A stretch of DNA of 64,000 nt from Paenibacillus sp. FSL H7-0331 (GTDB lineage Bacteria > Bacillota > Bacilli > Paenibacillales > NBRC-103111), in assembly GCF_001956045.1 (NCBI RefSeq), contig NZ_MRTH01000003.1, positions 310,001-374,000 on the forward strand. The letters are read 5' to 3'. Made by a program: the position numbers and the translations under genes. This document shows positions 1 through 64,000 of the stretch, piece by piece (the stretch's first letter is position 1; every line of letters begins with the position of its first letter). The notes under the pieces are model-generated. The model saw only the letters and a program-made list of their open reading frames with translations. It searched no databases and was not told the DNA's origin.

Positions 1-101
1 TCAAAGAAAGTTTGAGCAATGTCCAGCAAAAAGGCAGCGATCCGCAAGCAGAGTGGGATAGTGCGATTAAGAAGATCAAAGAATTGAATAAACGCAGTTA
101 A
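1..101 (+). CDS. C-terminal end of a sugar ABC transporter substrate-binding protein (partial)
   Basis: Only the last 32 codons are inside the window (frame starting at base 3, stop TAA at 99-101). The tail is Lys-rich and amphipathic, with the pattern AEWDSAIKKIKELNK that is typical of the last helix of extracellular binding proteins of CUT1 sugar importers. The next two genes are the matching permeases, so this is most likely the lipoprotein that captures the sugar outside the cell. The identification rests on the tail motif plus gene order; the substrate cannot be told. Confidence 0.6.
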   Translation, partial: KESLSNVQQKGSDPQAEWDSAIKKIKELNKRS

Positions 102-173
102 TTGCTGGACGAATATCTGGAGGGTGCAGGTTCATCGTGTATGGTGAATTTGCTCCCTTATAGGAGTGATCAA

Positions 174-1112
174 ATGAACATCCATGCTGTTGCACCCACC
201 GCCGGAGCTGCGGCGCGTCCTTGGCTCACCGAGCGGCGAAGAAGCCGATTGGCGGCTTATCTGTTTATATCACCATTTTTTGTGCTGTTCGCTATATTTG
301 GGATTTATCCGATCTTTTTTACTTTTTATTTGTCGATGTACAAATGGAACGGTATGGGGGATATGAAGTTTGTCGGCTTGAAAAATTTTGAGCTTGTTTT
401 GACCGACCCGACCTTTTGGACCTCAGTCGGCAATACGTTTATTATGGGTGGCATGGGTACGATTCCACAGCTCATTCTGGCACTCATTCTTGCTGTGGCC
501 TTGAATTCCGCTTTTATTAAAGGAACGAAGCTGCTGAGAGCTATTTATTTTTTACCAAATGTGACTTCCATTGTTGCGGTTACGATGATTTTTAGCGCAG
601 CATTTGCCAATAAAGGCATGGCCAATTATTTGGTTTCTTTTCTGGAAATGGGACCTTATGCATGGAATATTCAGAACTGGCCGCTGAAGACGGCGATCGC
701 GACGATGGTCATATGGCGCTGGACCGGCTATAACGCAATTATATTTCTAGCGGGCTTGCAAAGTATCCCCGGCGATTTATACGAAGCCGCACGTATCGAT
801 GGAGCCAACCGTCGTCAACTGTTTACACATATCACAGTCCCGCTGCTCAAACCGTTTATTTTATTTACCGTGCTGATTTCAACGATTGGCAGTATTCAGC
901 TATTCACCGAGCCCTATGTGTTCTTAAGTCAGGGAGGCTCAGGATCTACCCGCGCGGAGGGCATTACGATGGTGATTTATTTGTATACAGAAGCATTCCG
1001 TAATTCGTTCTTTGGCACTGCCGCTGCAACGGCTGTCATCTTATTCATGTTCACCGTGATTTTTTCATTGCTGAACACTTGGCTGTCCAAAAGAATGGGA
1101 GGGGAAGCGTAA
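174..1112 (+). CDS. Carbohydrate ABC transporter permease 1 (MalF/UgpA-like)
   Basis: Inner-membrane permease of a CUT1 sugar importer, 312 residues. An N-terminal membrane segment (about residues 26-48) is followed by further hydrophobic segments, and the EAA loop that docks the ATPase is visible around residues 203-227 (YEAARIDGANRRQ ... PLLKP). The ATG at 174 has a good ribosome site (AGGAGTG) 6 bases upstream; an open frame extends back to 102 but has no comparable site. The stop overlaps the start of the next permease (TAATG), so the two are translationally coupled. No ATPase gene is nearby, as usual for CUT1 systems that share an MsmK-type ATPase. Substrate unknown. Confidence 0.9.
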   Translation: MNIHAVAPTAGAAARPWLTERRRSRLAAYLFISPFFVLFAIFGIYPIFFTFYLSMYKWNGMGDMKFVGLKNFELVLTDPTFWTSVGNTFIMGGMGTIPQLILALILAVALNSAFIKGTKLLRAIYFLPNVTSIVAVTMIFSAAFANKGMANYLVSFLEMGPYAWNIQNWPLKTAIATMVIWRWTGYNAIIFLAGLQSIPGDLYEAARIDGANRRQLFTHITVPLLKPFILFTVLISTIGSIQLFTEPYVFLSQGGSGSTRAEGITMVIYLYTEAFRNSFFGTAAATAVILFMFTVIFSLLNTWLSKRMGGEA

Positions 1113-1954
1113 TGCCGGTAGGAGAAAAACAAAACGTCATTTCACGAATCATTATTTATATCCTGCTGGCTGCAGGAGCGTTTGCTTCGGCTTATCCCTT
1201 TTATTGGATGCTGGTGATCTCAACCCGGACGAGAGATGCAGTGTACCAAATCCCGCCCGCTATTATACCCGGACCGGAGCTTATCGCCAATTTCACACAT
1301 GCGCTGGAGCGGATTATATTTTTCAGGGCGCTCTGGAACTCGTTTATCGTATCAGGTGCGACAACCGTTTCCGTACTGTTCTTTTGTTCACTGGCGGGCT
1401 TTGCATTTGCCAAATTTGAATTTCCAGGTAAAAAGCTGCTGTTTGTGCTCGTCCTTGGGACTCTGCTTGTCCCTCAGCAGCTGAGTGTGCTGCCGAACTA
1501 TATTTTGATGGCGAAGCTGTCGTGGATTGATTCGTATAAAGCAATTATTGTGCCAAGTATGGTTTCAGCATTTGGTATTTTCTGGATGCGACAATATATT
1601 ATATCGAGTATTCACACGGAGCTTCTGGAAGCAAGCCGGATCGATGGCAGCGGATATTTCAATACGTATTGGCGGATCGTGCTGCCGATCATCGTACCCG
1701 CGTTGGCGACACTTGGTATTTTCACTTTTTTAAATACGTGGAATGACTTTTTCTGGCCGTTGGTTGTACTCAAGAACAATGAGAATTTTACGATTCAGAT
1801 TGCGCTGCAGCAGCTGTTCAGCCGCAACGATTCGATCGACTATGGCATGATTATGTCAGCTACTTTCTTCGCAACACTTCCTTTATTAATCGTATTTGCG
1901 CTATTTAGCCGCTGGTTTATATCGGGGTTAACCTCAGGAGCTGTAAAAAGCTGA
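1112..1954 (+). CDS. Carbohydrate ABC transporter permease 2 (MalG-like)
   Basis: Second transmembrane subunit of the same CUT1 importer, 280 residues. The EAA loop is at about residues 171-197 (LLEASRIDGSGYFNTYWRI followed by a Pro-rich VLPIIVPAL), and the protein ends with SGLTSGAVKS, the usual tail of MalG-type permeases. The ATG at 1112 overlaps the upstream stop and follows a GGGAGGGG ribosome site; the longer frame from 1079 would lie inside the previous gene and is rejected. It pairs with the upstream permease and with the binding protein whose end opens the window. Confidence 0.9.
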   Translation: MPVGEKQNVISRIIIYILLAAGAFASAYPFYWMLVISTRTRDAVYQIPPAIIPGPELIANFTHALERIIFFRALWNSFIVSGATTVSVLFFCSLAGFAFAKFEFPGKKLLFVLVLGTLLVPQQLSVLPNYILMAKLSWIDSYKAIIVPSMVSAFGIFWMRQYIISSIHTELLEASRIDGSGYFNTYWRIVLPIIVPALATLGIFTFLNTWNDFFWPLVVLKNNENFTIQIALQQLFSRNDSIDYGMIMSATFFATLPLLIVFALFSRWFISGLTSGAVKS

Positions 1955-2039
1955 AATGTTCACAAGCGGCGCAGCAGGATAATCCCCCCTCCGGTGAGAA
2001 TGTGTAAGTACGGTATGCTACAACTCTGGAGGACTCGTT

Positions 2040-3809
2040 ATGTCGCTGCGCCATAAAATTATGCTGGGTGTTATATTGCTTGTGTTTATTCCGATTGTGT
2101 TGATGGGCAGCATTACCTACAAGCTGTTTAACGGTGCTATCGAAAAGCAAACGGAGAATTTTTACGCTAACAGCCTGCTGGAAACGGACCGCAAAATCCA
2201 GTATGCGCTGAACGAAATGAATGTGATCTCGGACTTGAGTATTACCCAACCGGTTATTCAGCAATTTTTGAAGCGCAAGTATTCGGGAGAGCTTCGGGAG
2301 AGTGAAGGAGCTGCCAGTCGTCAATTGCTTACTGAGTTGAACAATCTGCTTTTATCCCATCCGAAAATAACGTCTTTGACCTTATATAATCAAAATGAGC
2401 TGGTTCACAGCTCCAGAGCGGCTCCGGCGGCAACCTATGAGATGCTGAAGCAGCAGCCGTGGTATGGGCAGATGAGAGCTTTGAATGGACGGCCTTTATG
2501 GCTCGGTCCTTTTGAAAATTCAACAGCCTCCGATCAGCAGCTTACCCATGTACGTACGATTAAGGATTATTATTCGCTGGATGACATCGGAACCCTCGTA
2601 TTGACGGTGAAGACGGATGCAGTCGATCATGTTTTCTGGGAAGCGGGGACGATTAAGGAAGGCGAGATGATGGTTGTGAACCATCAGGGCTTGGTGCTGT
2701 TCAGTAAGTCGGGCCAGCATCTGGGGAAACAGCTTTCTTTTCCATTTCTACAGTCTCATGAGGAGCGCCATGCTTATGTGGACACTTATGAAGGAGAGCA
2801 AACCTTTATCACCTATTATCCCTCACAAATTTCCGGGTGGTATTTGGTTGCGCTGACACCACTTAATCAAATGTACGCGGAAACCGCTGGGATCCGTAAT
2901 TTGGCGCTCGGTCTGCTCGTCTTTGCCCTGCTCAGTGTGATATTGTTTGATGTCCTGTTCATTCGCAAGCTGGTGCATTCGATAATTTCAGTTGTGAAAG
3001 CGCTGCGATTGGCAGAATCGGGCAAATTTACGGAGGTCAGGCAAGGCAGTGAGGTGTACCGTGACGAATCAGGGCTATTGGTGCGGGGCTTTAACCGGAT
3101 GAGCGGTCAAATTCAGGAGCTGATCCGGCGGGTCGAAGTAGAGCAGGAGAGGAAGAAGGAAGCGGAGATGCAAGCGCTTGTGGCACAGATCAATCCGCAT
3201 TTTATATATAATTCGCTGGAAACGATCAATTCAATGGCCGTGCTTCAAGGTAATAAGGAAATCAGCAGACTGGTGATTTCACTCGGCAAGCTGCTGCGGA
3301 TCAGTATCAGTGAAACCCAGGAGCTGGTTCCGATTGCTACCGAGCTGGAGCATGTCAAGCATTACTTGTTTATCCAGATGTGCCGCTTTGGCGATAAGCT
3401 GAATTATGAAATGGAGCTGCCGGACACATGGAAAAGACACCTGACGCTGAAGCTGATCGTCCAGCCCATTGTGGAAAATGCGCTCTATCACGGAATCGAA
3501 CCGATGCAGGAGCAAGGGCTTATTCGTATCCGTGTCATGGAGGTGGGAACCGATCTTGTTGTGGAAGTGGCGGATAACGGACACGGGATTGAACCAAGCA
3601 GGCTGGAGGAGCTGTTTGCCGGACGGCAGCAGAGCACGAACAAGACCAGACATCGTGGCGTAGGCATGAAAAATGTGCATGATCGACTGCGGATTCGCTT
3701 TGGCGGCAGCTATGGGATTATGGTCTGCTCGACTCGTGGTGAAGGCACGATTGTAAGGATTCGGATGCCGCGGATATTAGCGGACAGCCAGGGAGGTGCA
3801 GGCCAATGA
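2040..3809 (+). CDS. YesM-type sensor histidine kinase
   Basis: Membrane-bound sensor kinase of 589 residues. Order: membrane segment (about 7-28), extracytoplasmic sensor region of about 250 residues, second membrane segment (about 284-306), HAMP linker, His_kinase domain with the phospho-acceptor His387 in AQINPHFIYNSLETINSM, then an HATPase_c domain with an N box (IVENALYHG) and a G box (DNGHGIE). This is the architecture of the LytS/YesM class that regulates sugar importers together with AraC-type response regulators, as found at 5273. ATG at 2040 with GGAGG upstream. It overlaps the next gene by ATGA, so kinase and binding protein are coupled. Confidence 0.92.
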   Translation: MSLRHKIMLGVILLVFIPIVLMGSITYKLFNGAIEKQTENFYANSLLETDRKIQYALNEMNVISDLSITQPVIQQFLKRKYSGELRESEGAASRQLLTELNNLLLSHPKITSLTLYNQNELVHSSRAAPAATYEMLKQQPWYGQMRALNGRPLWLGPFENSTASDQQLTHVRTIKDYYSLDDIGTLVLTVKTDAVDHVFWEAGTIKEGEMMVVNHQGLVLFSKSGQHLGKQLSFPFLQSHEERHAYVDTYEGEQTFITYYPSQISGWYLVALTPLNQMYAETAGIRNLALGLLVFALLSVILFDVLFIRKLVHSIISVVKALRLAESGKFTEVRQGSEVYRDESGLLVRGFNRMSGQIQELIRRVEVEQERKKEAEMQALVAQINPHFIYNSLETINSMAVLQGNKEISRLVISLGKLLRISISETQELVPIATELEHVKHYLFIQMCRFGDKLNYEMELPDTWKRHLTLKLIVQPIVENALYHGIEPMQEQGLIRIRVMEVGTDLVVEVADNGHGIEPSRLEELFAGRQQSTNKTRHRGVGMKNVHDRLRIRFGGSYGIMVCSTRGEGTIVRIRMPRILADSQGGAGQ

Positions 3810-5179
3810 ACAAGTCCCTTGACAACAAGCGTTGTGGGCTGTGGAACGGCTCTTCTAAGAGAGGAAGGACGCGCTCGCTGCTGGCTGGAATACTTATTAG
3901 CATACTGGTCGCTCTAGGTGCGGGCTGTTCCTCTGAATCACAGCCTCAGGCGACAGAGAAGATCAAGCTGAGCTTTCGTCATGTCTGGATTCAGGAGCAC
4001 AACGCCCAGATGTTAAAGATCGTATCTGAAGTCATCAAGCAATTCGAGCTGGACCATCCGAACGTGCGTGTTGACTTTGAAGGATTGGATCAAACCGTTC
4101 ACCGCGAGCAGCGCTTGAAGAGTGAGATGGTGACAGGCAACCCACCGGATATTTTCGTGTTGTTTAGCGGCGCTGAAATCGAACCTTACGCACGTGCAGG
4201 GCGGCTGCTGGATTTGTCGGGTTTTCTGAAAGAGAACAGCATGGACGATGGCTTTTACGATCTGAGCCTTTGGAAGTTCGGCAGTGGGGTGTACGGTCTC
4301 CCGATCGAAGGTTTTGTTGAGCCCGTTTATTATAACAAGCAGTTGTTTGCCGAGCTTGGCCTGTCTGTTCCCACCAATTGGGACCAGCTCGTGCAGGTGA
4401 TCACCAAACTCAAAGCAGCAGGGTTGGTTCCATTCTCGTTAGGAAATCAGGAGCGCTGGCCGGGGGCCATGCATTATCATTATTTCCTGCAGCGATTTGC
4501 AGGTTCTGCAGTGATAGACCAGATTGTGAAAGGAAAAGGCAGCTTCATGAATGCCGACTATGAGCAGGCGACAGAGCGTTTTCTTGAATTCGCCAAGCTG
4601 AATCCATTCCCGACGATGTCGGATACACGAAGTATTGCTTATGCCGAGAACCTGTTTTTGGATGGCAAGGCCGGAATGTTCCTGAGCGGCAGCTGGGAGC
4701 TTAATTTATTTCAGGGTGAAAATTCCACACCAGGGTTTGCCGACAAGGTAGGGGTATTCAATTTCCCTGTATTGTCGGGACCGAAGGAGGCATCGATTGG
4801 TCTGGCCAGAGGCTACACCTTCGGTCTGGGCTTGTCGGCCAATCTTGAGGGTGAACGACGCCGAGCTGCACTCGATTTGGTGAAGGCCATTTATGCTCCG
4901 GATGTGCAGAGGCGAATTGTATATGAAAGCTTCCGGCTGCCAGCTATGAAAATAGCGGTTGATTATCACCGGACAGGACCGGTATTCAAACAAATTGTCG
5001 ATTTGCTGGAGGCATCGCCTACAGCCTTTGTTCCGTATGATAATGCGCTGCCACCTGCTTTGCAGGAGCCGTTCTTTCAGGTCGCCGAGCAGCTGATTGC
5101 AGGCAATGTATCGGCACGGGAAGCGCTGCAAAGTCTGGAAGCCCATCTGCAGCAGTACTATGAGCTGATTGGCAAATAA
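3806..5179 (+). CDS. Extracellular sugar-binding lipoprotein located between kinase and regulator
   Basis: 457-residue CUT1-type binding protein. The N-terminus has a positively charged stretch, a hydrophobic segment and a lipobox LGAGC with acylated Cys41. The mature part has the MalE-like fold signatures (SFRHVWIQEHN at the start, GNPPDIFVLF, AGMFLSGSW). It starts by ATGA overlap with the kinase stop. The importer operon already ends its own binding protein at base 101, so this is a second binding protein without dedicated permeases. Its place between kinase and response regulator suggests it presents ligand to the kinase sensor domain, but this is inference; it could equally be an alternative receptor for the same permeases. 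Confidence 0.88.
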   Translation: MNKSLDNKRCGLWNGSSKRGRTRSLLAGILISILVALGAGCSSESQPQATEKIKLSFRHVWIQEHNAQMLKIVSEVIKQFELDHPNVRVDFEGLDQTVHREQRLKSEMVTGNPPDIFVLFSGAEIEPYARAGRLLDLSGFLKENSMDDGFYDLSLWKFGSGVYGLPIEGFVEPVYYNKQLFAELGLSVPTNWDQLVQVITKLKAAGLVPFSLGNQERWPGAMHYHYFLQRFAGSAVIDQIVKGKGSFMNADYEQATERFLEFAKLNPFPTMSDTRSIAYAENLFLDGKAGMFLSGSWELNLFQGENSTPGFADKVGVFNFPVLSGPKEASIGLARGYTFGLGLSANLEGERRRAALDLVKAIYAPDVQRRIVYESFRLPAMKIAVDYHRTGPVFKQIVDLLEASPTAFVPYDNALPPALQEPFFQVAEQLIAGNVSAREALQSLEAHLQQYYELIGK

Positions 5180-5272
5180 CGATCATTTGCGTCTAACCTG
5201 CGATAAGCCATTAGGAAGCATGCAGCGATACGGAGTCCATAACAAGAGTGTGTCCAAAGGAGGTGTTTTCCA

Positions 5273-6913
5273 TTGTCCAGCATCTATAAGGTAGTTCTTG
5301 TCGATGACGAGCCGATTATTCTGCGCAGCTTGAAGGTAGCTTTGCCTTGGGAGGAAATGCAGATGCAAATCGTGGGAGAAGCAGCAAATGGTGAGCAGGG
5401 ATTGCAGCTGATTCAAGCTCACAAGCCGGACATTGTGATCAGCGACATTCGAATGCCGGTTATGGATGGGATTTCGATGATGAAAGAAGCATTGCATCAG
5501 CAGCCCTCATTAGTTTTCGTCCTGCTTAGTGGATATGGGGAATTCGAATATGCTAGAGAAGCGCTTCGATATGGTGCATCAGATTATTTGCTTAAGCCTG
5601 TCGATCATGAAGAGCTTGAGACCGTTATGCGTGAGGCCAGGAGCAGGCTGGAGCAGGAGGCTGAACGCCAATCGGAGAAAGATTACTTGACCCGCTCTGC
5701 ACAGGCTTTATCCAGCTTGCTCAGGGAACGGCTGATCAGCAGCATGCTGGAGGGAAACAACAAGCCGTATAATCCGTCTTACTGGCTGCAGGGCTGGGAT
5801 TTGGAGCATCCGTATGTGATGCTTGTAGTTGGCTTTGATGATACACTGGAAGTGAACCGCTGGAGCCAGGAGGACCGCAGATTGTGGTTTTTTGCAGTTG
5901 GCAATGTGCTGAGCGAATACGGAGGCAAGCGTGGTGCCTTGACTGTATTTCCGTTTCGAAGCGGAGAATGGGTCCTGCTGCTGCAAAACAGCAATATGCA
6001 GGAAACCGAGCAAACCGCGGGAGAAATCATCACGCTGGTGAAAATATGCACGAAGCTGTCCTGCTCGGTCGGAATCAGCAGACAGCATTCGGGACTGGAT
6101 GCGTTGTTTGCTTGTTATCGCAGCGCACAGCAGGCGCTGTTAGCCCGATTTACCGGAGGCCGGGAGCGGGTGTATGTGGACGCCGACATGGCATCGGCCT
6201 CCGCATGGTTACAGGAAGCGGAGGCCGGGGGGACCTCTGCTGATCGGTCAGCCTCCGCTGCGTTATTGCATTGGGAGCAGCGTTTGACCGAAGCGGTTGC
6301 CGGCTTTGATCGCAGCAGAATTTCCATGCTGCTGGAGAAGCTGATTAACGAGCTTCGTAATAAGAGCAAAGGTCAGGAGGATGCCGCAGCAATGATGATA
6401 GAGCTCGTTGTTGGCATCTCCCGGCGATTGAGCGATTTGAGCGAGGAGCCCTTGATGAGTATCAAGGAATTGATTTCACATATTCCTCTTTGTGGGACAC
6501 TCGATGAATTGGAGCTGCTGCTCAAACAATCATTGCTGGAGCATACGGGTCGAACCCTGAGGGTGTCCGCTCGTGAGGATGAAGTTCGTACTATCCAGAA
6601 AGCCATCGAATATATATCCGGACGGTTTCATCATGATCTGAGTATTGATGAGGTTTCCGAGTTCATCGGACTCAGCTGCAGCCACTTTTGCGTGTTATTT
6701 AAGAAGGAGAGTGGAGTTACGTTTCTCGAATATGTGACCAAGCTGCGAATTGAACGGGCCTGCTCGATCCTGCGTAATACGGATGTCAAGGTATACCAGA
6801 TAGCGCCCCTGGTAGGTTATCAGGACGCCAAATATTTTACACAGGTGTTTCGTAAAATGATTGGTATGACGCCATCTGAATATCGTACGATCCAGATGGA
6901 AGTAGAGCATTAA
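5273..6913 (+). CDS. YesN-type response regulator, AraC family
   Basis: 546 residues. The receiver domain covers residues 1-125 with the acidic pair D11/D12, phospho-acceptor Asp58 (VISDIRMPVMDG) and Lys in LLKPVD. A long middle region (about 130-430) is of unknown fold. The C-terminal AraC-type double HTH lies at about 440-540 (ACSILRNTDVKVYQIAPLVG, then YFTQVFRKMIGMTPSEYR). It starts with TTG at 5273, placed 8 bases after a strong AAAGGAGGTG site; no ATG is better placed. It is the output partner of the kinase at 2040 and probably activates the importer operon and the linked binding proteins. Confidence 0.92.
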   Translation: MSSIYKVVLVDDEPIILRSLKVALPWEEMQMQIVGEAANGEQGLQLIQAHKPDIVISDIRMPVMDGISMMKEALHQQPSLVFVLLSGYGEFEYAREALRYGASDYLLKPVDHEELETVMREARSRLEQEAERQSEKDYLTRSAQALSSLLRERLISSMLEGNNKPYNPSYWLQGWDLEHPYVMLVVGFDDTLEVNRWSQEDRRLWFFAVGNVLSEYGGKRGALTVFPFRSGEWVLLLQNSNMQETEQTAGEIITLVKICTKLSCSVGISRQHSGLDALFACYRSAQQALLARFTGGRERVYVDADMASASAWLQEAEAGGTSADRSASAALLHWEQRLTEAVAGFDRSRISMLLEKLINELRNKSKGQEDAAAMMIELVVGISRRLSDLSEEPLMSIKELISHIPLCGTLDELELLLKQSLLEHTGRTLRVSAREDEVRTIQKAIEYISGRFHHDLSIDEVSEFIGLSCSHFCVLFKKESGVTFLEYVTKLRIERACSILRNTDVKVYQIAPLVGYQDAKYFTQVFRKMIGMTPSEYRTIQMEVEH

Positions 6914-6958
6914 GAAAATTTACTACACTGCTTATTCAAGTGAAGGGAATATCGATTC

Positions 6959-7917
6959 ATGTCCCAATCCGATCATATGCTGTCCATATTGTGGATGCTC
7001 AAAGCAGGCGAACGAATAACCGCCAGGCAGCTGGCCGATACCCTGGAGATTCATATTCGGACGGTATACCGTTATATTGATGCCTTGTGTGCGAGCGGTG
7101 TACCGATTATTGCCGATTCCGGACATAACGGTGGCTACAGCTTGCTCACTGAATTCACGGAAGCGCCGCTGATGTTCGATATCCATGAACAAAAAGCCCT
7201 GACACAGGCGGCCATGTTCGCGCAGCAGGCAGTGTATACGTTTGATGATGTTTAAAGCGGGCGATTGCCAAGCTCAAGCTGTATACCAATGAAGATCAAT
7301 TACGCACGATTACTCGTCACGAAGATGGCTTTGACGTCATTGCCTCGATCTCTCATCCCGCCTTGAAGCCAGTTCTGCAAGAGCTTGAGGTGTCCGTTGC
7401 CCATGAATATCGACTGCTAATGGACTATCGTACAGGGAATAATACCTCCTCCCAGTCGCGTCAGCTTGATCCGTACGGACTTGTGTACTGGTTAGGCAAA
7501 TGGTATATCGTCGGGTACTGTCATCTGAGGACAGAGGTCCGCTGTTTTCGGGTGGATCGCATCCAGAGCTTGACACGCACAACAGCCGTATTTAAAAGGC
7601 ATTTCAGTTCTCAGCCAGCCAGTTTTCCTGAAAAGCCTGCTGCCTGACACCGAACAAAAGGACAAGCTCATTTCGATAAGAATCCATGGAACGCCACAGG
7701 CCATTAACGATGTATGTACACATTGGCTGCTTGGACATATGCTTGTCGAGCGTTCCGACAATCTGGTACATCTGAAGCTTCATGAGCAGGCGATATTAAC
7801 GTATGCGGCCCACTTTTGCTTCCTTTCGGGAAATCGTTACAGGTACTGGAGCCCCCGATTCTTAAAGAAAGATTGGCGGCGATCGCAGCGGATTTGCTGA
7901 ACTATTATCAAAGCTAG
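6959..7917 (+). pseudogene. HTH/WYL (YafY-like) transcriptional regulator, three frameshifts
   Basis: An intact ancestor of roughly 318 codons can be read only by changing frame three times. The first part (6959-7255) is a DeoR-type HTH (MLKAGERITARQLADTLEI ... RTVYRYIDAL). The frame breaks at a T run near 7251, resumes as LKRAIAKLKLYTNED, and carries the WYL domain (YGLVYWLGKWYIVGY). It breaks again at the TTTT at 7623-7626 (restoring FLKSLLPDTEQ) and a third time at TTTT near 7814-7817 (restoring LLPFGKSLQVLEPP), ending at TAG 7915-7917. All three indels sit in T homopolymers, so assembly error is an alternative to decay. Confidence 0.8.
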
Positions 7918-7926
7918 CATAGCTGG

Positions 7927-8427
7927 TTACAAATTCAACATTTTTTGGAGTACAACAATATCCAATTTTCTGTCAAATTTAATGCCCACCTCTTTGAAAT
8001 AGGCAGCCTGAGTATACCCATGCTTGTTAAATAAGCCTGCGCTGCTGACATTCTCGGAGCAGATAGTAGCGACCAAGCTGTGAAACCGTTCGGTACGTGC
8101 AATCTCTTCAATAAAATACAGCGCTTTACTGCCAATGCCTTGACCTACAAATGCCGGATTCAAATAAATCGTAACTTCACCGGTTATATCATAGGCTTGC
8201 TTGCTTTTGTGCTGGGTGATGAGCACATAGCCTTTGACAAGCTGATCCTCCAAAATGGCAAAGGAGCGAAAACGCGGGTTGGAGTGGACTACCGCAGCTC
8301 TCATTTGATCGAGTGTCTGCAGCTCCGTATGGAAGGAGACGGTCGTATTGGCGACAAAATGATTGTAAATTTCCATGATTTCCTGCAAATGCTCTTCGGC
8401 AATCGGTGTGAAGATGAGTTCTTGCAT
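7927..8427 (-). CDS. GNAT-family N-acetyltransferase (Pat/Bar-like)
   Basis: 166-residue acetyl-CoA-dependent acyltransferase. It opens with IFTPIAEEHLQEIMEIYNHFVANTTVSF, typical of the phosphinothricin-acetyltransferase-like branch. It has the acetyl-CoA pyrophosphate-binding motif GQGIGSKAL in the middle and the C-terminal motif SAGLFNKHGYTQ. The ATG at 8427 follows GGAGGAGCG; the longer frame to 8475 has no ribosome site. It is a single gene convergent with the decayed WYL regulator. The acceptor substrate cannot be deduced. Confidence 0.85.
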   Translation of the reverse strand: MQELIFTPIAEEHLQEIMEIYNHFVANTTVSFHTELQTLDQMRAAVVHSNPRFRSFAILEDQLVKGYVLITQHKSKQAYDITGEVTIYLNPAFVGQGIGSKALYFIEEIARTERFHSLVATICSENVSSAGLFNKHGYTQAAYFKEVGIKFDRKLDIVVLQKMLNL

Positions 8428-8647
8428 GATGGGCGCTCCTCCAGATTCTGTAACCCTTCTTGGGTATGCCAGCAAGCAGCTGAATTGGTTTTTATATGGA
8501 ATAATCCTGACTTCACTGACCGTAAATGTCAGTCAAGATCGGGTATACTTGTCATAAGAAGCATTGAAAATGGTAGCTGATAGGGAGACTGCTGTAAATT
8601 CGAATAGAGGTCAATGATTCAAACGAATGATGAGAGGGTGCTAACAA

Positions 8648-9170
8648 ATGACACATCATGCCATACAATTATATGACTATCATGTTTGGGCGAATACATT
8701 CTTAATAAACCATCTGCAAAGTCTACCAGATGAGGTGTACAGTGTACAACACCGTAGTACAAAGTGTATTTCCTTCGATCTCTGAAGTGGTCGGCCATAT
8801 TTATTTGATGGATACAACCTGGCTGGGCGTTATTCGCAATGACAGCTTTCAGGAAATCGTGGGCGTTATCACCCCGCTCCGGAAAGCCATCAAGAACAGA
8901 AGCATCGAGGATATGGAAGCTATGTATCTCAATATGACTGAACAATACCGTGCTTTTTTTGCCGGGCAGGAGGATTTGGACAAGCTGATTTCCTGTGAGC
9001 ATCCTGCATACGGTAAGCTGAATGTCCCGCTTGTAGAGCTGATTCAGCATGTTGTCAATCATGGAACGTATCATCGTGGCAATATAACGGCGATGCTGCG
9101 CCAGTTAGGTCATAAGGGCGTACCCACTGACTATATTTTTTACTTGTATGCTGATCAAATGAACAAGTAA
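8648..9170 (+). pseudogene. DinB-family metalloprotein, frameshifted by a 7-bp tandem duplication
   Basis: ATG at 8648 after GAGAGGGTG reads MTHHAIQLYDYHVWANTF, a classic DinB/YfiT-like N-terminus with the first metal-binding His, then runs into a TGA after about 42 codons. The rest of the family (VQSVFPSISEVVGHIYLMD ... HVVNHGTYHRGNI) continues in another frame to 9170. The cause is visible: GTGTACA occurs twice in tandem at 8735-8741 and 8742-8748. Removing one copy gives the continuous reading PDEVYNTVVQSVFPS. DinB proteins are putative thiol-dependent or metal-dependent enzymes (bacillithiol S-transferase family). Confidence 0.85.
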
Positions 9171-9189
9171 TTTGGGCACATGAGCTGCC

Positions 9190-9741
9190 TTATTTCTTGG
9201 CATAGGCCCTATTGTGAAAATGTGAGATATGCTCGAATAGTATCTCTCCGTCTTGGGGAACCTGGCTGTCTGGCTGCCAAATCAGGTACAAGGCCTGATA
9301 TTTCTCCGGAACCCAAATGTAGGTGTGAACATAGCTGGTTAGTGTAAACCCGTATTGCTGCCAGAAGTGAAGACGTTGTAAATTGGTAGCATTATCTTCG
9401 GACTCGATTTCAATAACAGCACCTGTACTTTGCAGCGCAGACCTGGACCACCCGATGATATAATCCAAAAACATTTTGCCTATGCCCTGGCCTCGCGAAT
9501 CCTCACGAACGGCCATATAATCGATAAGCAGTCCGTTGATGCCTTCCAGCTTGCCCGTTAACGCCATAGCGATGATATCAGACTGATTGCTGGCGATATG
9601 CAGCTGGCACAGCTTTCTCTCGAGGGAGCGGCGAATAATTGTTGTCGGTTTGCTGTTGTCGGGGTCAAAGCCTTGTCTGTAAATCGGTGCCGCCTGGTTC
9701 CAAATTTGTTCGTCCCAATAATCGATTGTTTGATATTCCAT
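9190..9741 (-). CDS. GNAT-family N-acetyltransferase
   Basis: 183 residues. The acetyl-CoA binding motif is clear (DSRGQGIGKMFLDYII, about residues 91-106), preceded by the beta-4 strand LLIDYMAVRE and followed by the fifth strand region with FWQQYGFTLTSYVHTY. I prefer the ATG at 9741 (MEYQTIDYW), which has GGAGGT 10 bases upstream; an in-frame ATG at 9762 lies on the other side of that site. Its substrate is unknown. The gene stands alone, facing the DinB remnant. Confidence 0.82.
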   Translation of the reverse strand: MEYQTIDYWDEQIWNQAAPIYRQGFDPDNSKPTTIIRRSLERKLCQLHIASNQSDIIAMALTGKLEGINGLLIDYMAVREDSRGQGIGKMFLDYIIGWSRSALQSTGAVIEIESEDNATNLQRLHFWQQYGFTLTSYVHTYIWVPEKYQALYLIWQPDSQVPQDGEILFEHISHFHNRAYAKK

Positions 9742-9889
9742 CCGTATGTCGACCTCCGACATCTATCATATCAGAAATACGGGATGGAACCCAAGTTCGT
9801 ATGCGTATGGATATATGAATCTACCATCACAGTATTCGGGACGCTGACAGGTTGTCTCGGGAATGGTGGGGAGATGAGCCAAGTCCGTA

Positions 9890-10825
9890 CTATTTTTCTT
9901 GAAATAAACTTGTGGATAAATAGCGCTCTCCGGAATCCGGGAGTAAGGCTACAATCGTTTTGCCTGTATGCTCAGGACGTCTGGCAATCTGGGTAGCCGC
10001 GTAAACCGCAGCTCCGGAGGAAATTCCGACAACGAGTCCTTCTGCTTTGGCCAATAAACGTGCTGTTTGGAAGGCATCTTCACTTTTGATTGTCATGATC
10101 TCATCAATGACCGATGGATTGTATATCGAAGGGACAAAACCAGCTCCAAGCCCTTGGAGCTTATGCGCGCCTTTGGTACCGCCAGATAGAACAGGGGAAT
10201 CAAAAGGCTCGACTGCGATGATTTGCACGGATGGCTTTTTGGATTTCAGCACCTCGCCAACACCTGTAATCGTACCTCCTGTCCCCACCCCACAGACAAA
10301 AATATCTACAGAGCCTTCGGTATCCCGCCAAATTTCCTCTGCTGTTGTTACACGATGAATTTGTGGATTAGCCGGATTATCAAATTGCTGAGGCATGAAG
10401 GAATCCGGTGTTTGGGCAGCCAATTCTGCAGCTTTTCGCATCGCTCCTGGCATACCCTCCGATCCTGAAGTCAACACCAGTTCCGCACCCAGAGCCGTCA
10501 ATAGCTTCCTTCGCTCCAGACTGAACGTTTCCGGCAAAGCAATAATTAACCTGTATCCCTTGGCAGCAGCTACGAAGGCGAGTGCAATTCCCGCATTGCC
10601 GCTGGTTGCTTCGATGATGACTGAATTTTTATTTAGAAGGCCTTGCTCCTCTGCAGCCTGAATCATCGCATAGCCGATCCGGTCTTTGACACTGCCTGCT
10701 GGATTGAGATACTCCAACTTGGCTATAAGTATCGCCTTAAGCTGTTGATGTTTGTTATAATTCGACAGCTCAAGCAAAGGGGTGTTACCAATCAAGTCCG
10801 TTAAGTTTTTAGCAATTCGAGACAT
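9890..10825 (-). CDS. cysK: Cysteine synthase (O-acetylserine sulfhydrylase)
   Basis: PLP enzyme that makes L-cysteine from O-acetylserine and sulfide in the cytoplasm, 311 residues, normal length. The Schiff-base lysine is K47 in [11 protein letters not shown], the substrate-carboxylate loop is TSGNAGI (usually TSGNTGI) and the PLP phosphate loop is [13 protein letters not shown]. The C-terminus has [14 protein letters not shown], the typical CysK ending. The ATG at 10825 has a strong GGAGGAAG site; the longer frame to 10900 is rejected. The paralogue CysM or a cystathionine beta-synthase-like role cannot be excluded. Transcribed away from the hydrolase at 11041. Confidence 0.92.
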
Positions 10826-11040
10826 AGGTAGACTTCCTCCTTGTATATATTCCTTATTTTCCACTGTGCATAGTAGGATAATATTAGTAAACCTTATCAT
10901 TAGCCTTACCTGTCTGACAAATCAGTTATTTTGATGTGAATAACGATTTCTTTTAATAGGATAAGGCAAATATAAGTAGGTTCCTTTATAATGAACTTAA
11001 TCGAACAGCAGCAGCTGAAGTAAGAGCGGGGGCATGATTT

Positions 11041-11988
11041 GTGCACACGGAAACTTTCACTTTTAAGGATATCGATCAGTTGGAGATATTCGTCTATCAT
11101 TGGAGCCTTGAAGATCGACAAGAGCCCCGGGCCATTATTCAAATTGCTCATGGCATGGCGGAGACGGCAGCACGTTACGAGAGATTTGCTCGATCATTAG
11201 TACAAGCGGGCTACGAAGTATATGCCAATGATCATAGGGGACATGGGCTTACAGCGGGACATCCGAATCAGGTGGGCATTACGGGTACCGAGGGATTTGC
11301 CAAAATGACGGAGGCGATGGCGCAGCTGACTGACATTATTGCAAAAAGGCATCCAGGTGTGCCTGTCTATTTGCTTGGTCACAGTATGGGCTCGTTTCTG
11401 GCGCAGCAATATATGTATACATACAGCGATAAGGTTAGGGGCGTTATCCTGTCAGGAACAAACGGCAAGCATCCACCGACCCTTAGAGTAGGGATCATGC
11501 TTGCACAATTGCTGGCTTCCCTGCAAGGCAGTGACCATCGAAGTCCACTTTTGATGAAGCTGTCGCTGGGCAGCTATAACAAGCCATTTCGCCCCAACCG
11601 GACGGGTTGCGATTGGCTGAGCCGCGATGAAGCGGAGGTTGATCGTTATATAGCAGATCCATATTGTGGAGGTATTTTTACCGCAGGGTTTTTCAGGGAC
11701 TTCTTCCGTGGATTAGTTGATATTCACCTTCTGAGCAACATGGAACGCATCCCCAAGCAGCTGCCAATTTACATATTTGCCGGTGATCGGGATCCGGTTG
11801 GAGGTATGGGCAAAGGAATTCCTCAACTGATGGGGATGTATGACCAACTTGGCATCAAGCGGGTTACCTGCAAGCTGTATCCGGATGGCAGGCATGAAAT
11901 GCTGAATGAAATTAACCGTGAAGAGGTTACCTGCGATGTGCTGAAGTGGCTGGAGCAGCAGCCGTCTTTAGTCGCTCAAATGGAATGA
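11041..11988 (+). CDS. Alpha/beta hydrolase, monoacylglycerol lipase / lysophospholipase type
   Basis: 315-residue serine hydrolase of the Hydrolase_4 (S33-like) group. It carries the oxyanion motif IAHGMAETAARYERFA near the N-terminus, the nucleophile elbow GHSMG with Ser115, a late Asp in FAGDRDPVG and the catalytic His in YPDGRHEMLNE. It probably cleaves monoacylglycerols or lysophospholipids in the cytosol; the real substrate is not shown by the sequence. I take the GTG at 11041, in frame with the domain start; a GGGGG stretch lies upstream. A terminator follows at 12020. It is divergent from cysK with a 215-bp intergenic region. Confidence 0.88.
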   Translation: MHTETFTFKDIDQLEIFVYHWSLEDRQEPRAIIQIAHGMAETAARYERFARSLVQAGYEVYANDHRGHGLTAGHPNQVGITGTEGFAKMTEAMAQLTDIIAKRHPGVPVYLLGHSMGSFLAQQYMYTYSDKVRGVILSGTNGKHPPTLRVGIMLAQLLASLQGSDHRSPLLMKLSLGSYNKPFRPNRTGCDWLSRDEAEVDRYIADPYCGGIFTAGFFRDFFRGLVDIHLLSNMERIPKQLPIYIFAGDRDPVGGMGKGIPQLMGMYDQLGIKRVTCKLYPDGRHEMLNEINREEVTCDVLKWLEQQPSLVAQME

Positions 11989-12019
11989 ATTCCAGCTTGA
12001 CAGGCAATTCTATTTACAT

Positions 12020-12055
12020 ATAGGGTGAGGCTCTCGGGGCCTCATCCTATTTTTT
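12020..12055 (+). terminator. Rho-independent terminator after the alpha/beta hydrolase
   Basis: A GC-rich stem with left arm ATAGGGTGAGGC and right arm GCCTCATCCTAT (one G-T mismatch pair) and a 7-base loop is followed by six T. It separates the hydrolase from the mannoside operon. Confidence 0.85.
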
Positions 12056-12176
12056 GTTCAGGGTCACGTATGACCAACCTGATATTATTCTACCCCTGTG
12101 CTTATGATATTCCCCTTACCGAATGAGATTGGAGCTTGTAGAATGAACAATAGAACGAGAGGGGAGAATCACACAA

Positions 12177-13505
12177 ATGAAAAAAATAACCAAGATTGCT
12201 CTAACTACGATGGTATCAGCGTCCATGCTTGCCGGATGTGCAGGGGGACAAACAACTGAAGATAAAGGTGCGGCGGCCGGTGGGGCTAATAAAGAAAAAG
12301 TAAAGCTGTCGATTTGGCATAACTGGACAGGCCAGGACGCCAAAGGTATTGCCATGCGTAAAATCCTCGATGATTTCAAAACGCAGCATCCCGAGATTGA
12401 GCTCGAAGCAGAGGGATTGCCGACAGACGGCTTGAAAACCCGTTTGCGTACAGTAGCGGCTGCTGATGAAATGCCGGACTTGTTCGTAATGTGGCCGGAT
12501 GCGATGACCAAGGAATTCGTGAATGGCAAGCTGCTGCAGCCTGTCGATGAATTTTTGAACAGCAAACCGGAATGGAAAAACAATTTCATCCCGAATGCTC
12601 TGGATGGCTACACGGTGGATAGCAAGATTTACTCTGTTCCTATGAACCTGGCTCCGAGCTCATTCATTTACTACAATCAGGCTATCTTCGACAAATACAA
12701 CGTTAAGGTACCAAAAACGTGGGATGAATTGAAAACAGCGATTGATACATTTAATAAAAATAACATTATTCCTATGGCATTAGGTAACAAAGCAAATTGG
12801 GTAGTTCAATCGACCATTTTCAGTACAATCGGTGATCGTGTAACGGGTACGGACTGGTTCTTAAAAGCCTCCGCTCAAAATGGCGCCAAGTTTACCGATC
12901 CTGAATTTATTAAAGCTTTGACGGTTCTTCAGGATTTGGGCAAATCCAAGGCGTTCCAGGATGGCTTTAATGGTATTGATGAGAATCAAATGATGCAATT
13001 ATTCTTCCAAGGCAAGTCCGCAATGTTTATGGACGGCGGTTGGGCAGCAGCGAACCTGGTGAACAATGCACCTAAGGAAGTTTTGGACACAACACATATT
13101 ACGATTTTGCCTGCGATTGATGGTGGTAAAGGCGATGCGCAATCCACAGCGGGTGTAGTTGGAACAGGCCTCGGCGTAAGCAAGAAGCTGACTGGAGCCA
13201 GAAAAGATGCAGCTATGCAGTTATTCTACGCTTTGTCCGGTCCTGAAGGTCAAAAAGCGACGCTGGGCAGCAGCACATTGGTCAGCTACAAAATTGATGT
13301 AGATAAAAGCAAAGCACATCCATTATTCGTTGAGCTGAATGAATTGATGAAAAATGTGAAGATCAGCCCGGTTTATGATTCCAAATTAAGCTCTGCTGCA
13401 GTTGAAGTAATCAACAACGGACTTCAGGAATTGCTGATGGGTACAAGCCCAGAAGTCGTTGCCAAAAAAGTACAGGATGCGCAAGCAGGCGCACTTGGTA
13501 AATAA
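12177..13505 (+). CDS. Sugar-binding lipoprotein of the mannoside ABC importer
   Basis: 442-residue CUT1 binding protein. The signal peptide ends in the lipobox MLAGC with acylated Cys21, followed by a Gly/Lys linker. The mature domain starts SIWHNWTGQDAKG and has EMPDLFVMWPD and AMFMDGGWAA, typical of MalE-like receptors. ATG at 12177 follows GAGAGGGGAG. It is the first gene of an operon that runs through two permeases, a kinase, a regulator and a beta-mannosidase, so the ligand is probably a beta-manno-oligosaccharide (inferred from the enzyme). A stem-loop behind it probably raises its expression over the permeases. Confidence 0.9.
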   Translation: MKKITKIALTTMVSASMLAGCAGGQTTEDKGAAAGGANKEKVKLSIWHNWTGQDAKGIAMRKILDDFKTQHPEIELEAEGLPTDGLKTRLRTVAAADEMPDLFVMWPDAMTKEFVNGKLLQPVDEFLNSKPEWKNNFIPNALDGYTVDSKIYSVPMNLAPSSFIYYNQAIFDKYNVKVPKTWDELKTAIDTFNKNNIIPMALGNKANWVVQSTIFSTIGDRVTGTDWFLKASAQNGAKFTDPEFIKALTVLQDLGKSKAFQDGFNGIDENQMMQLFFQGKSAMFMDGGWAAANLVNNAPKEVLDTTHITILPAIDGGKGDAQSTAGVVGTGLGVSKKLTGARKDAAMQLFYALSGPEGQKATLGSSTLVSYKIDVDKSKAHPLFVELNELMKNVKISPVYDSKLSSAAVEVINNGLQELLMGTSPEVVAKKVQDAQAGALGK

Positions 13506-13579
13506 GGACAATAAGTACAATCAAGCACAATAAGTTCATCAAACCAATCAGATATTTGAGCACAACGAACATCGGTACG

Positions 13580-13608
13580 AATCAGCCCTCCCTTGTGGAG
13601 GGCTGATT
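13580..13608 (+). terminator. Strong intercistronic stem-loop between binding protein and permease
   Basis: A perfect 12-bp stem (AATCAGCCCTCC / GGAGGGCTGATT) with a 5-base loop is followed by ATTT rather than a long T run. Its place after the binding-protein gene fits partial termination or protection of the upstream mRNA from 3' decay, as known for the malE-malF and similar intercistronic regions. Confidence 0.7.
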
Positions 13609-13630
13609 ATTTGGAAAGGAAGTGAGAGAG

Positions 13631-14509
13631 ATGAAGACACTAAACATGCGTAGATTTATCGTAATGGGCTTACTGCCATCGATACTTATTTATACCTTAT
13701 TCGTATTTGTACCTGTGATTTGGTCTGCCTATTACGGTTTCTTTGAATGGAAGGGCATTGGCGAAGCCAAATTTATCGGCTTGAAAAACTACGTGGAAGT
13801 TATTCACGATACTATATTTTGGCGTGCACTCAAAAACAATATTATATTTGTACTTGCCTCGGTATTCGGTCAGCTGCCGCTCGCTTTGATTTTGGCGATT
13901 GTGCTGTTCAAAAACAATGCGCTGCAGCGGTTTTTGCGATCCGCCGTGTTTATGCCCATGGTCATGTCCTCGGTCGTTATCGGGATGATCTGGCAATATA
14001 TTTACCACCCGCAAATCGGTATTCTTAACTTCCTGCTCGATTATTTGGGATTAAGCAGCTGGAAAATGCAGTGGCTTTCCGACAGCAATATTGCGATCTA
14101 CGCGCTAATTCCTCCGCTCACCTGGAGCTTTGTCGGTTTATACTTAATTATTTTCATTTCGGCTTTGCAAAATATACCCGGTGAAATTCATGACGCAGCC
14201 CTCATAGACGGTGCCACAGGCGCTCGCAAAATGATTTCCGTTACGCTGCCAATGGTTTGGACAACGATACAGGTTGCTATCGTGCTATGTATCTCAGGAA
14301 GCCTGAAGTCGTTTGACCTTGTGTATGTGATGACCAAAGGCGGACCGGCACATGCCACGGAGCTGCTGGCTACTTATATGTATAACTCGACCTTTTCCTC
14401 CTATCGTTATGGATACGGAAGTGCAATCTCCACCTCGATTATTATTCTGAGTCTGCTCTTTATCGGAACCAGCCAATGGCTGACAAGCAGAAAGTCAAAG
14501 AACGCATAG
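13631..14509 (+). CDS. Carbohydrate ABC transporter permease 1 (mannoside operon)
   Basis: MalF/UgpA-like membrane subunit, 292 residues. Hydrophobic segments start with PSILIYTLFVFVPVIWSAY, and the EAA loop reads IHDAALIDGATGARKM followed by TLPMVW at about residues 185-210. ATG 13631 is placed 6 bases after AAGGAAGTG; an in-frame GTG at 13622 lies within that site and is less likely. The next permease starts 17 bases after its stop. It works with the binding protein at 12177; the ATPase is not encoded here. Confidence 0.9.
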   Translation: MKTLNMRRFIVMGLLPSILIYTLFVFVPVIWSAYYGFFEWKGIGEAKFIGLKNYVEVIHDTIFWRALKNNIIFVLASVFGQLPLALILAIVLFKNNALQRFLRSAVFMPMVMSSVVIGMIWQYIYHPQIGILNFLLDYLGLSSWKMQWLSDSNIAIYALIPPLTWSFVGLYLIIFISALQNIPGEIHDAALIDGATGARKMISVTLPMVWTTIQVAIVLCISGSLKSFDLVYVMTKGGPAHATELLATYMYNSTFSSYRYGYGSAISTSIIILSLLFIGTSQWLTSRKSKNA

Positions 14510-14526
14510 AAAGGAGGTCCATTCAT

Positions 14527-15405
14527 ATGAACAAAACTATGGCTCCATACTCACAAGCAGCTCCAGCCAAGTCCGGATTTTCCGCGAAAAAATGGAGGCC
14601 CGCTATTTTTTGGACTCTCATGACGGTTTATGGTATTTTAACGTTGTACCCTTTATTCTGGCTGTTCATCAGTGCCTTCAAAACGAACGCCGAGTTTCTG
14701 AACCGTCCTTTTAGCTTGCCGTTAACGTGGCAGATCGATAACTTTGTCAAAGCCTGGAGTACGTCCAAGATGGGTACGGCTTTTGTGAATTCGGTGATCG
14801 TATCCTTGGCTTCATTGGCCATCACCTTATTCGTGTCTGCTTTGTCCTCCTTCGTATTGGCCAGATTGCAGTTCAGGTTCAAGGGCTGGATACTAGGCTT
14901 CTTCGTAGTTGGCATGCTCATTCCGATTCATAGCACCTTGGTGCCGTTATTTATTTTAATGAAGCAGCTTTCCTTATTAAATACGTACTGGGCACTTATT
15001 TTGCCTTACACGGCTTTTGCTCTGCCTACAGCTATATTCGTATTGGTTGCTTATTTATCTTCGGTACCCAAGGAAATAGAGGAAGCGGCTTTTATTGATG
15101 GAACAGGGCTTTGGGGTGTATTTCTGAAAATTATGCTGCCCATCTCGACACCAGCTCTGTCAACAGTAACGATTTTAAGCTTTTTGCACTTCTGGAACGA
15201 TTTTTCCTTTGCTCTCGTGTTTATTAGCAAATCAACACTCAAAACCTTGCCGCTCAGTATCGCTACCTTCGCGGACGGCTTTCAAACGGATTATAGTCTG
15301 ACGCTGGCTGCCATGACGATCGCTGTAGTTCCCACGATCCTCGTATATTTGGTGTTTCAGGAGCAGGTAATGAAGGGCATGACGGCCGGTGCAGTCAAAG
15401 GCTAA
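14527..15405 (+). CDS. Carbohydrate ABC transporter permease 2 (mannoside operon)
   Basis: MalG-like membrane subunit, 292 residues. The EAA loop reads IEEAAFIDGTGLWGVF followed by IMLPISTPAL, and the protein ends GMTAGAVKG as expected of this class. The ATG at 14527 has an AAAGGAGG site 9 bases upstream. The open frame from 14476 would begin inside the upstream permease and is not needed. Same operon as 12177-21304. Confidence 0.9.
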   Translation: MNKTMAPYSQAAPAKSGFSAKKWRPAIFWTLMTVYGILTLYPLFWLFISAFKTNAEFLNRPFSLPLTWQIDNFVKAWSTSKMGTAFVNSVIVSLASLAITLFVSALSSFVLARLQFRFKGWILGFFVVGMLIPIHSTLVPLFILMKQLSLLNTYWALILPYTAFALPTAIFVLVAYLSSVPKEIEEAAFIDGTGLWGVFLKIMLPISTPALSTVTILSFLHFWNDFSFALVFISKSTLKTLPLSIATFADGFQTDYSLTLAAMTIAVVPTILVYLVFQEQVMKGMTAGAVKG

Positions 15406-15454
15406 GCCGTTTCTCGCTAGTGTTCTTAGGACGATGCAGCAGGGGGTGTGATCA

Positions 15455-17233
15455 ATGCCGGTGTGGCGATGGATGGGAAATTCTTTAGGGCGCAAGCTGA
15501 CTGTTATTATGCTCATAACCACACTGATTCCCCTTATGCTGCTAGGGGGATTTGCCTATGTCATTTCATCAAAAATTACGGAAGAAAAAACCGAACAGGC
15601 GGGCATTGATACCCTTCGTCAGATGGATGGGAATTTGCGCTTTATTATTAAGGACGTGGAGAACATGTCCATTTTTTTGATTGGTCAGAGCAATGTTCAG
15701 CAATATGTTAACAGTCTGGATGATGATGTAGGGTCGCAGACACGTATTCGCAGCTTTATGACCAATTTAATCAGCTCCAAGGAATACATTTCGAATGTTG
15801 AGATTATTCCGGCCAACTCCAATCCGCCGTTGTCTACGACCAACCTGTATCAATCTGATCTGGACCGTCTTGTTAATGTGCGTGAGGTGACAGGCAAGAT
15901 GTGGACCACCCTGTATAATGTGCAGAATTATGCCGGCAACCAGAGAGTGATCTCGTTCATTCGTCCTTTGCGCAGCATTGATAATTATCGGAATCTCGGC
16001 TGGCTGACGATTTCATTGGATGAGAAGGTAATCTCCAGGTATTGGTCAGAGCCTAACCTTGGTGATGGGAAGGGGAGCGTCGCGCTTCTTAACGAACAGG
16101 GGATCGTTCTATCAGCCACGGATAAAAGCTGGCTTTCCCAGTCCTTAGATGTCCTGATGCCAGGTCTGTTGCCTGAATTAAATCCTGCTTTGTTTGGCGT
16201 TGTGAATCATGGCGAAGGTCGGGTCAAAAAGACGATCTTGTATTTCCGCGAACCACTAGTCGGATGGGTGCTTGTAGGCGTGATTCCGTTTGATCTGTAC
16301 AGTGCGCAAAACCGATATATTTTACAGCTCACCGGTGTCGCGGTCGCACTCTCCATTGTGGCTACAGCAGGTCTGATTCTGTTCCTCATTCAACGGATCA
16401 CGAATCCGCTGCGTGTGTTGACCCGGTTAATCGCCAAGGTCAATCCGGAAGAACCGCTGCCGCTGTATTCAGTTGCTTCATCAGACGAGATTGGCAAGCT
16501 CGCGGAGAGCTATAACATGCTGGGCAAGCATATCGAGAAGCTGAAGAAACAAGTGATTCGCAACGAAGCACATAAGAAGGAAGCGGATATGAGGGCGCTC
16601 CAGGCCCAGATTAATCCGCATTTTCTGTATAATACCCTCTCCTCGATTCATTGGATTGCACTGATGAATGAGGAGAAACGGATTGCGGATATGGTTGGGG
16701 CCTTGAGCGATTTCCTGCGATTCAGTCTGAATAAAGGCAAGGAATTTTGCCCGGTTCATCAGGAGCTTGCCCATATCAAAAACTATGCGCAGGTTCAATC
16801 GATTCGTTATCCGGACAAATTTGATATGGATATCGTGGTAGATCCTGAGCTGCAGGACCGTTATATGCTCAAGCTGCTGCTGCAGCCGCTGGTCGAGAAC
16901 GCAATGCTTCATGGTATCCAAAAAAAAGAGGGAAAGGGGATGATATCGGTGTACGTAGAGCACAAGGCCAATCGGATGAGCTTTCTGGTGCTTGATGACG
17001 GAGTAGGCATGACTGAGGAGCAATTGGAGTTGATCACAAACAATCTGAATCCGCCGGATGGGGAGCTATATCCGGATGTAAGCTACGGATTAAGAAACGT
17101 GAATGAACGGCTGCAGCTTCATTATGGGCTGGATGCAGGTCTGATTATTGAAAGTCGACTGAACGCGGGTACACGCATTTCATTCTCGATCCCGGTTTTG
17201 GAGGGACAACATGAAAATTATGATCGTCGATGA
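15455..17233 (+). CDS. YesM-type sensor histidine kinase (mannoside operon)
   Basis: 592 residues. It has a membrane segment at about 12-34, an extracytoplasmic sensor domain of about 250 residues, a second membrane segment at about 290-310 (AVALSIVATAGLILFLI), HAMP, and His389 in AQINPHFLYNTLSSIHW. The HATPase_c domain has PLVENAMLHG and DDGVGM. It probably senses the extracellular sugar, directly or through the binding protein, and phosphorylates the AraC-type regulator whose gene overlaps its 3' end (start at 17211, stop at 17233). ATG follows GGGGGTGTG. Confidence 0.92.
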   Translation: MPVWRWMGNSLGRKLTVIMLITTLIPLMLLGGFAYVISSKITEEKTEQAGIDTLRQMDGNLRFIIKDVENMSIFLIGQSNVQQYVNSLDDDVGSQTRIRSFMTNLISSKEYISNVEIIPANSNPPLSTTNLYQSDLDRLVNVREVTGKMWTTLYNVQNYAGNQRVISFIRPLRSIDNYRNLGWLTISLDEKVISRYWSEPNLGDGKGSVALLNEQGIVLSATDKSWLSQSLDVLMPGLLPELNPALFGVVNHGEGRVKKTILYFREPLVGWVLVGVIPFDLYSAQNRYILQLTGVAVALSIVATAGLILFLIQRITNPLRVLTRLIAKVNPEEPLPLYSVASSDEIGKLAESYNMLGKHIEKLKKQVIRNEAHKKEADMRALQAQINPHFLYNTLSSIHWIALMNEEKRIADMVGALSDFLRFSLNKGKEFCPVHQELAHIKNYAQVQSIRYPDKFDMDIVVDPELQDRYMLKLLLQPLVENAMLHGIQKKEGKGMISVYVEHKANRMSFLVLDDGVGMTEEQLELITNNLNPPDGELYPDVSYGLRNVNERLQLHYGLDAGLIIESRLNAGTRISFSIPVLEGQHENYDRR

Positions 17234-18776
17234 CGAGGTCATCATCAGAACCGGACTGGCTAAAGTGATTAAATGGGACGAGCTCGGCATGGAGCTGCTG
17301 GAGCCAGCATCCTCAGCAGAGGAAGCGCTTGAACGAATCCCGCTTGAGCGTCCCAATGTGCTGCTGACCGATATCCGGATGACGGGCAAGACAGGGCTCC
17401 AGCTTGCTGAAGAAGCGATTCAGATCATCCCGGATCTGGAAGTCATTGTACTCTCGGGGTACGACGATTTTGCCTATACGCAGCAGGCCATCCGGCAAGG
17501 CGTAAGCGATTATTTGTTGAAAACGAGCAGGCCGGAGGAAATCATCAAGACCGTGTTAAAGGCCAGACAACGAATTGAAGATAAATGGGCTGCGCATAGT
17601 CAAGATCATTACAAGAATAAGGAAGCGCGTAATCGTACCTTTGAACGTTGGATTAGGAGTGGGGAAGCGGGACCGATTGACCGTCATTTACTCCATACCT
17701 ACTTACCCGGACTGTTCGGTGAAAGTGATACGCCCGGAAGCGAGCTTCAGGTGTTCATTGTAACGGCAGAGGGCTGGGAGGATTCACCTTCATCAGCGTC
17801 TCTGCTTTTGTTTGCAGTTGACAATATGCTGCAGGATTTGTTGAACTGCGAGTCACTGCTGGAGAAAAAAAGGGTGATTGCAGCGATCCGTTTGGGTAAT
17901 GGCAGTGATAACGGGATGCAGCACCTCCGGTTTATTTTTCAAAAGATAGAGCGGCTGTTGAAATGCAAGCTGTATGCGGCTTTTGGTACCCCCGTTCAGC
18001 AGCCTGAGCATATGCATGAATCGTATACAACGGCTAGCGATGCTTTTAACTATAAAACTTTAATTAATGAGAGCATTTGGCTGTACGAGGATATTGTCAA
18101 ACGCAAGGGGGGTAAAACGGTCTGTACTCACGAGGAGGAGCTGGAGCTGTCTTCTATTTTGCTGGAAGATGATTCGGTGGCCCTGAAGGGCTGGGTGCAG
18201 CGGTTTATTCAGGTACAGCTGGAGGATCCGCAGGTGACACTCGAATCGCTGGAGGCTCTGGTTCATTCGGTTGCGATTTCGGCTCATCGCTGGCTGGAGC
18301 GGGTTAAGACGGCAACCGGACGCGAGAGTACAATGGAGGAGAGCCCGAAGCATTTTCAGCTTAAGCTTAGTGTTACGCCAAAGGACACGCTGTTTCAATA
18401 TTTGAATTCCGTGATGAAGCTGTATCACAACCGTCTGGGTGAGGGACAAGCGACGCATGCGCAGAAGGCAATGGCTTACATAGAGGAGCATCTGGGCAGT
18501 GATGTGGGATTGCAGCAGGTTGCGAGGCACGTGCATTTGCATCCGAACCACCTGAGCGAGGTATTTAAGAAGGAGACCGGAATTACCTTCGGTGATTACG
18601 TGACCAGGCAAAAGATACAACGGGCGATGGAAATATTAACGATTTCACCAGCCAAAATCAGCGAGGTTGCGGCTCGGGTCGGTTACGAGGATGTTAAGTA
18701 TTTTAGCCAAATTTTCAAAAAGTACACGGGCAAAACACCGAGCGAATTTCGTGAGACAGCTGTCAATAATGGATAG
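17211..18776 (+). CDS. YesN-type response regulator, AraC family (mannoside operon)
   Basis: 521 residues. The receiver domain has D7/D8, phospho-acceptor Asp54 (LLTDIRMTGKTG) and the conserved Lys in YLLKTSRP. The linker region of about 280 residues is of unknown fold. The C-terminal AraC HTH pair is at about 420-515 (GLQQVARHVHLHPNHLSEVFKK is the first helix pair region, split over two helices; then ISEVAARVGYEDVKYFSQ). The gene overlaps the kinase by 23 bases and follows TTGGAGGGAC. The next gene, a beta-mannosidase, is probably part of its regulon. Confidence 0.92.
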   Translation: MKIMIVDDEVIIRTGLAKVIKWDELGMELLEPASSAEEALERIPLERPNVLLTDIRMTGKTGLQLAEEAIQIIPDLEVIVLSGYDDFAYTQQAIRQGVSDYLLKTSRPEEIIKTVLKARQRIEDKWAAHSQDHYKNKEARNRTFERWIRSGEAGPIDRHLLHTYLPGLFGESDTPGSELQVFIVTAEGWEDSPSSASLLLFAVDNMLQDLLNCESLLEKKRVIAAIRLGNGSDNGMQHLRFIFQKIERLLKCKLYAAFGTPVQQPEHMHESYTTASDAFNYKTLINESIWLYEDIVKRKGGKTVCTHEEELELSSILLEDDSVALKGWVQRFIQVQLEDPQVTLESLEALVHSVAISAHRWLERVKTATGRESTMEESPKHFQLKLSVTPKDTLFQYLNSVMKLYHNRLGEGQATHAQKAMAYIEEHLGSDVGLQQVARHVHLHPNHLSEVFKKETGITFGDYVTRQKIQRAMEILTISPAKISEVAARVGYEDVKYFSQIFKKYTGKTPSEFRETAVNNG

Positions 18777-18796
18777 AGGAAAAGAGGAACCTTGTC

Positions 18797-21304
18797 ATGG
18801 AAATAAACGGCGTATGGAGAATTCAGCATTTTGATGTGGGGCAGAAGAGACCGATGGAGATGGCTTCGCCTAATCTGGACGATCGGTTCTGGATTACGGC
18901 TCAAGTGCCGGGCGACGTGCATTCGGCATTAATTGAAAGAAATATTATCGATAATCCCTATTTCGGACATAACGATGCCAAGAGCTTGTGGATTGAGCAA
19001 AAGGAATGGTGGTACCGCACGCAGTTCGATTATGTGAAGCAAGCAAACAGTGATGAACGGCACCAATTGATATTTGAAGGCTTGGATACATTTGCAACAG
19101 TTTATGTGAATGGGCTTGAGATCGGTACGACAGACAATATGCTGATGGCGCATACGTTTGATGTCACGAAAATATTGCGTGATGGAAGAAACAGCATTGC
19201 CGTCAAGTTCGATCCGCTCTATTTGCACAATCGGGACAAAGAGCAGTTTCAATGGTCATCCTATACAAAGGAACGTCCATGGCTTCGCAAAGCAGCGATG
19301 AATTTCGGCTGGGATTGGGGTCCGCGAATGGTGACGGTCGGAATCTGGGGCAAGGTACGTCTGGAGAGCAATCGCATGGCGAAGCTGGAAAGTGTATATG
19401 CGCGTACGATATCCGTTGATGAGGGAGAAGCCATCATTCGTATTGATGCGGAAGTGACGCCTTATGCGAAGGACCAGGACTTGTTGTGTGAAGTGAAGCT
19501 GTTGACGAAGGATGGGCATACGGCGGTATCCGAGCAGCTTGAAATTAAGCAAAATAAAGGCTCTGTGGAACTGGTTGTCTTATCCCCAGAGCTATGGTGG
19601 ACGCATGACTTGGGCGAGCCTTATTTGTACGAGCTGGAGGTTGTTCTGATAGCCAATGATGAGCGGGTAGACCGTTATCGCAAGCCTTTCGGTATTCGTA
19701 CCATTGAGCTGCAGCTGAAGGATGAAGCCGATCAGCATGCTTTTGCTTTTATCATCAATGGAGTCAAGCTGTTCGCCAAAGGCTCGAACTGGATACCAGC
19801 GGATAATTTCATTGGTGCGATTCCGGATCAGCGCTATCGCGACTTGATCGCTCTTTCTGTGGATTCGAATATGAATATGCTGCGTGTCTGGGCTGGCGGT
19901 ATTTATGAAAAAGATGTGTTTTATGAGGAATGTGACCGCCGCGGCGTGCTGGTGTGGCAGGATTTTGCTTTTGCCAATGCGCTGTTCCCTGAATTCAACA
20001 AGAACTTTATGAATAACGTGCGCGAGGAAGTCATGTATAACGTCAAAAGACTTCGTAACCACGCATCGCTAGCACTCTGGTGCGGTAATAATGAAATCGA
20101 CTGGCTGTATGATATGAAATCCGCTGCCGGTGACATTACTTCACCATTTTACGGTGAACAGATTTATCATGAGCTGATTCCTGAAGTGTTGGAGGCATTG
20201 GATGACAATCGTCCTTACTGGCCTTCATCACCTTATGGCGGTAATGATGCCAATGATCCAGATGTCGGGGATCGGCACAACTGGCAGGTATGGCATGGCT
20301 CGGTATATCCGCGTAAGTTTGGAGACGTGCCGCTGCTTGATTACAGCATCGAAGGCGTTACGTTCAAGAATTACAAAAAGGACTTCACTTTATTCAGCAG
20401 TGAATTTGGTATGCATGCGTCAGCCAACCGTTACACATTGGAGAAAAATATCCCGGCTGGACAGTTCTACTGGGGCAGCGTGGAAATGGCTTACCGCAAC
20501 AAGGATACGAATCATCAAAAAGGCATCCTGCTGATGGAAGGCTACACAGGCATTCCGCAAAATATTGAGGAATATATGAATTTCTCGATGCTGACGCAAG
20601 CCGAGGGCTTGAAATACGGGATTGAGCATTATCGCCGCAACAAGAAGCGGATCAGCGGTTCGCTCGTATGGCAGCACAACGACAGCTGGCCGGGTACAAG
20701 CTGGTCGCTGATTGATTATGAATTGCTTCCTAAGGCATCCTTCTATTATGCGAAGAAATTTTATCATCCACTACTGCTCTCGGTTGATCATGAGCCTGGA
20801 CAATCGTTGCATATATGGGTTGTAAATGACCGTGTTGAAGCCTTTAAAGGACAAGTTCGGGTAGCTGTCTATGATTTCAACGGTAGTGAAGTGTACAGCA
20901 CCTTATTACAAGCTGATGTGCCAAGCAACGGGGCTGTCCAATTGGGAAATTTGACCGAGGCTGAGATATTGAACGGCAGAGCTGCAGAAGAGGTTGTCGT
21001 CAAGCTTACAGCAGTAGACTTCGAGGCTCCAGACAATCTGCACTATCTGCGTGACCAAAAGGATCTGAATCTGTCCGCGGCTGTGCTTAAGGTTGAAGTC
21101 GACGCGAAGGAGCAGACCGTGACAATTACAGCAGAAGGCTCACTGGCCCGAATGGTGAAGCTCGATCTGCCGCAGGGCAACGTCCGCTTCAGCGACAATT
21201 TCTTTGACCTGCTGCCTGGTGAGCAGGCAACGGTTCATATTAGTGATCCACGAGGTGACAAGGTGTCACTGGATGCTTTAAAGGTATCGGCGATAAACGT
21301 TTAA
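18797..21304 (+). CDS. Beta-mannosidase, glycoside hydrolase family 2
   Basis: 835-residue retaining glycosidase without signal peptide, so it acts on imported oligosaccharides in the cytoplasm. The N-terminal sugar-binding domain (about 1-180) is of the beta-mannosidase type (WITAQVPGDVHSALIERN, GWDWGPRMV). An Ig-like domain follows, then the TIM barrel. The acid/base is Glu433 in LWCGNNEID and the nucleophile Glu536 in LFSSEFGMHA. Its position as last gene of an importer/two-component operon identifies beta-mannosides, for example from mannan, as the likely substrate. ATG at 18797 follows AAGAGGAACC. Confidence 0.93.
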   Translation: MEINGVWRIQHFDVGQKRPMEMASPNLDDRFWITAQVPGDVHSALIERNIIDNPYFGHNDAKSLWIEQKEWWYRTQFDYVKQANSDERHQLIFEGLDTFATVYVNGLEIGTTDNMLMAHTFDVTKILRDGRNSIAVKFDPLYLHNRDKEQFQWSSYTKERPWLRKAAMNFGWDWGPRMVTVGIWGKVRLESNRMAKLESVYARTISVDEGEAIIRIDAEVTPYAKDQDLLCEVKLLTKDGHTAVSEQLEIKQNKGSVELVVLSPELWWTHDLGEPYLYELEVVLIANDERVDRYRKPFGIRTIELQLKDEADQHAFAFIINGVKLFAKGSNWIPADNFIGAIPDQRYRDLIALSVDSNMNMLRVWAGGIYEKDVFYEECDRRGVLVWQDFAFANALFPEFNKNFMNNVREEVMYNVKRLRNHASLALWCGNNEIDWLYDMKSAAGDITSPFYGEQIYHELIPEVLEALDDNRPYWPSSPYGGNDANDPDVGDRHNWQVWHGSVYPRKFGDVPLLDYSIEGVTFKNYKKDFTLFSSEFGMHASANRYTLEKNIPAGQFYWGSVEMAYRNKDTNHQKGILLMEGYTGIPQNIEEYMNFSMLTQAEGLKYGIEHYRRNKKRISGSLVWQHNDSWPGTSWSLIDYELLPKASFYYAKKFYHPLLLSVDHEPGQSLHIWVVNDRVEAFKGQVRVAVYDFNGSEVYSTLLQADVPSNGAVQLGNLTEAEILNGRAAEEVVVKLTAVDFEAPDNLHYLRDQKDLNLSAAVLKVEVDAKEQTVTITAEGSLARMVKLDLPQGNVRFSDNFFDLLPGEQATVHISDPRGDKVSLDALKVSAINV

Positions 21305-21370
21305 CGCCAGTTGTTGTAGGGATTATGTCAACCGCTAATTTGAGGTTGGGCCTGAAATTCATTCTGAAGA

Positions 21371-21407
21371 AGGACATGGAATTTGTCATTTTCCATGTCC
21401 TCTTTTT
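21371..21407 (+). terminator. Terminator of the mannoside operon
   Basis: Stem AGGACATGGAA / TTCCATGTCCT with a 9-base loop, followed by CTTTTT. It lies 67 bases after the beta-mannosidase stop and before the convergent AraC gene. Confidence 0.85.
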
Positions 21408-21457
21408 GCGTTGTGTGTAAATTCCCGTACGGATGGTACCACAGTTCCCTATACGAG

Positions 21458-22276
21458 CTATCGCATGAGCAGTTGTCTGAAGTCTCTGGGTGAAAATCCG
21501 GTGTAGCTCTTGAACATCGTCGAAAAGTTATGCTGCTCGATACCTACCGCACGGGCGATGCTTCCAATGGTCATGTCGGTAGATAGCATTTGCCTGGCCT
21601 TGTCAAGCCTCATCCGGTTGATGTATTGGATGGGAGAGCAGCCCATCACGGAATGAAATGCCCGTATGAAATAATTCGGATGATAATGGACCAAGCTGGC
21701 AAGCTGCTCGATCGTTATTTTATGTTCCAGATTTTGTTCGATAAATTGAAACACGCGGCTCAACTTTTGCGTGGTCGATGAAGGGATTGCCGTTTGTTCA
21801 AAGCCATGATCAATGAACAAACCTATCAATTGAAGCATCGAAGCCTGGATATTAAGAATAGATGAGGGCGTCTGTTTCTTCATTTCGTTGATCATTCGGC
21901 TGAACCAGCTCTCAACCTCGGAGCTTGAGAGGACGTCAATGCACACGGGAAAACGGTACATCTCCAATAAATCCCTGTTGCCTACACGCGCTGTGAAATG
22001 GCACCAATATTTATGAAACGGATGGTCATTAATAGTCGAATAGGACTGCAAAACATGGCAAGGCATAACAACAATCTGGCCAGGCTTAGGATAGTAGACA
22101 ATACCATCGACCTCAATCTGGCCCTCCCCTTCGATAATGAAATACAATCGGTTAAAACTGTGCACATAGTTTTCCCGCTTCCAGTCCATATCCACCGTTT
22201 GAACATTTGCGATAATGACATCTACCTGGAGGTTGGATAGTAAAGTCCGTAGGGAATCATTTGATGGATTGTGCAT
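21458..22276 (-). CDS. AraC-family transcriptional regulator (cupin plus HTH)
   Basis: 272 residues. The N-terminal half is a cupin-like ligand domain (RLYFIIEGEGQIEVDGIVYYP is split by a turn; PGQIVVMPCHVLQSY). The C-terminal AraC double HTH lies at about residues 170-270 (ITIEQLASLVHYHPNYFIRAF and IGSIARAVGIEQHNFSTMF). It is divergent from the alpha-L-fucosidase at 22412 with a 135-bp shared control region, so it probably regulates that gene in response to a sugar. ATG at 22276 follows AGGTAGGT. Confidence 0.88.
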   Translation of the reverse strand: MHNPSNDSLRTLLSNLQVDVIIANVQTVDMDWKRENYVHSFNRLYFIIEGEGQIEVDGIVYYPKPGQIVVMPCHVLQSYSTINDHPFHKYWCHFTARVGNRDLLEMYRFPVCIDVLSSSEVESWFSRMINEMKKQTPSSILNIQASMLQLIGLFIDHGFEQTAIPSSTTQKLSRVFQFIEQNLEHKITIEQLASLVHYHPNYFIRAFHSVMGCSPIQYINRMRLDKARQMLSTDMTIGSIARAVGIEQHNFSTMFKSYTGFSPRDFRQLLMR

Positions 22277-22411
22277 GGATTGTACCTACCTTTAGTGAAA
22301 TGATAGTTACTATTTACTACAAATAGGTTAACAAACAAGATGTTCATTGTAAATGGAACGATTATGATAAAGGTGAACGGAGCTACTATTTCGATTTGAG
22401 GAGGATGGACG

Positions 22412-23683
22412 ATGATCTCAAGATTTAACGATGCACGCGACAGATTTTTCGATATGCGCTTTGGTTTATTCATCCACTGGGGCTTATATGCTATTCCTGC
22501 CTGGCACGAACAAATATTGTGGAGAGGTAATGTGAAGCGGAATGATTATGAAAAGCTGATTCATGAATTCAACCCAATCGAGTTTGATCCAGAGGCATGG
22601 CTTGATCTGGCCCAAGAGGCAGGGATGCAGTACCTGTGCTTTACCACCAAACATCATGATGGCTTCTGCATGTGGGACACCTCACATACGGATTATAAGA
22701 TTACCCATACACCTTATGGTAAGGATGTATTAGCGATGCTGGCAGAAGCCTGCCGAAAACGTAATTTTCCGTTAAGTCTTTACTATTCTTGCCCGGACTG
22801 GCATCATCCCAATTATCCGAATATGGGCAGACATCACGAGATGTTCGGTCCCCGTCCGGGAGATGAGCCCGATATCAATCAATATTACGAATATGTGACC
22901 AAGCAATTACGGGAGCTTTTAACGAACTATGGGCCTATATACCAGCTGTTCTGGGACGTTAACGTCGCTGAATACCATAATCCTTCACTGAATGAGCTGG
23001 TTCGATCTCTACAGCCGGGTATTTTGATTAATAACCGCGGTCCTGATGAAGGCGATTACAGTACTCCTGAGCGTCATGTTCCCAAAGGAGGTTCTTTCCT
23101 TACTCCTACCGAAGCTTGCCAATCGATTGGACGAGAAAGCTGGGGTTATCGCGAGAACGAGGACTATTACTCTGACAAATTTCTGATGCAGAGTGTTGAC
23201 AAAATTTTGGCTATGGGAGGCAATTATTTACTGAACGTGGGACCCATGCCAGACGGTACGATCACTAGTGAGAACGCAAACACGCTTCGACGAATCGGGC
23301 GATGGTACAAGAAGATTCGGGAATCCTTTGAGGGAACTATATCGGCTTCGTATATGGGAGGCAAGGATGAAATCGAGTCAGCTAATGAAGTGAAGAACCG
23401 TGTGTTCCGGGATCACGTCTTGTTGACGCGCAAGGGCAATACCGTTTATGTTCATGCTTATCGCGATCTTCAGAGCAATACGGTGATCTTGAAGCCGCTC
23501 GATGTGCTTCCTAAGCGGGCTATACTGCTCAATAATGGTCAAGAACTCGAGTCGAGCGTGGAGCTGCTACCATGGTATTGGCAGGAACGTGCTTATTTGC
23601 GTATCTGTAATCTGCCAATTAACGAGATCACAGATGAAGTGTTGGTTATCAAGCTGGAATTCGGTGAGGATGTGACTGAATAA
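22412..23683 (+). CDS. Alpha-L-fucosidase, glycoside hydrolase family 29
   Basis: 423 residues, no signal peptide, so cytoplasmic. The N-terminal RFGLFIHWGLYAIPAWHEQ block and AGMQYLCFTTKHHDGFCMW are hallmark GH29 motifs. The nucleophile is probably Asp182 in QLFWDVNVAEYH, where most members have WFDG. The general acid/base is not conserved in position in this family and I cannot assign it. The short C-terminal beta domain starts near residue 315. ATG at 22412 after GAGGAGGATGG. It releases L-fucose from oligosaccharides; it may be controlled by the divergent AraC regulator. Confidence 0.9.
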   Translation: MISRFNDARDRFFDMRFGLFIHWGLYAIPAWHEQILWRGNVKRNDYEKLIHEFNPIEFDPEAWLDLAQEAGMQYLCFTTKHHDGFCMWDTSHTDYKITHTPYGKDVLAMLAEACRKRNFPLSLYYSCPDWHHPNYPNMGRHHEMFGPRPGDEPDINQYYEYVTKQLRELLTNYGPIYQLFWDVNVAEYHNPSLNELVRSLQPGILINNRGPDEGDYSTPERHVPKGGSFLTPTEACQSIGRESWGYRENEDYYSDKFLMQSVDKILAMGGNYLLNVGPMPDGTITSENANTLRRIGRWYKKIRESFEGTISASYMGGKDEIESANEVKNRVFRDHVLLTRKGNTVYVHAYRDLQSNTVILKPLDVLPKRAILLNNGQELESSVELLPWYWQERAYLRICNLPINEITDEVLVIKLEFGEDVTE

Positions 23684-23778
23684 AGGACGAATCCGACCCT
23701 CTGGCAAGTCGATCCAAAGATTGATATACTGGGTCTGCATTTGTTTGATCAATTTACAACAGTAAAGGGAGCAGATGT

Positions 23779-24465
23779 ATGAGAGAAGGGAAGATGTCTA
23801 TGGAATCATGGCACAAGGTCGGTTTTATATATGCACATCCGGATGATGAAACTTTTTTGAGTGCTTGTCTAATCCAAGAGCTGGCAGATCGTGGAGAGGA
23901 GCCTGTACTGCTGCTGGCAACCAAAGGGGATGCAGGTAAGAAAAACGGGGCCTTCGAACATTCGACGAATGAAGAGCTTGCGGAAATAAGAACGCAGGAA
24001 ATGGAGCGTGCCGCACAAATTCTTGGGTTGGCTGTTGTCGAGCATTTGGGTTATCCGGATGGGAAGCTAAAGGAAGTGGAGACCGCTCCATTCGTTGACG
24101 CGGTTGTTGATTTTATTAACAAGCATCAGCTAAAGGTCGTTGTCAGCTTTCCTGAGGACGGTGGTAACTACCACCCGGATCATGTCGCTATTTCCCAAAT
24201 AACGACTGCGGCAGTATTAAGCGGAAGATGTCCTTCCGTGGAACAGCTGTATTATTATTTTACGGCAAAATTGGCCGAGGATGGCTATAAGCCTTCTTTG
24301 ATTATCGATACTTTGCCTCATTGGGCAATGAAGGCTGAAGCGCTGCGGGCGCATCAATCGCAAATTCTGGCTATACATCGTCATTTTGGCGATTTGACCG
24401 TTTGTCCTGAGCCACGAAGATACGAATCGTTTGTGCTGGCTTATGATCAAGGGGCGCTCTTGTAG
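23779..24465 (+). CDS. PIG-L family deacetylase (LmbE-like)
   Basis: 228-residue zinc-dependent N-deacetylase. The metal-binding motif AHPDDE is at residues 19-24 and the third ligand motif HPDHV is at about 135. Family members remove acetyl groups from GlcNAc-containing conjugates, for example BshB in bacillithiol synthesis. Here the neighbourhood of an alpha-fucosidase hints at a sugar substrate, but a role in thiol metabolism or detoxification is equally possible. Start: ATG at 23779 follows AAAGGGAGC; in-frame ATGs at codons 6 and 8 are alternatives. Confidence 0.85.
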   Translation: MREGKMSMESWHKVGFIYAHPDDETFLSACLIQELADRGEEPVLLLATKGDAGKKNGAFEHSTNEELAEIRTQEMERAAQILGLAVVEHLGYPDGKLKEVETAPFVDAVVDFINKHQLKVVVSFPEDGGNYHPDHVAISQITTAAVLSGRCPSVEQLYYYFTAKLAEDGYKPSLIIDTLPHWAMKAEALRAHQSQILAIHRHFGDLTVCPEPRRYESFVLAYDQGALL

Positions 24466-24490
24466 CTTAACGGCAAACTCTCATTGCATA

Positions 24491-24533
24491 TTCAGTCCAC
24501 ATTCAGAAGGCTTTCAGTTAAGGAAGCTATGAT
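24491..24533 (+). promoter_or_regulatory. Triple TTCAG direct repeat with 11-bp period and a -10 box
   Basis: TTCAG occurs at 24491, 24502 and 24513, exactly 11 bp apart, followed by TATGAT at 24528-24533. Direct repeats at about one helical turn that overlap the -35 region are the usual binding layout of OmpR/PhoB-type response regulators at activated promoters. It precedes the truncated membrane protein at 24590. Which regulator binds is not shown. Confidence 0.55.
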
Positions 24534-24589
24534 TATACACAAGAGATGGAAAGTTTACTTTCATCGAAATGTATAAAGGAGTGCGGGAG

Positions 24590-25006
24590 ATGAGCAATCC
24601 TATCGCCTACAAGCTGAAGGCAACCCTGTCTGCACAATCACTGCTATTCATCGGCCTGAGTTTATGTTCTATTTGGAGTTATTATAACGATAGTTTATGG
24701 GGAGAGACAGGACGACATTCGTCCTCAACCTACACGATACCCTTTGCTGTGCTGGCTGTTCTATTATATGGGTTTGGTTCTGCAGCTTATTACAGATTTG
24801 TTCGTAAACCAGCTGAGATTACAGAGGCCAACCAAGTTCTGCTGGTTTGGCTCATGTTGGGTTCTGGCTTAATCTTGCAGATCGCAGCGGCTCCATGGCT
24901 CGTAGGACACCCTTTTGACAGCCATCTGTTCCACAGCTGGGCAGGTGTAGCCGTGAATAGAGTGTCAGGGTTTTATGTGTATAGCACGGATGATTACTCG
25001 TCATAA
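24590..25006 (+). pseudogene. N-terminal remnant of a large membrane glycosyltransferase-like protein
   Basis: 138 codons from an ATG with AAAGGAGTG upstream. It has a hydrophobic segment near residue 20, a second near 55-70 and a third near 95-110, then GHPFDSHLFHSWAGVAV, which resembles the first extracytoplasmic loop of the polytopic mannosyltransferase-related family (GT39-like) in which a long series of membrane helices should follow. The frame stops at TAA 25004-25006 and the next 250 bases do not continue the family in any frame I could read. I therefore read it as a truncated gene, though a genuine small membrane protein is possible. Confidence 0.5.
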
Positions 25007-25071
25007 CAAGGCGCACGTGATACATAAAGCCTTTACTTACAGCCGTATAACTTGATAATAAGCTTACTCTC

Positions 25072-25102
25072 AGAGGGTACATGATAGGGTACTCTCTTTT
25101 TG
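25072..25102 (+). terminator. Rho-independent terminator
   Basis: Stem AGAGGGTAC / GTACTCTCT with one G-T pair and an 8-base loop, followed by a TTTTTG run. It ends transcription of the 24590 remnant. Confidence 0.75.
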
Positions 25103-25276
25103 TTATGCCCTCTAGGCAAGAAACGTGTGGTGTGCAAAATAGGTGATTATGCGCTCCATAAGGCTTCAGTAAAGATATGTGTGGCATATGGAAAATGGTG
25201 AATTGAATAAATGAAGCTGTTCCGCTAACTTGAAGATAGGCTGCAGCCGATTCAACACGATCCCACAGGAAGGAGT

Positions 25277-26236
25277 GTGGAAGTCATCCAATCACAAGTA
25301 CAATCAGAATCGATCAAAGTGCGTTCCAGCTCAAGGAAATGGGATAAAAAGAGATTCCGGCAAAATATACCGATCCTGCTTATGTTTGCACCGGTTGTCC
25401 TTTATTTTCTCATCTTTCGTTATGCACCTATGGCAGGGCTTGTTATAGCCTTCAAGAACTATAACTTTCATGATGGCATTTGGGGAAGCCCCTGGGTAGG
25501 ACTGGATAACTTCCGACTGTTATTTACCCAACCGAAGATGATTGAGATCATTCGCAATACATTTGTATTAAGCTTTCTGCAGGTGATTGTCGGATTTCCG
25601 TTTCCGATCCTGCTCGCTATTTTTCTGAATGAAGCCAGAAAGATGTGGTTCAAACGTATCGTTCAAACGGTTGTGTATTTACCTCATTTTTTGCATTGGG
25701 TTATTATCGGGGGCTTGATTATCCTTATTTTTTCACAGGAAAAAGGGATTGTGAATCACTGGCTAGCGCCGCTGCTTGGAAGTGCATTTCCATTTCTGTA
25801 TAACCCAACTTCATGGATCACGATCTTTGTAGGTTCAGGTATTTGGAAAAGCGCAGGCTGGAACGCAATCATTTATTTAGCTGCTCTAGCTGCAATTGAT
25901 CCGGCGCTATACGAATCGGCTTCTATGGATGGAGCAGGGAAAATGCGAAAGATATGGCATATTACGCTTCCATCAATCAGACCGACCATTATCATTATGT
26001 TTATTCTATCTGTAGGTCATGTCATGGAGGTTGGGTTTGACCAAGTGTATGTGCTGCAAAATTCAGTGGTTTCCAACGTGTCCGAGGTTATTTCCACATG
26101 GAATTTCAAGGTCGGCATCAATGGTGGACGTTTCAGCTTAGCTGCGGCGATGGGTTTTTTTGAATCCTTTGTAGGCTTGTTCCTCGTGGTTATGGCCAAC
26201 CGTATTGCTAGACGATTCGATCAAGGACTGTGGTAA
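25277..26236 (+). CDS. ABC transporter permease, LplB type
   Basis: 319 residues, polytopic membrane protein. The hydrophilic N-tail is followed by LMFAPVVLYFLIFRYAPMAG, the start signature of LplB-like permeases of CUT1 systems that import polysaccharide-derived oligosaccharides. The EAA loop is LYESASMDGAGKMRKI followed by TLPSIRP. It begins with GTG at 25277 behind AGGAAGGA; no ATG is available near the domain start. The next permease starts 13 bases after the stop, and the binding protein follows at 27161. Confidence 0.9.
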   Translation: MEVIQSQVQSESIKVRSSSRKWDKKRFRQNIPILLMFAPVVLYFLIFRYAPMAGLVIAFKNYNFHDGIWGSPWVGLDNFRLLFTQPKMIEIIRNTFVLSFLQVIVGFPFPILLAIFLNEARKMWFKRIVQTVVYLPHFLHWVIIGGLIILIFSQEKGIVNHWLAPLLGSAFPFLYNPTSWITIFVGSGIWKSAGWNAIIYLAALAAIDPALYESASMDGAGKMRKIWHITLPSIRPTIIIMFILSVGHVMEVGFDQVYVLQNSVVSNVSEVISTWNFKVGINGGRFSLAAAMGFFESFVGLFLVVMANRIARRFDQGLW

Positions 26237-26248
26237 AGGGGTGGTATC

Positions 26249-27124
26249 GTGAAGGATACTTTAGGTGAAAAGTGGTTTTACGCGTTTAACTATGTCATTT
26301 TGTCTATAATCGGGTTAAGCTGCTTGCTGCCTTTGGTGCACTTGTTCGCATTATCGCTCAGCAACAACGCGGCTATTGTGTCCGGCAGTGTGACGCTTTG
26401 GCCCATTGGCTGGAACATTGAATCTTATGATAAGCTTTTTTTCGGTACCCGGATCTTGAGCGGCTTTCAGAACAGCTTGGTTATCACCATTGTCGGTACG
26501 GTACTCAACATGATTTTTACGATTTGCTGTGCTTATCCGTTGTCCAGAAAATTTATGTATGGCCGCAAGTTTTTCACGCTGGCGATCATCTTCACGATGC
26601 TGTTTAGTGGAGGCTTGATTCCTTCATATCTGGTCGTTAAATCGCTGGGGTTAATTGATACCTACGGGGCGCTCTGGCTTCCGGCACTGGTCAGTGTGTA
26701 CAATATGCTCGTTATGCGTTCGTTTTTTATGGGCTTGCCGGAGGAAATTGAGGAAGCGGCGCGGATGGATGGCTGCAGCGAGGTGGGCCTGCTGCTGCGG
26801 ATTATATTGCCATTATCGATGCCGGTCATGGCAGCGTTAGTCTTATTTTATGCGGTATCGCATTGGAATTCGTTCTTTAACGTGATGATTTATATTAATT
26901 CGACCGCCAAATACAACGTTGCCGTATTGGTGCAGCAAATGATACAAAGCCAGACGGTGCTTCAGGATGTAGCGAATCAATCGCCTGAGGATTTGAATTC
27001 GGTTACAGAAGAATCGATCAAAGCGGCCGGTGTATTCGTAATGACCGTACCCATGTTAATTGTGTATCCGTTTTTGCAAAAATATTTCGTTAAAGGGGTA
27101 TTGATCGGATCGGTGAAAGGGTAG
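26249..27124 (+). CDS. ABC transporter permease, LplC/YtcP type
   Basis: 291 residues, second membrane subunit of the same importer. The EAA loop reads IEEAARMDGCSEVGLL followed by ILPLSMPVM, and the tail KYFVKGVLIGSVKG is diagnostic of the YtcP/LplC group. GTG start at 26249 follows AAAGGGGTGG. The substrate of this LplABC-like system is unknown; relatives often import uronic-acid or rhamnose-containing oligosaccharides, but nothing here fixes that. Confidence 0.9.
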   Translation: MKDTLGEKWFYAFNYVILSIIGLSCLLPLVHLFALSLSNNAAIVSGSVTLWPIGWNIESYDKLFFGTRILSGFQNSLVITIVGTVLNMIFTICCAYPLSRKFMYGRKFFTLAIIFTMLFSGGLIPSYLVVKSLGLIDTYGALWLPALVSVYNMLVMRSFFMGLPEEIEEAARMDGCSEVGLLLRIILPLSMPVMAALVLFYAVSHWNSFFNVMIYINSTAKYNVAVLVQQMIQSQTVLQDVANQSPEDLNSVTEESIKAAGVFVMTVPMLIVYPFLQKYFVKGVLIGSVKG

Positions 27125-27160
27125 ATCACAGGCATCAGAAAAATGAGGAGGCAACTATTC

Positions 27161-28798
27161 ATGAACAAAAAAACCATCTATGTCGCTTCGATTATCAGCT
27201 TATCTCTGACTACGGCGTTAGCCGGCTGTTCCGAGAGCAAGCCATCAGCGGGTACGGCAAGCGGAGACGCGTCCAAAGCCAAAAAAACCGTCAGCCTGTC
27301 CATGTATGATCGTGGTAATATACCACCTGATGTGGGAACGATTGAAAATAACCTGTGGACCAAATGGATACAGGAAAAAACGAACATGAACATTACGTTC
27401 TCGCCCGTGCCGCGGGGGGAATCCGTGCAAAAATTTAATACGTTGTTTGCATCGGGCTCCGCTCCCAATCTGATTCAGGAGTATGATGGTGTGTTCCGAA
27501 ATCAGCTCTATAATCAAAAGCAAATTATGCCGATTGATGATATGATCAATAAATACAGCACCGTATATAAGGAACAATTGACCAAGTTTCCACTGCTCAA
27601 GAAATTGGGCATGAAGGAAGACGGAAAGCTGTATGAGTTCGGCCGCGTGCTCGGTTATGTACCTTATCATTATGTGCTTGTACGCGAGGATTGGCTGAAA
27701 AAACTGAATCTGAAGGCGCCAGAAACGACCGAGGATCTGTATCAAATCGCCAAAGCATTCGCTAATCAGGACCCGGACGGCAACGGCAAAAAAGATACAT
27801 ACGGCTTGAACTTAAGCACAACGAATCCCGGCAATGATCTGTGGGTTGATTATATATTCCAGAATACAACATGGATTTTGCAGGATGGCAAATGGGTCAA
27901 GGATTGGGACCGTCTTAAGGCAGCAACCGAGTTTAAGAAAAAGCTGTTCGATGAGGGGATCATTGACAAAGACTTTTTAACCGATAAAAACGGCAAAAAG
28001 GCACAACAGGACTTTGTACAAGGTAAAACAGGCATTTATGGCACCGGTGGAGGTATTCGTGGCTTTTACAGCAGTGCTTACGAAACGTTGAAAAAAAATG
28101 TGCCTGACGCGAAGCTGATCGTTATTCCGCTCCCGAAAAGCTCATTTGGCCAATTCACTCCGCCGTTTAATCCTCCCGTGCAAATGACCTCGGTCGTCAA
28201 CACCGATACGAAGGATCAGGAGGGTGTGATGAAGCTGGTTGATTTCCTGAGCTCGCCTGAGATGATTAAGGCTTCTTATTTTGGTCAGGAGGGTGTGCAT
28301 TATAAGGTTGAGAACGGTAAAGAAACGATCATCAATGCCGATAAAAATAAAAAAGAAGTTGATTGGCTCAGCGATTTGCGGATGATCGGTGGACAATATT
28401 TGTATAACGAGTTTGATACGCAAATCAAATCCTTCGATACAAGCAAGCCTATGGAAAAAGAATTTGTTGATCTGATGAATGAGATGTACAAGATTAATAT
28501 TACTAAAGATCGTCCTCTAGCCAACATCACCTTGGGGAGCTACATGCCGCAGCTGCCTTCCGATATGGATTTTATTAATAAAACGTTAAACGACACGACG
28601 AATCCGATTAAGGACTTATACAATAAAGCGATTGTCAGCGGAAGCGGATACAGCGTTGAACAGGCCGATCAGGAAGCCAAATCGCTGTGGAAAAAATCAG
28701 ATGGCGATAAGCTGGAGAAATGGTATCAGGATTGGTACAGCAAAAATAAAGATCAATTGGTTACGCCAAAGGATTTGCTGGATATGAATTTCAAATGA
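27161..28798 (+). CDS. Extracellular substrate-binding lipoprotein, LplA type
   Basis: 545 residues, longer than MalE-like proteins and typical for the LplA/YtcQ class. The signal peptide ends in the lipobox ALAGC with Cys23, followed by a Ser/Lys-rich linker. The mature domain has SMYDRGNIPPDVG, WIQEKTNMNITFSPV and a DPDGNGKKDTYG calcium-loop-like segment at about residue 210. The ATG at 27161 follows ATGAGGAGGC; the frame from 27143 is rejected. It serves the two permeases upstream. Confidence 0.9.
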   Translation: MNKKTIYVASIISLSLTTALAGCSESKPSAGTASGDASKAKKTVSLSMYDRGNIPPDVGTIENNLWTKWIQEKTNMNITFSPVPRGESVQKFNTLFASGSAPNLIQEYDGVFRNQLYNQKQIMPIDDMINKYSTVYKEQLTKFPLLKKLGMKEDGKLYEFGRVLGYVPYHYVLVREDWLKKLNLKAPETTEDLYQIAKAFANQDPDGNGKKDTYGLNLSTTNPGNDLWVDYIFQNTTWILQDGKWVKDWDRLKAATEFKKKLFDEGIIDKDFLTDKNGKKAQQDFVQGKTGIYGTGGGIRGFYSSAYETLKKNVPDAKLIVIPLPKSSFGQFTPPFNPPVQMTSVVNTDTKDQEGVMKLVDFLSSPEMIKASYFGQEGVHYKVENGKETIINADKNKKEVDWLSDLRMIGGQYLYNEFDTQIKSFDTSKPMEKEFVDLMNEMYKINITKDRPLANITLGSYMPQLPSDMDFINKTLNDTTNPIKDLYNKAIVSGSGYSVEQADQEAKSLWKKSDGDKLEKWYQDWYSKNKDQLVTPKDLLDMNFK

Positions 28799-28902
28799 TT
28801 CGTTTGGAAAACGCTCTTTAGTTTATTGAAGCGTTACGAAGTCACATGGCTGTCGACAGGATATACGGTCGGCAGCTTCTGTTCGCTTTTTTCGGTTTTC
28901 TC

Positions 28903-28983
28903 CGAAAACAAAGCTTATGCTTACGAAGTAAGTTTTCTTCGAAAACAAAGCCTACGCTTACGAAGTAAGTTTTCTACGAAAAC
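28903..28983 (+). repeat. Tandem repeat, 37-bp period, made of nested palindromes
   Basis: Two full copies (28903-28939 and 28940-28976) differ at only 3 positions, and a third copy begins at 28977 (CGAAAAC). Each unit contains the palindrome CTTACGAAGTAAG, and each junction forms GTTTTC-N3-GAAAAC. A related hairpin (TTCGG / CCGAA) lies just before the array. It sits between the binding-protein gene and the ribosome site of the AraC sensor gene. The period is not a multiple of three, so it is not a coding repeat. A protein-binding array or an mRNA structure controlling the regulator is possible. Confidence 0.85.
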
Positions 28984-28999
28984 TTTTAGGAGGCACCCC

Positions 29000-31219
29000 A
29001 TGAGGACAAAAAATCCTTGGTTTTTTAAGCTGATCACGACTTACCTGCCGATCCTTTATGTGGTTGTGCTCACACTTAGCTTCCTGTTTTTCATGACGCT
29101 TAGCGATCTGTCCAATAAACAAACCGTAAAGTCCAACGAGGCTTTCACGAAGTACGTAACCCAGCGGCTGGATTCCTTACTTGAAAATATTGACCAAATT
29201 ACCATCACCGAGATTAACAGCGATAAAGAACTGCAAAACTATATGTTTCAAAAGTACGACGATGCGAGTCCTTACTTATTGAATAGCGCGATCTCCAATC
29301 GCTTCAGTAAAATCAAAATGAGCTTTCCGATGATTCATTCGATTTATTTTTACCGGATATCTGATCAAAGCATATTAAGTCTCGAATCGATGCATACGCT
29401 GGATCGTTTTCCCGATCGCGATTTTATTACTAAGGAACTCGAAAAGCCTTTTTCCAGCTACTGGACAGATAAGAGACAATATAAGGAATTTGAAACTCAA
29501 GCCTCGGCAGTTCCCGTGCTTTCACTGGTCAAAAAGCTGCCCATGTTCACCAATCCTTACGGCATGTTAGTCATTAATATCGATATCAATGCGTTCCAAG
29601 CGCTTTTGCAGGATATGTCCAAGCAAACTGTCAGCTACGTGAAGCTGTTTGATAAGCAAGAAAATCTGTTGGCTTCAAGCAATGAGGCAAGGGGACGAGA
29701 TTTGTATTCGCTTCGTTCAAGCGTCTCCAATCTGGAGATCCGCAGCGGGTTGAAGGACGGCTACGAATATGGGCTGCTATCTGAGTTGTATTCAAATTGG
29801 ATCATTGCTGGCATGATTCTCGTGCTGCTGGCGACAATTAGCACCATCTATTTATCCAAAAGATACGCCAGACCGATTGATGCCAGCGTTAACCGAATTT
29901 CGGACTTTTTCAGTAAACAGCAAATCGATAATACGAGCCGGGAGCTTTTGCATTTTGTAGATTCCGCTGTGGATCAAATCATCGATTATGCGAATCGATA
30001 TCAGAGTCAAAGCGACACCAATCTGCTGTACAGGAAGAAGCATTTTTTTCATGAGCTGTTGGATGGGGATCGGGAAATTGACAAGGTTGAATATCGTGAG
30101 GAAATGAAGAGCTTCGGCCTGCAGACGGATGGTGTGGATTTTGCCGTTATCCTTGTGGAAATTGATCGTATGAGCGATTTTTCGCAAAACTACACGTACA
30201 GAGACCAATATTTATTGAAGTTTGTCATTACGAATGTATGGGATGAGCTGGCTGCCGAGCAGGATTTGAAGGTATGGAGTGAATGGATGTCTGCGGAAAC
30301 GCTGGGAGTCATGTTTAGCTCGGAGAGCCGTTTCGAGGAGGCTCAGTCGGCGCAAATGATCGCGATTGGGGAGCAACTGAGGGCATGGGTGGAGACCAAT
30401 CTGAAATTCACGGTAACGATCGGCGTCGGTACAACTCTTGAGCAGCTGTCGGGTATTCGTAAATCATTTCAGCAGGCCAAGGAGGCGCTGCAGCTTAAAA
30501 CATCAATTGGGAACAACCGTGTCATCATCTATAAAGAAACAGTTCGTCAAACGGAAGCTGAGCTATTTGATCTATTGGAGCTTACGAGGTCCATCACGCA
30601 GCTGTATAAAAGTGGGAATGAGGATTGGCGCAAGCAGTTCGATTATTTTTTTTCGGTACTGGGCAAAGGCGGACATACCTCGAAGGAAATCATTAATTTA
30701 ATCAATTATATGTGTTTTACCTTTACGAAGGAGCTTTCCGATTTTCCGGCAGAATATGTGGAGATGTGGAAACAAACAGCGCTTGGCCCGATGACCGAAG
30801 CGCTCCAAATTTATGAAACGGCAGAAGAAATCAAACAAACCTATTTGGCTGTATTGATTCAGGTGGAGGAGAACTGGAAAGGGATTCGTGAGAGCCGAAA
30901 TAACCGTCATCTTATTTATCAGGTGAGGCAGTATATTGAGGATAATTATGCGAACTCCGATATGTCACTGCAATTGTTAAGCGAACAATTTGGAATGAAC
31001 AAAAGCTATGTAAGCCGAATTTTCAAGGATGAATTTGGTGAGAACTTCGTGGATTATTTGGCTGGTATCCGCATTCAGCACGCCAAGAAAATGCTTGAGG
31101 ATACACAGCTGCCCATTCAGGATATCGCTGTTCAAATTGGCTATGTGCATTATTTTACCTTTATTCGTGCCTTTAAGAAATTGATCGGGATTTCTCCAAG
31201 CGATTATCGAAAAAAATAA
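29000..31219 (+). CDS. Membrane-anchored AraC-family sensor-regulator (YtdP-like)
   Basis: 739 residues. It has an N-terminal membrane segment (about 10-32), an extracytoplasmic Cache-like sensor of about 250 residues, a second membrane segment (about 272-292), a cytoplasmic linker with a GGDEF-like degenerate region, and a C-terminal AraC HTH pair at about 640-739 (SLQLLSEQFGMNKSYVSRIF; IQDIAVQIGYVHYFTFIRAF). It is a one-component transmembrane regulator, the usual partner of LplABC importers. ATG at 29000 has TAGGAGGC upstream. The longer frame from 28826 reads through the tandem repeat and is rejected. Confidence 0.9.
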   Translation: MRTKNPWFFKLITTYLPILYVVVLTLSFLFFMTLSDLSNKQTVKSNEAFTKYVTQRLDSLLENIDQITITEINSDKELQNYMFQKYDDASPYLLNSAISNRFSKIKMSFPMIHSIYFYRISDQSILSLESMHTLDRFPDRDFITKELEKPFSSYWTDKRQYKEFETQASAVPVLSLVKKLPMFTNPYGMLVINIDINAFQALLQDMSKQTVSYVKLFDKQENLLASSNEARGRDLYSLRSSVSNLEIRSGLKDGYEYGLLSELYSNWIIAGMILVLLATISTIYLSKRYARPIDASVNRISDFFSKQQIDNTSRELLHFVDSAVDQIIDYANRYQSQSDTNLLYRKKHFFHELLDGDREIDKVEYREEMKSFGLQTDGVDFAVILVEIDRMSDFSQNYTYRDQYLLKFVITNVWDELAAEQDLKVWSEWMSAETLGVMFSSESRFEEAQSAQMIAIGEQLRAWVETNLKFTVTIGVGTTLEQLSGIRKSFQQAKEALQLKTSIGNNRVIIYKETVRQTEAELFDLLELTRSITQLYKSGNEDWRKQFDYFFSVLGKGGHTSKEIINLINYMCFTFTKELSDFPAEYVEMWKQTALGPMTEALQIYETAEEIKQTYLAVLIQVEENWKGIRESRNNRHLIYQVRQYIEDNYANSDMSLQLLSEQFGMNKSYVSRIFKDEFGENFVDYLAGIRIQHAKKMLEDTQLPIQDIAVQIGYVHYFTFIRAFKKLIGISPSDYRKK

Positions 31220-31241
31220 GAAAATGATTAAGAATTGAAAT

Positions 31242-32129
31242 TCAGCAGATGTGTGCATGCACATGCGCCAGAAACTGCTCACATGCAGGGGAGAGATCTT
31301 CATCAGACCTGCGGTAAACGGCAATCGGATTGGGCGCATGGATACCTTCTACATATACTCTTGCCAATGCTTGCTGATGGATGTATTCAGCTGCTTCCAG
31401 AGCGGATATGAAGCTGGCTCCGTAGCCTGACATAACCGCACGCATCGTTTCGTGTTGGCCATTGAATTGTAAGCCAATCTGTGGGAACTGAACTTGATAT
31501 TGCCGACAAATTGCGAACAACGTTTCCCGTGAGGAACTGCCTTCCTCACGCAGCACGAATGGCTGCTGCAGCATCTCAGCCAAAGCAACCGTCTTGCCTG
31601 CAAGCGGGTGATGGCCCGGAACGACGAACCATAGCTCATCCATCAGAAGCTCCTCGCGCAGCAAGCCTGCGGGAGCTTCTTTGCTGCCTCCAATGAAGGC
31701 CAAATCCGCCTCATAGTGAAGCAGCTTGTTAAACGCAGCGCGCGAGTTTGAGGTAGTTAAGGACAGCTCTATTTGCTCGTGACTGCTCTTGAAAGCTGCC
31801 ATCCAGGCTGGCAATAAATGATTGGCAGGAAGATAGGTTGCGGCTAATCGCAGCTTACCCAGTGAACCGTCCCGATACGCGGTAAACTGTCGGGTCATTT
31901 CCAGCTCTAAAGCAAATAGTTTTGCTGCGTGAGTATATACGAGCTCTCCGGCTTCACTCAAACAAACACCTCTCCCTTGTGGTGACAATAGGGTAAGGGC
32001 AAGCTCCTGCTCCAGATTGCGGATTTGTGCAGTTACGGCTGGTTGGCTGATATGCATAGCTTCAGCAGCCTTGGTGACACTGCCTCGGGAAGCAACCTCA
32101 TAAAAAAGCCTTAATGCATGCAGATTCAT
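31242..32129 (-). CDS. LysR-family transcriptional regulator
   Basis: 295 residues. The N-terminal winged HTH (LHALRLFYEVASRGSVTKAA, AMHISQPAVTAQIRNLE) is followed by a LysR substrate-binding domain (about 90-290). The ATG at 32129 has AAGGGAGG upstream at a slightly long spacing; the open frame to 32270 has no support. Divergent from the threonine synthase-like gene at 32296, with a palindrome between them, so LysR-type autoregulation and control of that gene is likely (inference). Confidence 0.88.
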   Translation of the reverse strand: MNLHALRLFYEVASRGSVTKAAEAMHISQPAVTAQIRNLEQELALTLLSPQGRGVCLSEAGELVYTHAAKLFALELEMTRQFTAYRDGSLGKLRLAATYLPANHLLPAWMAAFKSSHEQIELSLTTSNSRAAFNKLLHYEADLAFIGGSKEAPAGLLREELLMDELWFVVPGHHPLAGKTVALAEMLQQPFVLREEGSSSRETLFAICRQYQVQFPQIGLQFNGQHETMRAVMSGYGASFISALEAAEYIHQQALARVYVEGIHAPNPIAVYRRSDEDLSPACEQFLAHVHAHIC

Positions 32130-32168
32130 CCTGGGTGGGTCCTCCCTTCCTACCATTACATGCGATTC

Positions 32169-32183
32169 ATCAATATAATTGAT
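32169..32183. promoter_or_regulatory. Palindrome in the lysR-thrC divergent region
   Basis: ATCAAT-ATA-ATTGAT, two perfect 6-bp arms around 3 bases, fits the T-N11-A core of LysR operators. It lies 40 bp upstream of the LysR start and 113 bp upstream of the divergent gene. Function is inferred. Confidence 0.4.
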
Positions 32184-32295
32184 ATATTCATCAAAATTAA
32201 ATATTTTATTTATGAGTTGTTTTTTTCTATTGTAAGAGATAAGCAGCCGTGCTGCAAGGGCTGGCATCACTTCATAGAAGGGGACGGTGTATCCG

Positions 32296-33579
32296 ATGAA
32301 ATTTGTTTGTTTGGATTGCGAAAGGGCTTATAGGCTGGAGGAAAGAAGGAACCCTTTTTTATGTGATTGCGGGGGCTTGCTGGAGGTCAGGCAAGATTAT
32401 CGGGGTGTAGATGGGGAAAGGTTAAAGCTGGAGTTCGACAAAAGATTGGCCGATCGAATGTCATCATGGGCAAGTGGTGTGTGGAGGTATAAGGAATTGA
32501 TTGTTCCAGATTTGCCGGATGAGTATATAACGAGCAGATATGAAGGGAATACAGGCCTATATCCGTCAGCGACCTTGGCTGAATTTGCCGGTGTACGCGG
32601 GCTGATGTTGAAGGCACAGAGCGAGAATCCGAGCGGCTCGTTTAAGGATAACGGCATGGCGGTTGCGGTTTCCCATGGCCGTTCGTTGGGCTATACACGG
32701 TTTACCTGCACATCTACGGGAAATACGTCGTCCTCACTCGCTATGTATGCTGCATGGGCGGGCTGCTCTTCGTATGTTTTTCTTCCCAAACACCATATTT
32801 CGATGAATAAAGTTTTGCAGACGCTCGCCTATGGCGCACAGGTGATATCGTTTGAGGGTACTTATGATGATGGAATCTGTTTTAGCGAGCTTCATAGTGA
32901 GCAGCTCGGCTTATATGTATGCAATTCGATCAATCCGTTCCGAATCGAAGGTCAGAAGAGCATTGTATTTGAAATTGCCCAGCAGCTGCGTTGGCAAATG
33001 CCGGATTGGATCGTAGTTCCGGGAGGCGCATTAAGCAATGCAACTGCATTGGGCAAGGGTTTGTACGAGCTGAAGGAGCTCGGAATGATTGATAAGCTGC
33101 CACGCGTTGCCGTTGTTCAGGCGGAGGGGGCCAGTCCGTTTCACCGGATGGTTGTTCAAGGAGATGCCCAGCTTAAGCCTGTACGGAATCCTTATACACG
33201 GGCAACGGCAATGAATATCGGGAATCCGCCCAGCTGGAAGAAGGCACTGCAGTATGCCATCAAGTATACGAAAGGTGTGACCGTATCGGTGACTGACGAG
33301 GAAATCATGCTGGCCAAAGGTCGAATCGACCGCAGCGGTATCGGCTGTGAGCCTGCATCTGCAGCTTCAGTAGCAGGGCTGAAAAAGCTTGCTGCTGCCG
33401 GTATTATCGATAAGGAATGCACAGTGGTGTGTCTGCTTACCGGACATATTTTGAAGGATACGGAGGCGATAGAGGCATTGTATAAAGGTACCTTGGTATC
33501 TTCAGAAGCAGCTCCTTCCATCCTGCATACACCCGATCTGAGTCTGGACGAGGTGCGCCGATATATTACAGAACTGTAA
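32296..33579 (+). CDS. thrC: Threonine synthase-like PLP enzyme with N-terminal zinc-ribbon-type cysteines
   Basis: 427 residues. Cys5, Cys8, Cys23 and Cys25 form a CxxC...CxC ribbon. The Schiff-base Lys117 is in NPSGSFKDNGMAV, and a GNTSSSLAMYAAWAG segment and the phosphate loop VVPGGALSNATALG follow. It converts O-phosphohomoserine to threonine, or is a close paralogue acting on another phosphorylated amino-acid substrate. The divergent LysR gene suggests dedicated control rather than the usual hom-thrC-thrB operon, which is absent here, so a specialised role is possible. I prefer ATG 32296 (MKFVCLDC); GTG 32287 is in frame. Confidence 0.8.
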   Translation: MKFVCLDCERAYRLEERRNPFLCDCGGLLEVRQDYRGVDGERLKLEFDKRLADRMSSWASGVWRYKELIVPDLPDEYITSRYEGNTGLYPSATLAEFAGVRGLMLKAQSENPSGSFKDNGMAVAVSHGRSLGYTRFTCTSTGNTSSSLAMYAAWAGCSSYVFLPKHHISMNKVLQTLAYGAQVISFEGTYDDGICFSELHSEQLGLYVCNSINPFRIEGQKSIVFEIAQQLRWQMPDWIVVPGGALSNATALGKGLYELKELGMIDKLPRVAVVQAEGASPFHRMVVQGDAQLKPVRNPYTRATAMNIGNPPSWKKALQYAIKYTKGVTVSVTDEEIMLAKGRIDRSGIGCEPASAASVAGLKKLAAAGIIDKECTVVCLLTGHILKDTEAIEALYKGTLVSSEAAPSILHTPDLSLDEVRRYITEL

Positions 33580-33668
33580 TAACCGTCAAATAGCTATATA
33601 ATGGGTTGATTTCCGAGAGTGGTTTCTTTACAATAGGGAGAAAAGCATACAGGGAGTGGGCAGAGGAA

Positions 33669-33971
33669 ATGAACGTTAAAATTTCACGTAATGCAGCGAA
33701 AGTCTTATTGGCTGAGCTGGAAAAAGAAGAAGACAAAGATTTAAAGGTTCGCATCTATATTACGCATAGCCATGGTGACCATGCGCATTATGGTATGGGG
33801 ATGGACAAGCCGACTGAAGATGACGTTGTAGTTAGCACCGATAAAGGAATTGATGTGGTTTTAAAGAAGGACGAGCCTTTACTGGATGGAATCCGCATCG
33901 ATTATTTCTACACACCGGAGGAAGGCTTTGCAGTCACCAATCCGGGTAAAGGGAATCACGGCGATCACTAG
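33669..33971 (+). CDS. HesB/IscA-like domain protein without cysteines, His-rich
   Basis: 100 residues with the HesB-like pattern: VKISRNAAKVLLAELEK at the start, a central THSHGDHAHYGMGMDKP segment, a middle DKGIDVVL strand, and the C-terminal FAVTNPGKGNHGDH. Canonical IscA proteins bind iron-sulfur clusters with three Cys; there are none here, and His-rich loops occupy equivalent places. Some relatives carry Cys or selenocysteine at the loop. A metal-binding role is plausible but unproven. ATG at 33669 after GCAGAGGAA. The open frame extends upstream to 33606 without a ribosome site. Confidence 0.75.
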   Translation: MNVKISRNAAKVLLAELEKEEDKDLKVRIYITHSHGDHAHYGMGMDKPTEDDVVVSTDKGIDVVLKKDEPLLDGIRIDYFYTPEEGFAVTNPGKGNHGDH

Positions 33972-34008
33972 GCTGTGCATTCATGGGATATGAGAGGATT
34001 TGTAAGTT

Positions 34009-34230
34009 ATGGCAAACGATATTCGCGTCTGTGATAAGTGCAAGCATATGAAGATGAAGACGGCCGTTTCCAAGCTGCAAAAGCTGGCCCCGGACGCTGA
34101 CATCAAAGTAGCCTGCAAATCTTATTGCGGTCCCTGCTCACGATTTGCTTTTATATATATTAATGGGCGTTATGTGACTGGGGCTACTGAGGACGAGGCA
34201 ATTGAAAAGGTTAAGAAATATGTAAAATAA
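34009..34230 (+). CDS. DUF1450 (YuzB-like) small protein
   Basis: 73 residues with the family pattern VCDKCKHMK at the start and CKSYCGPCSRFAFIYINGRYV in two parts in the middle. The five Cys suggest metal or redox binding. The function of the family is not known. ATG at 34009 after GAGAGGATT. It is 37 bases behind the HesB-like gene and probably cotranscribed with it; a terminator follows at 34251. Confidence 0.85.
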   Translation: MANDIRVCDKCKHMKMKTAVSKLQKLAPDADIKVACKSYCGPCSRFAFIYINGRYVTGATEDEAIEKVKKYVK

Positions 34231-34250
34231 TTATATGTGGTTTTACATGA

Positions 34251-34272
34251 AGGGGGCGAAAGCCCTCTTTTG
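34251..34272 (+). terminator. Short terminator after DUF1450 gene
   Basis: Stem AGGGGGC / GCCCTCT with one G-T pair, GAAA tetraloop, then TTTTG. Confidence 0.7.
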
Positions 34273-34485
34273 TGTTAGGAAAATGTATATTTTCATGTTC
34301 AGTTACTTCTCAGGATGACAACAAAGGGTACGATAGTGACCTTGTAATATCATAGTGTCATTTATAATTAATGAAAGTTTAGGTAATTAGACTTGTATAA
34401 TATGATTAATTGGGTCTACAGATTCATTTATAATGTTCTTCTTATCTTATATGCTAAAGTTGTCGAATAATGATAGCTCAATTCT

Positions 34486-34578
34486 CGATAATAGCAAAGC
34501 AAGTGAAAGCTTGTGACGCAAAACTATAGGGGCTTACGGTGCAAAGCAAGATGCACCCAGCCAGCCAGCTGCCGAAGG
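34486..34578 (+). promoter_or_regulatory. Cyclic di-GMP-I (GEMM) riboswitch aptamer
   Basis: The conserved parts appear in order. ATAGCAAAG opens P1 and CTAT closes it. A short hairpin is capped by a GAAA tetraloop (CAAGT-GAAA-GCTTG). GTGACGCAAAA follows, the most diagnostic GEMM segment, then AGGGGCTTACGG, a second hairpin GGTGCA / TGCACC, and the 3' segment CCAGCTGCCGAAGG that supplies the tetraloop receptor and closing pairs. The Vc2-type aptamer has the same order. It lies 82 bases before the hypothetical gene at 34660, with a terminator hairpin in between, so c-di-GMP very likely controls transcription read-through. Whether it is an ON or OFF switch cannot be told by eye. Confidence 0.87.
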
Positions 34579-34601
34579 TACTGTGATGCGCATATAACTG
34601 C

Positions 34602-34632
34602 GACTCCCGACCAATGGATCAGGAGTCTTTTT
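34602..34632 (+). terminator. Expression-platform terminator of the c-di-GMP riboswitch
   Basis: GACTCC / GGAGTC stem with internal GA/TC pairing, followed by TTTTTG. It starts 24 bases after the aptamer and precedes the 34660 gene, so it is the likely regulated terminator. Confidence 0.75.
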
Positions 34633-34659
34633 GTTTGAGATAAGAGAGGTGGATCATAG

Positions 34660-34956
34660 ATGAACGAAAATAGAAATCTGATGACAAGAACCGGGTTTTA
34701 TACCAAGGTTGGCCCTGACATGATCGGCATTTATTTGTCGAATGATGGCCCCAAGATGTTTATTAACCGTGAGATATTTGATTTGCGGAATCCATGGTGG
34801 GATGTAGAAATGGTGATGGGGAAAACCGGACATCTGATAACATTCTACTGGCGCGGAGAGGTCAAGCTGTCGATTCGCTGTGATCTGGAAAATGACTTAT
34901 TTGTCAGCTTATATCACTATTTAAGCTTTCGTACTAATGAGCAGAGTCTCGCCTAA
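34660..34956 (+). CDS. Hypothetical 98-residue protein under c-di-GMP riboswitch control
   Basis: No family recognised. ATG at 34660 with AGAGAGGTGG upstream. The sequence is soluble-looking, aromatic-rich (several Trp and Tyr/Phe: NPWWDVEMVMG, ITFYWRGEVKLS), with no signal peptide, membrane helix or Cys cluster (one Cys). Short alternating strands suggest a small beta-rich fold. It is monocistronic between the riboswitch terminator and a 200-bp gap. Riboswitch control points to a function in motility, adhesion or biofilm matrix, which is inference from the regulator only. Confidence 0.75.
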   Translation: MNENRNLMTRTGFYTKVGPDMIGIYLSNDGPKMFINREIFDLRNPWWDVEMVMGKTGHLITFYWRGEVKLSIRCDLENDLFVSLYHYLSFRTNEQSLA

Positions 34957-35163
34957 GTAGAGAATGGAAATAATATTGACATGCGATGTAGATAAATAAA
35001 ATGGAATCTGGTTATATTTAGGAGATTATGCAGGTATATCTTGGAGCTGACACGGCCAAAGGTATGCTTTTTTCTGCTTCCAGCTATTGTCTCTATTAGG
35101 TCCATTGTTTATAATAATAGATAGATTACTATAGTTCAACGGGACTATATAGGAGGAAAGACC

Positions 35164-36078
35164 ATGCGTTTAATTACACGATCCGACTTTGATGGCTTGG
35201 TATGTGCAATGCTCTTTAAAAAAATGGGAATGATCGACGAAATGAAATTCGTTCATCCGAAGGATATGCAGGATGGATTGGTTGAAGTCAATGAAAATGA
35301 TATTTTGGCGAATGTCCCGTATGTACCCGGCTGCGGTTTATGGTTTGACCACCATTCGAGTGAGTTGGAGCGGACAGGCCCAGAAATCGTATATAAAGGC
35401 GAGACCCGTGTCGCACCAAGCGCTGCCCGTGTTGTATATGATTACTATGGCGGCAAGGAACGTTTTGGTGATATCGATAACATTATGCAGGGTGTGGATA
35501 AAGCGGATTCCGCGCAGTTTTCTGCAGATGATATTTTGAATCCTTCAGGCTGGGATTTATTGTCCTTTATCATGGATGCCCGCACTGGATTAGGACGCTA
35601 CCGGGATTATAGAATCAGCAATTATCAGCTGATGGAGGATTTGGTCGATCACTGTGCGACGATGACGGTTGACGAGATTATGCAGCTGCCGGATGTTGTA
35701 GAGCGGACAAAGCGTTATTTTGAATTGGACGTCGACTATAAAGCGATGTTAAAGCAGCATACATATGCAGACGGCAATGTGATTGTCACCGATCTGCGCA
35801 ACGTGGAAACGATTTATCCGGGCAATCGATTTATGGTGTACGCCTTGTATCCGGAACAAAATATTTCGATCTGGATCGTCGATGGCCGAAACAAGCAAAA
35901 TTGTGTGTTTGCCTGCGGTCACAGCATTATCAATCGTACCTCCAACACCGACGTAGGCGCTTTGATGCTTGCGAATGGCGGCGGCGGGCATAAGGCGGCA
36001 GGAACGTGCCAAGTCCCTTATGATGATGCCGGCAAGGTGCTGCATGAGCTGGTTGAAACGATGAAGCAGAACGGATAA
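35164..36078 (+). CDS. DHH-family phosphoesterase (exopolyphosphatase-like)
   Basis: 304 residues. The DHH domain is marked by LITRSDFDGLVCAML (first metal Asp residues) and LWFDHHSSE (the DHH motif, about residues 62-65). The C-terminal DHHA1 domain has ANGGGGHKAAGTC. Relatives hydrolyse short polyphosphates, nanoRNA or cyclic dinucleotides; NrnA/GdpP-type activity on pApA cannot be assumed, since the layout is closer to the exopolyphosphatase-related group. Start ATG at 35164 after TAGGAGGAAAG. Monocistronic; a terminator follows at 36108. Confidence 0.82.
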   Translation: MRLITRSDFDGLVCAMLFKKMGMIDEMKFVHPKDMQDGLVEVNENDILANVPYVPGCGLWFDHHSSELERTGPEIVYKGETRVAPSAARVVYDYYGGKERFGDIDNIMQGVDKADSAQFSADDILNPSGWDLLSFIMDARTGLGRYRDYRISNYQLMEDLVDHCATMTVDEIMQLPDVVERTKRYFELDVDYKAMLKQHTYADGNVIVTDLRNVETIYPGNRFMVYALYPEQNISIWIVDGRNKQNCVFACGHSIINRTSNTDVGALMLANGGGGHKAAGTCQVPYDDAGKVLHELVETMKQNG

Positions 36079-36107
36079 TGTAGTTAGAATTAGCATTAAA
36101 CGCATAA

Positions 36108-36168
36108 AGAATCAGGTACCGGAGCTGCGCCGTTTGGTTGCGCTGTTCCGTGAGCCTGATTCTTTTTT
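36108..36168 (+). terminator. Terminator after the DHH gene
   Basis: AGAATCAGG / CCTGATTCT outer stem enclosing a GC-rich internal hairpin, followed by TTTTTTT on the plus strand. It lies between two convergent genes. Confidence 0.75.
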
Positions 36169-36176
36169 TGCTGCGT

Positions 36177-37529
36177 TTATCCAATTGTGATTTTACCTTC
36201 AGGATAGTGGTACAGTTCCTTTTTGTTTTTGGGCTGCAAGGCGTAGGAGAGCGTGACGGGTCCTAATCTTCCGGCATACATCATCAGAATTATCACTATT
36301 TTTCCAGTGAATGTTAAATGCGGAGTGAGTCCCATACTCAGTCCAACCGTTCCAAAAGCAGAGGTGGTTTCAAACAAGATCATTAAAAAAGAATAGTCGT
36401 GTGTAGCAAGCAGCAGCATGGTAACAATGAAGATGAGCAGCAGGGAAAGGAAGGTTACGGTAAGAGCACGATGTGTGTACTCTTGCGCCAAACGGTATCG
36501 AAACAGCACGACATCTTCTTTTCGCCGGATCATCGTAATCATGGCTCCAATCAGTATGGCAAAGGTAGTTACTTTAATTCCACCGCCCGTTGATCCAGGA
36601 GCTGCACCGATAAACATCAGGAGGATCATGAAAAACTGGGTAGCCTGCCTCAAGCTCGTTATGTCTACCGTGTTGGTTCCTGAGGATCTTGTACTGACTG
36701 ATTGAAAAAAAGCAGCGAGAATTTTATCAAATAAAGGTAAGGGACCCAGCGTATGGGTGTTGGAAAATTCAAAAATAAATATGACAAGCGCCCCAAAAAC
36801 GACCAAAAAGCCTGAAACGGAAAGCACAATTTTACTATGAAGGGAAAGCTGCCGTGTTTTGGGGTAATCAATGAGCTCGGACATCACGATAAAGCCGATT
36901 CCGCCCAAAATGACGAGGATCATCGATACCGCATTAATCACAAAATCGTCAACATATGGCGTCAGGTTCCTGTAACCACCAACTAGCTCGAATCCGGCGT
37001 TATTGAACAATGACACAGCATGGAACACTCCATAGTATATGGCTTTGCCCAAGGGCATTTCAAAGGACCAGCGGATCGCAAAAATGCAGGCGGCTATACT
37101 TTCTACAACTAAGGAATAGACCACCACATTTTTGATGAGTCGGACGATGCCTTCGATCGATATTTGGTTCAACGATTCCTTCAGGACAAGTCGTTCCCTC
37201 AAGGAGATTCGTTTTCTGACGACGATCGCGAACCAGGTGGTCATGGTCATGAATCCCAATCCGCCCAGCTGCACCATGACTAGCAGGACAATTTGTCCGA
37301 AATGAGTGAAATGGGTTGCCGTATCGACCAGAATCAAACCGGTTACACAGGTTGCCGAGGTCGCCATAAATAACGCATCAATATAGCTGAGCGAACTTCC
37401 TTCGACAGAAGCAGCTGGCATCCACAGCAAGAACGAGCCCAGGATGATTATGACCGCAAACCCCAAGGCAAGTGTTTGTTGAGGGCTTAGCTTGATAGGT
37501 TTCCAATGGATACGACTCAGATCAATCAC
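36177..37529 (-). CDS. TrkH/KtrB-type potassium uptake channel subunit
   Basis: About 450 residues and polytopic, with four repeated pore regions (for example TSATCVTGLILVDT, NAGFELVGGY, GAAPGSTGGGIKVTTFAIL and SAFGTVGLSMGLTP), which are the K+ selectivity loops of TrkH/KtrB. Its usual gating partner KtrA is not in the window. Start uncertain: the longest frame begins with TTG at 37553, but that codon lies in the loop of a terminator of the preceding gene. GTG 37529 is the first conventional start after it. A GAGGTGAT ribosome-site-like sequence actually points to CTG at 37520. Confidence 0.88.
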   Translation of the reverse strand: MIDLSRIHWKPIKLSPQQTLALGFAVIIILGSFLLWMPAASVEGSSLSYIDALFMATSATCVTGLILVDTATHFTHFGQIVLLVMVQLGGLGFMTMTTWFAIVVRKRISLRERLVLKESLNQISIEGIVRLIKNVVVYSLVVESIAACIFAIRWSFEMPLGKAIYYGVFHAVSLFNNAGFELVGGYRNLTPYVDDFVINAVSMILVILGGIGFIVMSELIDYPKTRQLSLHSKIVLSVSGFLVVFGALVIFIFEFSNTHTLGPLPLFDKILAAFFQSVSTRSSGTNTVDITSLRQATQFFMILLMFIGAAPGSTGGGIKVTTFAILIGAMITMIRRKEDVVLFRYRLAQEYTHRALTVTFLSLLLIFIVTMLLLATHDYSFLMILFETTSAFGTVGLSMGLTPHLTFTGKIVIILMMYAGRLGPVTLSYALQPKNKKELYHYPEGKITIG

Positions 37530-37564
37530 CTCATAATAAAACCCTGATGTCAAAGCATCAGGGT
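37530..37564 (-). terminator. Terminator after the RlmL-like methyltransferase gene
   Basis: On the minus strand ACCCTGATG / CATCAGGGT with a 6-base loop is followed by TTTTATTAT. It separates the methyltransferase gene from the K+ channel gene. Confidence 0.8.
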
Positions 37565-37574
37565 GATTGTATTC

Positions 37575-38726
37575 TTAAGATTCCCGACGTGGCCCGTACA
37601 ATCCACCCGGAGCAAAATACTGAAACAAATGGCACTCAATCCGTCCATTATACAACTTGCGCTTTTTGTCAGCAGGTCGGCTCATGAAGTGCTCAACCTG
37701 CTTGTTCGGATTCAAAATAAAGCTGGACCATGTTGGCAGATGAAGGGCGAGCAAGCCAAGGTCACGGAGAACCTTGTCCACTTCTTTCAGATCTCCCAGA
37801 CGCTCTCCATATGGAGGATTGGTAATGATACAGCCGTAATCCCCTTGTGGTTTGGCTTTGGCCACTGGAAGCACCTGGAATCTTAATTCACGCGCAAGTC
37901 CGGCTGACTTGGCCGCGGCGAGTGCGATGTCAATCGCATCCTTATCAATATCCGAGCCGATAATTTCGAGCGGCACATCGTCTTTTACCAGATCATAAGC
38001 CTCATCCCTGGCTTGGTCCCATAGTGATGCGGGAATTATCGGCCACGCCTCAGCAGCAAAAGAGCGTCGTTGCCCCGGAGCGATGTTCCAGCCGATCATA
38101 GCAGCCTCGATAGGGATGGTTCCCGAGCCGCAGAATGGATCGTACAGTGGACGCTCCACTCGCCAACGGCTGAGCAGTACGATAGCTGCGGCCATCGTTT
38201 CTTTTAGCGGCGCTTCAGTTGCGATTTTGCGATAGCCACGCTTGTGTAAGCTTGGACCCGTTGTATCAAGCGTCAGCGTAGCGATATCGTTCAATAGCGA
38301 GACTTCCATTACGAAGCGAGCTCCCGTCTCGGGAAACCATTCGGTATGATAGTGCTGCTTCAGGCTTTCGACGACGGCTTTTTTTACGATACCTTGACAG
38401 GCAGGGACGCTGGATAGCTGAGACTTGTGAGAGCGTCCTTGCGCAGGGAATTCGGCATCTTCGGGAATCCAGTCTGCCCATGGCAGCGCCTTGGTGCCCT
38501 CGAATAGCTCATCGAAGGTGCGGGCTTCAAACTGGCCCATTTTGACAAGCACGCGATCCGCTGTGCGCAGCCATAAATTGGCACGACATATCGCCAGCTC
38601 GTCACCTGTGAAGTTAACCCGACCATTTTCGACAGTTGTATTTTCATAGCCCAAATCGCGTATCTCGCGAGCTAGAATAGCCTCAAGACCCATAGGACAA
38701 GTGGCGATTAATTGAATTTCAGACAT
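37575..38726 (-). CDS. THUMP-domain 23S rRNA guanine N2-methyltransferase (YpsC/RlmL-like)
   Basis: 383 residues. The N-terminal THUMP RNA-binding domain (about 40-155) follows a ferredoxin-like segment (QLIATCPMGLEAILAREIR). The SAM-dependent methyltransferase domain has motif I in YDPFCGSGTIPIEAAMIG and the catalytic NPPY motif in TNPPYGERLGD. This corresponds to the N-terminal enzyme of E. coli RlmL and to B. subtilis YpsC. ATG at 38726 follows TGGAGTGTG. Expressed from a well-formed promoter at 38810-38837. Confidence 0.88.
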   Translation of the reverse strand: MSEIQLIATCPMGLEAILAREIRDLGYENTTVENGRVNFTGDELAICRANLWLRTADRVLVKMGQFEARTFDELFEGTKALPWADWIPEDAEFPAQGRSHKSQLSSVPACQGIVKKAVVESLKQHYHTEWFPETGARFVMEVSLLNDIATLTLDTTGPSLHKRGYRKIATEAPLKETMAAAIVLLSRWRVERPLYDPFCGSGTIPIEAAMIGWNIAPGQRRSFAAEAWPIIPASLWDQARDEAYDLVKDDVPLEIIGSDIDKDAIDIALAAAKSAGLARELRFQVLPVAKAKPQGDYGCIITNPPYGERLGDLKEVDKVLRDLGLLALHLPTWSSFILNPNKQVEHFMSRPADKKRKLYNGRIECHLFQYFAPGGLYGPRRES

Positions 38727-38786
38727 CTTACACACTCCAGTTGAACTCTTATTGGAAAAGCCATACAATGTTGTTATAAACACCAT

Positions 38787-38928
38787 CGGTTAAAACATAT
38801 GCTTCTGATATTATAAGTAAACAAGGATCGAAGTCAATCAAGGGTGGGCGACCGCGTTACAAAGGTATGTTTCCTTGAAATATCAGTCCGCTTAACCTCC
38901 GGTTAAAACATATGCTTCTGATATTATA
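38787..38928 (+). repeat. Pair of identical 29-bp direct repeats
   Basis: The same 29 bases occur at 38787-38815 and 38900-38928, starting CGGTTAAAACATATG and ending CTGATATTATA, 113 bp apart. The first copy contains, on the minus strand, the -10 box of the methyltransferase gene; the second lies 42 bp before the O-methyltransferase start. The copies flank the divergent control region, so they may be operators for both genes or the product of a local duplication. Confidence 0.85.
38810..38837 (-). promoter_or_regulatory. Sigma-A-type promoter of the RlmL-like gene
   Basis: On the minus strand TTGACT (38837-38832), a 16-bp spacer and TATAAT (38815-38810), 84 bp upstream of the ATG at 38726. 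Five of six and six of six consensus bases. Confidence 0.65.
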
Positions 38929-38970
38929 GGTGATAAGGTTGGTTTATACAATATAAGGGGGAATTATAGG

Positions 38971-39606
38971 ATGACGCAGTTATCTGCTGAGGAATATGTG
39001 GAATCATTGTTGACTCGCGACGAGCAATTGGAACAAGTAAAGGAAGGGATACGGAGCCGCAGCATGCCGGAGATTTCCATAGCTCCCGGTTATGGCAAGC
39101 TGTTGACTTTACTGGTCAAAATGACTGGAGCTCAGCGTATTTTGGAAATTGGTGCTCTGGGCGGATATAGTGGAATTTGTTTAACTCGTGGCTTGGGTGA
39201 TCAAGGTAAGCTGATTTCGCTGGAGCTTAAGCAGGAATATGCCGATGTTGCTCAGCAGCATCTCAATGAGGCTGGACTTGGGGACAAGGTCGAGTATCGG
39301 GTGGGAGAGGCTCTGCATCATTTACAGCAGCTTGCAGATGAAGGACAGAAGTTTGATGTTTTTTTTATCGATGCGGATAAGGGGAACTATCCGAACTACC
39401 TGGAATGGGCGATCAAGTTGGCCAACCCAGGAGCCATTATTATGGGGGACAATGCGCTGATGCATGGTCGAGCTATGGATCCTGAGCAGAACGGGAATGC
39501 AGTGACCAAGATGCGTCAGTTCAATCAAAGCATGGCAAGTGATCCACGACTGGAGGGCGTTGTTCTACCGGCATATGACGGATTGGCTATTGCTCGTGTA
39601 CGCTAG
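38971..39606 (+). CDS. SAM-dependent O-methyltransferase (class I, catechol/caffeoyl-CoA OMT family)
   Basis: 211 residues. SAM-binding motif I is ILEIGALGGYSG (about 55-66), the acidic residue ending strand 2 is in ISLELKQEY, and the metal-binding motifs are FFIDADKGNYPNY and IIMGDNALMHG. This divalent-metal-dependent family methylates hydroxyls of small aromatic compounds or wobble uridines of tRNA (TrmR/YrrM). The YrrM assignment is possible but that gene is usually near mltG/greA, which are absent. ATG at 38971 after AAGGGGGAA. Terminator at 39621. Confidence 0.87.
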   Translation: MTQLSAEEYVESLLTRDEQLEQVKEGIRSRSMPEISIAPGYGKLLTLLVKMTGAQRILEIGALGGYSGICLTRGLGDQGKLISLELKQEYADVAQQHLNEAGLGDKVEYRVGEALHHLQQLADEGQKFDVFFIDADKGNYPNYLEWAIKLANPGAIIMGDNALMHGRAMDPEQNGNAVTKMRQFNQSMASDPRLEGVVLPAYDGLAIARVR

Positions 39607-39620
39607 CAGACAGCTCCATT

Positions 39621-39679
39621 AAAAAAGACCATGTCCTCACAAGCCATCATTATTGGCTGTCGAGAGCATGGTCTTTTTG
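39621..39679. terminator. Strong bidirectional terminator
   Basis: AAAAAGACCATG / CATGGTCTTTTT with an extended loop that itself folds; U-tracts are available on both strands. Confidence 0.85.
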
Positions 39680-39928
39680 TTGGGGACTTAAAATGATGGA
39701 AGCTATTATTACGACACTTCTTTAAGCTTATGGATAAGGAGAAGTGAACGATCAGGGCAACAAGATTACTGTGGTGAAAATCGGTAGCCCTTTATTTTGC
39801 TGACAGAAAGGGATAACGAAACAAATGCATTGCTTTTTACGTTTAACATATGGAGTTATTTGTAAATGAGACAGAAAACAGGATGGCAGAATGTTTAGAT
39901 ATGTCTACAAGAAGTGAGGGATTACATA
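39680..39928. other. Intergenic stretch without recognisable gene
   Basis: About 250 bases between the terminator at 39621 and the lipoprotein gene. Only very short frames occur (for example 18 codons from a GTG near 39745 whose ribosome site would be too close). No repeat or RNA structure that I can support; it presumably holds the lipoprotein promoter. Confidence 0.5.
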
Positions 39929-40789
39929 TTGACGAACACAATCCAGCGTGCAGGCATAATGATGCTGATACTGCTTAGCACTCTCGCGTGCAGTAATGAT
40001 CAAGTCATGCAATACAACGGTATGTCGACAACAATGTCTGAACAAAGTGATCAACATCCGGTCTATAGTCCTGACCTGTTTCCTGAGCATGTAGTTATTC
40101 CCTTTGAAGAAAGTTTGGGACAACCCTTAGAGAAGGGCATTCCTCCAATCGGGTCGAAGCTTATCCAAAGCTTTGTTCTTCCGGGGTCTGAGGCGGAAGT
40201 TCTTGTATATACAAATGAGGATGCCTCCTTAGGTTTAACCGGATATCTCAAGGGTAGGAATTCGAAATGGAAGTTGGGCGACATGTCCAATTTTGATGAG
40301 AATCAAGCCTGGATCCATCCTTTAAGCTTTTTGACTGGGGAAGTTTCCGGTGCCGTTATTGAAATCCCTTTTGGCTCGATTGGTGCAAAAAAGGGGCTGC
40401 TGACTTATCACCACGATACCGATTCTTGGAATGTAGTCGATTTTCAAGGGCATACCGTGATTCCAATGGATCTTGACAGCGATGGTGTCCCTGAATGGAT
40501 CGGCAACCAGACGGACTGGGTGCCTCCCGCTCTGGAGATCCATCGGTGGGTCACAGAGCATGAGCGCTTCGAATCGACCGTTCTGCAATCGAGCAGTCTG
40601 TTCCCGGATATGGCTGACGAGACACCTTCTTACTCATCCCTTTTTATTGAGAATGGACAGCACCTGATTCAAATCGGCAATAACGATGCCTATGCTTTTT
40701 TCATATATGAACAAGGTGATTTGAAGCAGTACCGTCCAGCAGATACTCGGGATCGCGTTCTTGACATGCAAATGGCCCGACGTCACTAA
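39929..40789 (+). CDS. Predicted lipoprotein of unknown function with a Ca-loop-like motif
   Basis: 286 residues. The signal peptide carries the lipobox LSTLAC with acylated Cys21. The mature part is beta-rich, and MDLDSDGVPEWIGNQ near residue 195 resembles an FG-GAP/EF-hand-type calcium loop. No catalytic motif is visible. TTG at 39929 is the best start because GTGAGGG lies 8 bases upstream; GTG at 39914 lies within that site. Monocistronic. The neighbouring VanZ/kinase operon has its own promoter. Confidence 0.7.
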   Translation: MTNTIQRAGIMMLILLSTLACSNDQVMQYNGMSTTMSEQSDQHPVYSPDLFPEHVVIPFEESLGQPLEKGIPPIGSKLIQSFVLPGSEAEVLVYTNEDASLGLTGYLKGRNSKWKLGDMSNFDENQAWIHPLSFLTGEVSGAVIEIPFGSIGAKKGLLTYHHDTDSWNVVDFQGHTVIPMDLDSDGVPEWIGNQTDWVPPALEIHRWVTEHERFESTVLQSSSLFPDMADETPSYSSLFIENGQHLIQIGNNDAYAFFIYEQGDLKQYRPADTRDRVLDMQMARRH

Positions 40790-40882
40790 AGTGATTTTTA
40801 ATTGTGAAAAGTAAATGCGCTAGAATAAAATGACACTTACCACATCATATTTCCATCAATTGAACCTAAATAGATGTAGAAG

Positions 40883-40938
40883 TTTAAGAAAAATTTTATT
40901 TTTAACCCCATTTCTTTTTAAATAGTTTTTTTTATCCT
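40883..40938 (+). promoter_or_regulatory. Activator-type promoter of the VanZ-kinase operon
   Basis: Direct half-sites TTTAAG (40883-40888) and TTTTAT (40894-40899), 11 bp apart, then AACCCCA, a poor -35 and a -10-like TATCCT at 40933-40938. The same arrangement, with the same 50-bp distance from first half-site to -10, recurs at 42679-42734. Confidence 0.6.
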
Positions 40939-40971
40939 AAAAGTGTACGAATGGTTAGGAGGAAACTAAGG

Positions 40972-41541
40972 ATGAAGAAATGGTTTTTTTTTGGGGATCA
41001 GGAGACTCAAGAAGGTGAGATGGGAATGAAACGTAAGAGAACGTTGAATAATTTGAAAATCCATGCACTGTTTGTCTTATATGTGTACGCATTATTCAAA
41101 TTTATTCTGTTTAAGTTCGGTGCGATCGATATGACATTTCTCAGGCAGCAACTTAAGCAGAGTCTGGGAAACCCGGATGATATCACCGTGCGATTGCAAA
41201 AAGGTAATCTGATCCCCTTTAAAGAAATATCCAGATCGATTCATGTTTTATCGATTCATGATCTAATTAACATGATTGGGAATATTGCGATATTCATGCC
41301 ATTCGGTATTTTTCTTGGTTTCATGTTAAGAAACAAAAAAATATCTTTGATAGGCGCGTTCACACTTTCTTTAGGTTTAAGTCTAATCTTGGAAAGTGCG
41401 CAGGCCTTATTCTCTATTGGAAGTTTTGACGTCGATGATCTTATACTAAATTCCAGTGGAGGCTTGATTGGCTTCATCGCTTGCAAAGTATGCGCTAAGT
41501 TTATGGCAACTACACTCCAAACAAAAGGGAGGCCCATATGA
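40972..41541 (+). CDS. VanZ-like membrane protein
   Basis: 189 residues. A hydrophilic N-tail of about 30 residues is followed by four membrane segments with the VanZ pattern: VYALFKFILFKFG, then NLIPFKEISRSI, MIGNIAIFMPFGIFLGF, a third helix with LILESAQALFSIGSFDVDD, and a last helix ILNSSGGLIGFIAC. VanZ proteins lower teicoplanin sensitivity in the vanA cluster; most homologues are uncharacterised. ATG at 40972 after TAGGAGGAAAC. The stop overlaps the region just before the kinase start (TGA 41539-41541, ATG 41545), so the two are coupled. Confidence 0.85.
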   Translation: MKKWFFFGDQETQEGEMGMKRKRTLNNLKIHALFVLYVYALFKFILFKFGAIDMTFLRQQLKQSLGNPDDITVRLQKGNLIPFKEISRSIHVLSIHDLINMIGNIAIFMPFGIFLGFMLRNKKISLIGAFTLSLGLSLILESAQALFSIGSFDVDDLILNSSGGLIGFIACKVCAKFMATTLQTKGRPI

Positions 41542-41544
41542 TAT

Positions 41545-42663
41545 ATGCTTTTAATGGCTATAATGACCCGGAGCTTTCGCTTTAAAATGATTCAACTGTT
41601 TGGTTCAAGTATGCTTTTTTCCGCTGTTATTACCTATATCATCTATAAGATTCTCCAACTCTTTTATTATACGACCATGTTCGAAAATCCATTGACAAAA
41701 TTTCGTTATTTTGTGAGAGATATTGGTGATGTTAACTTCTTTTTGCTTATTTTCATTCCTCTCTCGATTTTGTTTTTCTTTCTCCTCACCAAAAGATATG
41801 TTGGTTATTTTCAAGAAATATCCAGCGGCATTAATCAGCTTGCGAATGGTGATTTCAACAGTCGTATACGTATTCCATCCAAAGATGAATTCGGGGATAT
41901 TGCGAGAGACATCAATCTAGCCAGTCAAAAATTGCAGCAAGCTTTGGAGAGAGGAGACCTTGCAGAAAACAGCAAGGAACAATTGGTCCTCAATTTGGCT
42001 CACGATTTGCGTACGCCGCTGACTTCGATTTTAGGTTATTTGGATTTCATTCTTCAGGACGATCAGCTGACTGCCGAACAAATCAAGCACTATACGAGCA
42101 TTGCTTATACCAAATCTCAACGCTTAGAAAAGCTCATTGACGAGCTATTCGAAATAACACGAATGAACTATGGCAAGCTTACCCTTGAAAAACAACCAAT
42201 CGATCTGAGCGAGCTTCTCATCCAGTTAAATGAGGAGCTATACCCTGCCTTTGAGAAAAACAACCTAACAACTCGATTGAATGTGAATCCGCATTTGACT
42301 ATTTGGGGTGACGGAGAGCTATTGGCACGTGTTTTTGAAAATCTGCTGACGAATGCCATTCGCTATGGAAAAGATGGTCAGTTTATTGATATTAATTGCC
42401 ATATTGACGCAGAAGATATGGTGATTCAAGTGGTCAATTATGGGGATTGCATACCTCCGGAAGAGCTACCGCATATCTTCGATATGTTTTTTACCGGCGA
42501 TCAAGCACGGATTCATCGTGAGGGGAGTACCGGTCTTGGCTTGTCTATTGCGAAAAACATTGTAGCGCAGCATCAAGGCACAATTTCGGCCCAAAGCAGT
42601 TTAATTCGTACGCTTTTTGAGGTCCGTTTCCCGAAAAAAATGGCATCTGAGGCACTCGACTAA
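41545..42663 (+). CDS. Orphan sensor histidine kinase (VanS/OmpR-partner class)
   Basis: 372 residues. Two membrane segments (about 16-38 and 66-88) enclose a short extracytoplasmic loop, then HAMP, a HisKA domain with His153 in LNLAHDLRTPLTSILGYL and an HATPase_c domain (LLTNAIRYGK, VVNYGDCIPPEELPHIF, GSTGLGLSIAKNI). This class partners with OmpR-type regulators, unlike the YesM kinases elsewhere in the window. No response-regulator gene is adjacent on either side, so its partner is encoded elsewhere. ATG at 41545 after AAGGGAGGC. The short loop suggests sensing of a membrane or envelope signal. Confidence 0.9.
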   Translation: MLLMAIMTRSFRFKMIQLFGSSMLFSAVITYIIYKILQLFYYTTMFENPLTKFRYFVRDIGDVNFFLLIFIPLSILFFFLLTKRYVGYFQEISSGINQLANGDFNSRIRIPSKDEFGDIARDINLASQKLQQALERGDLAENSKEQLVLNLAHDLRTPLTSILGYLDFILQDDQLTAEQIKHYTSIAYTKSQRLEKLIDELFEITRMNYGKLTLEKQPIDLSELLIQLNEELYPAFEKNNLTTRLNVNPHLTIWGDGELLARVFENLLTNAIRYGKDGQFIDINCHIDAEDMVIQVVNYGDCIPPEELPHIFDMFFTGDQARIHREGSTGLGLSIAKNIVAQHQGTISAQSSLIRTLFEVRFPKKMASEALD

Positions 42664-42678
42664 CTTTTGTGCCAATCA

Positions 42679-42734
42679 TTTAAGGAAAATTTTATATTTA
42701 CCCCACTTTTTTATTTAACAGCCTGCCCTATTCT
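42679..42734 (+). promoter_or_regulatory. Activator-type promoter of the ABC-HlyD operon
   Basis: TTTAAG (42679-42684) and TTTTAT (42690-42695) at an 11-bp period, followed by TTTACCCCA and a -10-like TATTCT (42729-42734). It is nearly superimposable on the promoter at 40883, and the following ribosome-site region (GGAGGAAACT) is shared as well. Confidence 0.6.
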
Positions 42735-42765
42735 AAATATATGAATGGGGAGGAGGAAACTGTGA

Positions 42766-43674
42766 ATGAACAAGTGGGGTTTTTGGCATGGCTTCATTAT
42801 GAAGAAAATAAAAAAAAGGATTCACAAGGATTCAGCGGCTGCATGGATATTTCTCGCACCAAGCGGTGTTGGATTTGCATTGTTCTACCTTATTCCGTTT
42901 GTCATGGGGTTGTTCTACTCCTTCATGGATAGAACGATCGACGGCCAATTCGTTGGCTTGGATAATTATCGCGAGCTGCTTGCGAGCAATTCCTTCCGAA
43001 AAGCGTCATCCAATACATTTTATTTTAGCGCGGTTTGTGTTCCGCTTTTACTTGCGCTGTCGTTAGGTCTAGCGATGCTATTGAGTAAAAATATATATCT
43101 GCGCAAATGGCTGCGGACTGCATATGTGCTGCCGCTTGTCGTTCCCGTCGCCTCGATTATTCTGATCTGGCAAATGCTGTTCGATTGGAACGGCTCCTTG
43201 AACGCCTGGCTGAACGGCTTCGGAATCGAACGTGTGGATTGGATGAAGACCGATGCGGCCCGAAATGTAATCATTGTCGTTTATGTATGGAAGAACATCG
43301 GCTATAACGTAATTTTATTTTTGGCGGGACTACAGCAAATCCCGAAGGATTATTACGAAACCGCCCAAATTGAAGGGGCAGGGCGTTTACGCCAGTTTGG
43401 CAGTATTACACTTGTTTATTTAACGTCCACGATGTTCTTTGTCGTCATCATGTCGATCATTAATTCGTTTAAAGTTTTTCGGGAAACGTATTTGATCGCA
43501 GGCGATTATCCGCATGACAGTATCTACATGATGCAGCACTATATGAACAACATGTTCACGTCGCTCAATATTCAGAAGCTGACTGCCGCGGCGACCTTGA
43601 TGGTCATCTGTATTCTTCTGATTGTCATGGGCTTGTTTGCTCTTGAACGCCGATATCGGCAGTTCATGGAATAG
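42766..43674 (+). CDS. CUT1-type ABC permease 1 of the adaptor-containing operon
   Basis: 302 residues, MalF/UgpA-like. It starts with a basic N-tail, then AAWIFLAPSGVGFALFYLIP. The EAA loop reads YYETAQIEGAGRLRQFGSI, with E in place of the usual D before G and no second Pro-rich LP segment (it reads TLVYLTSTMFF instead), so the ATPase-docking loop is somewhat divergent. ATG at 42766 after AGGAGGAAAC. The next permease follows at 43689. Confidence 0.88.
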   Translation: MNKWGFWHGFIMKKIKKRIHKDSAAAWIFLAPSGVGFALFYLIPFVMGLFYSFMDRTIDGQFVGLDNYRELLASNSFRKASSNTFYFSAVCVPLLLALSLGLAMLLSKNIYLRKWLRTAYVLPLVVPVASIILIWQMLFDWNGSLNAWLNGFGIERVDWMKTDAARNVIIVVYVWKNIGYNVILFLAGLQQIPKDYYETAQIEGAGRLRQFGSITLVYLTSTMFFVVIMSIINSFKVFRETYLIAGDYPHDSIYMMQHYMNNMFTSLNIQKLTAAATLMVICILLIVMGLFALERRYRQFME

Positions 43675-43688
43675 GGGGAAGGAAGAAC

Positions 43689-44564
43689 GTGCAAGTTGCC
43701 AAACTATTACAAAAAAGTGCGTTAACGGTCTTCATGGGTGCAATAGGAGTCCTGTTATTATTCCCGATTGCGATCACCTTCACCAATTCGCTCATGACAG
43801 AACTAGAAATTGGCATCAATTATGGACCCATTGGGCAGATGAACCAAGCGACTGCAGGAAAAGCAAATCCTTTTGTGAATTTAAAATTGCTGCCGGATCA
43901 AGTGTCCTTGGAGCAGTATGGCAAGGTGTTGGTGGGCAGTCCGAGATATCTGACGATGTTTTGGAATTCGGTATATATGGTAGTGCCGATCATCGCAGGA
44001 CAAAGCCTCGTAGCAGCACTTGCTGCGTACGCCTTTTCGAAGCTGCAATTTCGCGGTCGGGAACACTTGTTTCTCGTTTATGTCTTGACGATGCTCATGC
44101 CATTCCAAGTAACGCTAATTCCTAATTATATTATGTCGGATAAGCTTGGTCTGCTGAATAGTTCCAACGCTATTATATTGCCTGGAATATTCGCAGCTTT
44201 CGGTGTGTTTATGCTTAGGCAGTTCATGCTGGATATTCCATATGCCTACATCGAGGCGGCCAAGATGGATGGAGCCGGACATCTACGAATCTTCTACAAG
44301 ATTATTATTCCGATGATCAAACCGGGTTTGGCTGCACTCGTTATTTTATTGTTCGTCGATTATTGGAACATGGTGGAGCAGCCGCTTATTTTTCTGGACG
44401 ATCCATTCAAGCAGCCGTTATCCGTTTATTTATCGAAGATCAATGGCGAGCTGGGGATTGCTTTCGCTGCATCCGTACTCTACATGGCTCCGATGGTGCT
44501 GCTGTTTCTGTATGCGGAAACGTATTTCATTGAAGGCATTCAATTGTCTGGCATCAAGGGGTAA
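43689..44564 (+). CDS. CUT1-type ABC permease 2 of the adaptor-containing operon
   Basis: 291 residues, MalG-like. The EAA loop is canonical (YIEAAKMDGAGHLRIFYKI followed by IPMIKPGL). Between the first membrane segment and the core there is a long polar segment (about residues 38-75, with GINYGPIGQMNQAT) that is larger and more Gly/Asn-rich than usual. The C-terminus ends YFIEGIQLSGIKG, while most relatives end with TAGAVKG. GTG at 43689 after GGGGAAGGAAG. Couples to the permease upstream. Confidence 0.88.
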   Translation: MQVAKLLQKSALTVFMGAIGVLLLFPIAITFTNSLMTELEIGINYGPIGQMNQATAGKANPFVNLKLLPDQVSLEQYGKVLVGSPRYLTMFWNSVYMVVPIIAGQSLVAALAAYAFSKLQFRGREHLFLVYVLTMLMPFQVTLIPNYIMSDKLGLLNSSNAIILPGIFAAFGVFMLRQFMLDIPYAYIEAAKMDGAGHLRIFYKIIIPMIKPGLAALVILLFVDYWNMVEQPLIFLDDPFKQPLSVYLSKINGELGIAFAASVLYMAPMVLLFLYAETYFIEGIQLSGIKG

Positions 44565-44674
44565 TTTTTGTAAAGCTAATGCTTACCATGCAAGTTTTGC
44601 CAATGTAAAACTCAGACAATGCTTAAGAAGAAAACTTTCCAACGGAAAGTTTCTTAGGAGGAGAAAGACGGAAT

Positions 44675-45841
44675 ATGGAGTTAGAAAAAGAACTGGGTGA
44701 TCGTAGGCGCAAACGGAGCATTCAAGTCGTGTTCATTGTTTTTATGGGATTGTTAATATTTTTTACGTTGTTCAGCAACACGCTGCAGTCACTGACCTTA
44801 CCGAAAGTGAGAACAGAAAAGCTGGTTAACGGAAGTCTTTTATTTACGCTTGAAGGCAACGGTATGGTGCAACCGTTCGTCGAAACGAGATTATCGAACC
44901 CTGCTGGTTGGAAGGTCCAAACGATTCTTGTAAAAGAAGGAGATCGTGTGAAGAAGGGGCAAAAGCTAATCATCTATGACAGCAAATCTGCTGAACGTGA
45001 ATTGGAGAATGAAATAACAAACTTGGACAAGCAGAAAGTCGAGCTGCAGAATGTTCAAGATCAGTTCATTCTGTCAACGACGGAAGGGGACGAATTCAAG
45101 ATTCGGGCTGCAAGCCGCAATATTGAAACACGTAAACTTGATCTCGGCATGCAGGAACGTAAAATTAACGAGCTGAGAGACCGTCTGACAAGCCAACAGG
45201 AAATGAACGCTCCGTTCGATGGCATTATTAATAAATTGAATGCCATTGAAGGGGTAATAACAGCGGGGGAACCGGACGTTCTTATCTCGAATAGCAGCTT
45301 GGGCTATCGTTTGGATATTTCTGTTGATTCAACGATACTTTCCAGCTTGGGGATTTCGATCGGAGAGAAGATAGAGGTCAAGGTACATACAGTAGCAGAA
45401 AGAGACCAACAACAAATCCGTATGATCGACGGCACGATTGATGAAGTGGCGAATACACAACCTCGTACCCAGAGCACATCTGTAGAAGAAGCAGGGCCTA
45501 CCCAAACGATTGCACAGAAGACACTTCGCATAAAGGTCATTGATTCCGATCTGAGAGGGGGTGAGAAGGCAGAGTTCAAATTGGAGAAACGCTCAAACCA
45601 AGAAGGGCTAGTCATATCCAATGCGGCGATTCATCAAGACCGCGACGGCCTGTTCGTTTACAAAATTGACGAGCAGAGGGGGGCATTAGGCAATATCTTT
45701 GTTACTCATAAAGTCCGAATTCAGTCCAGTGAAACGAATGGAAAAGAAACAATGATTAAAGCGGAAAGCCTCTATAAGGACGACCTGATTATTATGGAAA
45801 GCAGTGAGCCTTTACAAGAAGGAAATCGTGTTCGTTTTTGA
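44675..45841 (+). CDS. HlyD/membrane-fusion-type adaptor (biotinyl-lipoyl-like domain)
   Basis: 388 residues. A cytoplasmic basic N-tail is followed by a membrane anchor (about 17-38). The first half of the lipoyl-like barrel has VQTILVKEGDRVKKGQKLI (about 75-93), a coiled coil rich in Glu/Lys spans about 100-175, then the second half of the barrel (MNAPFDGIINKLNAIEGV, about 178-195) and beta-barrel domains. Such adaptors normally bridge efflux pumps (RND, MacAB, BceAB-like) and substrate or cell wall. Here it is embedded in a sugar-importer operon, between the permeases and the binding protein. ATG at 44675 after AGGAGGAG. Confidence 0.88.
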   Translation: MELEKELGDRRRKRSIQVVFIVFMGLLIFFTLFSNTLQSLTLPKVRTEKLVNGSLLFTLEGNGMVQPFVETRLSNPAGWKVQTILVKEGDRVKKGQKLIIYDSKSAERELENEITNLDKQKVELQNVQDQFILSTTEGDEFKIRAASRNIETRKLDLGMQERKINELRDRLTSQQEMNAPFDGIINKLNAIEGVITAGEPDVLISNSSLGYRLDISVDSTILSSLGISIGEKIEVKVHTVAERDQQQIRMIDGTIDEVANTQPRTQSTSVEEAGPTQTIAQKTLRIKVIDSDLRGGEKAEFKLEKRSNQEGLVISNAAIHQDRDGLFVYKIDEQRGALGNIFVTHKVRIQSSETNGKETMIKAESLYKDDLIIMESSEPLQEGNRVRF

Positions 45842-45868
45842 CAAAAAACTCCAGGAGGTATTCGTTCG

Positions 45869-47179
45869 ATGAAAAAGTGGCAGTGTATCATGTCTATTGG
45901 TATTTTAACAACGTCTATGGCCGCATGCAGTTCTGAAGGCAGCAAGGAACTGACAAATACGGAGAAGCCGGTAATCAATGAAGGGAAAAAGGTCGTTACT
46001 TTGGCGATGCAAGTATGGCCTACGGCTATGCAAGAATCGAACGCATTTTTTAAGACGGTAGAGAAAAAGTTTGAAGAAAAGAATCCAGACATCGATCTGC
46101 AAATTCAAATTTCAGAGGATTATGAAAAGTACAAAAAAACGATGAATACAGCCTTGCTTTCAGGGAAAGGCCCGGATATCTTCGAAATAAGCAGTTTACC
46201 TATCGACGATTATGTGAGCAAAAAGCTTCTCCTGAACTTGGATGAGACCATGATGAAAGACAAATCGCTGAATACAAACGATTTGCAAACGAACATTTTG
46301 GATGTTTTGAAGCAGAATGGCGGTTTATATGCTATGCCTTTAGGATTCTCCCTCCGTGCGTTCATAGGCGATGGCGACATACTTAAGAACACGAATGTCG
46401 ACGATAAGAAATGGACCTGGAAGGAGTTTGAAAAGATTTCGAAAAAACTGGGAGAGAGCGGCAAGGAGCGCCGCTACGCTTTAGCGAATGACCCACCGGA
46501 ACTCCTCCTTCAAGAATTGGTTGTAGATAAATACGCAGAGTTCGTTGATCATTCAACGAAAAAGGCAAAGTTCGACTCTCCCTTTTTCGTGGGAATGATG
46601 CAACAAATTAAGAAAATGTACGATGATAAAGTCATGACTTCAGAACCAGCGGATATAGGCAAGCAGATGTTCTATTCTGCCCTGTTGCAATCACCAGCAG
46701 ACTTAATTAATGGTCAGCACCAATTTTTCTCAAATCCGAAGTTGCTGCAAAAACCAGAACAAGCAGGAGGAGCGAGGATTATCACCGATTCCCAGTTCGC
46801 CATTCAAGCCAAATCTTCGGTTAAAGAGGAGGCTTGGAAGGTTATTGCCTTCTTGTTATCCGAAGAAGGACAATCCCTGCAAGGAAGGCAAGGATTTTCA
46901 CTGCTTAAATCTGTGAATGAGAAGCAGCTGAACGACATTCAGAATCAAGTTAAAAGCGGAAAGTACAAACTTCCAGACGGAAAAGCCCCCAAGGTGTCTG
47001 ACGAAGAATTTACCCAGTTCAAACAGTTCATTAGTACAGCGAATAACTATTCGAACGCGGATGGTAAAGTGATTTCCATAATAGGAGATGAGTCCAGATC
47101 ATTCTTTAGCGAACAAAAGTCTGCGGAGGAAGTAGCCAAGCTAATTCAGAACAAGGCGACAACCTTTTTAAACGAGTAA
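45869..47179 (+). CDS. Extracellular substrate-binding lipoprotein of the adaptor-containing operon
   Basis: 436 residues. The signal peptide ends in the lipobox SMAAC (Cys20). The mature domain begins VTLAMQVWPTAMQESN and has GKGPDIFEISSLP, the ligand-site region of MalE-like proteins, but later motifs are weakly conserved relative to the other three binding proteins in the window. ATG at 45869 after CCAGGAGGT, 27 bases behind the adaptor stop, so it is in the same operon. The ligand is unknown; it may not be a sugar. Confidence 0.85.
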   Translation: MKKWQCIMSIGILTTSMAACSSEGSKELTNTEKPVINEGKKVVTLAMQVWPTAMQESNAFFKTVEKKFEEKNPDIDLQIQISEDYEKYKKTMNTALLSGKGPDIFEISSLPIDDYVSKKLLLNLDETMMKDKSLNTNDLQTNILDVLKQNGGLYAMPLGFSLRAFIGDGDILKNTNVDDKKWTWKEFEKISKKLGESGKERRYALANDPPELLLQELVVDKYAEFVDHSTKKAKFDSPFFVGMMQQIKKMYDDKVMTSEPADIGKQMFYSALLQSPADLINGQHQFFSNPKLLQKPEQAGGARIITDSQFAIQAKSSVKEEAWKVIAFLLSEEGQSLQGRQGFSLLKSVNEKQLNDIQNQVKSGKYKLPDGKAPKVSDEEFTQFKQFISTANNYSNADGKVISIIGDESRSFFSEQKSAEEVAKLIQNKATTFLNE

Positions 47180-47254
47180 AAAAATTGTAAGTGAGGGTTC
47201 TTGAGCATTGCTCGGCCGTTGTGAATGGGAAGGGTTCTAAACATATGGGGGGCA

Positions 47255-47290
47255 ACCCTTTACAGTTTTTAGTAATAAAATGTAAAGGGT
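47255..47290. repeat. Inverted repeat, 10-bp arms
   Basis: ACCCTTTACA at 47255-47264 is matched perfectly by TGTAAAGGGT at 47281-47290, with an AT-rich 16-base spacer. No T run follows on either strand, so this is not a clear terminator. It lies 75 bp after the binding-protein stop and could be a weak terminator or an operator. Confidence 0.6.
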
Positions 47291-47345
47291 CCGCTTCATT
47301 GTTGAACTGCAAATTTGATTATGTACTTCTTAGTAGATCATCGTA

Positions 47346-47625
47346 TTATTTATAAAATAAGCCGTCTTTGAAGTAAAGATAGCGGGAATACTCGATTCCT
47401 CCAATACCCTTGTAATACCATTGTTCAAGATCCCCGATTGTAGTTCTTTTATCAGGGTACCCTGTTTATCCACAGTACAGGATTATTCTTCCAAAACTGT
47501 TCGGCATCCGTTCGAACTTCAGCTTTTTTATACCCTCATTGATGATATCTTGCCCCAAGAAGCATTTTTTCTGAATTCCCCGGCTGTAATATCAATCCGC
47601 TGCTGTTCCCCCAAACTATTTTCAT
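47346..47625 (-). pseudogene. Frameshifted remnant of a small unknown gene
   Basis: On the minus strand protein-like sequence continues only across frames. One frame gives EQQRIDITAGEFRKNASWG, another KKAEVRTDAEQFWKNNPVLW, and a third TGYPDKRTTIGDLEQWYYKG and then GIEYSRYLYFKDGLFYK before the stop at 47348-47346. One break is at an A homopolymer near 47525 and another near 47467. No single frame is open for more than about 40 codons. The family is not recognised. The start of the ancestor is unclear. Confidence 0.45.
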
Positions 47626-47693
47626 GTCACCAATAGAACATTAATGGAAACCTTTTCTAATATTCGTCCGTCTATAGATTTTGGAGGTGTATG

Positions 47694-48245
47694 ATGAAAA
47701 GAATTGTAACTGCCCTGGTATTGGTTACTGCCTTGTTTTTCTTAAGTATTGTTATTTTATATCATGTTACTGATGATGGAAGCGGCTCGTTTAATGTACA
47801 CGATATTTCTGCGGACGAATCGGAGATCCAAATCGCCACCGATTTGAGCATAGGCAAGGGGACTAGTGTTTTGAAGACATTGACCCAAGAACAGCAAATC
47901 TATACTTTATTTGAAGTGCACCCATATGAAGGGGAATTTGGGATCGCTGCATTTTCACCTATTGCAAAGAAAGATAGGTACAAATTTAATTCAGCTAGCC
48001 ATTCCAAAAACCTGATTCAAGTGAAAACATTCGTTGGGAACAAGGAGGTTATAGTTGGAGTAAGAAAAGGTTCTCAGATTCATAAGTTGATTATAAAGAA
48101 TGCGCAAGAATCTGTAGAAAAAATAGTGGCTGAGGGACAGGATTTCCTTGGAATAGTTAGTTTAAACTCTTCCCTCGCTGCTGATGAAATAACGGTCGTT
48201 GGCTACGACAAACTGGGGCAAGAGCAAGCCAGAACAACAAATTGA
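47694..48245 (+). CDS. Hypothetical membrane-anchored extracytoplasmic protein
   Basis: 183 residues. A single N-terminal hydrophobic segment (about 4-24, TALVLVTALFFLSIVIL) is followed by a soluble, beta-rich domain of about 155 residues (for example YTLFEVHPYEGEFGIAAFSP and NLIQVKTFVGNKEVIVG). No Cys lipobox and no catalytic motif. The family is not recognised. The ATG at 47694 sits 6 bases after GGAGGT; the ATG at 47691 is too close. Monocistronic, downstream of the adaptor-containing operon, but with its own upstream region. Confidence 0.65.
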   Translation: MKRIVTALVLVTALFFLSIVILYHVTDDGSGSFNVHDISADESEIQIATDLSIGKGTSVLKTLTQEQQIYTLFEVHPYEGEFGIAAFSPIAKKDRYKFNSASHSKNLIQVKTFVGNKEVIVGVRKGSQIHKLIIKNAQESVEKIVAEGQDFLGIVSLNSSLAADEITVVGYDKLGQEQARTTN

Positions 48246-48562
48246 GGCTGGAAGCCGTGAGATAGTTAATTGGACTAACGAATAAGGTAATGCAAAGCGT
48301 TACTTCGGCATCCGGTTTTAGTTCACCTGTGAAGGGGCAGCTATGCGTCACATGTTACCGTATACGCACTGACTGAACACTTAGCTTCGTTGTATAATTG
48401 CCTCAATTTGGTACCCGAAAATAGCAATTAAAAAGAATCCATCACATTTGTTATATGCTAGAATAAACACGAAAGATTTCTTAGGCACGGCTGCGAAGCA
48501 TCGCGCCGCTAAATTATACTTGTTGCTATCTTGTTGTAGCATAACAAAAGGAGTGTTAAAAA
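48246..48562. other. Intergenic region with possible regulatory inverted repeat
   Basis: No gene is visible. At 48520-48545 TTGTTGCTA is matched by TAGCATAACAA (two-base bulge), just before the MFS ribosome site, and could be an operator or RNA hairpin. A -10-like TAGAAT lies near 48460. No terminator with a clear T run was found. Confidence 0.35.
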
Positions 48563-49813
48563 TTGGCTATGCATCAAAACACCGACAAAGCCCCGAGCCT
48601 TTTCGGTAACCGTTTCCTCCAGACTGTACTATTGTCTAACGTCTTGCTGCAAATCGGTATCTGGGTGAGGAATTTTTCCATTCTGCTCTATATCGCGGAT
48701 AAAACAAATAACAATCCGTATGCCATATCATTGATTAGCGTCGCCGAATTCGCGCCGATTTTCGTGTTCTCGTTTATAGGCGGAACATTCGCCGATCGTT
48801 GGCGGCCGAAGCGAACAATGATCTGGTGTGACTTGTTGTCTGCAGTTTCGGTGTTCGTCGTGTTGCTGATGATTCAGTTCGGCTCATGGCAGTCCGTCTT
48901 CCTAGTCACTTTCATTTCAGCAATTCTCTCACAGTTCTCACAGCCTTCGAGTATGCGGTTGTTCAAGCAGCATGTTGCAGAAGAACAATTGCAACAGGGG
49001 ATGGCGCTGTTCCAGTCGTTGATGGCGATCTTCATGGTGCTTGGGCCGATGCTTGGTACATTCACTTACAGCACGTTCGGTCTAAAGACATCAATTGCAG
49101 TTATGGGGGTTGCGTTCCTGCTGTCCGCGCTCATACTGGTACGACTGCCCAAGGATAAGGAGGAGCAGCGGCCGGAAGTAATGAAAGGCCAATTCCGTAA
49201 GGAGTTCAACGAGGGCTTCCGTTACGTCTGGCAAAGTCCAGTGCTTCGGACACTGGGGGCGGTATTCATTTTGGCAGGACTCGCCGTGGGCATCGCCCAA
49301 GCGCTCGGCCTGTTCATCGTAACTGAGCGACTCGGCCAGCCGAAGGAATTCCTGCAGTACATCCTCATGGTAAATGGTGCCGCAATGCTGATCGGAGGCG
49401 GCATCGTTGCCGTGTTTGCAAAGAAGGTCGCACCACAATTGTTGCTGGCTGTCGGTATGCTGGTGGGGGCCATATGTACGGTCATCGTTGGTTACTCAAC
49501 GAGTGTACCATTAACGTTGATTGTGCAGTTTGTGAACGGACTCGTGTTCCCGTGCATCCATATCGGGATCAGTACGATGATCCTGAAATGGTCACACCAA
49601 TCTATCGTGGGCCGGGTCAATGGTGTTCTGTCCCCGATGTTCATTGGCACGATGGTCATCTCCATGTCATTCGCCGGCACGCTGAAAGACGCCTACCCGC
49701 TCGTAACGATCTATACTGGCGCAGGTATCCTGTTCATTCTCGGAGCGTTTGTAATGATTCCGATCATGAGACAGAAAGAGCCGGATATGTCGGAGGGCAC
49801 CAGCCAGTCGTAG
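48563..49813 (+). CDS. MFS transporter, Mef/macrolide-efflux-like
   Basis: 416 residues with 12 predicted membrane segments. The loop 2-3 motif is GGTFADRWRPKRTMIWCDLLS, characteristic of the MFS_3/enterobactin-exporter and Mef-type drug efflux group (shown here in one stretch that includes the conserved D-R-x-x-K/R). Proton-driven export of a small lipophilic compound is likely; the substrate is unknown. TTG at 48563 is placed 7 bases after AAAGGAGTG; ATG at codon 3 is the alternative. Monocistronic. Confidence 0.88.
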   Translation: MAMHQNTDKAPSLFGNRFLQTVLLSNVLLQIGIWVRNFSILLYIADKTNNNPYAISLISVAEFAPIFVFSFIGGTFADRWRPKRTMIWCDLLSAVSVFVVLLMIQFGSWQSVFLVTFISAILSQFSQPSSMRLFKQHVAEEQLQQGMALFQSLMAIFMVLGPMLGTFTYSTFGLKTSIAVMGVAFLLSALILVRLPKDKEEQRPEVMKGQFRKEFNEGFRYVWQSPVLRTLGAVFILAGLAVGIAQALGLFIVTERLGQPKEFLQYILMVNGAAMLIGGGIVAVFAKKVAPQLLLAVGMLVGAICTVIVGYSTSVPLTLIVQFVNGLVFPCIHIGISTMILKWSHQSIVGRVNGVLSPMFIGTMVISMSFAGTLKDAYPLVTIYTGAGILFILGAFVMIPIMRQKEPDMSEGTSQS

Positions 49814-49831
49814 ACACTATATTTTTAAAAA

Positions 49832-49866
49832 ATAACCCTCCTATTATTTCCTATAGGAGGGTTATA
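49832..49866 (-). terminator. Terminator between convergent genes
   Basis: AACCCTCCTA / TAGGAGGGTT stem. The U-tract (ATTTTTT) follows on the minus strand, so it mainly ends transcription coming from the small gene at 49955; on the plus strand it lacks a good T run. Confidence 0.65.
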
Positions 49867-49954
49867 CCAATAATATGCTCTTTGAATCCATATTAACTAT
49901 AACGTCAACCTTAATGTGCTAAACGGGCTTTTTGAACAACCTCTACCAGCTGAC

Positions 49955-50140
49955 TTATGATGCTTGTTTTAAGGATACGGCCGGATTGCTTGCAGGTTGG
50001 GGTGTCTTCCAATGATAAGCTTCATTATTATGGTACACAATCTCATAGTGCGTATTCCTTACCTCGATCACAGAACGATACCAGAGCAGTAGCTCGGCAC
50101 AAACGATAATAAACAGGATTTTTTTAATGTCCAGCTTCAT
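49955..50140 (-). CDS. Hypothetical small single-pass membrane protein
   Basis: 61 residues (MKLDIKKILFIIVCAELLLWY then a polar, His/Asn-rich tail VRNTHYEIVYHNNEAYHWK). One N-terminal hydrophobic helix of about 16 residues. The ATG at 50140 has AGGAGG 12 bases upstream, a long spacing. No family recognised. The frame is open and ends just before a terminator, which supports a real gene, but evidence is modest. Confidence 0.45.
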   Translation of the reverse strand: MKLDIKKILFIIVCAELLLWYRSVIEVRNTHYEIVYHNNEAYHWKTPQPASNPAVSLKQAS

Positions 50141-50303
50141 GCAGGGCGAGAACCTCCTAATAGCTTGCTGTGGCAAGCTGTTGTTGTAGGTATTGCATAG
50201 GTTGGGTTATTCCGTATGACAGAAAACAGTTTGCTTGTAAGTGCACTAAATCTGCTTTACTTAGTAAGGATATGTCGGTTTGAGCTAAGTCATGCGGGCC
50301 GTA

Positions 50304-51551
50304 TTAGGTATCGTCTCCAGAGTGAGAGGCGCTTCCGGCTTTTTGGATTGTCTGTTTTGGAAGCTGTGGATCACTCAAAGTCCGACGAACCCACAGTGCG
50401 TTGCCGAGCAGCATAATACAGGACATGATGAAAATCCCACGAATGCTCACCCAACCGGACAAAGCTCCACCAATAATCGGTCCCATCATGTTACCAAGAC
50501 TGAGCGCGCTGGAGTTGAAGCCGTAGGAGCGACTCTCCATACCATTAGGGGTGTAGCTGCGAATTAGTGTTTGTACCGAGGGAAGCATACCGCCCATAAA
50601 CACACCAAGCATAAACCTCGCAGCAAACAGCTGCCATATGTTCGTTACGAGTGCTTGTGGAATATAGCATAGCCCTGCTCCAATCAAGCAAACCGCCAAG
50701 ATCTTAACAGATCCGATTCGATCACTCCATCTGCCGAGCAGTGGAGACGCTATCATATTGGAGAAGCCGGTCACCGATCCGACAAGCCCCGCGTAAAAAG
50801 CAAGCAGCTCGCCTTTCCCATGCAGATCCTGAACGAAGAGGGGGATAAGGGGCATGGCAGCAAGCATCGAGAACTGAATAACAAAAGTGACTCCATACAG
50901 CGCTGGCAGCTGCTTCACCTTCATTAACACGCGGAAGCCTTCTACAATCGTAATATTCGTTTTCTTCTTGGCCTCGGCCAAATCGAATTTTTCTTTAACG
51001 AGAAACAGCGCCACCATTGAGGCACCGAATAACAAAGCACCGGTCACATAAAAAATAGAACGAAATCCGAGCCATTCCGCCATCAAGCCACCAATGAATG
51101 GACCGAGAATCGAGCCTGCAACTCCACCCGATTGCAGCATACCCATGGCGAAGCCACTTTTCTCGCGGGGTGTATTGGTTGAGATCAAGGCCACCGCTGC
51201 CGGCATGAATCCAGAGATGACACCATTGAGAATCCTGAGCAGCAGCAGCTGTGTCGGATCGTGGGCAAAACCCATTAATGTCATGACGACGGCCATTCCG
51301 AATGAGGAGCGAAGCAGCATCACCTTGCGTCCATATCGATCCGACAAACGTCCCCAGAGCGGCTGGAAAAAAAATGAGGTAACAAAATTTCCTGCAAAAA
51401 TAAATCCTGACCAAAGTGCAATGTGATGAGGATCCGTAACACCCATTTCTTGTATGTATAACGGTAAAAAGGGGGTAATCATCGTCATTCCACTCATTAC
51501 CAAAAACTGGCCTATACATAATACAGCTAGATTAACCTTCCAACGTGCCAC
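50304..51551 (-). CDS. MFS multidrug efflux transporter (MdtG/Bmr-like)
   Basis: 415 residues, 12 membrane segments. The motif A loop is PLWGRLSDRYGRKVMLLRS and the repeat in the second half is PLLGRWSDRIGSVKIL. The fifth-helix motif C region (GGVAGSILGPFIGG) marks proton antiporters that export drugs. GTG at 51551 after AAGAGGAGAAC. It is separated from the ABC exporter genes on the same strand by a hairpin at 51635, so it probably has its own transcript. Substrate unknown. Confidence 0.9.
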   Translation of the reverse strand: MARWKVNLAVLCIGQFLVMSGMTMITPFLPLYIQEMGVTDPHHIALWSGFIFAGNFVTSFFFQPLWGRLSDRYGRKVMLLRSSFGMAVVMTLMGFAHDPTQLLLLRILNGVISGFMPAAVALISTNTPREKSGFAMGMLQSGGVAGSILGPFIGGLMAEWLGFRSIFYVTGALLFGASMVALFLVKEKFDLAEAKKKTNITIVEGFRVLMKVKQLPALYGVTFVIQFSMLAAMPLIPLFVQDLHGKGELLAFYAGLVGSVTGFSNMIASPLLGRWSDRIGSVKILAVCLIGAGLCYIPQALVTNIWQLFAARFMLGVFMGGMLPSVQTLIRSYTPNGMESRSYGFNSSALSLGNMMGPIIGGALSGWVSIRGIFIMSCIMLLGNALWVRRTLSDPQLPKQTIQKAGSASHSGDDT

Positions 51552-51634
51552 GGCCGTTCTCCTCTTTTCCTGCTATGTACGTTGAAGTATAACATAATCA
51601 GACTCGATTGCTCCAACTCATCAAGCAGCTTAAA

Positions 51635-51658
51635 GAGATACTCAGACTCGAGTATCTC
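51635..51658 (-). terminator. Hairpin after the ABC-2 exporter operon
   Basis: Perfect GAGATACTC / GAGTATCTC stem with a 6-base loop, followed on the minus strand by only TTT, so a weak terminator. Confidence 0.5.
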
Positions 51659-51676
51659 CCGTATAGGCATGAAATT

Positions 51677-52645
51677 CTAATAGATTCGATGAATGACTTC
51701 CTCGAAATCGGGCTCCTCCATATGAACATCGGAGATCGTACCCCACTCCTCGATTTGCCTCAATACATCCATTGCCTGAATAGTCCTACGATTGCACTGA
51801 ACAGTGAGCTCATTATCGGTTTGGCCGACAATCAGAAAAGCACCGCTCCATTCAGGAGGCACGTGGATTGGTTCGGCAAAGCTGATTCTCATTAATGTGG
51901 GCAATCCGATTTTCTCTCTCAAACCATCAATGGTTCCGTCATAAGCAAGGTGCCCGTGGTTAATGACCATTACACGTTCACATAGCTGCTCGATATCATC
52001 CATATCATGAGTGGTCAGCAGCACCGTTTTTCCAAAATCCCGGTTCATGGCTTTAAGCAGCTTGCGAATTGATTTTTTGGCTACGACATCCAGTCCAATG
52101 GTGGGCTCATCCAAAAACAAAATATCCGGGTTATGCAGCATCGATGCAGCCAGATCGGCGCGCATACGCTGCCCAAGCGATAGCTTACGTACAGGCGTAT
52201 CGATAAATTCCTTAAGCTGGAGCAGCTCGCTTAGCTCAGCCAGTGTACGTTCCTTTTGCGTTCTTTCGATTCCGTACATCGCAGCCAATATATCATAGGA
52301 ATCCTTCACGGGCAGATCCCACCATAGCTGGCTGCGCTGTCCGAACACGACTCCAAGCTTGCGTACGACCTGCCGCCTGAATTTGTGTGGGCTGTACCCA
52401 CCGATTAACACCTCACCTGAGGAGGGGTGCAGAATGCCGGTCAGCATTTTGATCGTGGTCGATTTGCCAGCACCATTCGGGCCGATATAGCCGACAAACT
52501 CGCCGCGTTCGACGATAAAACTAATGTCGTTGACCGCGATTTTTTCCTGATGAGCCCCGCTAATATAAGATCGAATCCGCTGCCAGCGTCCTTGACCAAC
52601 AAGCGGAATCCGAAATGATTTACTTAAACCTGATACCTCAATCAT
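51677..52645 (-). CDS. ABC-2 exporter ATP-binding protein (COG4586 type)
   Basis: 322 residues. The Walker A motif GPNGAGKST is at 55-63, the signature LSLGQRMRADLA at about 153-164, Walker B ILFLDEPTIGLD follows, and the switch His is in TTHDMDDIEQL. The C-terminal extension of about 80 residues is typical of the COG4586 group, which forms a fixed cluster with the two permease types COG4587 and COG3694, exactly as seen here. The exported compound is unknown. ATG at 52645 after AAGGAGCTG. Third gene of a three-gene operon reading on the minus strand. Confidence 0.92.
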   Translation of the reverse strand: MIEVSGLSKSFRIPLVGQGRWQRIRSYISGAHQEKIAVNDISFIVERGEFVGYIGPNGAGKSTTIKMLTGILHPSSGEVLIGGYSPHKFRRQVVRKLGVVFGQRSQLWWDLPVKDSYDILAAMYGIERTQKERTLAELSELLQLKEFIDTPVRKLSLGQRMRADLAASMLHNPDILFLDEPTIGLDVVAKKSIRKLLKAMNRDFGKTVLLTTHDMDDIEQLCERVMVINHGHLAYDGTIDGLREKIGLPTLMRISFAEPIHVPPEWSGAFLIVGQTDNELTVQCNRRTIQAMDVLRQIEEWGTISDVHMEEPDFEEVIHRIY

Positions 52646-52684
52646 GGAACAGCTCCTTTGATAGATCGTTTATTTATATAGGGT

Positions 52685-53476
52685 TCAGCTTCCCGTGCTT
52701 TGATATCTAGACATACCGAGCTTCCAGAACTGCAGCATAGCGAACAGGAATAGAGCGGCGAACAAGCCGATAGCCGGGATCAGCCAAAACCCGAATTCAT
52801 GGCGAAGCACGTACAGGGCGGGTAAATAATTGGCAGCTCCGACAGGAATCACGGTCAGTAAAATACCTTGAAGCCACTTTGGATATAAACTCATCGGATA
52901 CTGTACAGCTGTGCGAGCCGCGTCTTCAGTTACATTTTGCAAATCGCTGACCCTTGTAATCCAAAAGCCGAAGGTGGCCGTACCAAGCCCGATTGCGAAC
53001 AAAATGACGGCTCCGATTATAATAACGACAGCTGTTTGCGGAATGGCCCAAAGCTCAATCTGTCCAGATTGCAACATCTCGTGTACACAAACCGTCAGGA
53101 TGATGCCGCCTTGAATGTATTCCGCCATCATAATTCGGAAATTTTGAGTCATGAGCGCCAGCAGCAGCGGGATGGGACGGATAAGCAGCTGGTCGAGATC
53201 ACCGGAAACCAGGTATTTTTCCAGATGATGGACATCACTGGCCAATGTTCGGTAAATCGCTTTGGACAGCAGAATAGTGCCATACAAGTATCCCACTTCA
53301 TATAAGCTCCAGCCCTTGATACTACCGAATTTCCATAAAATGATGGAGATTAGCAAAAATTCCATCGTATTGACCACAAAAGCAAGCACCGTCGAGAACC
53401 AAAAATTAAATTTGTACTGCATCTTACTGACGATACTGGCACGGATCAGAAGGGCGTACATACGAAACGCATTCAT
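52685..53476 (-). CDS. ABC-2 exporter permease (COG3694 type)
   Basis: 263 residues, six hydrophobic segments. Landmarks are FWFSTVLAFVVNTMEFLLIS, the amphipathic PDQLL-like segment VSGDLDQLLIRPIPLL (strongly conserved in this family) and ATFGFWITRVSDLQN. It forms the membrane channel with the permease at 53473, whose stop it overlaps by 4 bases. It belongs with the ATPase at 51677. Confidence 0.88.
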   Translation of the reverse strand: MNAFRMYALLIRASIVSKMQYKFNFWFSTVLAFVVNTMEFLLISIILWKFGSIKGWSLYEVGYLYGTILLSKAIYRTLASDVHHLEKYLVSGDLDQLLIRPIPLLLALMTQNFRIMMAEYIQGGIILTVCVHEMLQSGQIELWAIPQTAVVIIIGAVILFAIGLGTATFGFWITRVSDLQNVTEDAARTAVQYPMSLYPKWLQGILLTVIPVGAANYLPALYVLRHEFGFWLIPAIGLFAALFLFAMLQFWKLGMSRYQSTGS

Positions 53477-54249
53477 CCTCCTTGCACCTCCACTTTATGG
53501 CGAACGATCGCTGTAGCGGCAAAGCATAGCAAGGTCAGAAATAAGGACCAGATCAGGCTTCCCAGGAGAATGGGTGCACCTTCCATACCGAGATAAAGCT
53601 TGGTAGGCACATACTGCAAATACGGATAAGGAGTCATTCTCGCTATACCTTGCAGCCAGACGGGCAGCCAGTCATTCGGGATCAGGAAGCCGGATAAAAC
53701 GGAGGAGAGTGAGATATGTACCCAGAACAGCCATTGCGATTCAGTCGTCCATAACGCAGCTACACCTATCATATAGTTGATGCAAATGCTCATATAGGCG
53801 GCCAAAATGAGTGCTGTGATAGTTAAAGCCCATGTGGAAGCGCTTCGCGGAACCGGTAAGTCCAATGTCCACACATAGAGCAGATAGATAGGTAATGATT
53901 TATAGAGAAGCTGGTAGGCGATTTGCCCCCATTCCCGGCACATTAAATGATAAAAAAGGTGAACAGGCCGCATGAGATCAAGCGCGATTTGTCCGGTACG
54001 TACGGATTGGTCAATACCGAGTCCTTTGGTCATAAAAACTGTAATCCATAAACAGACCTGATTAAATGCTACATAATGAATGACAGTTTCCAGTGTATAA
54101 CCGCTTGCACCACCAGTTGTCCCTACGCCTTTCCAAATAGAGACGTAAATAAGCCCGAAGATCGCACTGGCAACCGTATTGATTGCATGCGAGGCTCGGT
54201 ACTGCAAGTTGCGGTCATACGCTTTTTTTATTAAAACGGTAAAAAGCAT
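53473..54249 (-). CDS. ABC-2 exporter permease (COG4587 type)
   Basis: 258 residues, six hydrophobic segments, with the family segment SVRTGQIALDLMRPVHLFYH in the second loop, analogous to the LLIRP loop of its partner. The ATG at 54249 follows AGGAGG at 5 bases; the open frame to 54450 is rejected since it has no ribosome site and an unlike composition. First gene of the operon permease-permease-ATPase. No adjacent regulator or self-resistance gene points to the substrate. Confidence 0.87.
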   Translation of the reverse strand: MLFTVLIKKAYDRNLQYRASHAINTVASAIFGLIYVSIWKGVGTTGGASGYTLETVIHYVAFNQVCLWITVFMTKGLGIDQSVRTGQIALDLMRPVHLFYHLMCREWGQIAYQLLYKSLPIYLLYVWTLDLPVPRSASTWALTITALILAAYMSICINYMIGVAALWTTESQWLFWVHISLSSVLSGFLIPNDWLPVWLQGIARMTPYPYLQYVPTKLYLGMEGAPILLGSLIWSLFLTLLCFAATAIVRHKVEVQGG

Positions 54250-54530
54250 ACACACCTCCTGTAATGAAGTTGTCGCACCTGCTGGTAACGGCAGCAAGCA
54301 CATCGATGACTTTCTGTTTGAAAAGGGTAGTTCTGAGACACGTGCGTAAAGGGTGAGTACAGCTGTTGAAGATACTAACAAGAGGGTTGTTATGTAAGGG
54401 TGCAAAGAGGACGGACAACCATAATAGCAAATTTGGGTTGACTTTGGCAACTGTTTTTTTGTGAGTTTTGATTCATGCTCTATGAATGAAAATTTGGTAT
54501 ACTAGCAAGGTGTTTCTGTTTGCAAACTCA

Positions 54531-56063
54531 ATGAACCGGTTACAGAAGGAGAAGATCGTCATAGAAACTCGAGCTGTCAAACATCGCGATGTCAATAAGA
54601 TCAAGAGAAATACGTGGATAACTCTCGGAATCATAGGATTAGTAACGATAGCATGTTTTAGTTATTTGTTAATTTGGTTGTTTGGCAAGGATTCTGATAA
54701 GGCGCTGCCAGCTCCGGCAGCGTCAACGGCACCTGCAGTGGCATCAGGTGGCACTACAAGTAAAACGGAAGTCGCTAAGCCATCAAATGCTGCAGCGAGT
54801 GGTAACGCTGGGAATGGCACAAGCAGCAATGGAACGACGGACAAGCCAAGCGATAGCAGCAATCTCAACGGTCAAGTACCTGGTACCAAGCCTGCGGCTA
54901 ATTCGAGCGGCAGTACGAGTACGAATCGTTCAAGCGTTAAGCTTACGTTTGTCGGCGATGTGATGTTTGCAGGCAATGTAGAACAATTATTAATCAAGAA
55001 CGGTTGGGATTATCCTTATCGGTACATGAAGGAATATCTTGAGAAAGCTGATATTACCGTAGCCAATCTGGAAACACCGATCTCGTCACGGGGAACGGCA
55101 CAAAGCAAGGATTACATATATCGTTCATCACCTGAAGCATTGCCTGCACTAAAAGATGCCGGTATCGATCTCGTCAATACAGCTAACAACCATATTCTTG
55201 ATTATGGAACGGATGCGCTGTTGGACACAATGGATGCGTTGGACAAAGTGGATATCAAGCGGGTAGGTACGGGGCGCAATATTGACGAAGCCTACAAGCC
55301 GGTTATTATGGAGCGTAATGGCATCAAGATTGCTTTTCTCGGATTCAGCCGTAATGCGCCTGATGCCGGATGGTATGCAGGCAAGCAGAAACCTGGCGTA
55401 GCCGAAACTTATTCAACGAAGCTCCCCTTGGAGGCCATTGCGAATGCTCGCGAGGTGGCTGATCTCGTTGTAGTCATCACTCATTGGGGTATTGAACGTC
55501 AGGACGTTGCAGCCAAGGAACAGACCGATCTCGCGCACAAATATATTGATCAGGGTGCCGATTTGGTTGTAGCCAGCCATCCGCATGTGCTTCAGGGCTT
55601 TGAGCAGTATAATGGAAAATGGATTGCCTACAGCCTGGGTAACTTCATCTTCACGACCAATGCGGAGCCGATGACCTGGGAGACGATGGTGCTTGATGCG
55701 GAATGTACGAAGGATCGCAAGTGCAATTTGCAGATGCTGCCTGTACTGACCAAAGGCGCCCAGCCCGTCCGTATGCCGGAGGCAGAAGGATTAAAGCTGT
55801 TTGAACGGATGTCGCGTATATCCTTTAATGCTGTCGTAGCGAACGATGGCAAAATTACTGCAGGCCCAACCAAGCAGCCGATATCAGATATTGTGGCTCC
55901 AGCCAAACCACCTGCTGCAGATAAACCGGCAGACAAGAAGACAGGAGAGACTAAACCTGTACAGCCGGCCAAGCCATCGACACAGCAGCCTGCACAGACT
56001 CCCAAACCAAATACCGCTCCAGGAACGACCAAGCCGTCGCAATCTGGAGCGGTGAATCCTTAG
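54531..56063 (+). CDS. CapA-family protein (poly-gamma-glutamate synthesis type) with membrane anchor
   Basis: About 510 residues. A short basic N-tail is followed by one membrane helix (about 28-50), a Ser/Ala/Thr/Gly/Asn-rich linker to about residue 135, and a PGA_cap metallophosphatase-like domain (VKLTFVGDVMFAGNVE, NLETPISSRGTA, VNTANNHILDYG, VVITHWGIERQ, ASHPHVLQGF, YSLGNFIF). The C-terminal tail is rich in Pro, Lys, Ala and Thr, fitting cell-wall passage. Start doubtful: ATG 54531 has no ribosome site, whereas AAGGAGAAG lies 9 bases before an ATA codon at 54561. Role in capsule or wall polymer processing is inferred. Confidence 0.85.
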   Translation: MNRLQKEKIVIETRAVKHRDVNKIKRNTWITLGIIGLVTIACFSYLLIWLFGKDSDKALPAPAASTAPAVASGGTTSKTEVAKPSNAAASGNAGNGTSSNGTTDKPSDSSNLNGQVPGTKPAANSSGSTSTNRSSVKLTFVGDVMFAGNVEQLLIKNGWDYPYRYMKEYLEKADITVANLETPISSRGTAQSKDYIYRSSPEALPALKDAGIDLVNTANNHILDYGTDALLDTMDALDKVDIKRVGTGRNIDEAYKPVIMERNGIKIAFLGFSRNAPDAGWYAGKQKPGVAETYSTKLPLEAIANAREVADLVVVITHWGIERQDVAAKEQTDLAHKYIDQGADLVVASHPHVLQGFEQYNGKWIAYSLGNFIFTTNAEPMTWETMVLDAECTKDRKCNLQMLPVLTKGAQPVRMPEAEGLKLFERMSRISFNAVVANDGKITAGPTKQPISDIVAPAKPPAADKPADKKTGETKPVQPAKPSTQQPAQTPKPNTAPGTTKPSQSGAVNP

Positions 56064-56083
56064 CCTTAAAACCTCTAATCTAA

Positions 56084-57091
56084 CTAACTATACAATCCGA
56101 ATTCTGTCGCAAGAAGTCTGTAAGATTTTAACCGGGCTTCGAAATCATGTGTTGGAGTGACTACAAGCAATTCATCGGTTTTATACAGCTCACTAATTTC
56201 CAGCAGCTTGCTCTTTACCTGCCCTGGAGTGCCTACGATGCGCCGCTGACGACGTATCCGTATGCGCTCCAGATCTGCTTCGGTGTACGGATAATCCATG
56301 GCGCTTTCGACGGAAGGAAAAGTATTGAGCTCCAAACCCAACTCCAGGCGAAGGAAAAACAAGTCTGTACTGGTTGCCAGCATATTGGCTTCTTCCTCGC
56401 TATCTGCACATATGGCCAGAACAGCGGCAAGAGTTCGTGGGCGATCGTTTAAGATGGACGGCTGAAAATGCTCATGATAATATTGCATCGCAGACTCACC
56501 TCCGGGTACACCAAAAAACTGAGCAAATGCATAAGCAGCACCTTGTCTTGCAGCAATCTTGGCGCTCTCATCACTGGAACCCAGCAGCCATAGCTCGGGT
56601 GCGGTCGGAATAGAAGGGGACGCATGCAGTCTGGCAAACGGATGCTCAGGAGGCATTGCTTGATGCAAATAGCCCGTCAAATCTCTAACCTGCTGCGGGT
56701 ATTGGTTAATATCCACAAATTTATTTTCCTGAAGAGCTCTTGTAGCGAGTGGCATGCCGCCAGGAGCGCGCCCCAAACCCAGATCGATCCGCCCTGGATG
56801 CAGAGCTTCGAGCAGTCTGAAATTTTCCGCGACCTTATAGGCGCTGTAATGCGGAAGCATAATGCCCCCGGAACCCAGCCGAATCTTTGCCGTTGCTGCA
56901 GCAAGATGTGCGATCAGAATTTCCGGGCTTGAATGCGCGAGTGCCTTGGACGCATGATGCTCCGATACCCAGTAACGGGAGTAGCCGAGCTTATCAGCCT
57001 CTTGAGCCAGCAGCGTTGTTTCTCTCAGTGCGTCTGAAGCAGTTTTACCTTCACCTATATGGGACTGATCCAAAATACCAAGCTTGATCAT
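56084..57091 (-). CDS. LLM-class (luciferase-like) flavin-dependent oxidoreductase
   Basis: 335 residues, bacterial-luciferase-like TIM barrel. It starts IKLGILDQSHIG, continues RYWVSEHHASKALAHSSPE and GSGGIMLPHYSAYKVAENF, and has RIDLGLGRAPGG, the hallmarks of the MsnO8/YhbW-like subgroup. These proteins use reduced FMN to oxidise small molecules, often of unknown identity. The ATG at 57091 follows GAGGTG at 6 bases; an in-frame GTG at 57100 lies inside that site. Convergent to CapA. Confidence 0.88.
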   Translation of the reverse strand: MIKLGILDQSHIGEGKTASDALRETTLLAQEADKLGYSRYWVSEHHASKALAHSSPEILIAHLAAATAKIRLGSGGIMLPHYSAYKVAENFRLLEALHPGRIDLGLGRAPGGMPLATRALQENKFVDINQYPQQVRDLTGYLHQAMPPEHPFARLHASPSIPTAPELWLLGSSDESAKIAARQGAAYAFAQFFGVPGGESAMQYYHEHFQPSILNDRPRTLAAVLAICADSEEEANMLATSTDLFFLRLELGLELNTFPSVESAMDYPYTEADLERIRIRRQRRIVGTPGQVKSKLLEISELYKTDELLVVTPTHDFEARLKSYRLLATEFGLYS

Positions 57092-57145
57092 TTTCTTCAC
57101 CTCTAGGTTAAACTGTAACAGAAAATGTTCAGTTGGTCAAAGCGT

Positions 57146-59329
57146 TCAATTTGGTCTCAAGCTAACACCCTCAGGAAGTATAAGCTTCGAATGCCCGAGT
57201 TTGTGCTCGAATCGAATCGTACCCGCAGGCACTTCAAACGAAATATGGAGCCATTCCAGCGTATCCGGTATGTGAGGGTTAAAGCTGACTTCCTTCCATC
57301 CCGGAGCAGCAGGCTTAAGCCCGATAATCTCTTCAATCAGCAGAGGTATAGGCGCACTAGCCCATGGATGGCATAAGCTGGTATTCCATTTCAAATCCTT
57401 CGACCATGCCTCGAAGCAGGTTGTTGCGCCTTCTTTGACCATATTGCCCCACGAATGCAGCTCCTCCGAGCGGATCAGGTCATACACAAGCGCATGCTCT
57501 CCGGCAGCAGCCAAAGCTTTTAATAAAAAATATGCCATATATACGCCGCAGTTCAAACGCTTGCTCCGCAGTAATTCGACTACAGCCTGATTCTCCTCAG
57601 TATCGACCAGACCGAACAATAACGGCAGTGCATTCGCATGCAGGGAAGAATGCTTCGATCCCTCTGCATCCACGAACAGCCTCGTCTGCTCATTCCAGAA
57701 CACCTGTCGGAACGACTGTTTGAAGCTGTCTAAATCGTCAGTCTCCTCCACTTGTAGGATACTGCGAATTTGCCTCACGGCAACCCGTGCTCCATAAAAA
57801 AATGCATTAACTACATTATGGCAGCCTTCACCAACCGGTCTAGTCAATGGAAAGTCATATTCGTCACGCATACCCTCCGGCCAATCCACCAGATTCCACT
57901 TGTCGGTTACATGGGCGAGCAATCCGTCTTCCCGCTGGTAAGCTACAAAATGCCGCAGCATCCCCTCAGCTACAGGATACATTTCACGCAAAAAGGCTTC
58001 GTCACCGCTCTGCTTATAATATTCAAGCAGTTGAATCGGCCATTGGAACGAAAAATCGGCTATCTCCTGCATAAAGTGGCCCGGAGCTACAGCCATAATA
58101 CCCGGACACACATGCGAGGACAATAAGGCAAAATCCACAAGTGATTTTCGGAACAGCCGTAAATCGCCGGATACATAAGTATGGGCGTGAGTAATGACCG
58201 TATTGTCACCGAGATATTGTCCCTTTTCCCGGGAAGGGCAATCCACATAATTTTCCTGTGAGCCAAATTTCAGACCATTTGTGCAAATCTCCCAAATTGC
58301 GTTCAGCATGGAATCTGACGATTCAAAAAGACAAGCTTCCTCATCGAGCGGGTAGTGCCTGACAACAGCTGCAAAGCTATCTGTATCAATGTGAACACCG
58401 GATTCGGCGAGTACCTCAACATACCGAAAAGCTTTGTAGTCATACATATCTAACACATCATTACCGCCTGACAAGGTCCAATGCTCCTGATAGGTACAGT
58501 TGCATCGCATCTCGTAACGAACACGCTCATTGTCCAGCAACTCCTCACCACAGCGAAGCTCGATCTGCTGTCCTTCCTTGCCCTGAGCGCGCATCTGGAA
58601 CTGTCCGGTTAATTCCCCGCCAAAATCGAGTACATAACTTCCCTCTGCAAGCGAGGTTATCTTTACTGGCTTGACCGTGTAGACAGCAAGTGGTGGAGTA
58701 GGCTGCCGCTGCAGCTGGTGATCATCTGCAGCATGGACAGAAGCGTGAGTCCAGTCTGCTGCCTGATAGTCGAGCTCCTGCCATCCAACAGGTTGAAGGC
58801 GATTATCGATATGCTCCAGGTACTGGGTGTTATAGCCAATAATATCGTCGCTAACGTAAGCTTTATTTCGGGTTACCTTCCAGGTCTCATCGGTTTTCGC
58901 TACAAGCTGTCCATCGACCGACACTTCGGCTATTAAGCCTTGACGATAATCCCCGCTGTTATAGGAACGACAGATCAAGCCCTGATAATAGACATGAACG
59001 GCAATAACATTGTTACCTTTTTGCAAATAGGGCGTGATATCGAAGCGATTATAATAATAATGAAAATAATTACCTTGAGCAGGGCCCTGTCCTACGAATT
59101 GTCCGTTTATATATACTTTATAGTAATCGTCAGCTGTAATATCAAGTATGGCATCCGTGAAAGTCTCCTCCAGCCTCCAAGTCTTTCTCGCCAGCATATG
59201 CAGATTTTTGAGATCCTCTCGATGATCGGGCAGATCCTTCAGCTCCATTTCTTTATGAAACAAATCGATCGGCTGCAGACCGATAAAAGCAGCATCCGCA
59301 ATCCACTCAGCTTCCCATTGCTTGTTCAT
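57146..59329 (-). CDS. Alpha-L-rhamnosidase, glycoside hydrolase family 78
   Basis: 727 residues, no signal peptide, so intracellular. An N-terminal beta-sandwich (about 45-190, with DDYYKVYINGQFVGQGPAQ) is followed by a second beta domain and the (alpha/alpha)6 catalytic domain (about 360-660) with ENYVDCPSREKGQYLGD, where Asp/Glu residues of the active site reside, and GATTCFEAWSKDLKWNTS with the second Glu. It hydrolyses terminal alpha-L-rhamnose, for example from pectin fragments or glycosides. ATG at 59329 after CTAGGTATG is a weak ribosome-site context. Divergent from the AraC regulator at 59609. Confidence 0.9.
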   Translation of the reverse strand: MNKQWEAEWIADAAFIGLQPIDLFHKEMELKDLPDHREDLKNLHMLARKTWRLEETFTDAILDITADDYYKVYINGQFVGQGPAQGNYFHYYYNRFDITPYLQKGNNVIAVHVYYQGLICRSYNSGDYRQGLIAEVSVDGQLVAKTDETWKVTRNKAYVSDDIIGYNTQYLEHIDNRLQPVGWQELDYQAADWTHASVHAADDHQLQRQPTPPLAVYTVKPVKITSLAEGSYVLDFGGELTGQFQMRAQGKEGQQIELRCGEELLDNERVRYEMRCNCTYQEHWTLSGGNDVLDMYDYKAFRYVEVLAESGVHIDTDSFAAVVRHYPLDEEACLFESSDSMLNAIWEICTNGLKFGSQENYVDCPSREKGQYLGDNTVITHAHTYVSGDLRLFRKSLVDFALLSSHVCPGIMAVAPGHFMQEIADFSFQWPIQLLEYYKQSGDEAFLREMYPVAEGMLRHFVAYQREDGLLAHVTDKWNLVDWPEGMRDEYDFPLTRPVGEGCHNVVNAFFYGARVAVRQIRSILQVEETDDLDSFKQSFRQVFWNEQTRLFVDAEGSKHSSLHANALPLLFGLVDTEENQAVVELLRSKRLNCGVYMAYFLLKALAAAGEHALVYDLIRSEELHSWGNMVKEGATTCFEAWSKDLKWNTSLCHPWASAPIPLLIEEIIGLKPAAPGWKEVSFNPHIPDTLEWLHISFEVPAGTIRFEHKLGHSKLILPEGVSLRPN

Positions 59330-59485
59330 ACCTAGACTCCTTTGCGTATTCGATTTGTAGAGATTATGACTCCGTATCTCCCCCTATAAGTATAGGAAAC
59401 TTTAGTGAGAATTTCTTGGAATATCTACCTATAAACCCGGAGAATTGACCGCTTGTGATCTCTTTTGGCAAAAGGAGGACTTGTT

Positions 59486-59539
59486 ATGCCCAGGCCGCTC
59501 GTCTACAATAATGAGCAAAGCGGACAAATAATTTTGTGA
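59486..59539 (+). CDS. Possible 17-residue leader ORF upstream of the AraC gene
   Basis: ATG at 59486 is preceded by an almost ideal AAAGGAGG site at 8 bases, and the frame closes at TGA 59537-59539 after 17 residues (MPRPLVYNNEQSGQIIL). A hairpin with arms ATTAGTC / GACTAAT (59560-59581) lies between it and the regulator start at 59609. This could be a regulatory leader peptide or a chance site. No known leader family is recognised. Confidence 0.3.
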   Translation: MPRPLVYNNEQSGQIIL

Positions 59540-59559
59540 AAGCATATTCCGGTACAATG

Positions 59560-59581
59560 ATTAGTCGGATAGCGGACTAAT
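59560..59581 (+). promoter_or_regulatory. Hairpin or operator before the AraC gene
   Basis: ATTAGTC (59560-59566) and GACTAAT (59575-59581) form a perfect 7-bp inverted repeat with an 8-base spacer, 27 bp before the AraC start and just upstream of its ribosome site. It may be a binding site for the regulator or a leader hairpin. Confidence 0.4.
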
Positions 59582-59608
59582 TCGCCGGATTTTTAAGGAG
59601 GATCGCAC

Positions 59609-60514
59609 ATGCTCTATCCGAAGGAAAAATACCTGGAGAGCGAGGAATTTCCATTCGCAGCATTCCCTTATCCAACCTTGCCAGAGAGAGTGATGAATCC
59701 GCACACCCACGATTTTATTGAGCTGGTCTATGTGGCCGATGGCTTTGGCGAGCACTTGTACAAGGGGCACTCCTATCCGATATCCAAAGGGGATATTTTC
59801 GTCATACCGCCGGATGTGGAGCATGACTACCGAGTCATCGGAACGGCTCCGCTCAAGGTTTATAATATTTTATTCATCTCGTCGTTTCTTGAGGCTGAGC
59901 TGCAGGCTTTGTCGAAGGTCTCCTCGTTTATGAACTTTTTTTATGTGGAGCCCTTCCTCAGGCAAAAGGCCGATTTCGAATCCCATCTGAAACTGTCACT
60001 TCCCGAAGCTCAGGAGGTTCAACTGCGTCTGGAGCGGATCATTGAGGAATTTGACCATAAGGCACTGGGCTATCGGATTTCGATAAAAGCGTTGCTGATA
60101 GAGCTGCTGGTTTGGCTGAGTCGCTGCTACGAAGAGCGGTTGGTACAGACCTGGTTTCGCCCTGAGCATTCAGGGATACGCGAGCTTTGTGCATTTCTGG
60201 AGCTGCATTATGCGGAGCCGTTTCAATTGGAGGAAATTTGTCAGATGTGCGGAATGAGTAAAACCAGCTTTACTCATAAGTTCAAGCAGACTATCGGCAA
60301 AACATTTACCGAATACCGCAATGAGGTTCGCATTCAAGCTTCTTTAAAATGGTTGAGGGAGACGGATGAACCTGTTATTCGCGTAGCGGAGCGGGTAGGT
60401 GTGGGGGATGTGAGCTATTATAATAAGTTGTTCAAGCAGCAGATCGGGATGCCGCCAAGGGAGTTTCGCCACAAATATCGCAGTGGTAACCCCAGGGCGG
60501 CTGCTCCTTATTGA
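59609..60514 (+). CDS. AraC-family regulator, probably of the rhamnosidase gene
   Basis: 301 residues. An N-terminal cupin (HTHDFIELVYVADGFGEHLY, with the sugar-binding His pair, and GDIFVIPPDVEHDY) is followed by a C-terminal AraC double HTH at about 190-290 (FQLEEICQMCGMSKTSFTHKF; VIRVAERVGVGDVSYYNKLF). The first half resembles RhaS/RhaR-type sugar-responsive regulators. It is divergent from the GH78 gene across a 280-bp control region, so it is the likely activator. ATG at 59609 after AAGGAGGATC. Confidence 0.9.
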   Translation: MLYPKEKYLESEEFPFAAFPYPTLPERVMNPHTHDFIELVYVADGFGEHLYKGHSYPISKGDIFVIPPDVEHDYRVIGTAPLKVYNILFISSFLEAELQALSKVSSFMNFFYVEPFLRQKADFESHLKLSLPEAQEVQLRLERIIEEFDHKALGYRISIKALLIELLVWLSRCYEERLVQTWFRPEHSGIRELCAFLELHYAEPFQLEEICQMCGMSKTSFTHKFKQTIGKTFTEYRNEVRIQASLKWLRETDEPVIRVAERVGVGDVSYYNKLFKQQIGMPPREFRHKYRSGNPRAAAPY

Positions 60515-61431
60515 ATCAGAGCAATCACAAAAGGCAATACGAGGAATGAAGCTAATGTAGTCCACAGAATGCAGCGTGCAACGAACTGGGGGGAAGCGTC
60601 GAATTGCTCAGCCAGCATAAAGGCATTAACGGCAGCAGGCATTGAAGCCAGGATGAAGAGCACCGAAAATAAAGTTCCGTCGATATGCAGTATGGCCAAC
60701 ACGAGCAGCGCCAGAAGAGGCGAGAGCAGAAGCCGAATCGAGATGCCGGTCCACAGTGCCTTCTGCAGGCCTGGCTTCCAGGCTGCCGAGCGGCTGTTCA
60801 CCATTTGTGCGCCCAGGACGGTCAGTACGACTGGAGCGTACGCAGTGGATAGCATCATGATCCCCTTATCCAAACCTTCGGGAATACCGATGTGAAGGCT
60901 GCGAACGATCACGGCCAGCGCAGCTGCATAGATGGAGGGAAGGGTAAGAATAGACTTCATGGCCTGACGAACGGAAAAGTGGGACCGAGCAGCGAAATAT
61001 ACACCAATGGTATTCACGATAAAAATTTGCCCGATTACATACACAGAAGCCTTTTCCAGACCAAGCTGACCAAATGCCAGCAGCACCAGCGGCAAGCCAT
61101 AATTAACACTGTTCGTGAACGTGGAGACCATGGTTAAACCTGCACGTTCTGCTGGCGGAAGCTTGAGCACACGTCCGAGTATACTTGCAATTCCCCATAG
61201 CAGCAGCAAGTTGAGGACACTGAAGGCGACTGTTTTGTAGACATCATCAAATGACAGCTGTGCCTTTGTCAGCGTATCGAAGATTAATGCCGGGCTCAGC
61301 ACATACAAGGAGAGCGTGGATATGGCCTTCGTGTCCAGTCCACGGTAGCGTCTGAGCAGCATACCGCCAATCACAGGTAATGAAATCGGTAGAAATACAT
61401 GATATATGGTAGAAAAAAATGTTTGCAGCAT
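60508..61431 (-). CDS. AEC-family (auxin efflux carrier-like) permease
   Basis: 307 residues with about ten hydrophobic segments in two repeats. Family landmarks are ISLPVIGGMLLRRYRGLD near the start, TFTNSVNYGLPLVLLAFGQLG (the central N-x-G-LP motif) and MPAAVNAFMLAEQFDASPQ near the end. It probably exports or takes up a carboxylate or similar anion; substrate unknown. The stop overlaps the convergent AraC gene by 7 bases. ATG at 61431. Confidence 0.85.
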   Translation of the reverse strand: MLQTFFSTIYHVFLPISLPVIGGMLLRRYRGLDTKAISTLSLYVLSPALIFDTLTKAQLSFDDVYKTVAFSVLNLLLLWGIASILGRVLKLPPAERAGLTMVSTFTNSVNYGLPLVLLAFGQLGLEKASVYVIGQIFIVNTIGVYFAARSHFSVRQAMKSILTLPSIYAAALAVIVRSLHIGIPEGLDKGIMMLSTAYAPVVLTVLGAQMVNSRSAAWKPGLQKALWTGISIRLLLSPLLALLVLAILHIDGTLFSVLFILASMPAAVNAFMLAEQFDASPQFVARCILWTTLASFLVLPFVIALIQ

Positions 61432-61633
61432 GATGAAAGCCCCTTCACATACAGACTGTACTTTTTACTTTACGCTACAAGTAAACAGCTGTCCAAGAGA
61501 TAAAGCCTATAATTGCGATAGGTATTTGTGAAGAGCCGATAGATTATGATATCTATTTGAGTATTGGGGGCGTCTGTTCTATAATTTGAGTCGTAGGTAT
61601 CCGATTAGATAAGAGCGAAGGAAGTGTTGGATC

Positions 61634-62260
61634 ATGGAGTTGATTCGCAATATTTATTGTGTTGGACGCAATTATGGCTTACATGCTGCGGAGCTTGGGA
61701 ATGACATCCCTGATGAACCGATGATTTTCATGAAACCGACCCATGCACTTACCCCAATCCATGGGCAGACGATCACGCTTCCCGGGGATAAAGGAGAGGT
61801 CCATTTTGAAACCGAGCTGGTTGTGCATATTGGACACAATTACGAGGCTGGTATGTCCATAGACAGCTTGATCGATACGATGGCGCTTGGAATTGATTTT
61901 ACACTGCGTGATGTACAGTCTGTGATTAAGAAAAAGGGCCAACCATGGCTTCCGGCCAAAGGTTTTTTGAATTCGGCTGCCTTAACGGTATTCCGTCCGT
62001 TCAAAGGTTATGAGGAAGTAAGACAAACGGAGTTTTCATTGCGAATTAATGGTACTGAGGCTCAACGGGGTAATGTGAATGATATGATTTTTAATCTTCA
62101 GGTCATTGTTGATTATATTGCCGAGCATTATGGTTTAGGTAAAGGAGATATTATTTATACGGGTACTCCTGCTGGTGTCGGTGCTGTCAGCTCTGGTGAC
62201 AAATTCGAGCTGCTGTGGGGATCAGAGGCTATGGGCGAGTTTACAATCGGATTAACGTAA
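61634..62260 (+). CDS. Fumarylacetoacetate hydrolase (FAH) family protein
   Basis: 208 residues, the short FAHD1-like form. The N-terminal IYCVGRNYGLHAAELGND pattern, KPTHALTPIHG and the metal site in VHFETELVVHIG (Glu/Glu), together with LRDVQSVIKKKGQPW and GDIIYTGTPAGVGAV, are typical. Members cleave C-C bonds or decarboxylate 2-keto acids such as acylpyruvate or oxaloacetate with Mg2+. ATG at 61634 after AAGGAAGTG. A terminator follows directly, shared with the convergent HD-GYP gene. Confidence 0.88.
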   Translation: MELIRNIYCVGRNYGLHAAELGNDIPDEPMIFMKPTHALTPIHGQTITLPGDKGEVHFETELVVHIGHNYEAGMSIDSLIDTMALGIDFTLRDVQSVIKKKGQPWLPAKGFLNSAALTVFRPFKGYEEVRQTEFSLRINGTEAQRGNVNDMIFNLQVIVDYIAEHYGLGKGDIIYTGTPAGVGAVSSGDKFELLWGSEAMGEFTIGLT

Positions 62261-62270
62261 TAAGACCAAT

Positions 62271-62304
62271 AAGGAGGATCGCTCTGTTAAGCGATTCCTC
62301 CTTT
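62271..62304. terminator. Convergent terminator
   Basis: AAGGAGGATCGCT / AGCGATTCCTCCTT stem with a short loop; the right arm overlaps the 3' end of the HD-GYP gene. Confidence 0.75.
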
Positions 62305-63483
62305 GTCCTTTTCAGCCAAGGCAGCATCCGAATACAGCTCACGTACCTTGAGAATCTCTGGCAGCTGTGCCATAAAGGCATCGACGACCATTGGATCGAA
62401 ATGCTGGCCTCGTTCTTCCTTGAACAGATTGAGAATACGATCCAACTCCCAAGCCTGCTTATACACCCGCTCACTGCCAAGTGCATCAAATACGTCGGCA
62501 ATAGCGGTAATACGTCCATAGATATGGATTTCCTCACCTTGGATTCCTTGTGGGTAGCCACGGCCATTCCATTTCTCGTGATGCTGATGAGCGACGATAG
62601 CAGCTGTTTTCAAGATGCGGCGACTTGAATTTTTCAATAACCCATACCCGATATTGGTGTGCGCTTTCATGATATCGAATTCTTCATCTGTCAGCTTGCC
62701 GGGCTTCTTTAGTACGGAGTCGGGAATGGCGACCTTGCCGATGTCGTGCATAGGCGAAGCGATTTTCAATAACTCGGCTTCCTCGTGGCTCATACCTAGT
62801 TGTTTGGCCAGGATGTAAGAGTATTCAGCTACACGTTTGACATGATTGCCAGTTTCCTTGGAACGGCTCTCGCCGATCTCTCCCATTGTGAAGATGATTT
62901 CTTTTTGGGTTTCTTCAATTTCATTGGAGAGCAGGGCGGATTCCAGAGATTTTCCTGCATAGGAGGCGGCCAAGGTGAGATGCTCTAAATCCTTTTTGGA
63001 AAATTGCTCCTCGGCGGTGAGCTTATTTACAGCCTGATAAGCTCCCATTATTTCGCCCTCATTATTACGGAACGGAATGACCATCAATGCTTTGGTGCGA
63101 TAACCGGTTTTGAGATCCATGGCAATTGCGCCACTTTCCAATACATCCTTGAACTCGGTATTTACGTAGGCATCCTCTATGAAAATAGGTTGTCCTGTCG
63201 TTATTGAGTGCCCGACCAAGCCTGCATCTCGGGGAAGTCTGAGTTGGGGAACGCCATGCGCAACTGTGGAATATAATTCATTATTTTGTTTATCTATAAG
63301 CCATACCGTACATCGATCTGAAACAACCATCTCGCGGCCCATATCAGCCATTAGCATAATCAAATGATCCAGTCGTCGCTCGTTCGCTATTTTGGCTGCA
63401 TAATCAAAAATAACGAGAAGCATTTCTTCGGGCTCGAGATTTTTCTTTATTTTGAGTGTCCCAAACGGATCAGCTTCATGCAC
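62287..63483 (-). CDS. GAF-HD-GYP protein, probable c-di-GMP phosphodiesterase
   Basis: 398 residues. The N-terminal GAF domain is at about 30-190 (CTVWLIDKQNNELYSTVAHG, ALMVIPFRNNEGEIMGAYQAV) and the HD-GYP domain at about 205-390. The HD-GYP domain shows the metal-binding HD in ASPMHDIGKVAIPDSVLKKP, the GYP loop with a HH pair in AHQHHEKWNGRGYPQG and ADVFDALGSERVYK. Such proteins hydrolyse c-di-GMP to GMP or pGpG. GTG at 63483 is chosen because GGGAGGG lies 7 bases upstream and the residues match the family start; the frame extending to 63822 overlaps the divergent gene. No membrane segment. Confidence 0.88.
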   Translation of the reverse strand: MHEADPFGTLKIKKNLEPEEMLLVIFDYAAKIANERRLDHLIMLMADMGREMVVSDRCTVWLIDKQNNELYSTVAHGVPQLRLPRDAGLVGHSITTGQPIFIEDAYVNTEFKDVLESGAIAMDLKTGYRTKALMVIPFRNNEGEIMGAYQAVNKLTAEEQFSKKDLEHLTLAASYAGKSLESALLSNEIEETQKEIIFTMGEIGESRSKETGNHVKRVAEYSYILAKQLGMSHEEAELLKIASPMHDIGKVAIPDSVLKKPGKLTDEEFDIMKAHTNIGYGLLKNSSRRILKTAAIVAHQHHEKWNGRGYPQGIQGEEIHIYGRITAIADVFDALGSERVYKQAWELDRILNLFKEERGQHFDPMVVDAFMAQLPEILKVRELYSDAALAEKDKGGIA

Positions 63484-63598
63484 GTTAATACCCTCCCTGG
63501 GGTTTTGCGTTTTTTCAACTAAGAAAATCATATTATAATGCAATAGTTCTGTAAATATATATTGTAGAATTTTATCGAATAATGGAGGAAAACAATTC

Positions 63599-64000
63599 AT
63601 GTTGGACTGGTTGATCGGTTTGGCGTGCAGTTCATTCATTGCATGGGCAGCTTGGCGCAAACAATCTTTATCTGTCTCTGGAGCTATCGCTGCGGTAATC
63701 GTAGGGACCTTGTTGTATGCGCTTGGAGGACTGCCGTGGTATGGGACTCTTATGGTCTTTTTCCTTACCTCCACCTTGCTCACGAAGTGGAAGCATAAGC
63801 GTAAAGCCGTCGTTGAGAGCAACTATGCAAAGTCTGGCAGGAGGGATGCCGGACAGGTAGCAGCCAACGGAGGCTTGGGAACGCTGCTTTGCTTGGGTAA
63901 CAGCATATGGCCGCACTCGCTGTGGTGGGCTGCTTTCATGGGCATTATGGCTGCAGTCAATGCAGATACATGGGCAACAGAAATCGGCGGTTTAAGCCGT
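63599..64000 (+). CDS. DUF92 family membrane protein (partial, runs off the window)
   Basis: 134 codons are present. ATG at 63599 follows ATGGAGGAAA. The sequence MLDWLIGLACSSFIAWAAW, SLSVSGAIAAVIVGTLLYAL and GRRDAGQVAANGGLGTLL, then MAAVNADTWATEIGGLS, gives the DUF92/TIGR00297 pattern. In plants the homologue VTE6 is a phytyl-phosphate kinase; bacterial members have no settled function. At least four membrane segments are visible. Divergent from the HD-GYP gene. Confidence 0.85.
   Translation, partial: MLDWLIGLACSSFIAWAAWRKQSLSVSGAIAAVIVGTLLYALGGLPWYGTLMVFFLTSTLLTKWKHKRKAVVESNYAKSGRRDAGQVAANGGLGTLLCLGNSIWPHSLWWAAFMGIMAAVNADTWATEIGGLSR

What the first reader, a model, noticed from the sequence alone, without database searches (positions are those of the whole stretch)
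34486..34956. c-di-GMP-I riboswitch controlling an orphan 98-residue protein
The aptamer has the GEMM hallmarks (GAAA-capped hairpin, GACGCAAAA segment, 3' receptor strand) and is followed 24 bases later by a terminator and then by one small gene with no recognised family. It therefore tags this unknown aromatic-rich protein as a c-di-GMP output, probably in motility, adhesion or matrix production. An HD-GYP phosphodiesterase occurs in the same window.
Basis: partly seen in the sequence, partly recalled or inferred. Interest (0 to 1): 0.75.

Follow-up and report, generated by a model that had tools for sequence, protein, structure and literature searches.

The report
Riboswitch controlling an orphan PH-like protein
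A cyclic-dinucleotide-sensing RNA switch sits in front of a small, previously unclassified bacterial protein, and the two have stayed together across many related species, so the protein is very probably part of this signalling network although its job is unknown.

Summary
Rfam RF01051 (c-di-GMP-I) matches window 34483-34576 (+) at 60.5 bits (cut-off 35). A terminator (34602-34627, then T5) and a 98-aa gene (34660-34956) without Pfam, NCBIfam or PHROGs family follow. The gene is no strict orphan: 80 of 104 genomes of the nearest genome's GTDB family (Paenibacillus) carry it, and in 73 of the 80 a clear GEMM-I aptamer precedes it (2 more have sub-threshold matches, 5 none). It is under purifying selection (dN/dS 0.11). 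Two AlphaFold models of moderate confidence give a PH-like fold.

Best reading: a transcriptional OFF switch. Aptamer and terminator do not overlap, and a candidate antiterminator uses both the 3' strand of P1 and the terminator's 5' arm. This rests on layout and conservation; covariation does not prove it.

Correction: the specificity base (Vc2 position 20) is A here, not G, as in 4 of 72 distinct orthologous aptamers. In Geobacter, A-to-G at this position turns a cGAMP switch into a c-di-GMP switch, so c-di-GMP is likely but not settled. A link to cGAMP-type synthases was tested and not upheld. 'Motility, adhesion or matrix' remains a guess.

The parts
34440..34459 (+). Conserved promoter-like element (TCTTATCTTATATGCTAAAG; candidate -10 TATGCT at 34450-34455) upstream of the aptamer
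   Evidence: Related TTATNCT elements lie upstream of 45 of 74 distinct orthologous leaders, 5.0 expected from shuffles. The window has the variant TTATATGCT and is one of the 29 not counted. No promoter was tested.
34483..34576 (+). GEMM-I (c-di-GMP-I, RF01051) riboswitch aptamer
   Evidence: 60.5 bits, cut-off 35. Between window and P. periandrae one P3 pair changes on both sides (C-G to U-A) with the fold kept.
34483..34487 (+). P1 5' strand (UCUCG), proposed to pair with 34573-34578
   Evidence: Inferred; 82.7% of cells paired in 22 sequences against at most 60.9% when slid, but no covariation; UCG/CGA pairs in the folded aptamer.
34493..34493 (+). A at the specificity position (Vc2 nucleotide 20; numbering recalled), where most orthologues have G
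   Evidence: A in 4 of 72 distinct ortholog-linked aptamers: window, L021, L022, L089 (one search also printed L134 as A through a misplaced search start, while reads it as G).
34577..34612 (+). Candidate antiterminator (GGU 34577-34579 with ACC 34610-34612; CGCA 34589-34592 with UGCG 34599-34602), which uses the terminator's 5' arm
   Evidence: -8.7 kcal/mol, z -2.4 in the window, but z -0.4 in the near-identical P. periandrae leader and -0.67 on average over 55 leaders. Inferred.
34602..34627 (+). Intrinsic terminator hairpin
   Evidence: -12.0 kcal/mol, z -2.4; a terminator was called by script in 55 of 63 leaders examined, some of the calls poor.
34628..34632 (+). U-tract of the terminator
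   Evidence: Sequence.
34644..34652 (+). Shine-Dalgarno-like GAGAGGTGG
   Evidence: Sequence, 7 nt before the ATG.
34660..34956 (+). Gene for the 98-aa riboswitch-linked protein, PH-like predicted fold
   Evidence: Family in 80 of 104 genomes of the GTDB family; dN/dS 0.11 against P. periandrae; AlphaFold models and PDB comparison.

Best explanation
A GEMM-I riboswitch in the 5' leader switches off a stand-alone gene for a small protein with a PH-like fold. When cyclic dinucleotide is scarce, the nucleotides just after the aptamer (34577-34612) fold with the 5' arm of the terminator as an antiterminator, and the gene is transcribed. When ligand, most likely c-di-GMP, binds, the aptamer's closing helix P1 is stabilised, the antiterminator loses its 5' strand, the terminator at 34602-34627 forms and transcription stops. 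The protein is thus made when c-di-GMP is low. By its fold it is probably a binding adaptor, not an enzyme, in the c-di-GMP-controlled lifestyle programme. Shown: aptamer and terminator sequences, the gene and their conserved linkage. Inferred: P1, antiterminator, OFF direction, ligand identity and adaptor role.
For: RF01051 match. Clear aptamer just upstream of the gene in 73 of 80 genomes of the GTDB family that have it, and in single members of two other families (L134, L135). Terminator z -2.4. Aptamer and terminator do not overlap (25 nt apart), the arrangement of the C. difficile Cd1 OFF switch as described in PMC9262584 (introduction part 1 and two discussion sections read). In one subgroup with a different terminator sequence (26 of its 30 leaders aligned), a 7-bp antiterminator helix is 94.5% paired against 1.6-57.7% when slid, and the terminator 90.4% against at most 75.0%. 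In 7 further leaders (L066-L072) the minimum-energy fold has the run of U directly after a helix that closes over the aptamer, though not all of these folds keep the native aptamer. Purifying selection. The PDB rows of two models are mostly PH-superfold domains. Another GEMM-I in the nearest genome precedes a PilZ/YcgR-like gene (L005).
Against: No compensatory changes support P1 or the 7-bp antiterminator. On alignment A4 (22 of 32 leaders of the window's type) the antiterminator is only 50.6% paired, above all 500 shuffles but below two slid registers (52.7 and 54.3%), and the terminator is 75.0% paired against 84.8% at a slide of one column; A4 is one column out of register there. Antiterminator z is -0.4 in P. 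periandrae and -0.67 on average over 55 leaders. The P1-extension helices of L066-L072 and L135 have z -0.1 to -2.0. Position 20 is A. A Bacillus GEMM-I switch, Bc1, did not respond to c-di-GMP in transcription assays (PMC11218506, abstract). 5 of 80 genomes have the gene without any aptamer match (in one of them the gene is broken).
Confidence: 0.58

Rival explanations
1. Same aptamer and gene, but an ON switch: ligand binding favours read-through.
For: GEMM-I-type switches of both directions exist (Cd1 OFF, pilM ON; PMC9262584). The antiterminator is weak and not proven by covariation.
Against: In the ON switch pilM, terminator and aptamer exclude each other; here they do not overlap. Orthologues with different platform sequences also fit OFF.
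Confidence: 0.2
2. The window's aptamer, with A at position 20, senses 3',3'-cGAMP, or both cGAMP and c-di-GMP, so this species reads a different signal from most of its relatives.
For: A20G turns the Gmet_0970 cGAMP switch into a c-di-GMP switch (PMC6456294, passages). A in window, L021, L022, L089. In the genus, the only 2 of 13 genomes with a SMODS synthase hit are the two whose orthologous aptamer has A.
Against: A in place of G at the equivalent Cd1 position had no large effect (PMC9262584). A20 also occurs in other aptamers of G004 and G009, which have no SMODS hit. Over the family, SMODS hits occur in 7 genomes with G-type orthologous aptamers and not in G086, which has A (that search missed G002, so it is lossy). 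The two SMODS genes lie in unlike contexts, one with CBASS-type effectors. The closest relative, P. periandrae, has G.
Confidence: 0.1
3. A vestigial riboswitch: the aptamer is still conserved but the gene no longer responds, as reported for Bc1 in Bacillus.
For: Bc1 did not respond in vitro, and its genes did not follow c-di-GMP levels in cells (PMC11218506, abstract). In 7 of 80 genomes the aptamer match is sub-threshold or absent.
Against: Both-sides change in P3 between close relatives and retention in 73 of 80 genomes.
Confidence: 0.1
4. The Rfam match is a chance hit and the gene a spurious ORF.
For: Only the unremarkable folding energy of the aptamer (z -0.57).
Against: E 2.3e-9 in the window; linkage in 73 of 80 genomes; dN/dS 0.11.
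Confidence: 0.01

Closest known systems
c-di-GMP-I (GEMM-I) riboswitch, RF01051, e.g. Cd1 of Clostridioides difficile
   Same: Full-length model match; GNRA-capped P2; aptamer separate from a downstream terminator; proposed antiterminator that competes with the aptamer's 3' strand; expected OFF.
   Different: Specificity base is A, not G; controls a small PH-like protein, not a flagellar operon; ligand and direction untested.
cGAMP riboswitch (GEMM-Ib) of Geobacter
   Same: A at position 20 in an otherwise GEMM-I aptamer.
   Different: The described pilM case is an ON switch whose terminator and aptamer exclude each other; here they are separate. No search for Hypr-type cyclases was made, and no consistent link to a CD-NTase was found.
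c-di-GMP-I-GGC aptamer, RF03167
   Same: In several orthologues this related model wins over RF01051.
   Different: In the window RF01051 is the match reported; the ligand of the GGC variant was not looked up in a source.
Bacterial PH-like domains (solved 3b77, 3dcx, 3hsa)
   Different: No Pfam PH-type model matches any of 37 members at E<=1; conserved WDxE and FYWxGExKxS motifs define a family of its own.

Membership tests
GEMM-I aptamer (RF01051) | Covariance-model score over the curated cut-off, full length | tested here: met
   60.5 bits against 35, model 1-87
GEMM-I aptamer (RF01051) | GNRA loop in P2 for docking | tested here: met
   GAAA at 34505-34508; docking itself not testable here
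GEMM-I aptamer (RF01051) | A47 and C92 equivalents (numbering recalled) | tested here: met
   A after GACGC at 34520; CC at 34572-34573
c-di-GMP-selective GEMM-I | G at position 20 | tested here: not met
   A at 34493; this lowers the claim of c-di-GMP selectivity, not that it is a GEMM-I aptamer
c-di-GMP-selective GEMM-I | Binding of c-di-GMP with change in expression | not testable with these tools
   Needs in-line probing and termination assays
cGAMP riboswitch (GEMM-Ib) | A at position 20 | tested here: met
   A at 34493
cGAMP riboswitch (GEMM-Ib) | Host makes cGAMP | tested here: inconclusive
   Own assembly not held; SMODS hits in 2 of 13 genus genomes, no consistent link; Hypr-type cyclases not searched
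Transcriptional OFF riboswitch | Terminator compatible with bound aptamer, antiterminator competing with P1 | tested here: inconclusive
   Non-overlap is clear; P1 and antiterminator rest on conservation without covariation
PH-like superfold | Seven-stranded barrel plus C-terminal helix | tested here: met
PilZ c-di-GMP receptor | PilZ Pfam match | tested here: not met
   0 of 37 members match PilZ at E<=1

The most novel reading that the evidence does not exclude
Orthologous riboswitches in front of one gene family flip natural ligand specificity (G to A at position 20) between close Paenibacillus relatives, so that the same PH-like effector is read out by c-di-GMP in most species and by cGAMP, or by both, in the window's species, P. 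sp. 1_12 and P. agricola.
Probability: 0.08. Interest if true: 0.75.

Novelty: new member of a known kind. Interest (0 to 1): 0.5.

Why it matters
GEMM riboswitches mark genes that belong to cyclic-dinucleotide signalling. Here one marks an unclassified protein family found in 80 of 104 genomes of a Paenibacillus lineage, with a clear switch in 73 of the 80. That gives a specific, easily tested candidate for a new downstream protein in Gram-positive bacteria. The G/A variation at the specificity base offers a natural set of close orthologues for asking how readily ligand choice drifts.

Tried and rejected
Link between A20 and cGAMP synthases: striking in the genus, where the 2 of 13 genomes with A in the orthologous aptamer are exactly the 2 with a SMODS hit, but not upheld. 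A20 also occurs in other aptamers of G004 and G009 without SMODS hits (5 A among 34 typed of the 39 loci L150-L188; 5 untyped; two of the five A, L182 and L185, are near-identical). The family-wide search gives SMODS in 7 genomes with G-type orthologous aptamers, none in G086 (A), and missed G002, which the genus search had found, so it is lossy. The two synthases are of unlike kinds.

Functional hints from neighbours: among 65 loci compared, ORFs like the upstream DUF1450 protein and a protein with a weak Fe-S_biosyn match recur in 35 each, a downstream DHH-like protein in 24 and an RlmL-like methyltransferase in 40 (Pfam; the 65 include the window, at least one genome twice, and many loci reaching only about 2.5 kb to each side). 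They look like conserved housekeeping order and give no function.

Sequence search against solved structures with A2 gave only 2 insignificant matches. Weak relatives in an unnamed family f10 of the order (14 loci L136-L149, search E 2.6e-9 to 8.1e-5) have no GEMM directly upstream at gathering threshold, so the linkage belongs to the close family. Covariation counts did not prove P1 or the antiterminator.

Print: searches of the open-licence library listed no paper that I recognised as describing this gene family. I saw listings, plus passages of PMC12452182, PMC6456294, PMC8835794, PMC6274999 and PMC7266159, the abstract and three sections (one in part) of PMC9262584, and the abstract of PMC11218506. 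Subscription papers are not covered.

Full report
OBSERVATION. The whole window gives one Rfam match at gathering threshold: RF01051 (c-di-GMP-I), 34483-34576 (+), 60.5 bits against 35, E 2.3e-9 (alignment). After 25 nt comes a hairpin at 34602-34627 with TTTTT (-12.0 kcal/mol, z -2.4), then GAGAGGTGG and an ATG at 34660. The 98-aa product has no family in Pfam and NCBIfam (E<=1) or PHROGs (E<=0.1). The generic terminator scan found nothing in the region, a point against that the fold outweighs. The HD-GYP protein is real (62287-63822, -; GAF and HD_5) but 27 kb away.

THE GENE FAMILY. A protein search found 9 relatives, those with a named organism all Paenibacillus (alignment). A profile of 37 members raised this to 66. 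In whole genomes the family is in 13 of 13 members of the nearest genome's GTDB genus, in 80 of 104 of its GTDB family and, with the wider profile, in 97 of 392 genomes drawn from the order: the same 80, 3 clear members in other families (G112, G117, G121) and 14 weak ones. Invariant residues over the 37 include W47, D48, E50, G54, Y63, W64, G66, K69 and S71. Codon changes against P. periandrae give dN/dS 0.11.

RIBOSWITCH LINKAGE. Of 27 named loci, 22 have a c-di-GMP-I or c-di-GMP-I-GGC match just upstream. Further loci: 20 of 20, 17 of 20, L058, G009 and 13 of 20 at E<=8e-10. Several of these loci are the same genomes. Counted once per genome, 73 of the 80 genomes with the gene have a clear aptamer: a match over a gathering score, or, in 7 of them (in L191, L192, L194, L195, L197, L199, L200), 53.1-57.8 bits on the GGC model, below its cut-off of 59, with E<=8e-10; the RF01051 scores of these 7 were not shown. 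G091 (31.8 bits) and G094 (25.5 bits) have only sub-threshold matches. G013, G077, G081, G083 and G093 have none; in G093 the gene carries an in-frame TAG. The distance from aptamer to start codon is 32 to 201 nt, median 96, over 64 loci. Outside the family, L134 and L135 have it directly upstream; in L133 a DUF192-like gene lies between aptamer and gene. Of 14 weak relatives (L136-L149) none has a GEMM directly upstream. Each genus genome holds 4-12 RF01051 matches except G013 with 2, so this is one of several switches per cell.

MECHANISM. Aptamer (to 34576) and terminator (from 34602) do not overlap. In PMC9262584 (introduction part 1 and discussion sections 20 and 21 read) this coexistence is the layout of the OFF switch Cd1, while in the ON switch pilM aptamer and terminator exclude each other. 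In the window the segment 34577-34612 can form an antiterminator using the terminator's 5' arm (-8.7 kcal/mol, z -2.4), and its first strand overlaps the 3' strand of the proposed P1. By script, 55 of 63 leaders had a terminator call, and in 45 of those 55 at least 4 arm nucleotides pair upstream; some calls are poor (for example L022, L066-L068, L072, L073), the P. periandrae antiterminator has z -0.4 and the mean z is only -0.67. A subgroup with a different terminator sequence has a 7-bp antiterminator, 94.5% paired in 26 aligned sequences (of 30; L084, L194, L195 and L197 left out) against 1.6-57.7% when slid, but no double changes; its terminator is 90.4% paired against at most 75.0%. In L066-L072 the poly-U follows a helix closing over the aptamer in the minimum-energy folds, not all of which keep the native aptamer, with z -0.2 to -2.0. 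P1 is 82.7% paired without covariation. On A4 (22 of 32 leaders of the window's type) the antiterminator is 50.6% paired, above shuffles but not above two slid registers, and the terminator 75.0% against 84.8% at a slide of +1, because the alignment is one column out of register there. OFF is therefore the best reading, not a proven one.

LIGAND. The base 5' of the GC that precedes the conserved AAA is nucleotide 20 in Vc2 numbering (recalled). It is A in the window, L021, L022 and L089 and G in the other distinct ortholog-linked aptamers: 4 A of 72 distinct, 77 in all (one search's fifth A, L134, is an indexing slip). In Geobacter an A20G change turns cGAMP selectivity into c-di-GMP selectivity (PMC6456294, passages), while in Cd1 the equivalent change to A had no large effect. 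P. periandrae differs from the window at this base, in the GNRA loop, at a U/C, by a one-base loop indel and by a both-sides change in P3 (C-G to U-A), so the rest of the fold is kept. The cGAMP-synthase lead was tested and not upheld. c-di-GMP remains the most likely ligand. GEMM-I leaders can also be unresponsive, as the abstract on Bc1 of Bacillus thuringiensis says (PMC11218506).

VERDICT. A confirmed, well-conserved riboswitch-gene pair of a known riboswitch class with a previously unclassified protein family; OFF direction and c-di-GMP likely, function open.

Noticed in passing
L001-L005, L150-L188: A20 also occurs in other GEMM-I aptamers of the genus: 5 of 34 typed in L150-L188 (G002 three times, G004, G009; 5 of the 39 loci untyped) and 0 of 5 in G001.
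   Followed up: partly
orthologous leaders, 40-68 nt before the aptamer: Strongly conserved TTATNCT element (45 of 74 leaders, 5.0 expected), preceded in one subgroup by an inverted repeat like AGTTCTTAAGAACT seen by eye; possible promoter and operator.
   Followed up: partly
L036, L062, L026, L046: Leaders that lost or degraded the aptamer; L036 and L062 look by eye as if they keep the terminator.
   Followed up: no
L005 and L001 (G001): Another GEMM-I aptamer of the nearest genome precedes a PilZ/YcgR-like gene; L001's precedes a transglutaminase-like one.
   Followed up: partly
L189, L190: Cyclase (CD-NTase) genes: in G002 with QueC, TGT and a 2TM effector, in G011 a DncV-like piece.
   Followed up: partly
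L143, L146: A c-di-GMP-I-GGC aptamer lies downstream of a weak relative of the family on the same strand; what it controls was not looked at.
   Followed up: no
window 35164-36078: DHH-like protein downstream, recurring near the gene in 24 of 65 loci, with only a sub-threshold DHHA1 match.
   Followed up: no
L133: In one species of another family the switch precedes a DUF192-like gene and then the family gene.
   Followed up: partly
window 62287-63822: GAF plus HD_5 (HD-GYP-type) protein on the minus strand.
   Followed up: yes
L101 4352-4470: Match to the Bacillus sRNA ncr1015 (RF02449, 97.4 bits) near one orthologue.
   Followed up: no
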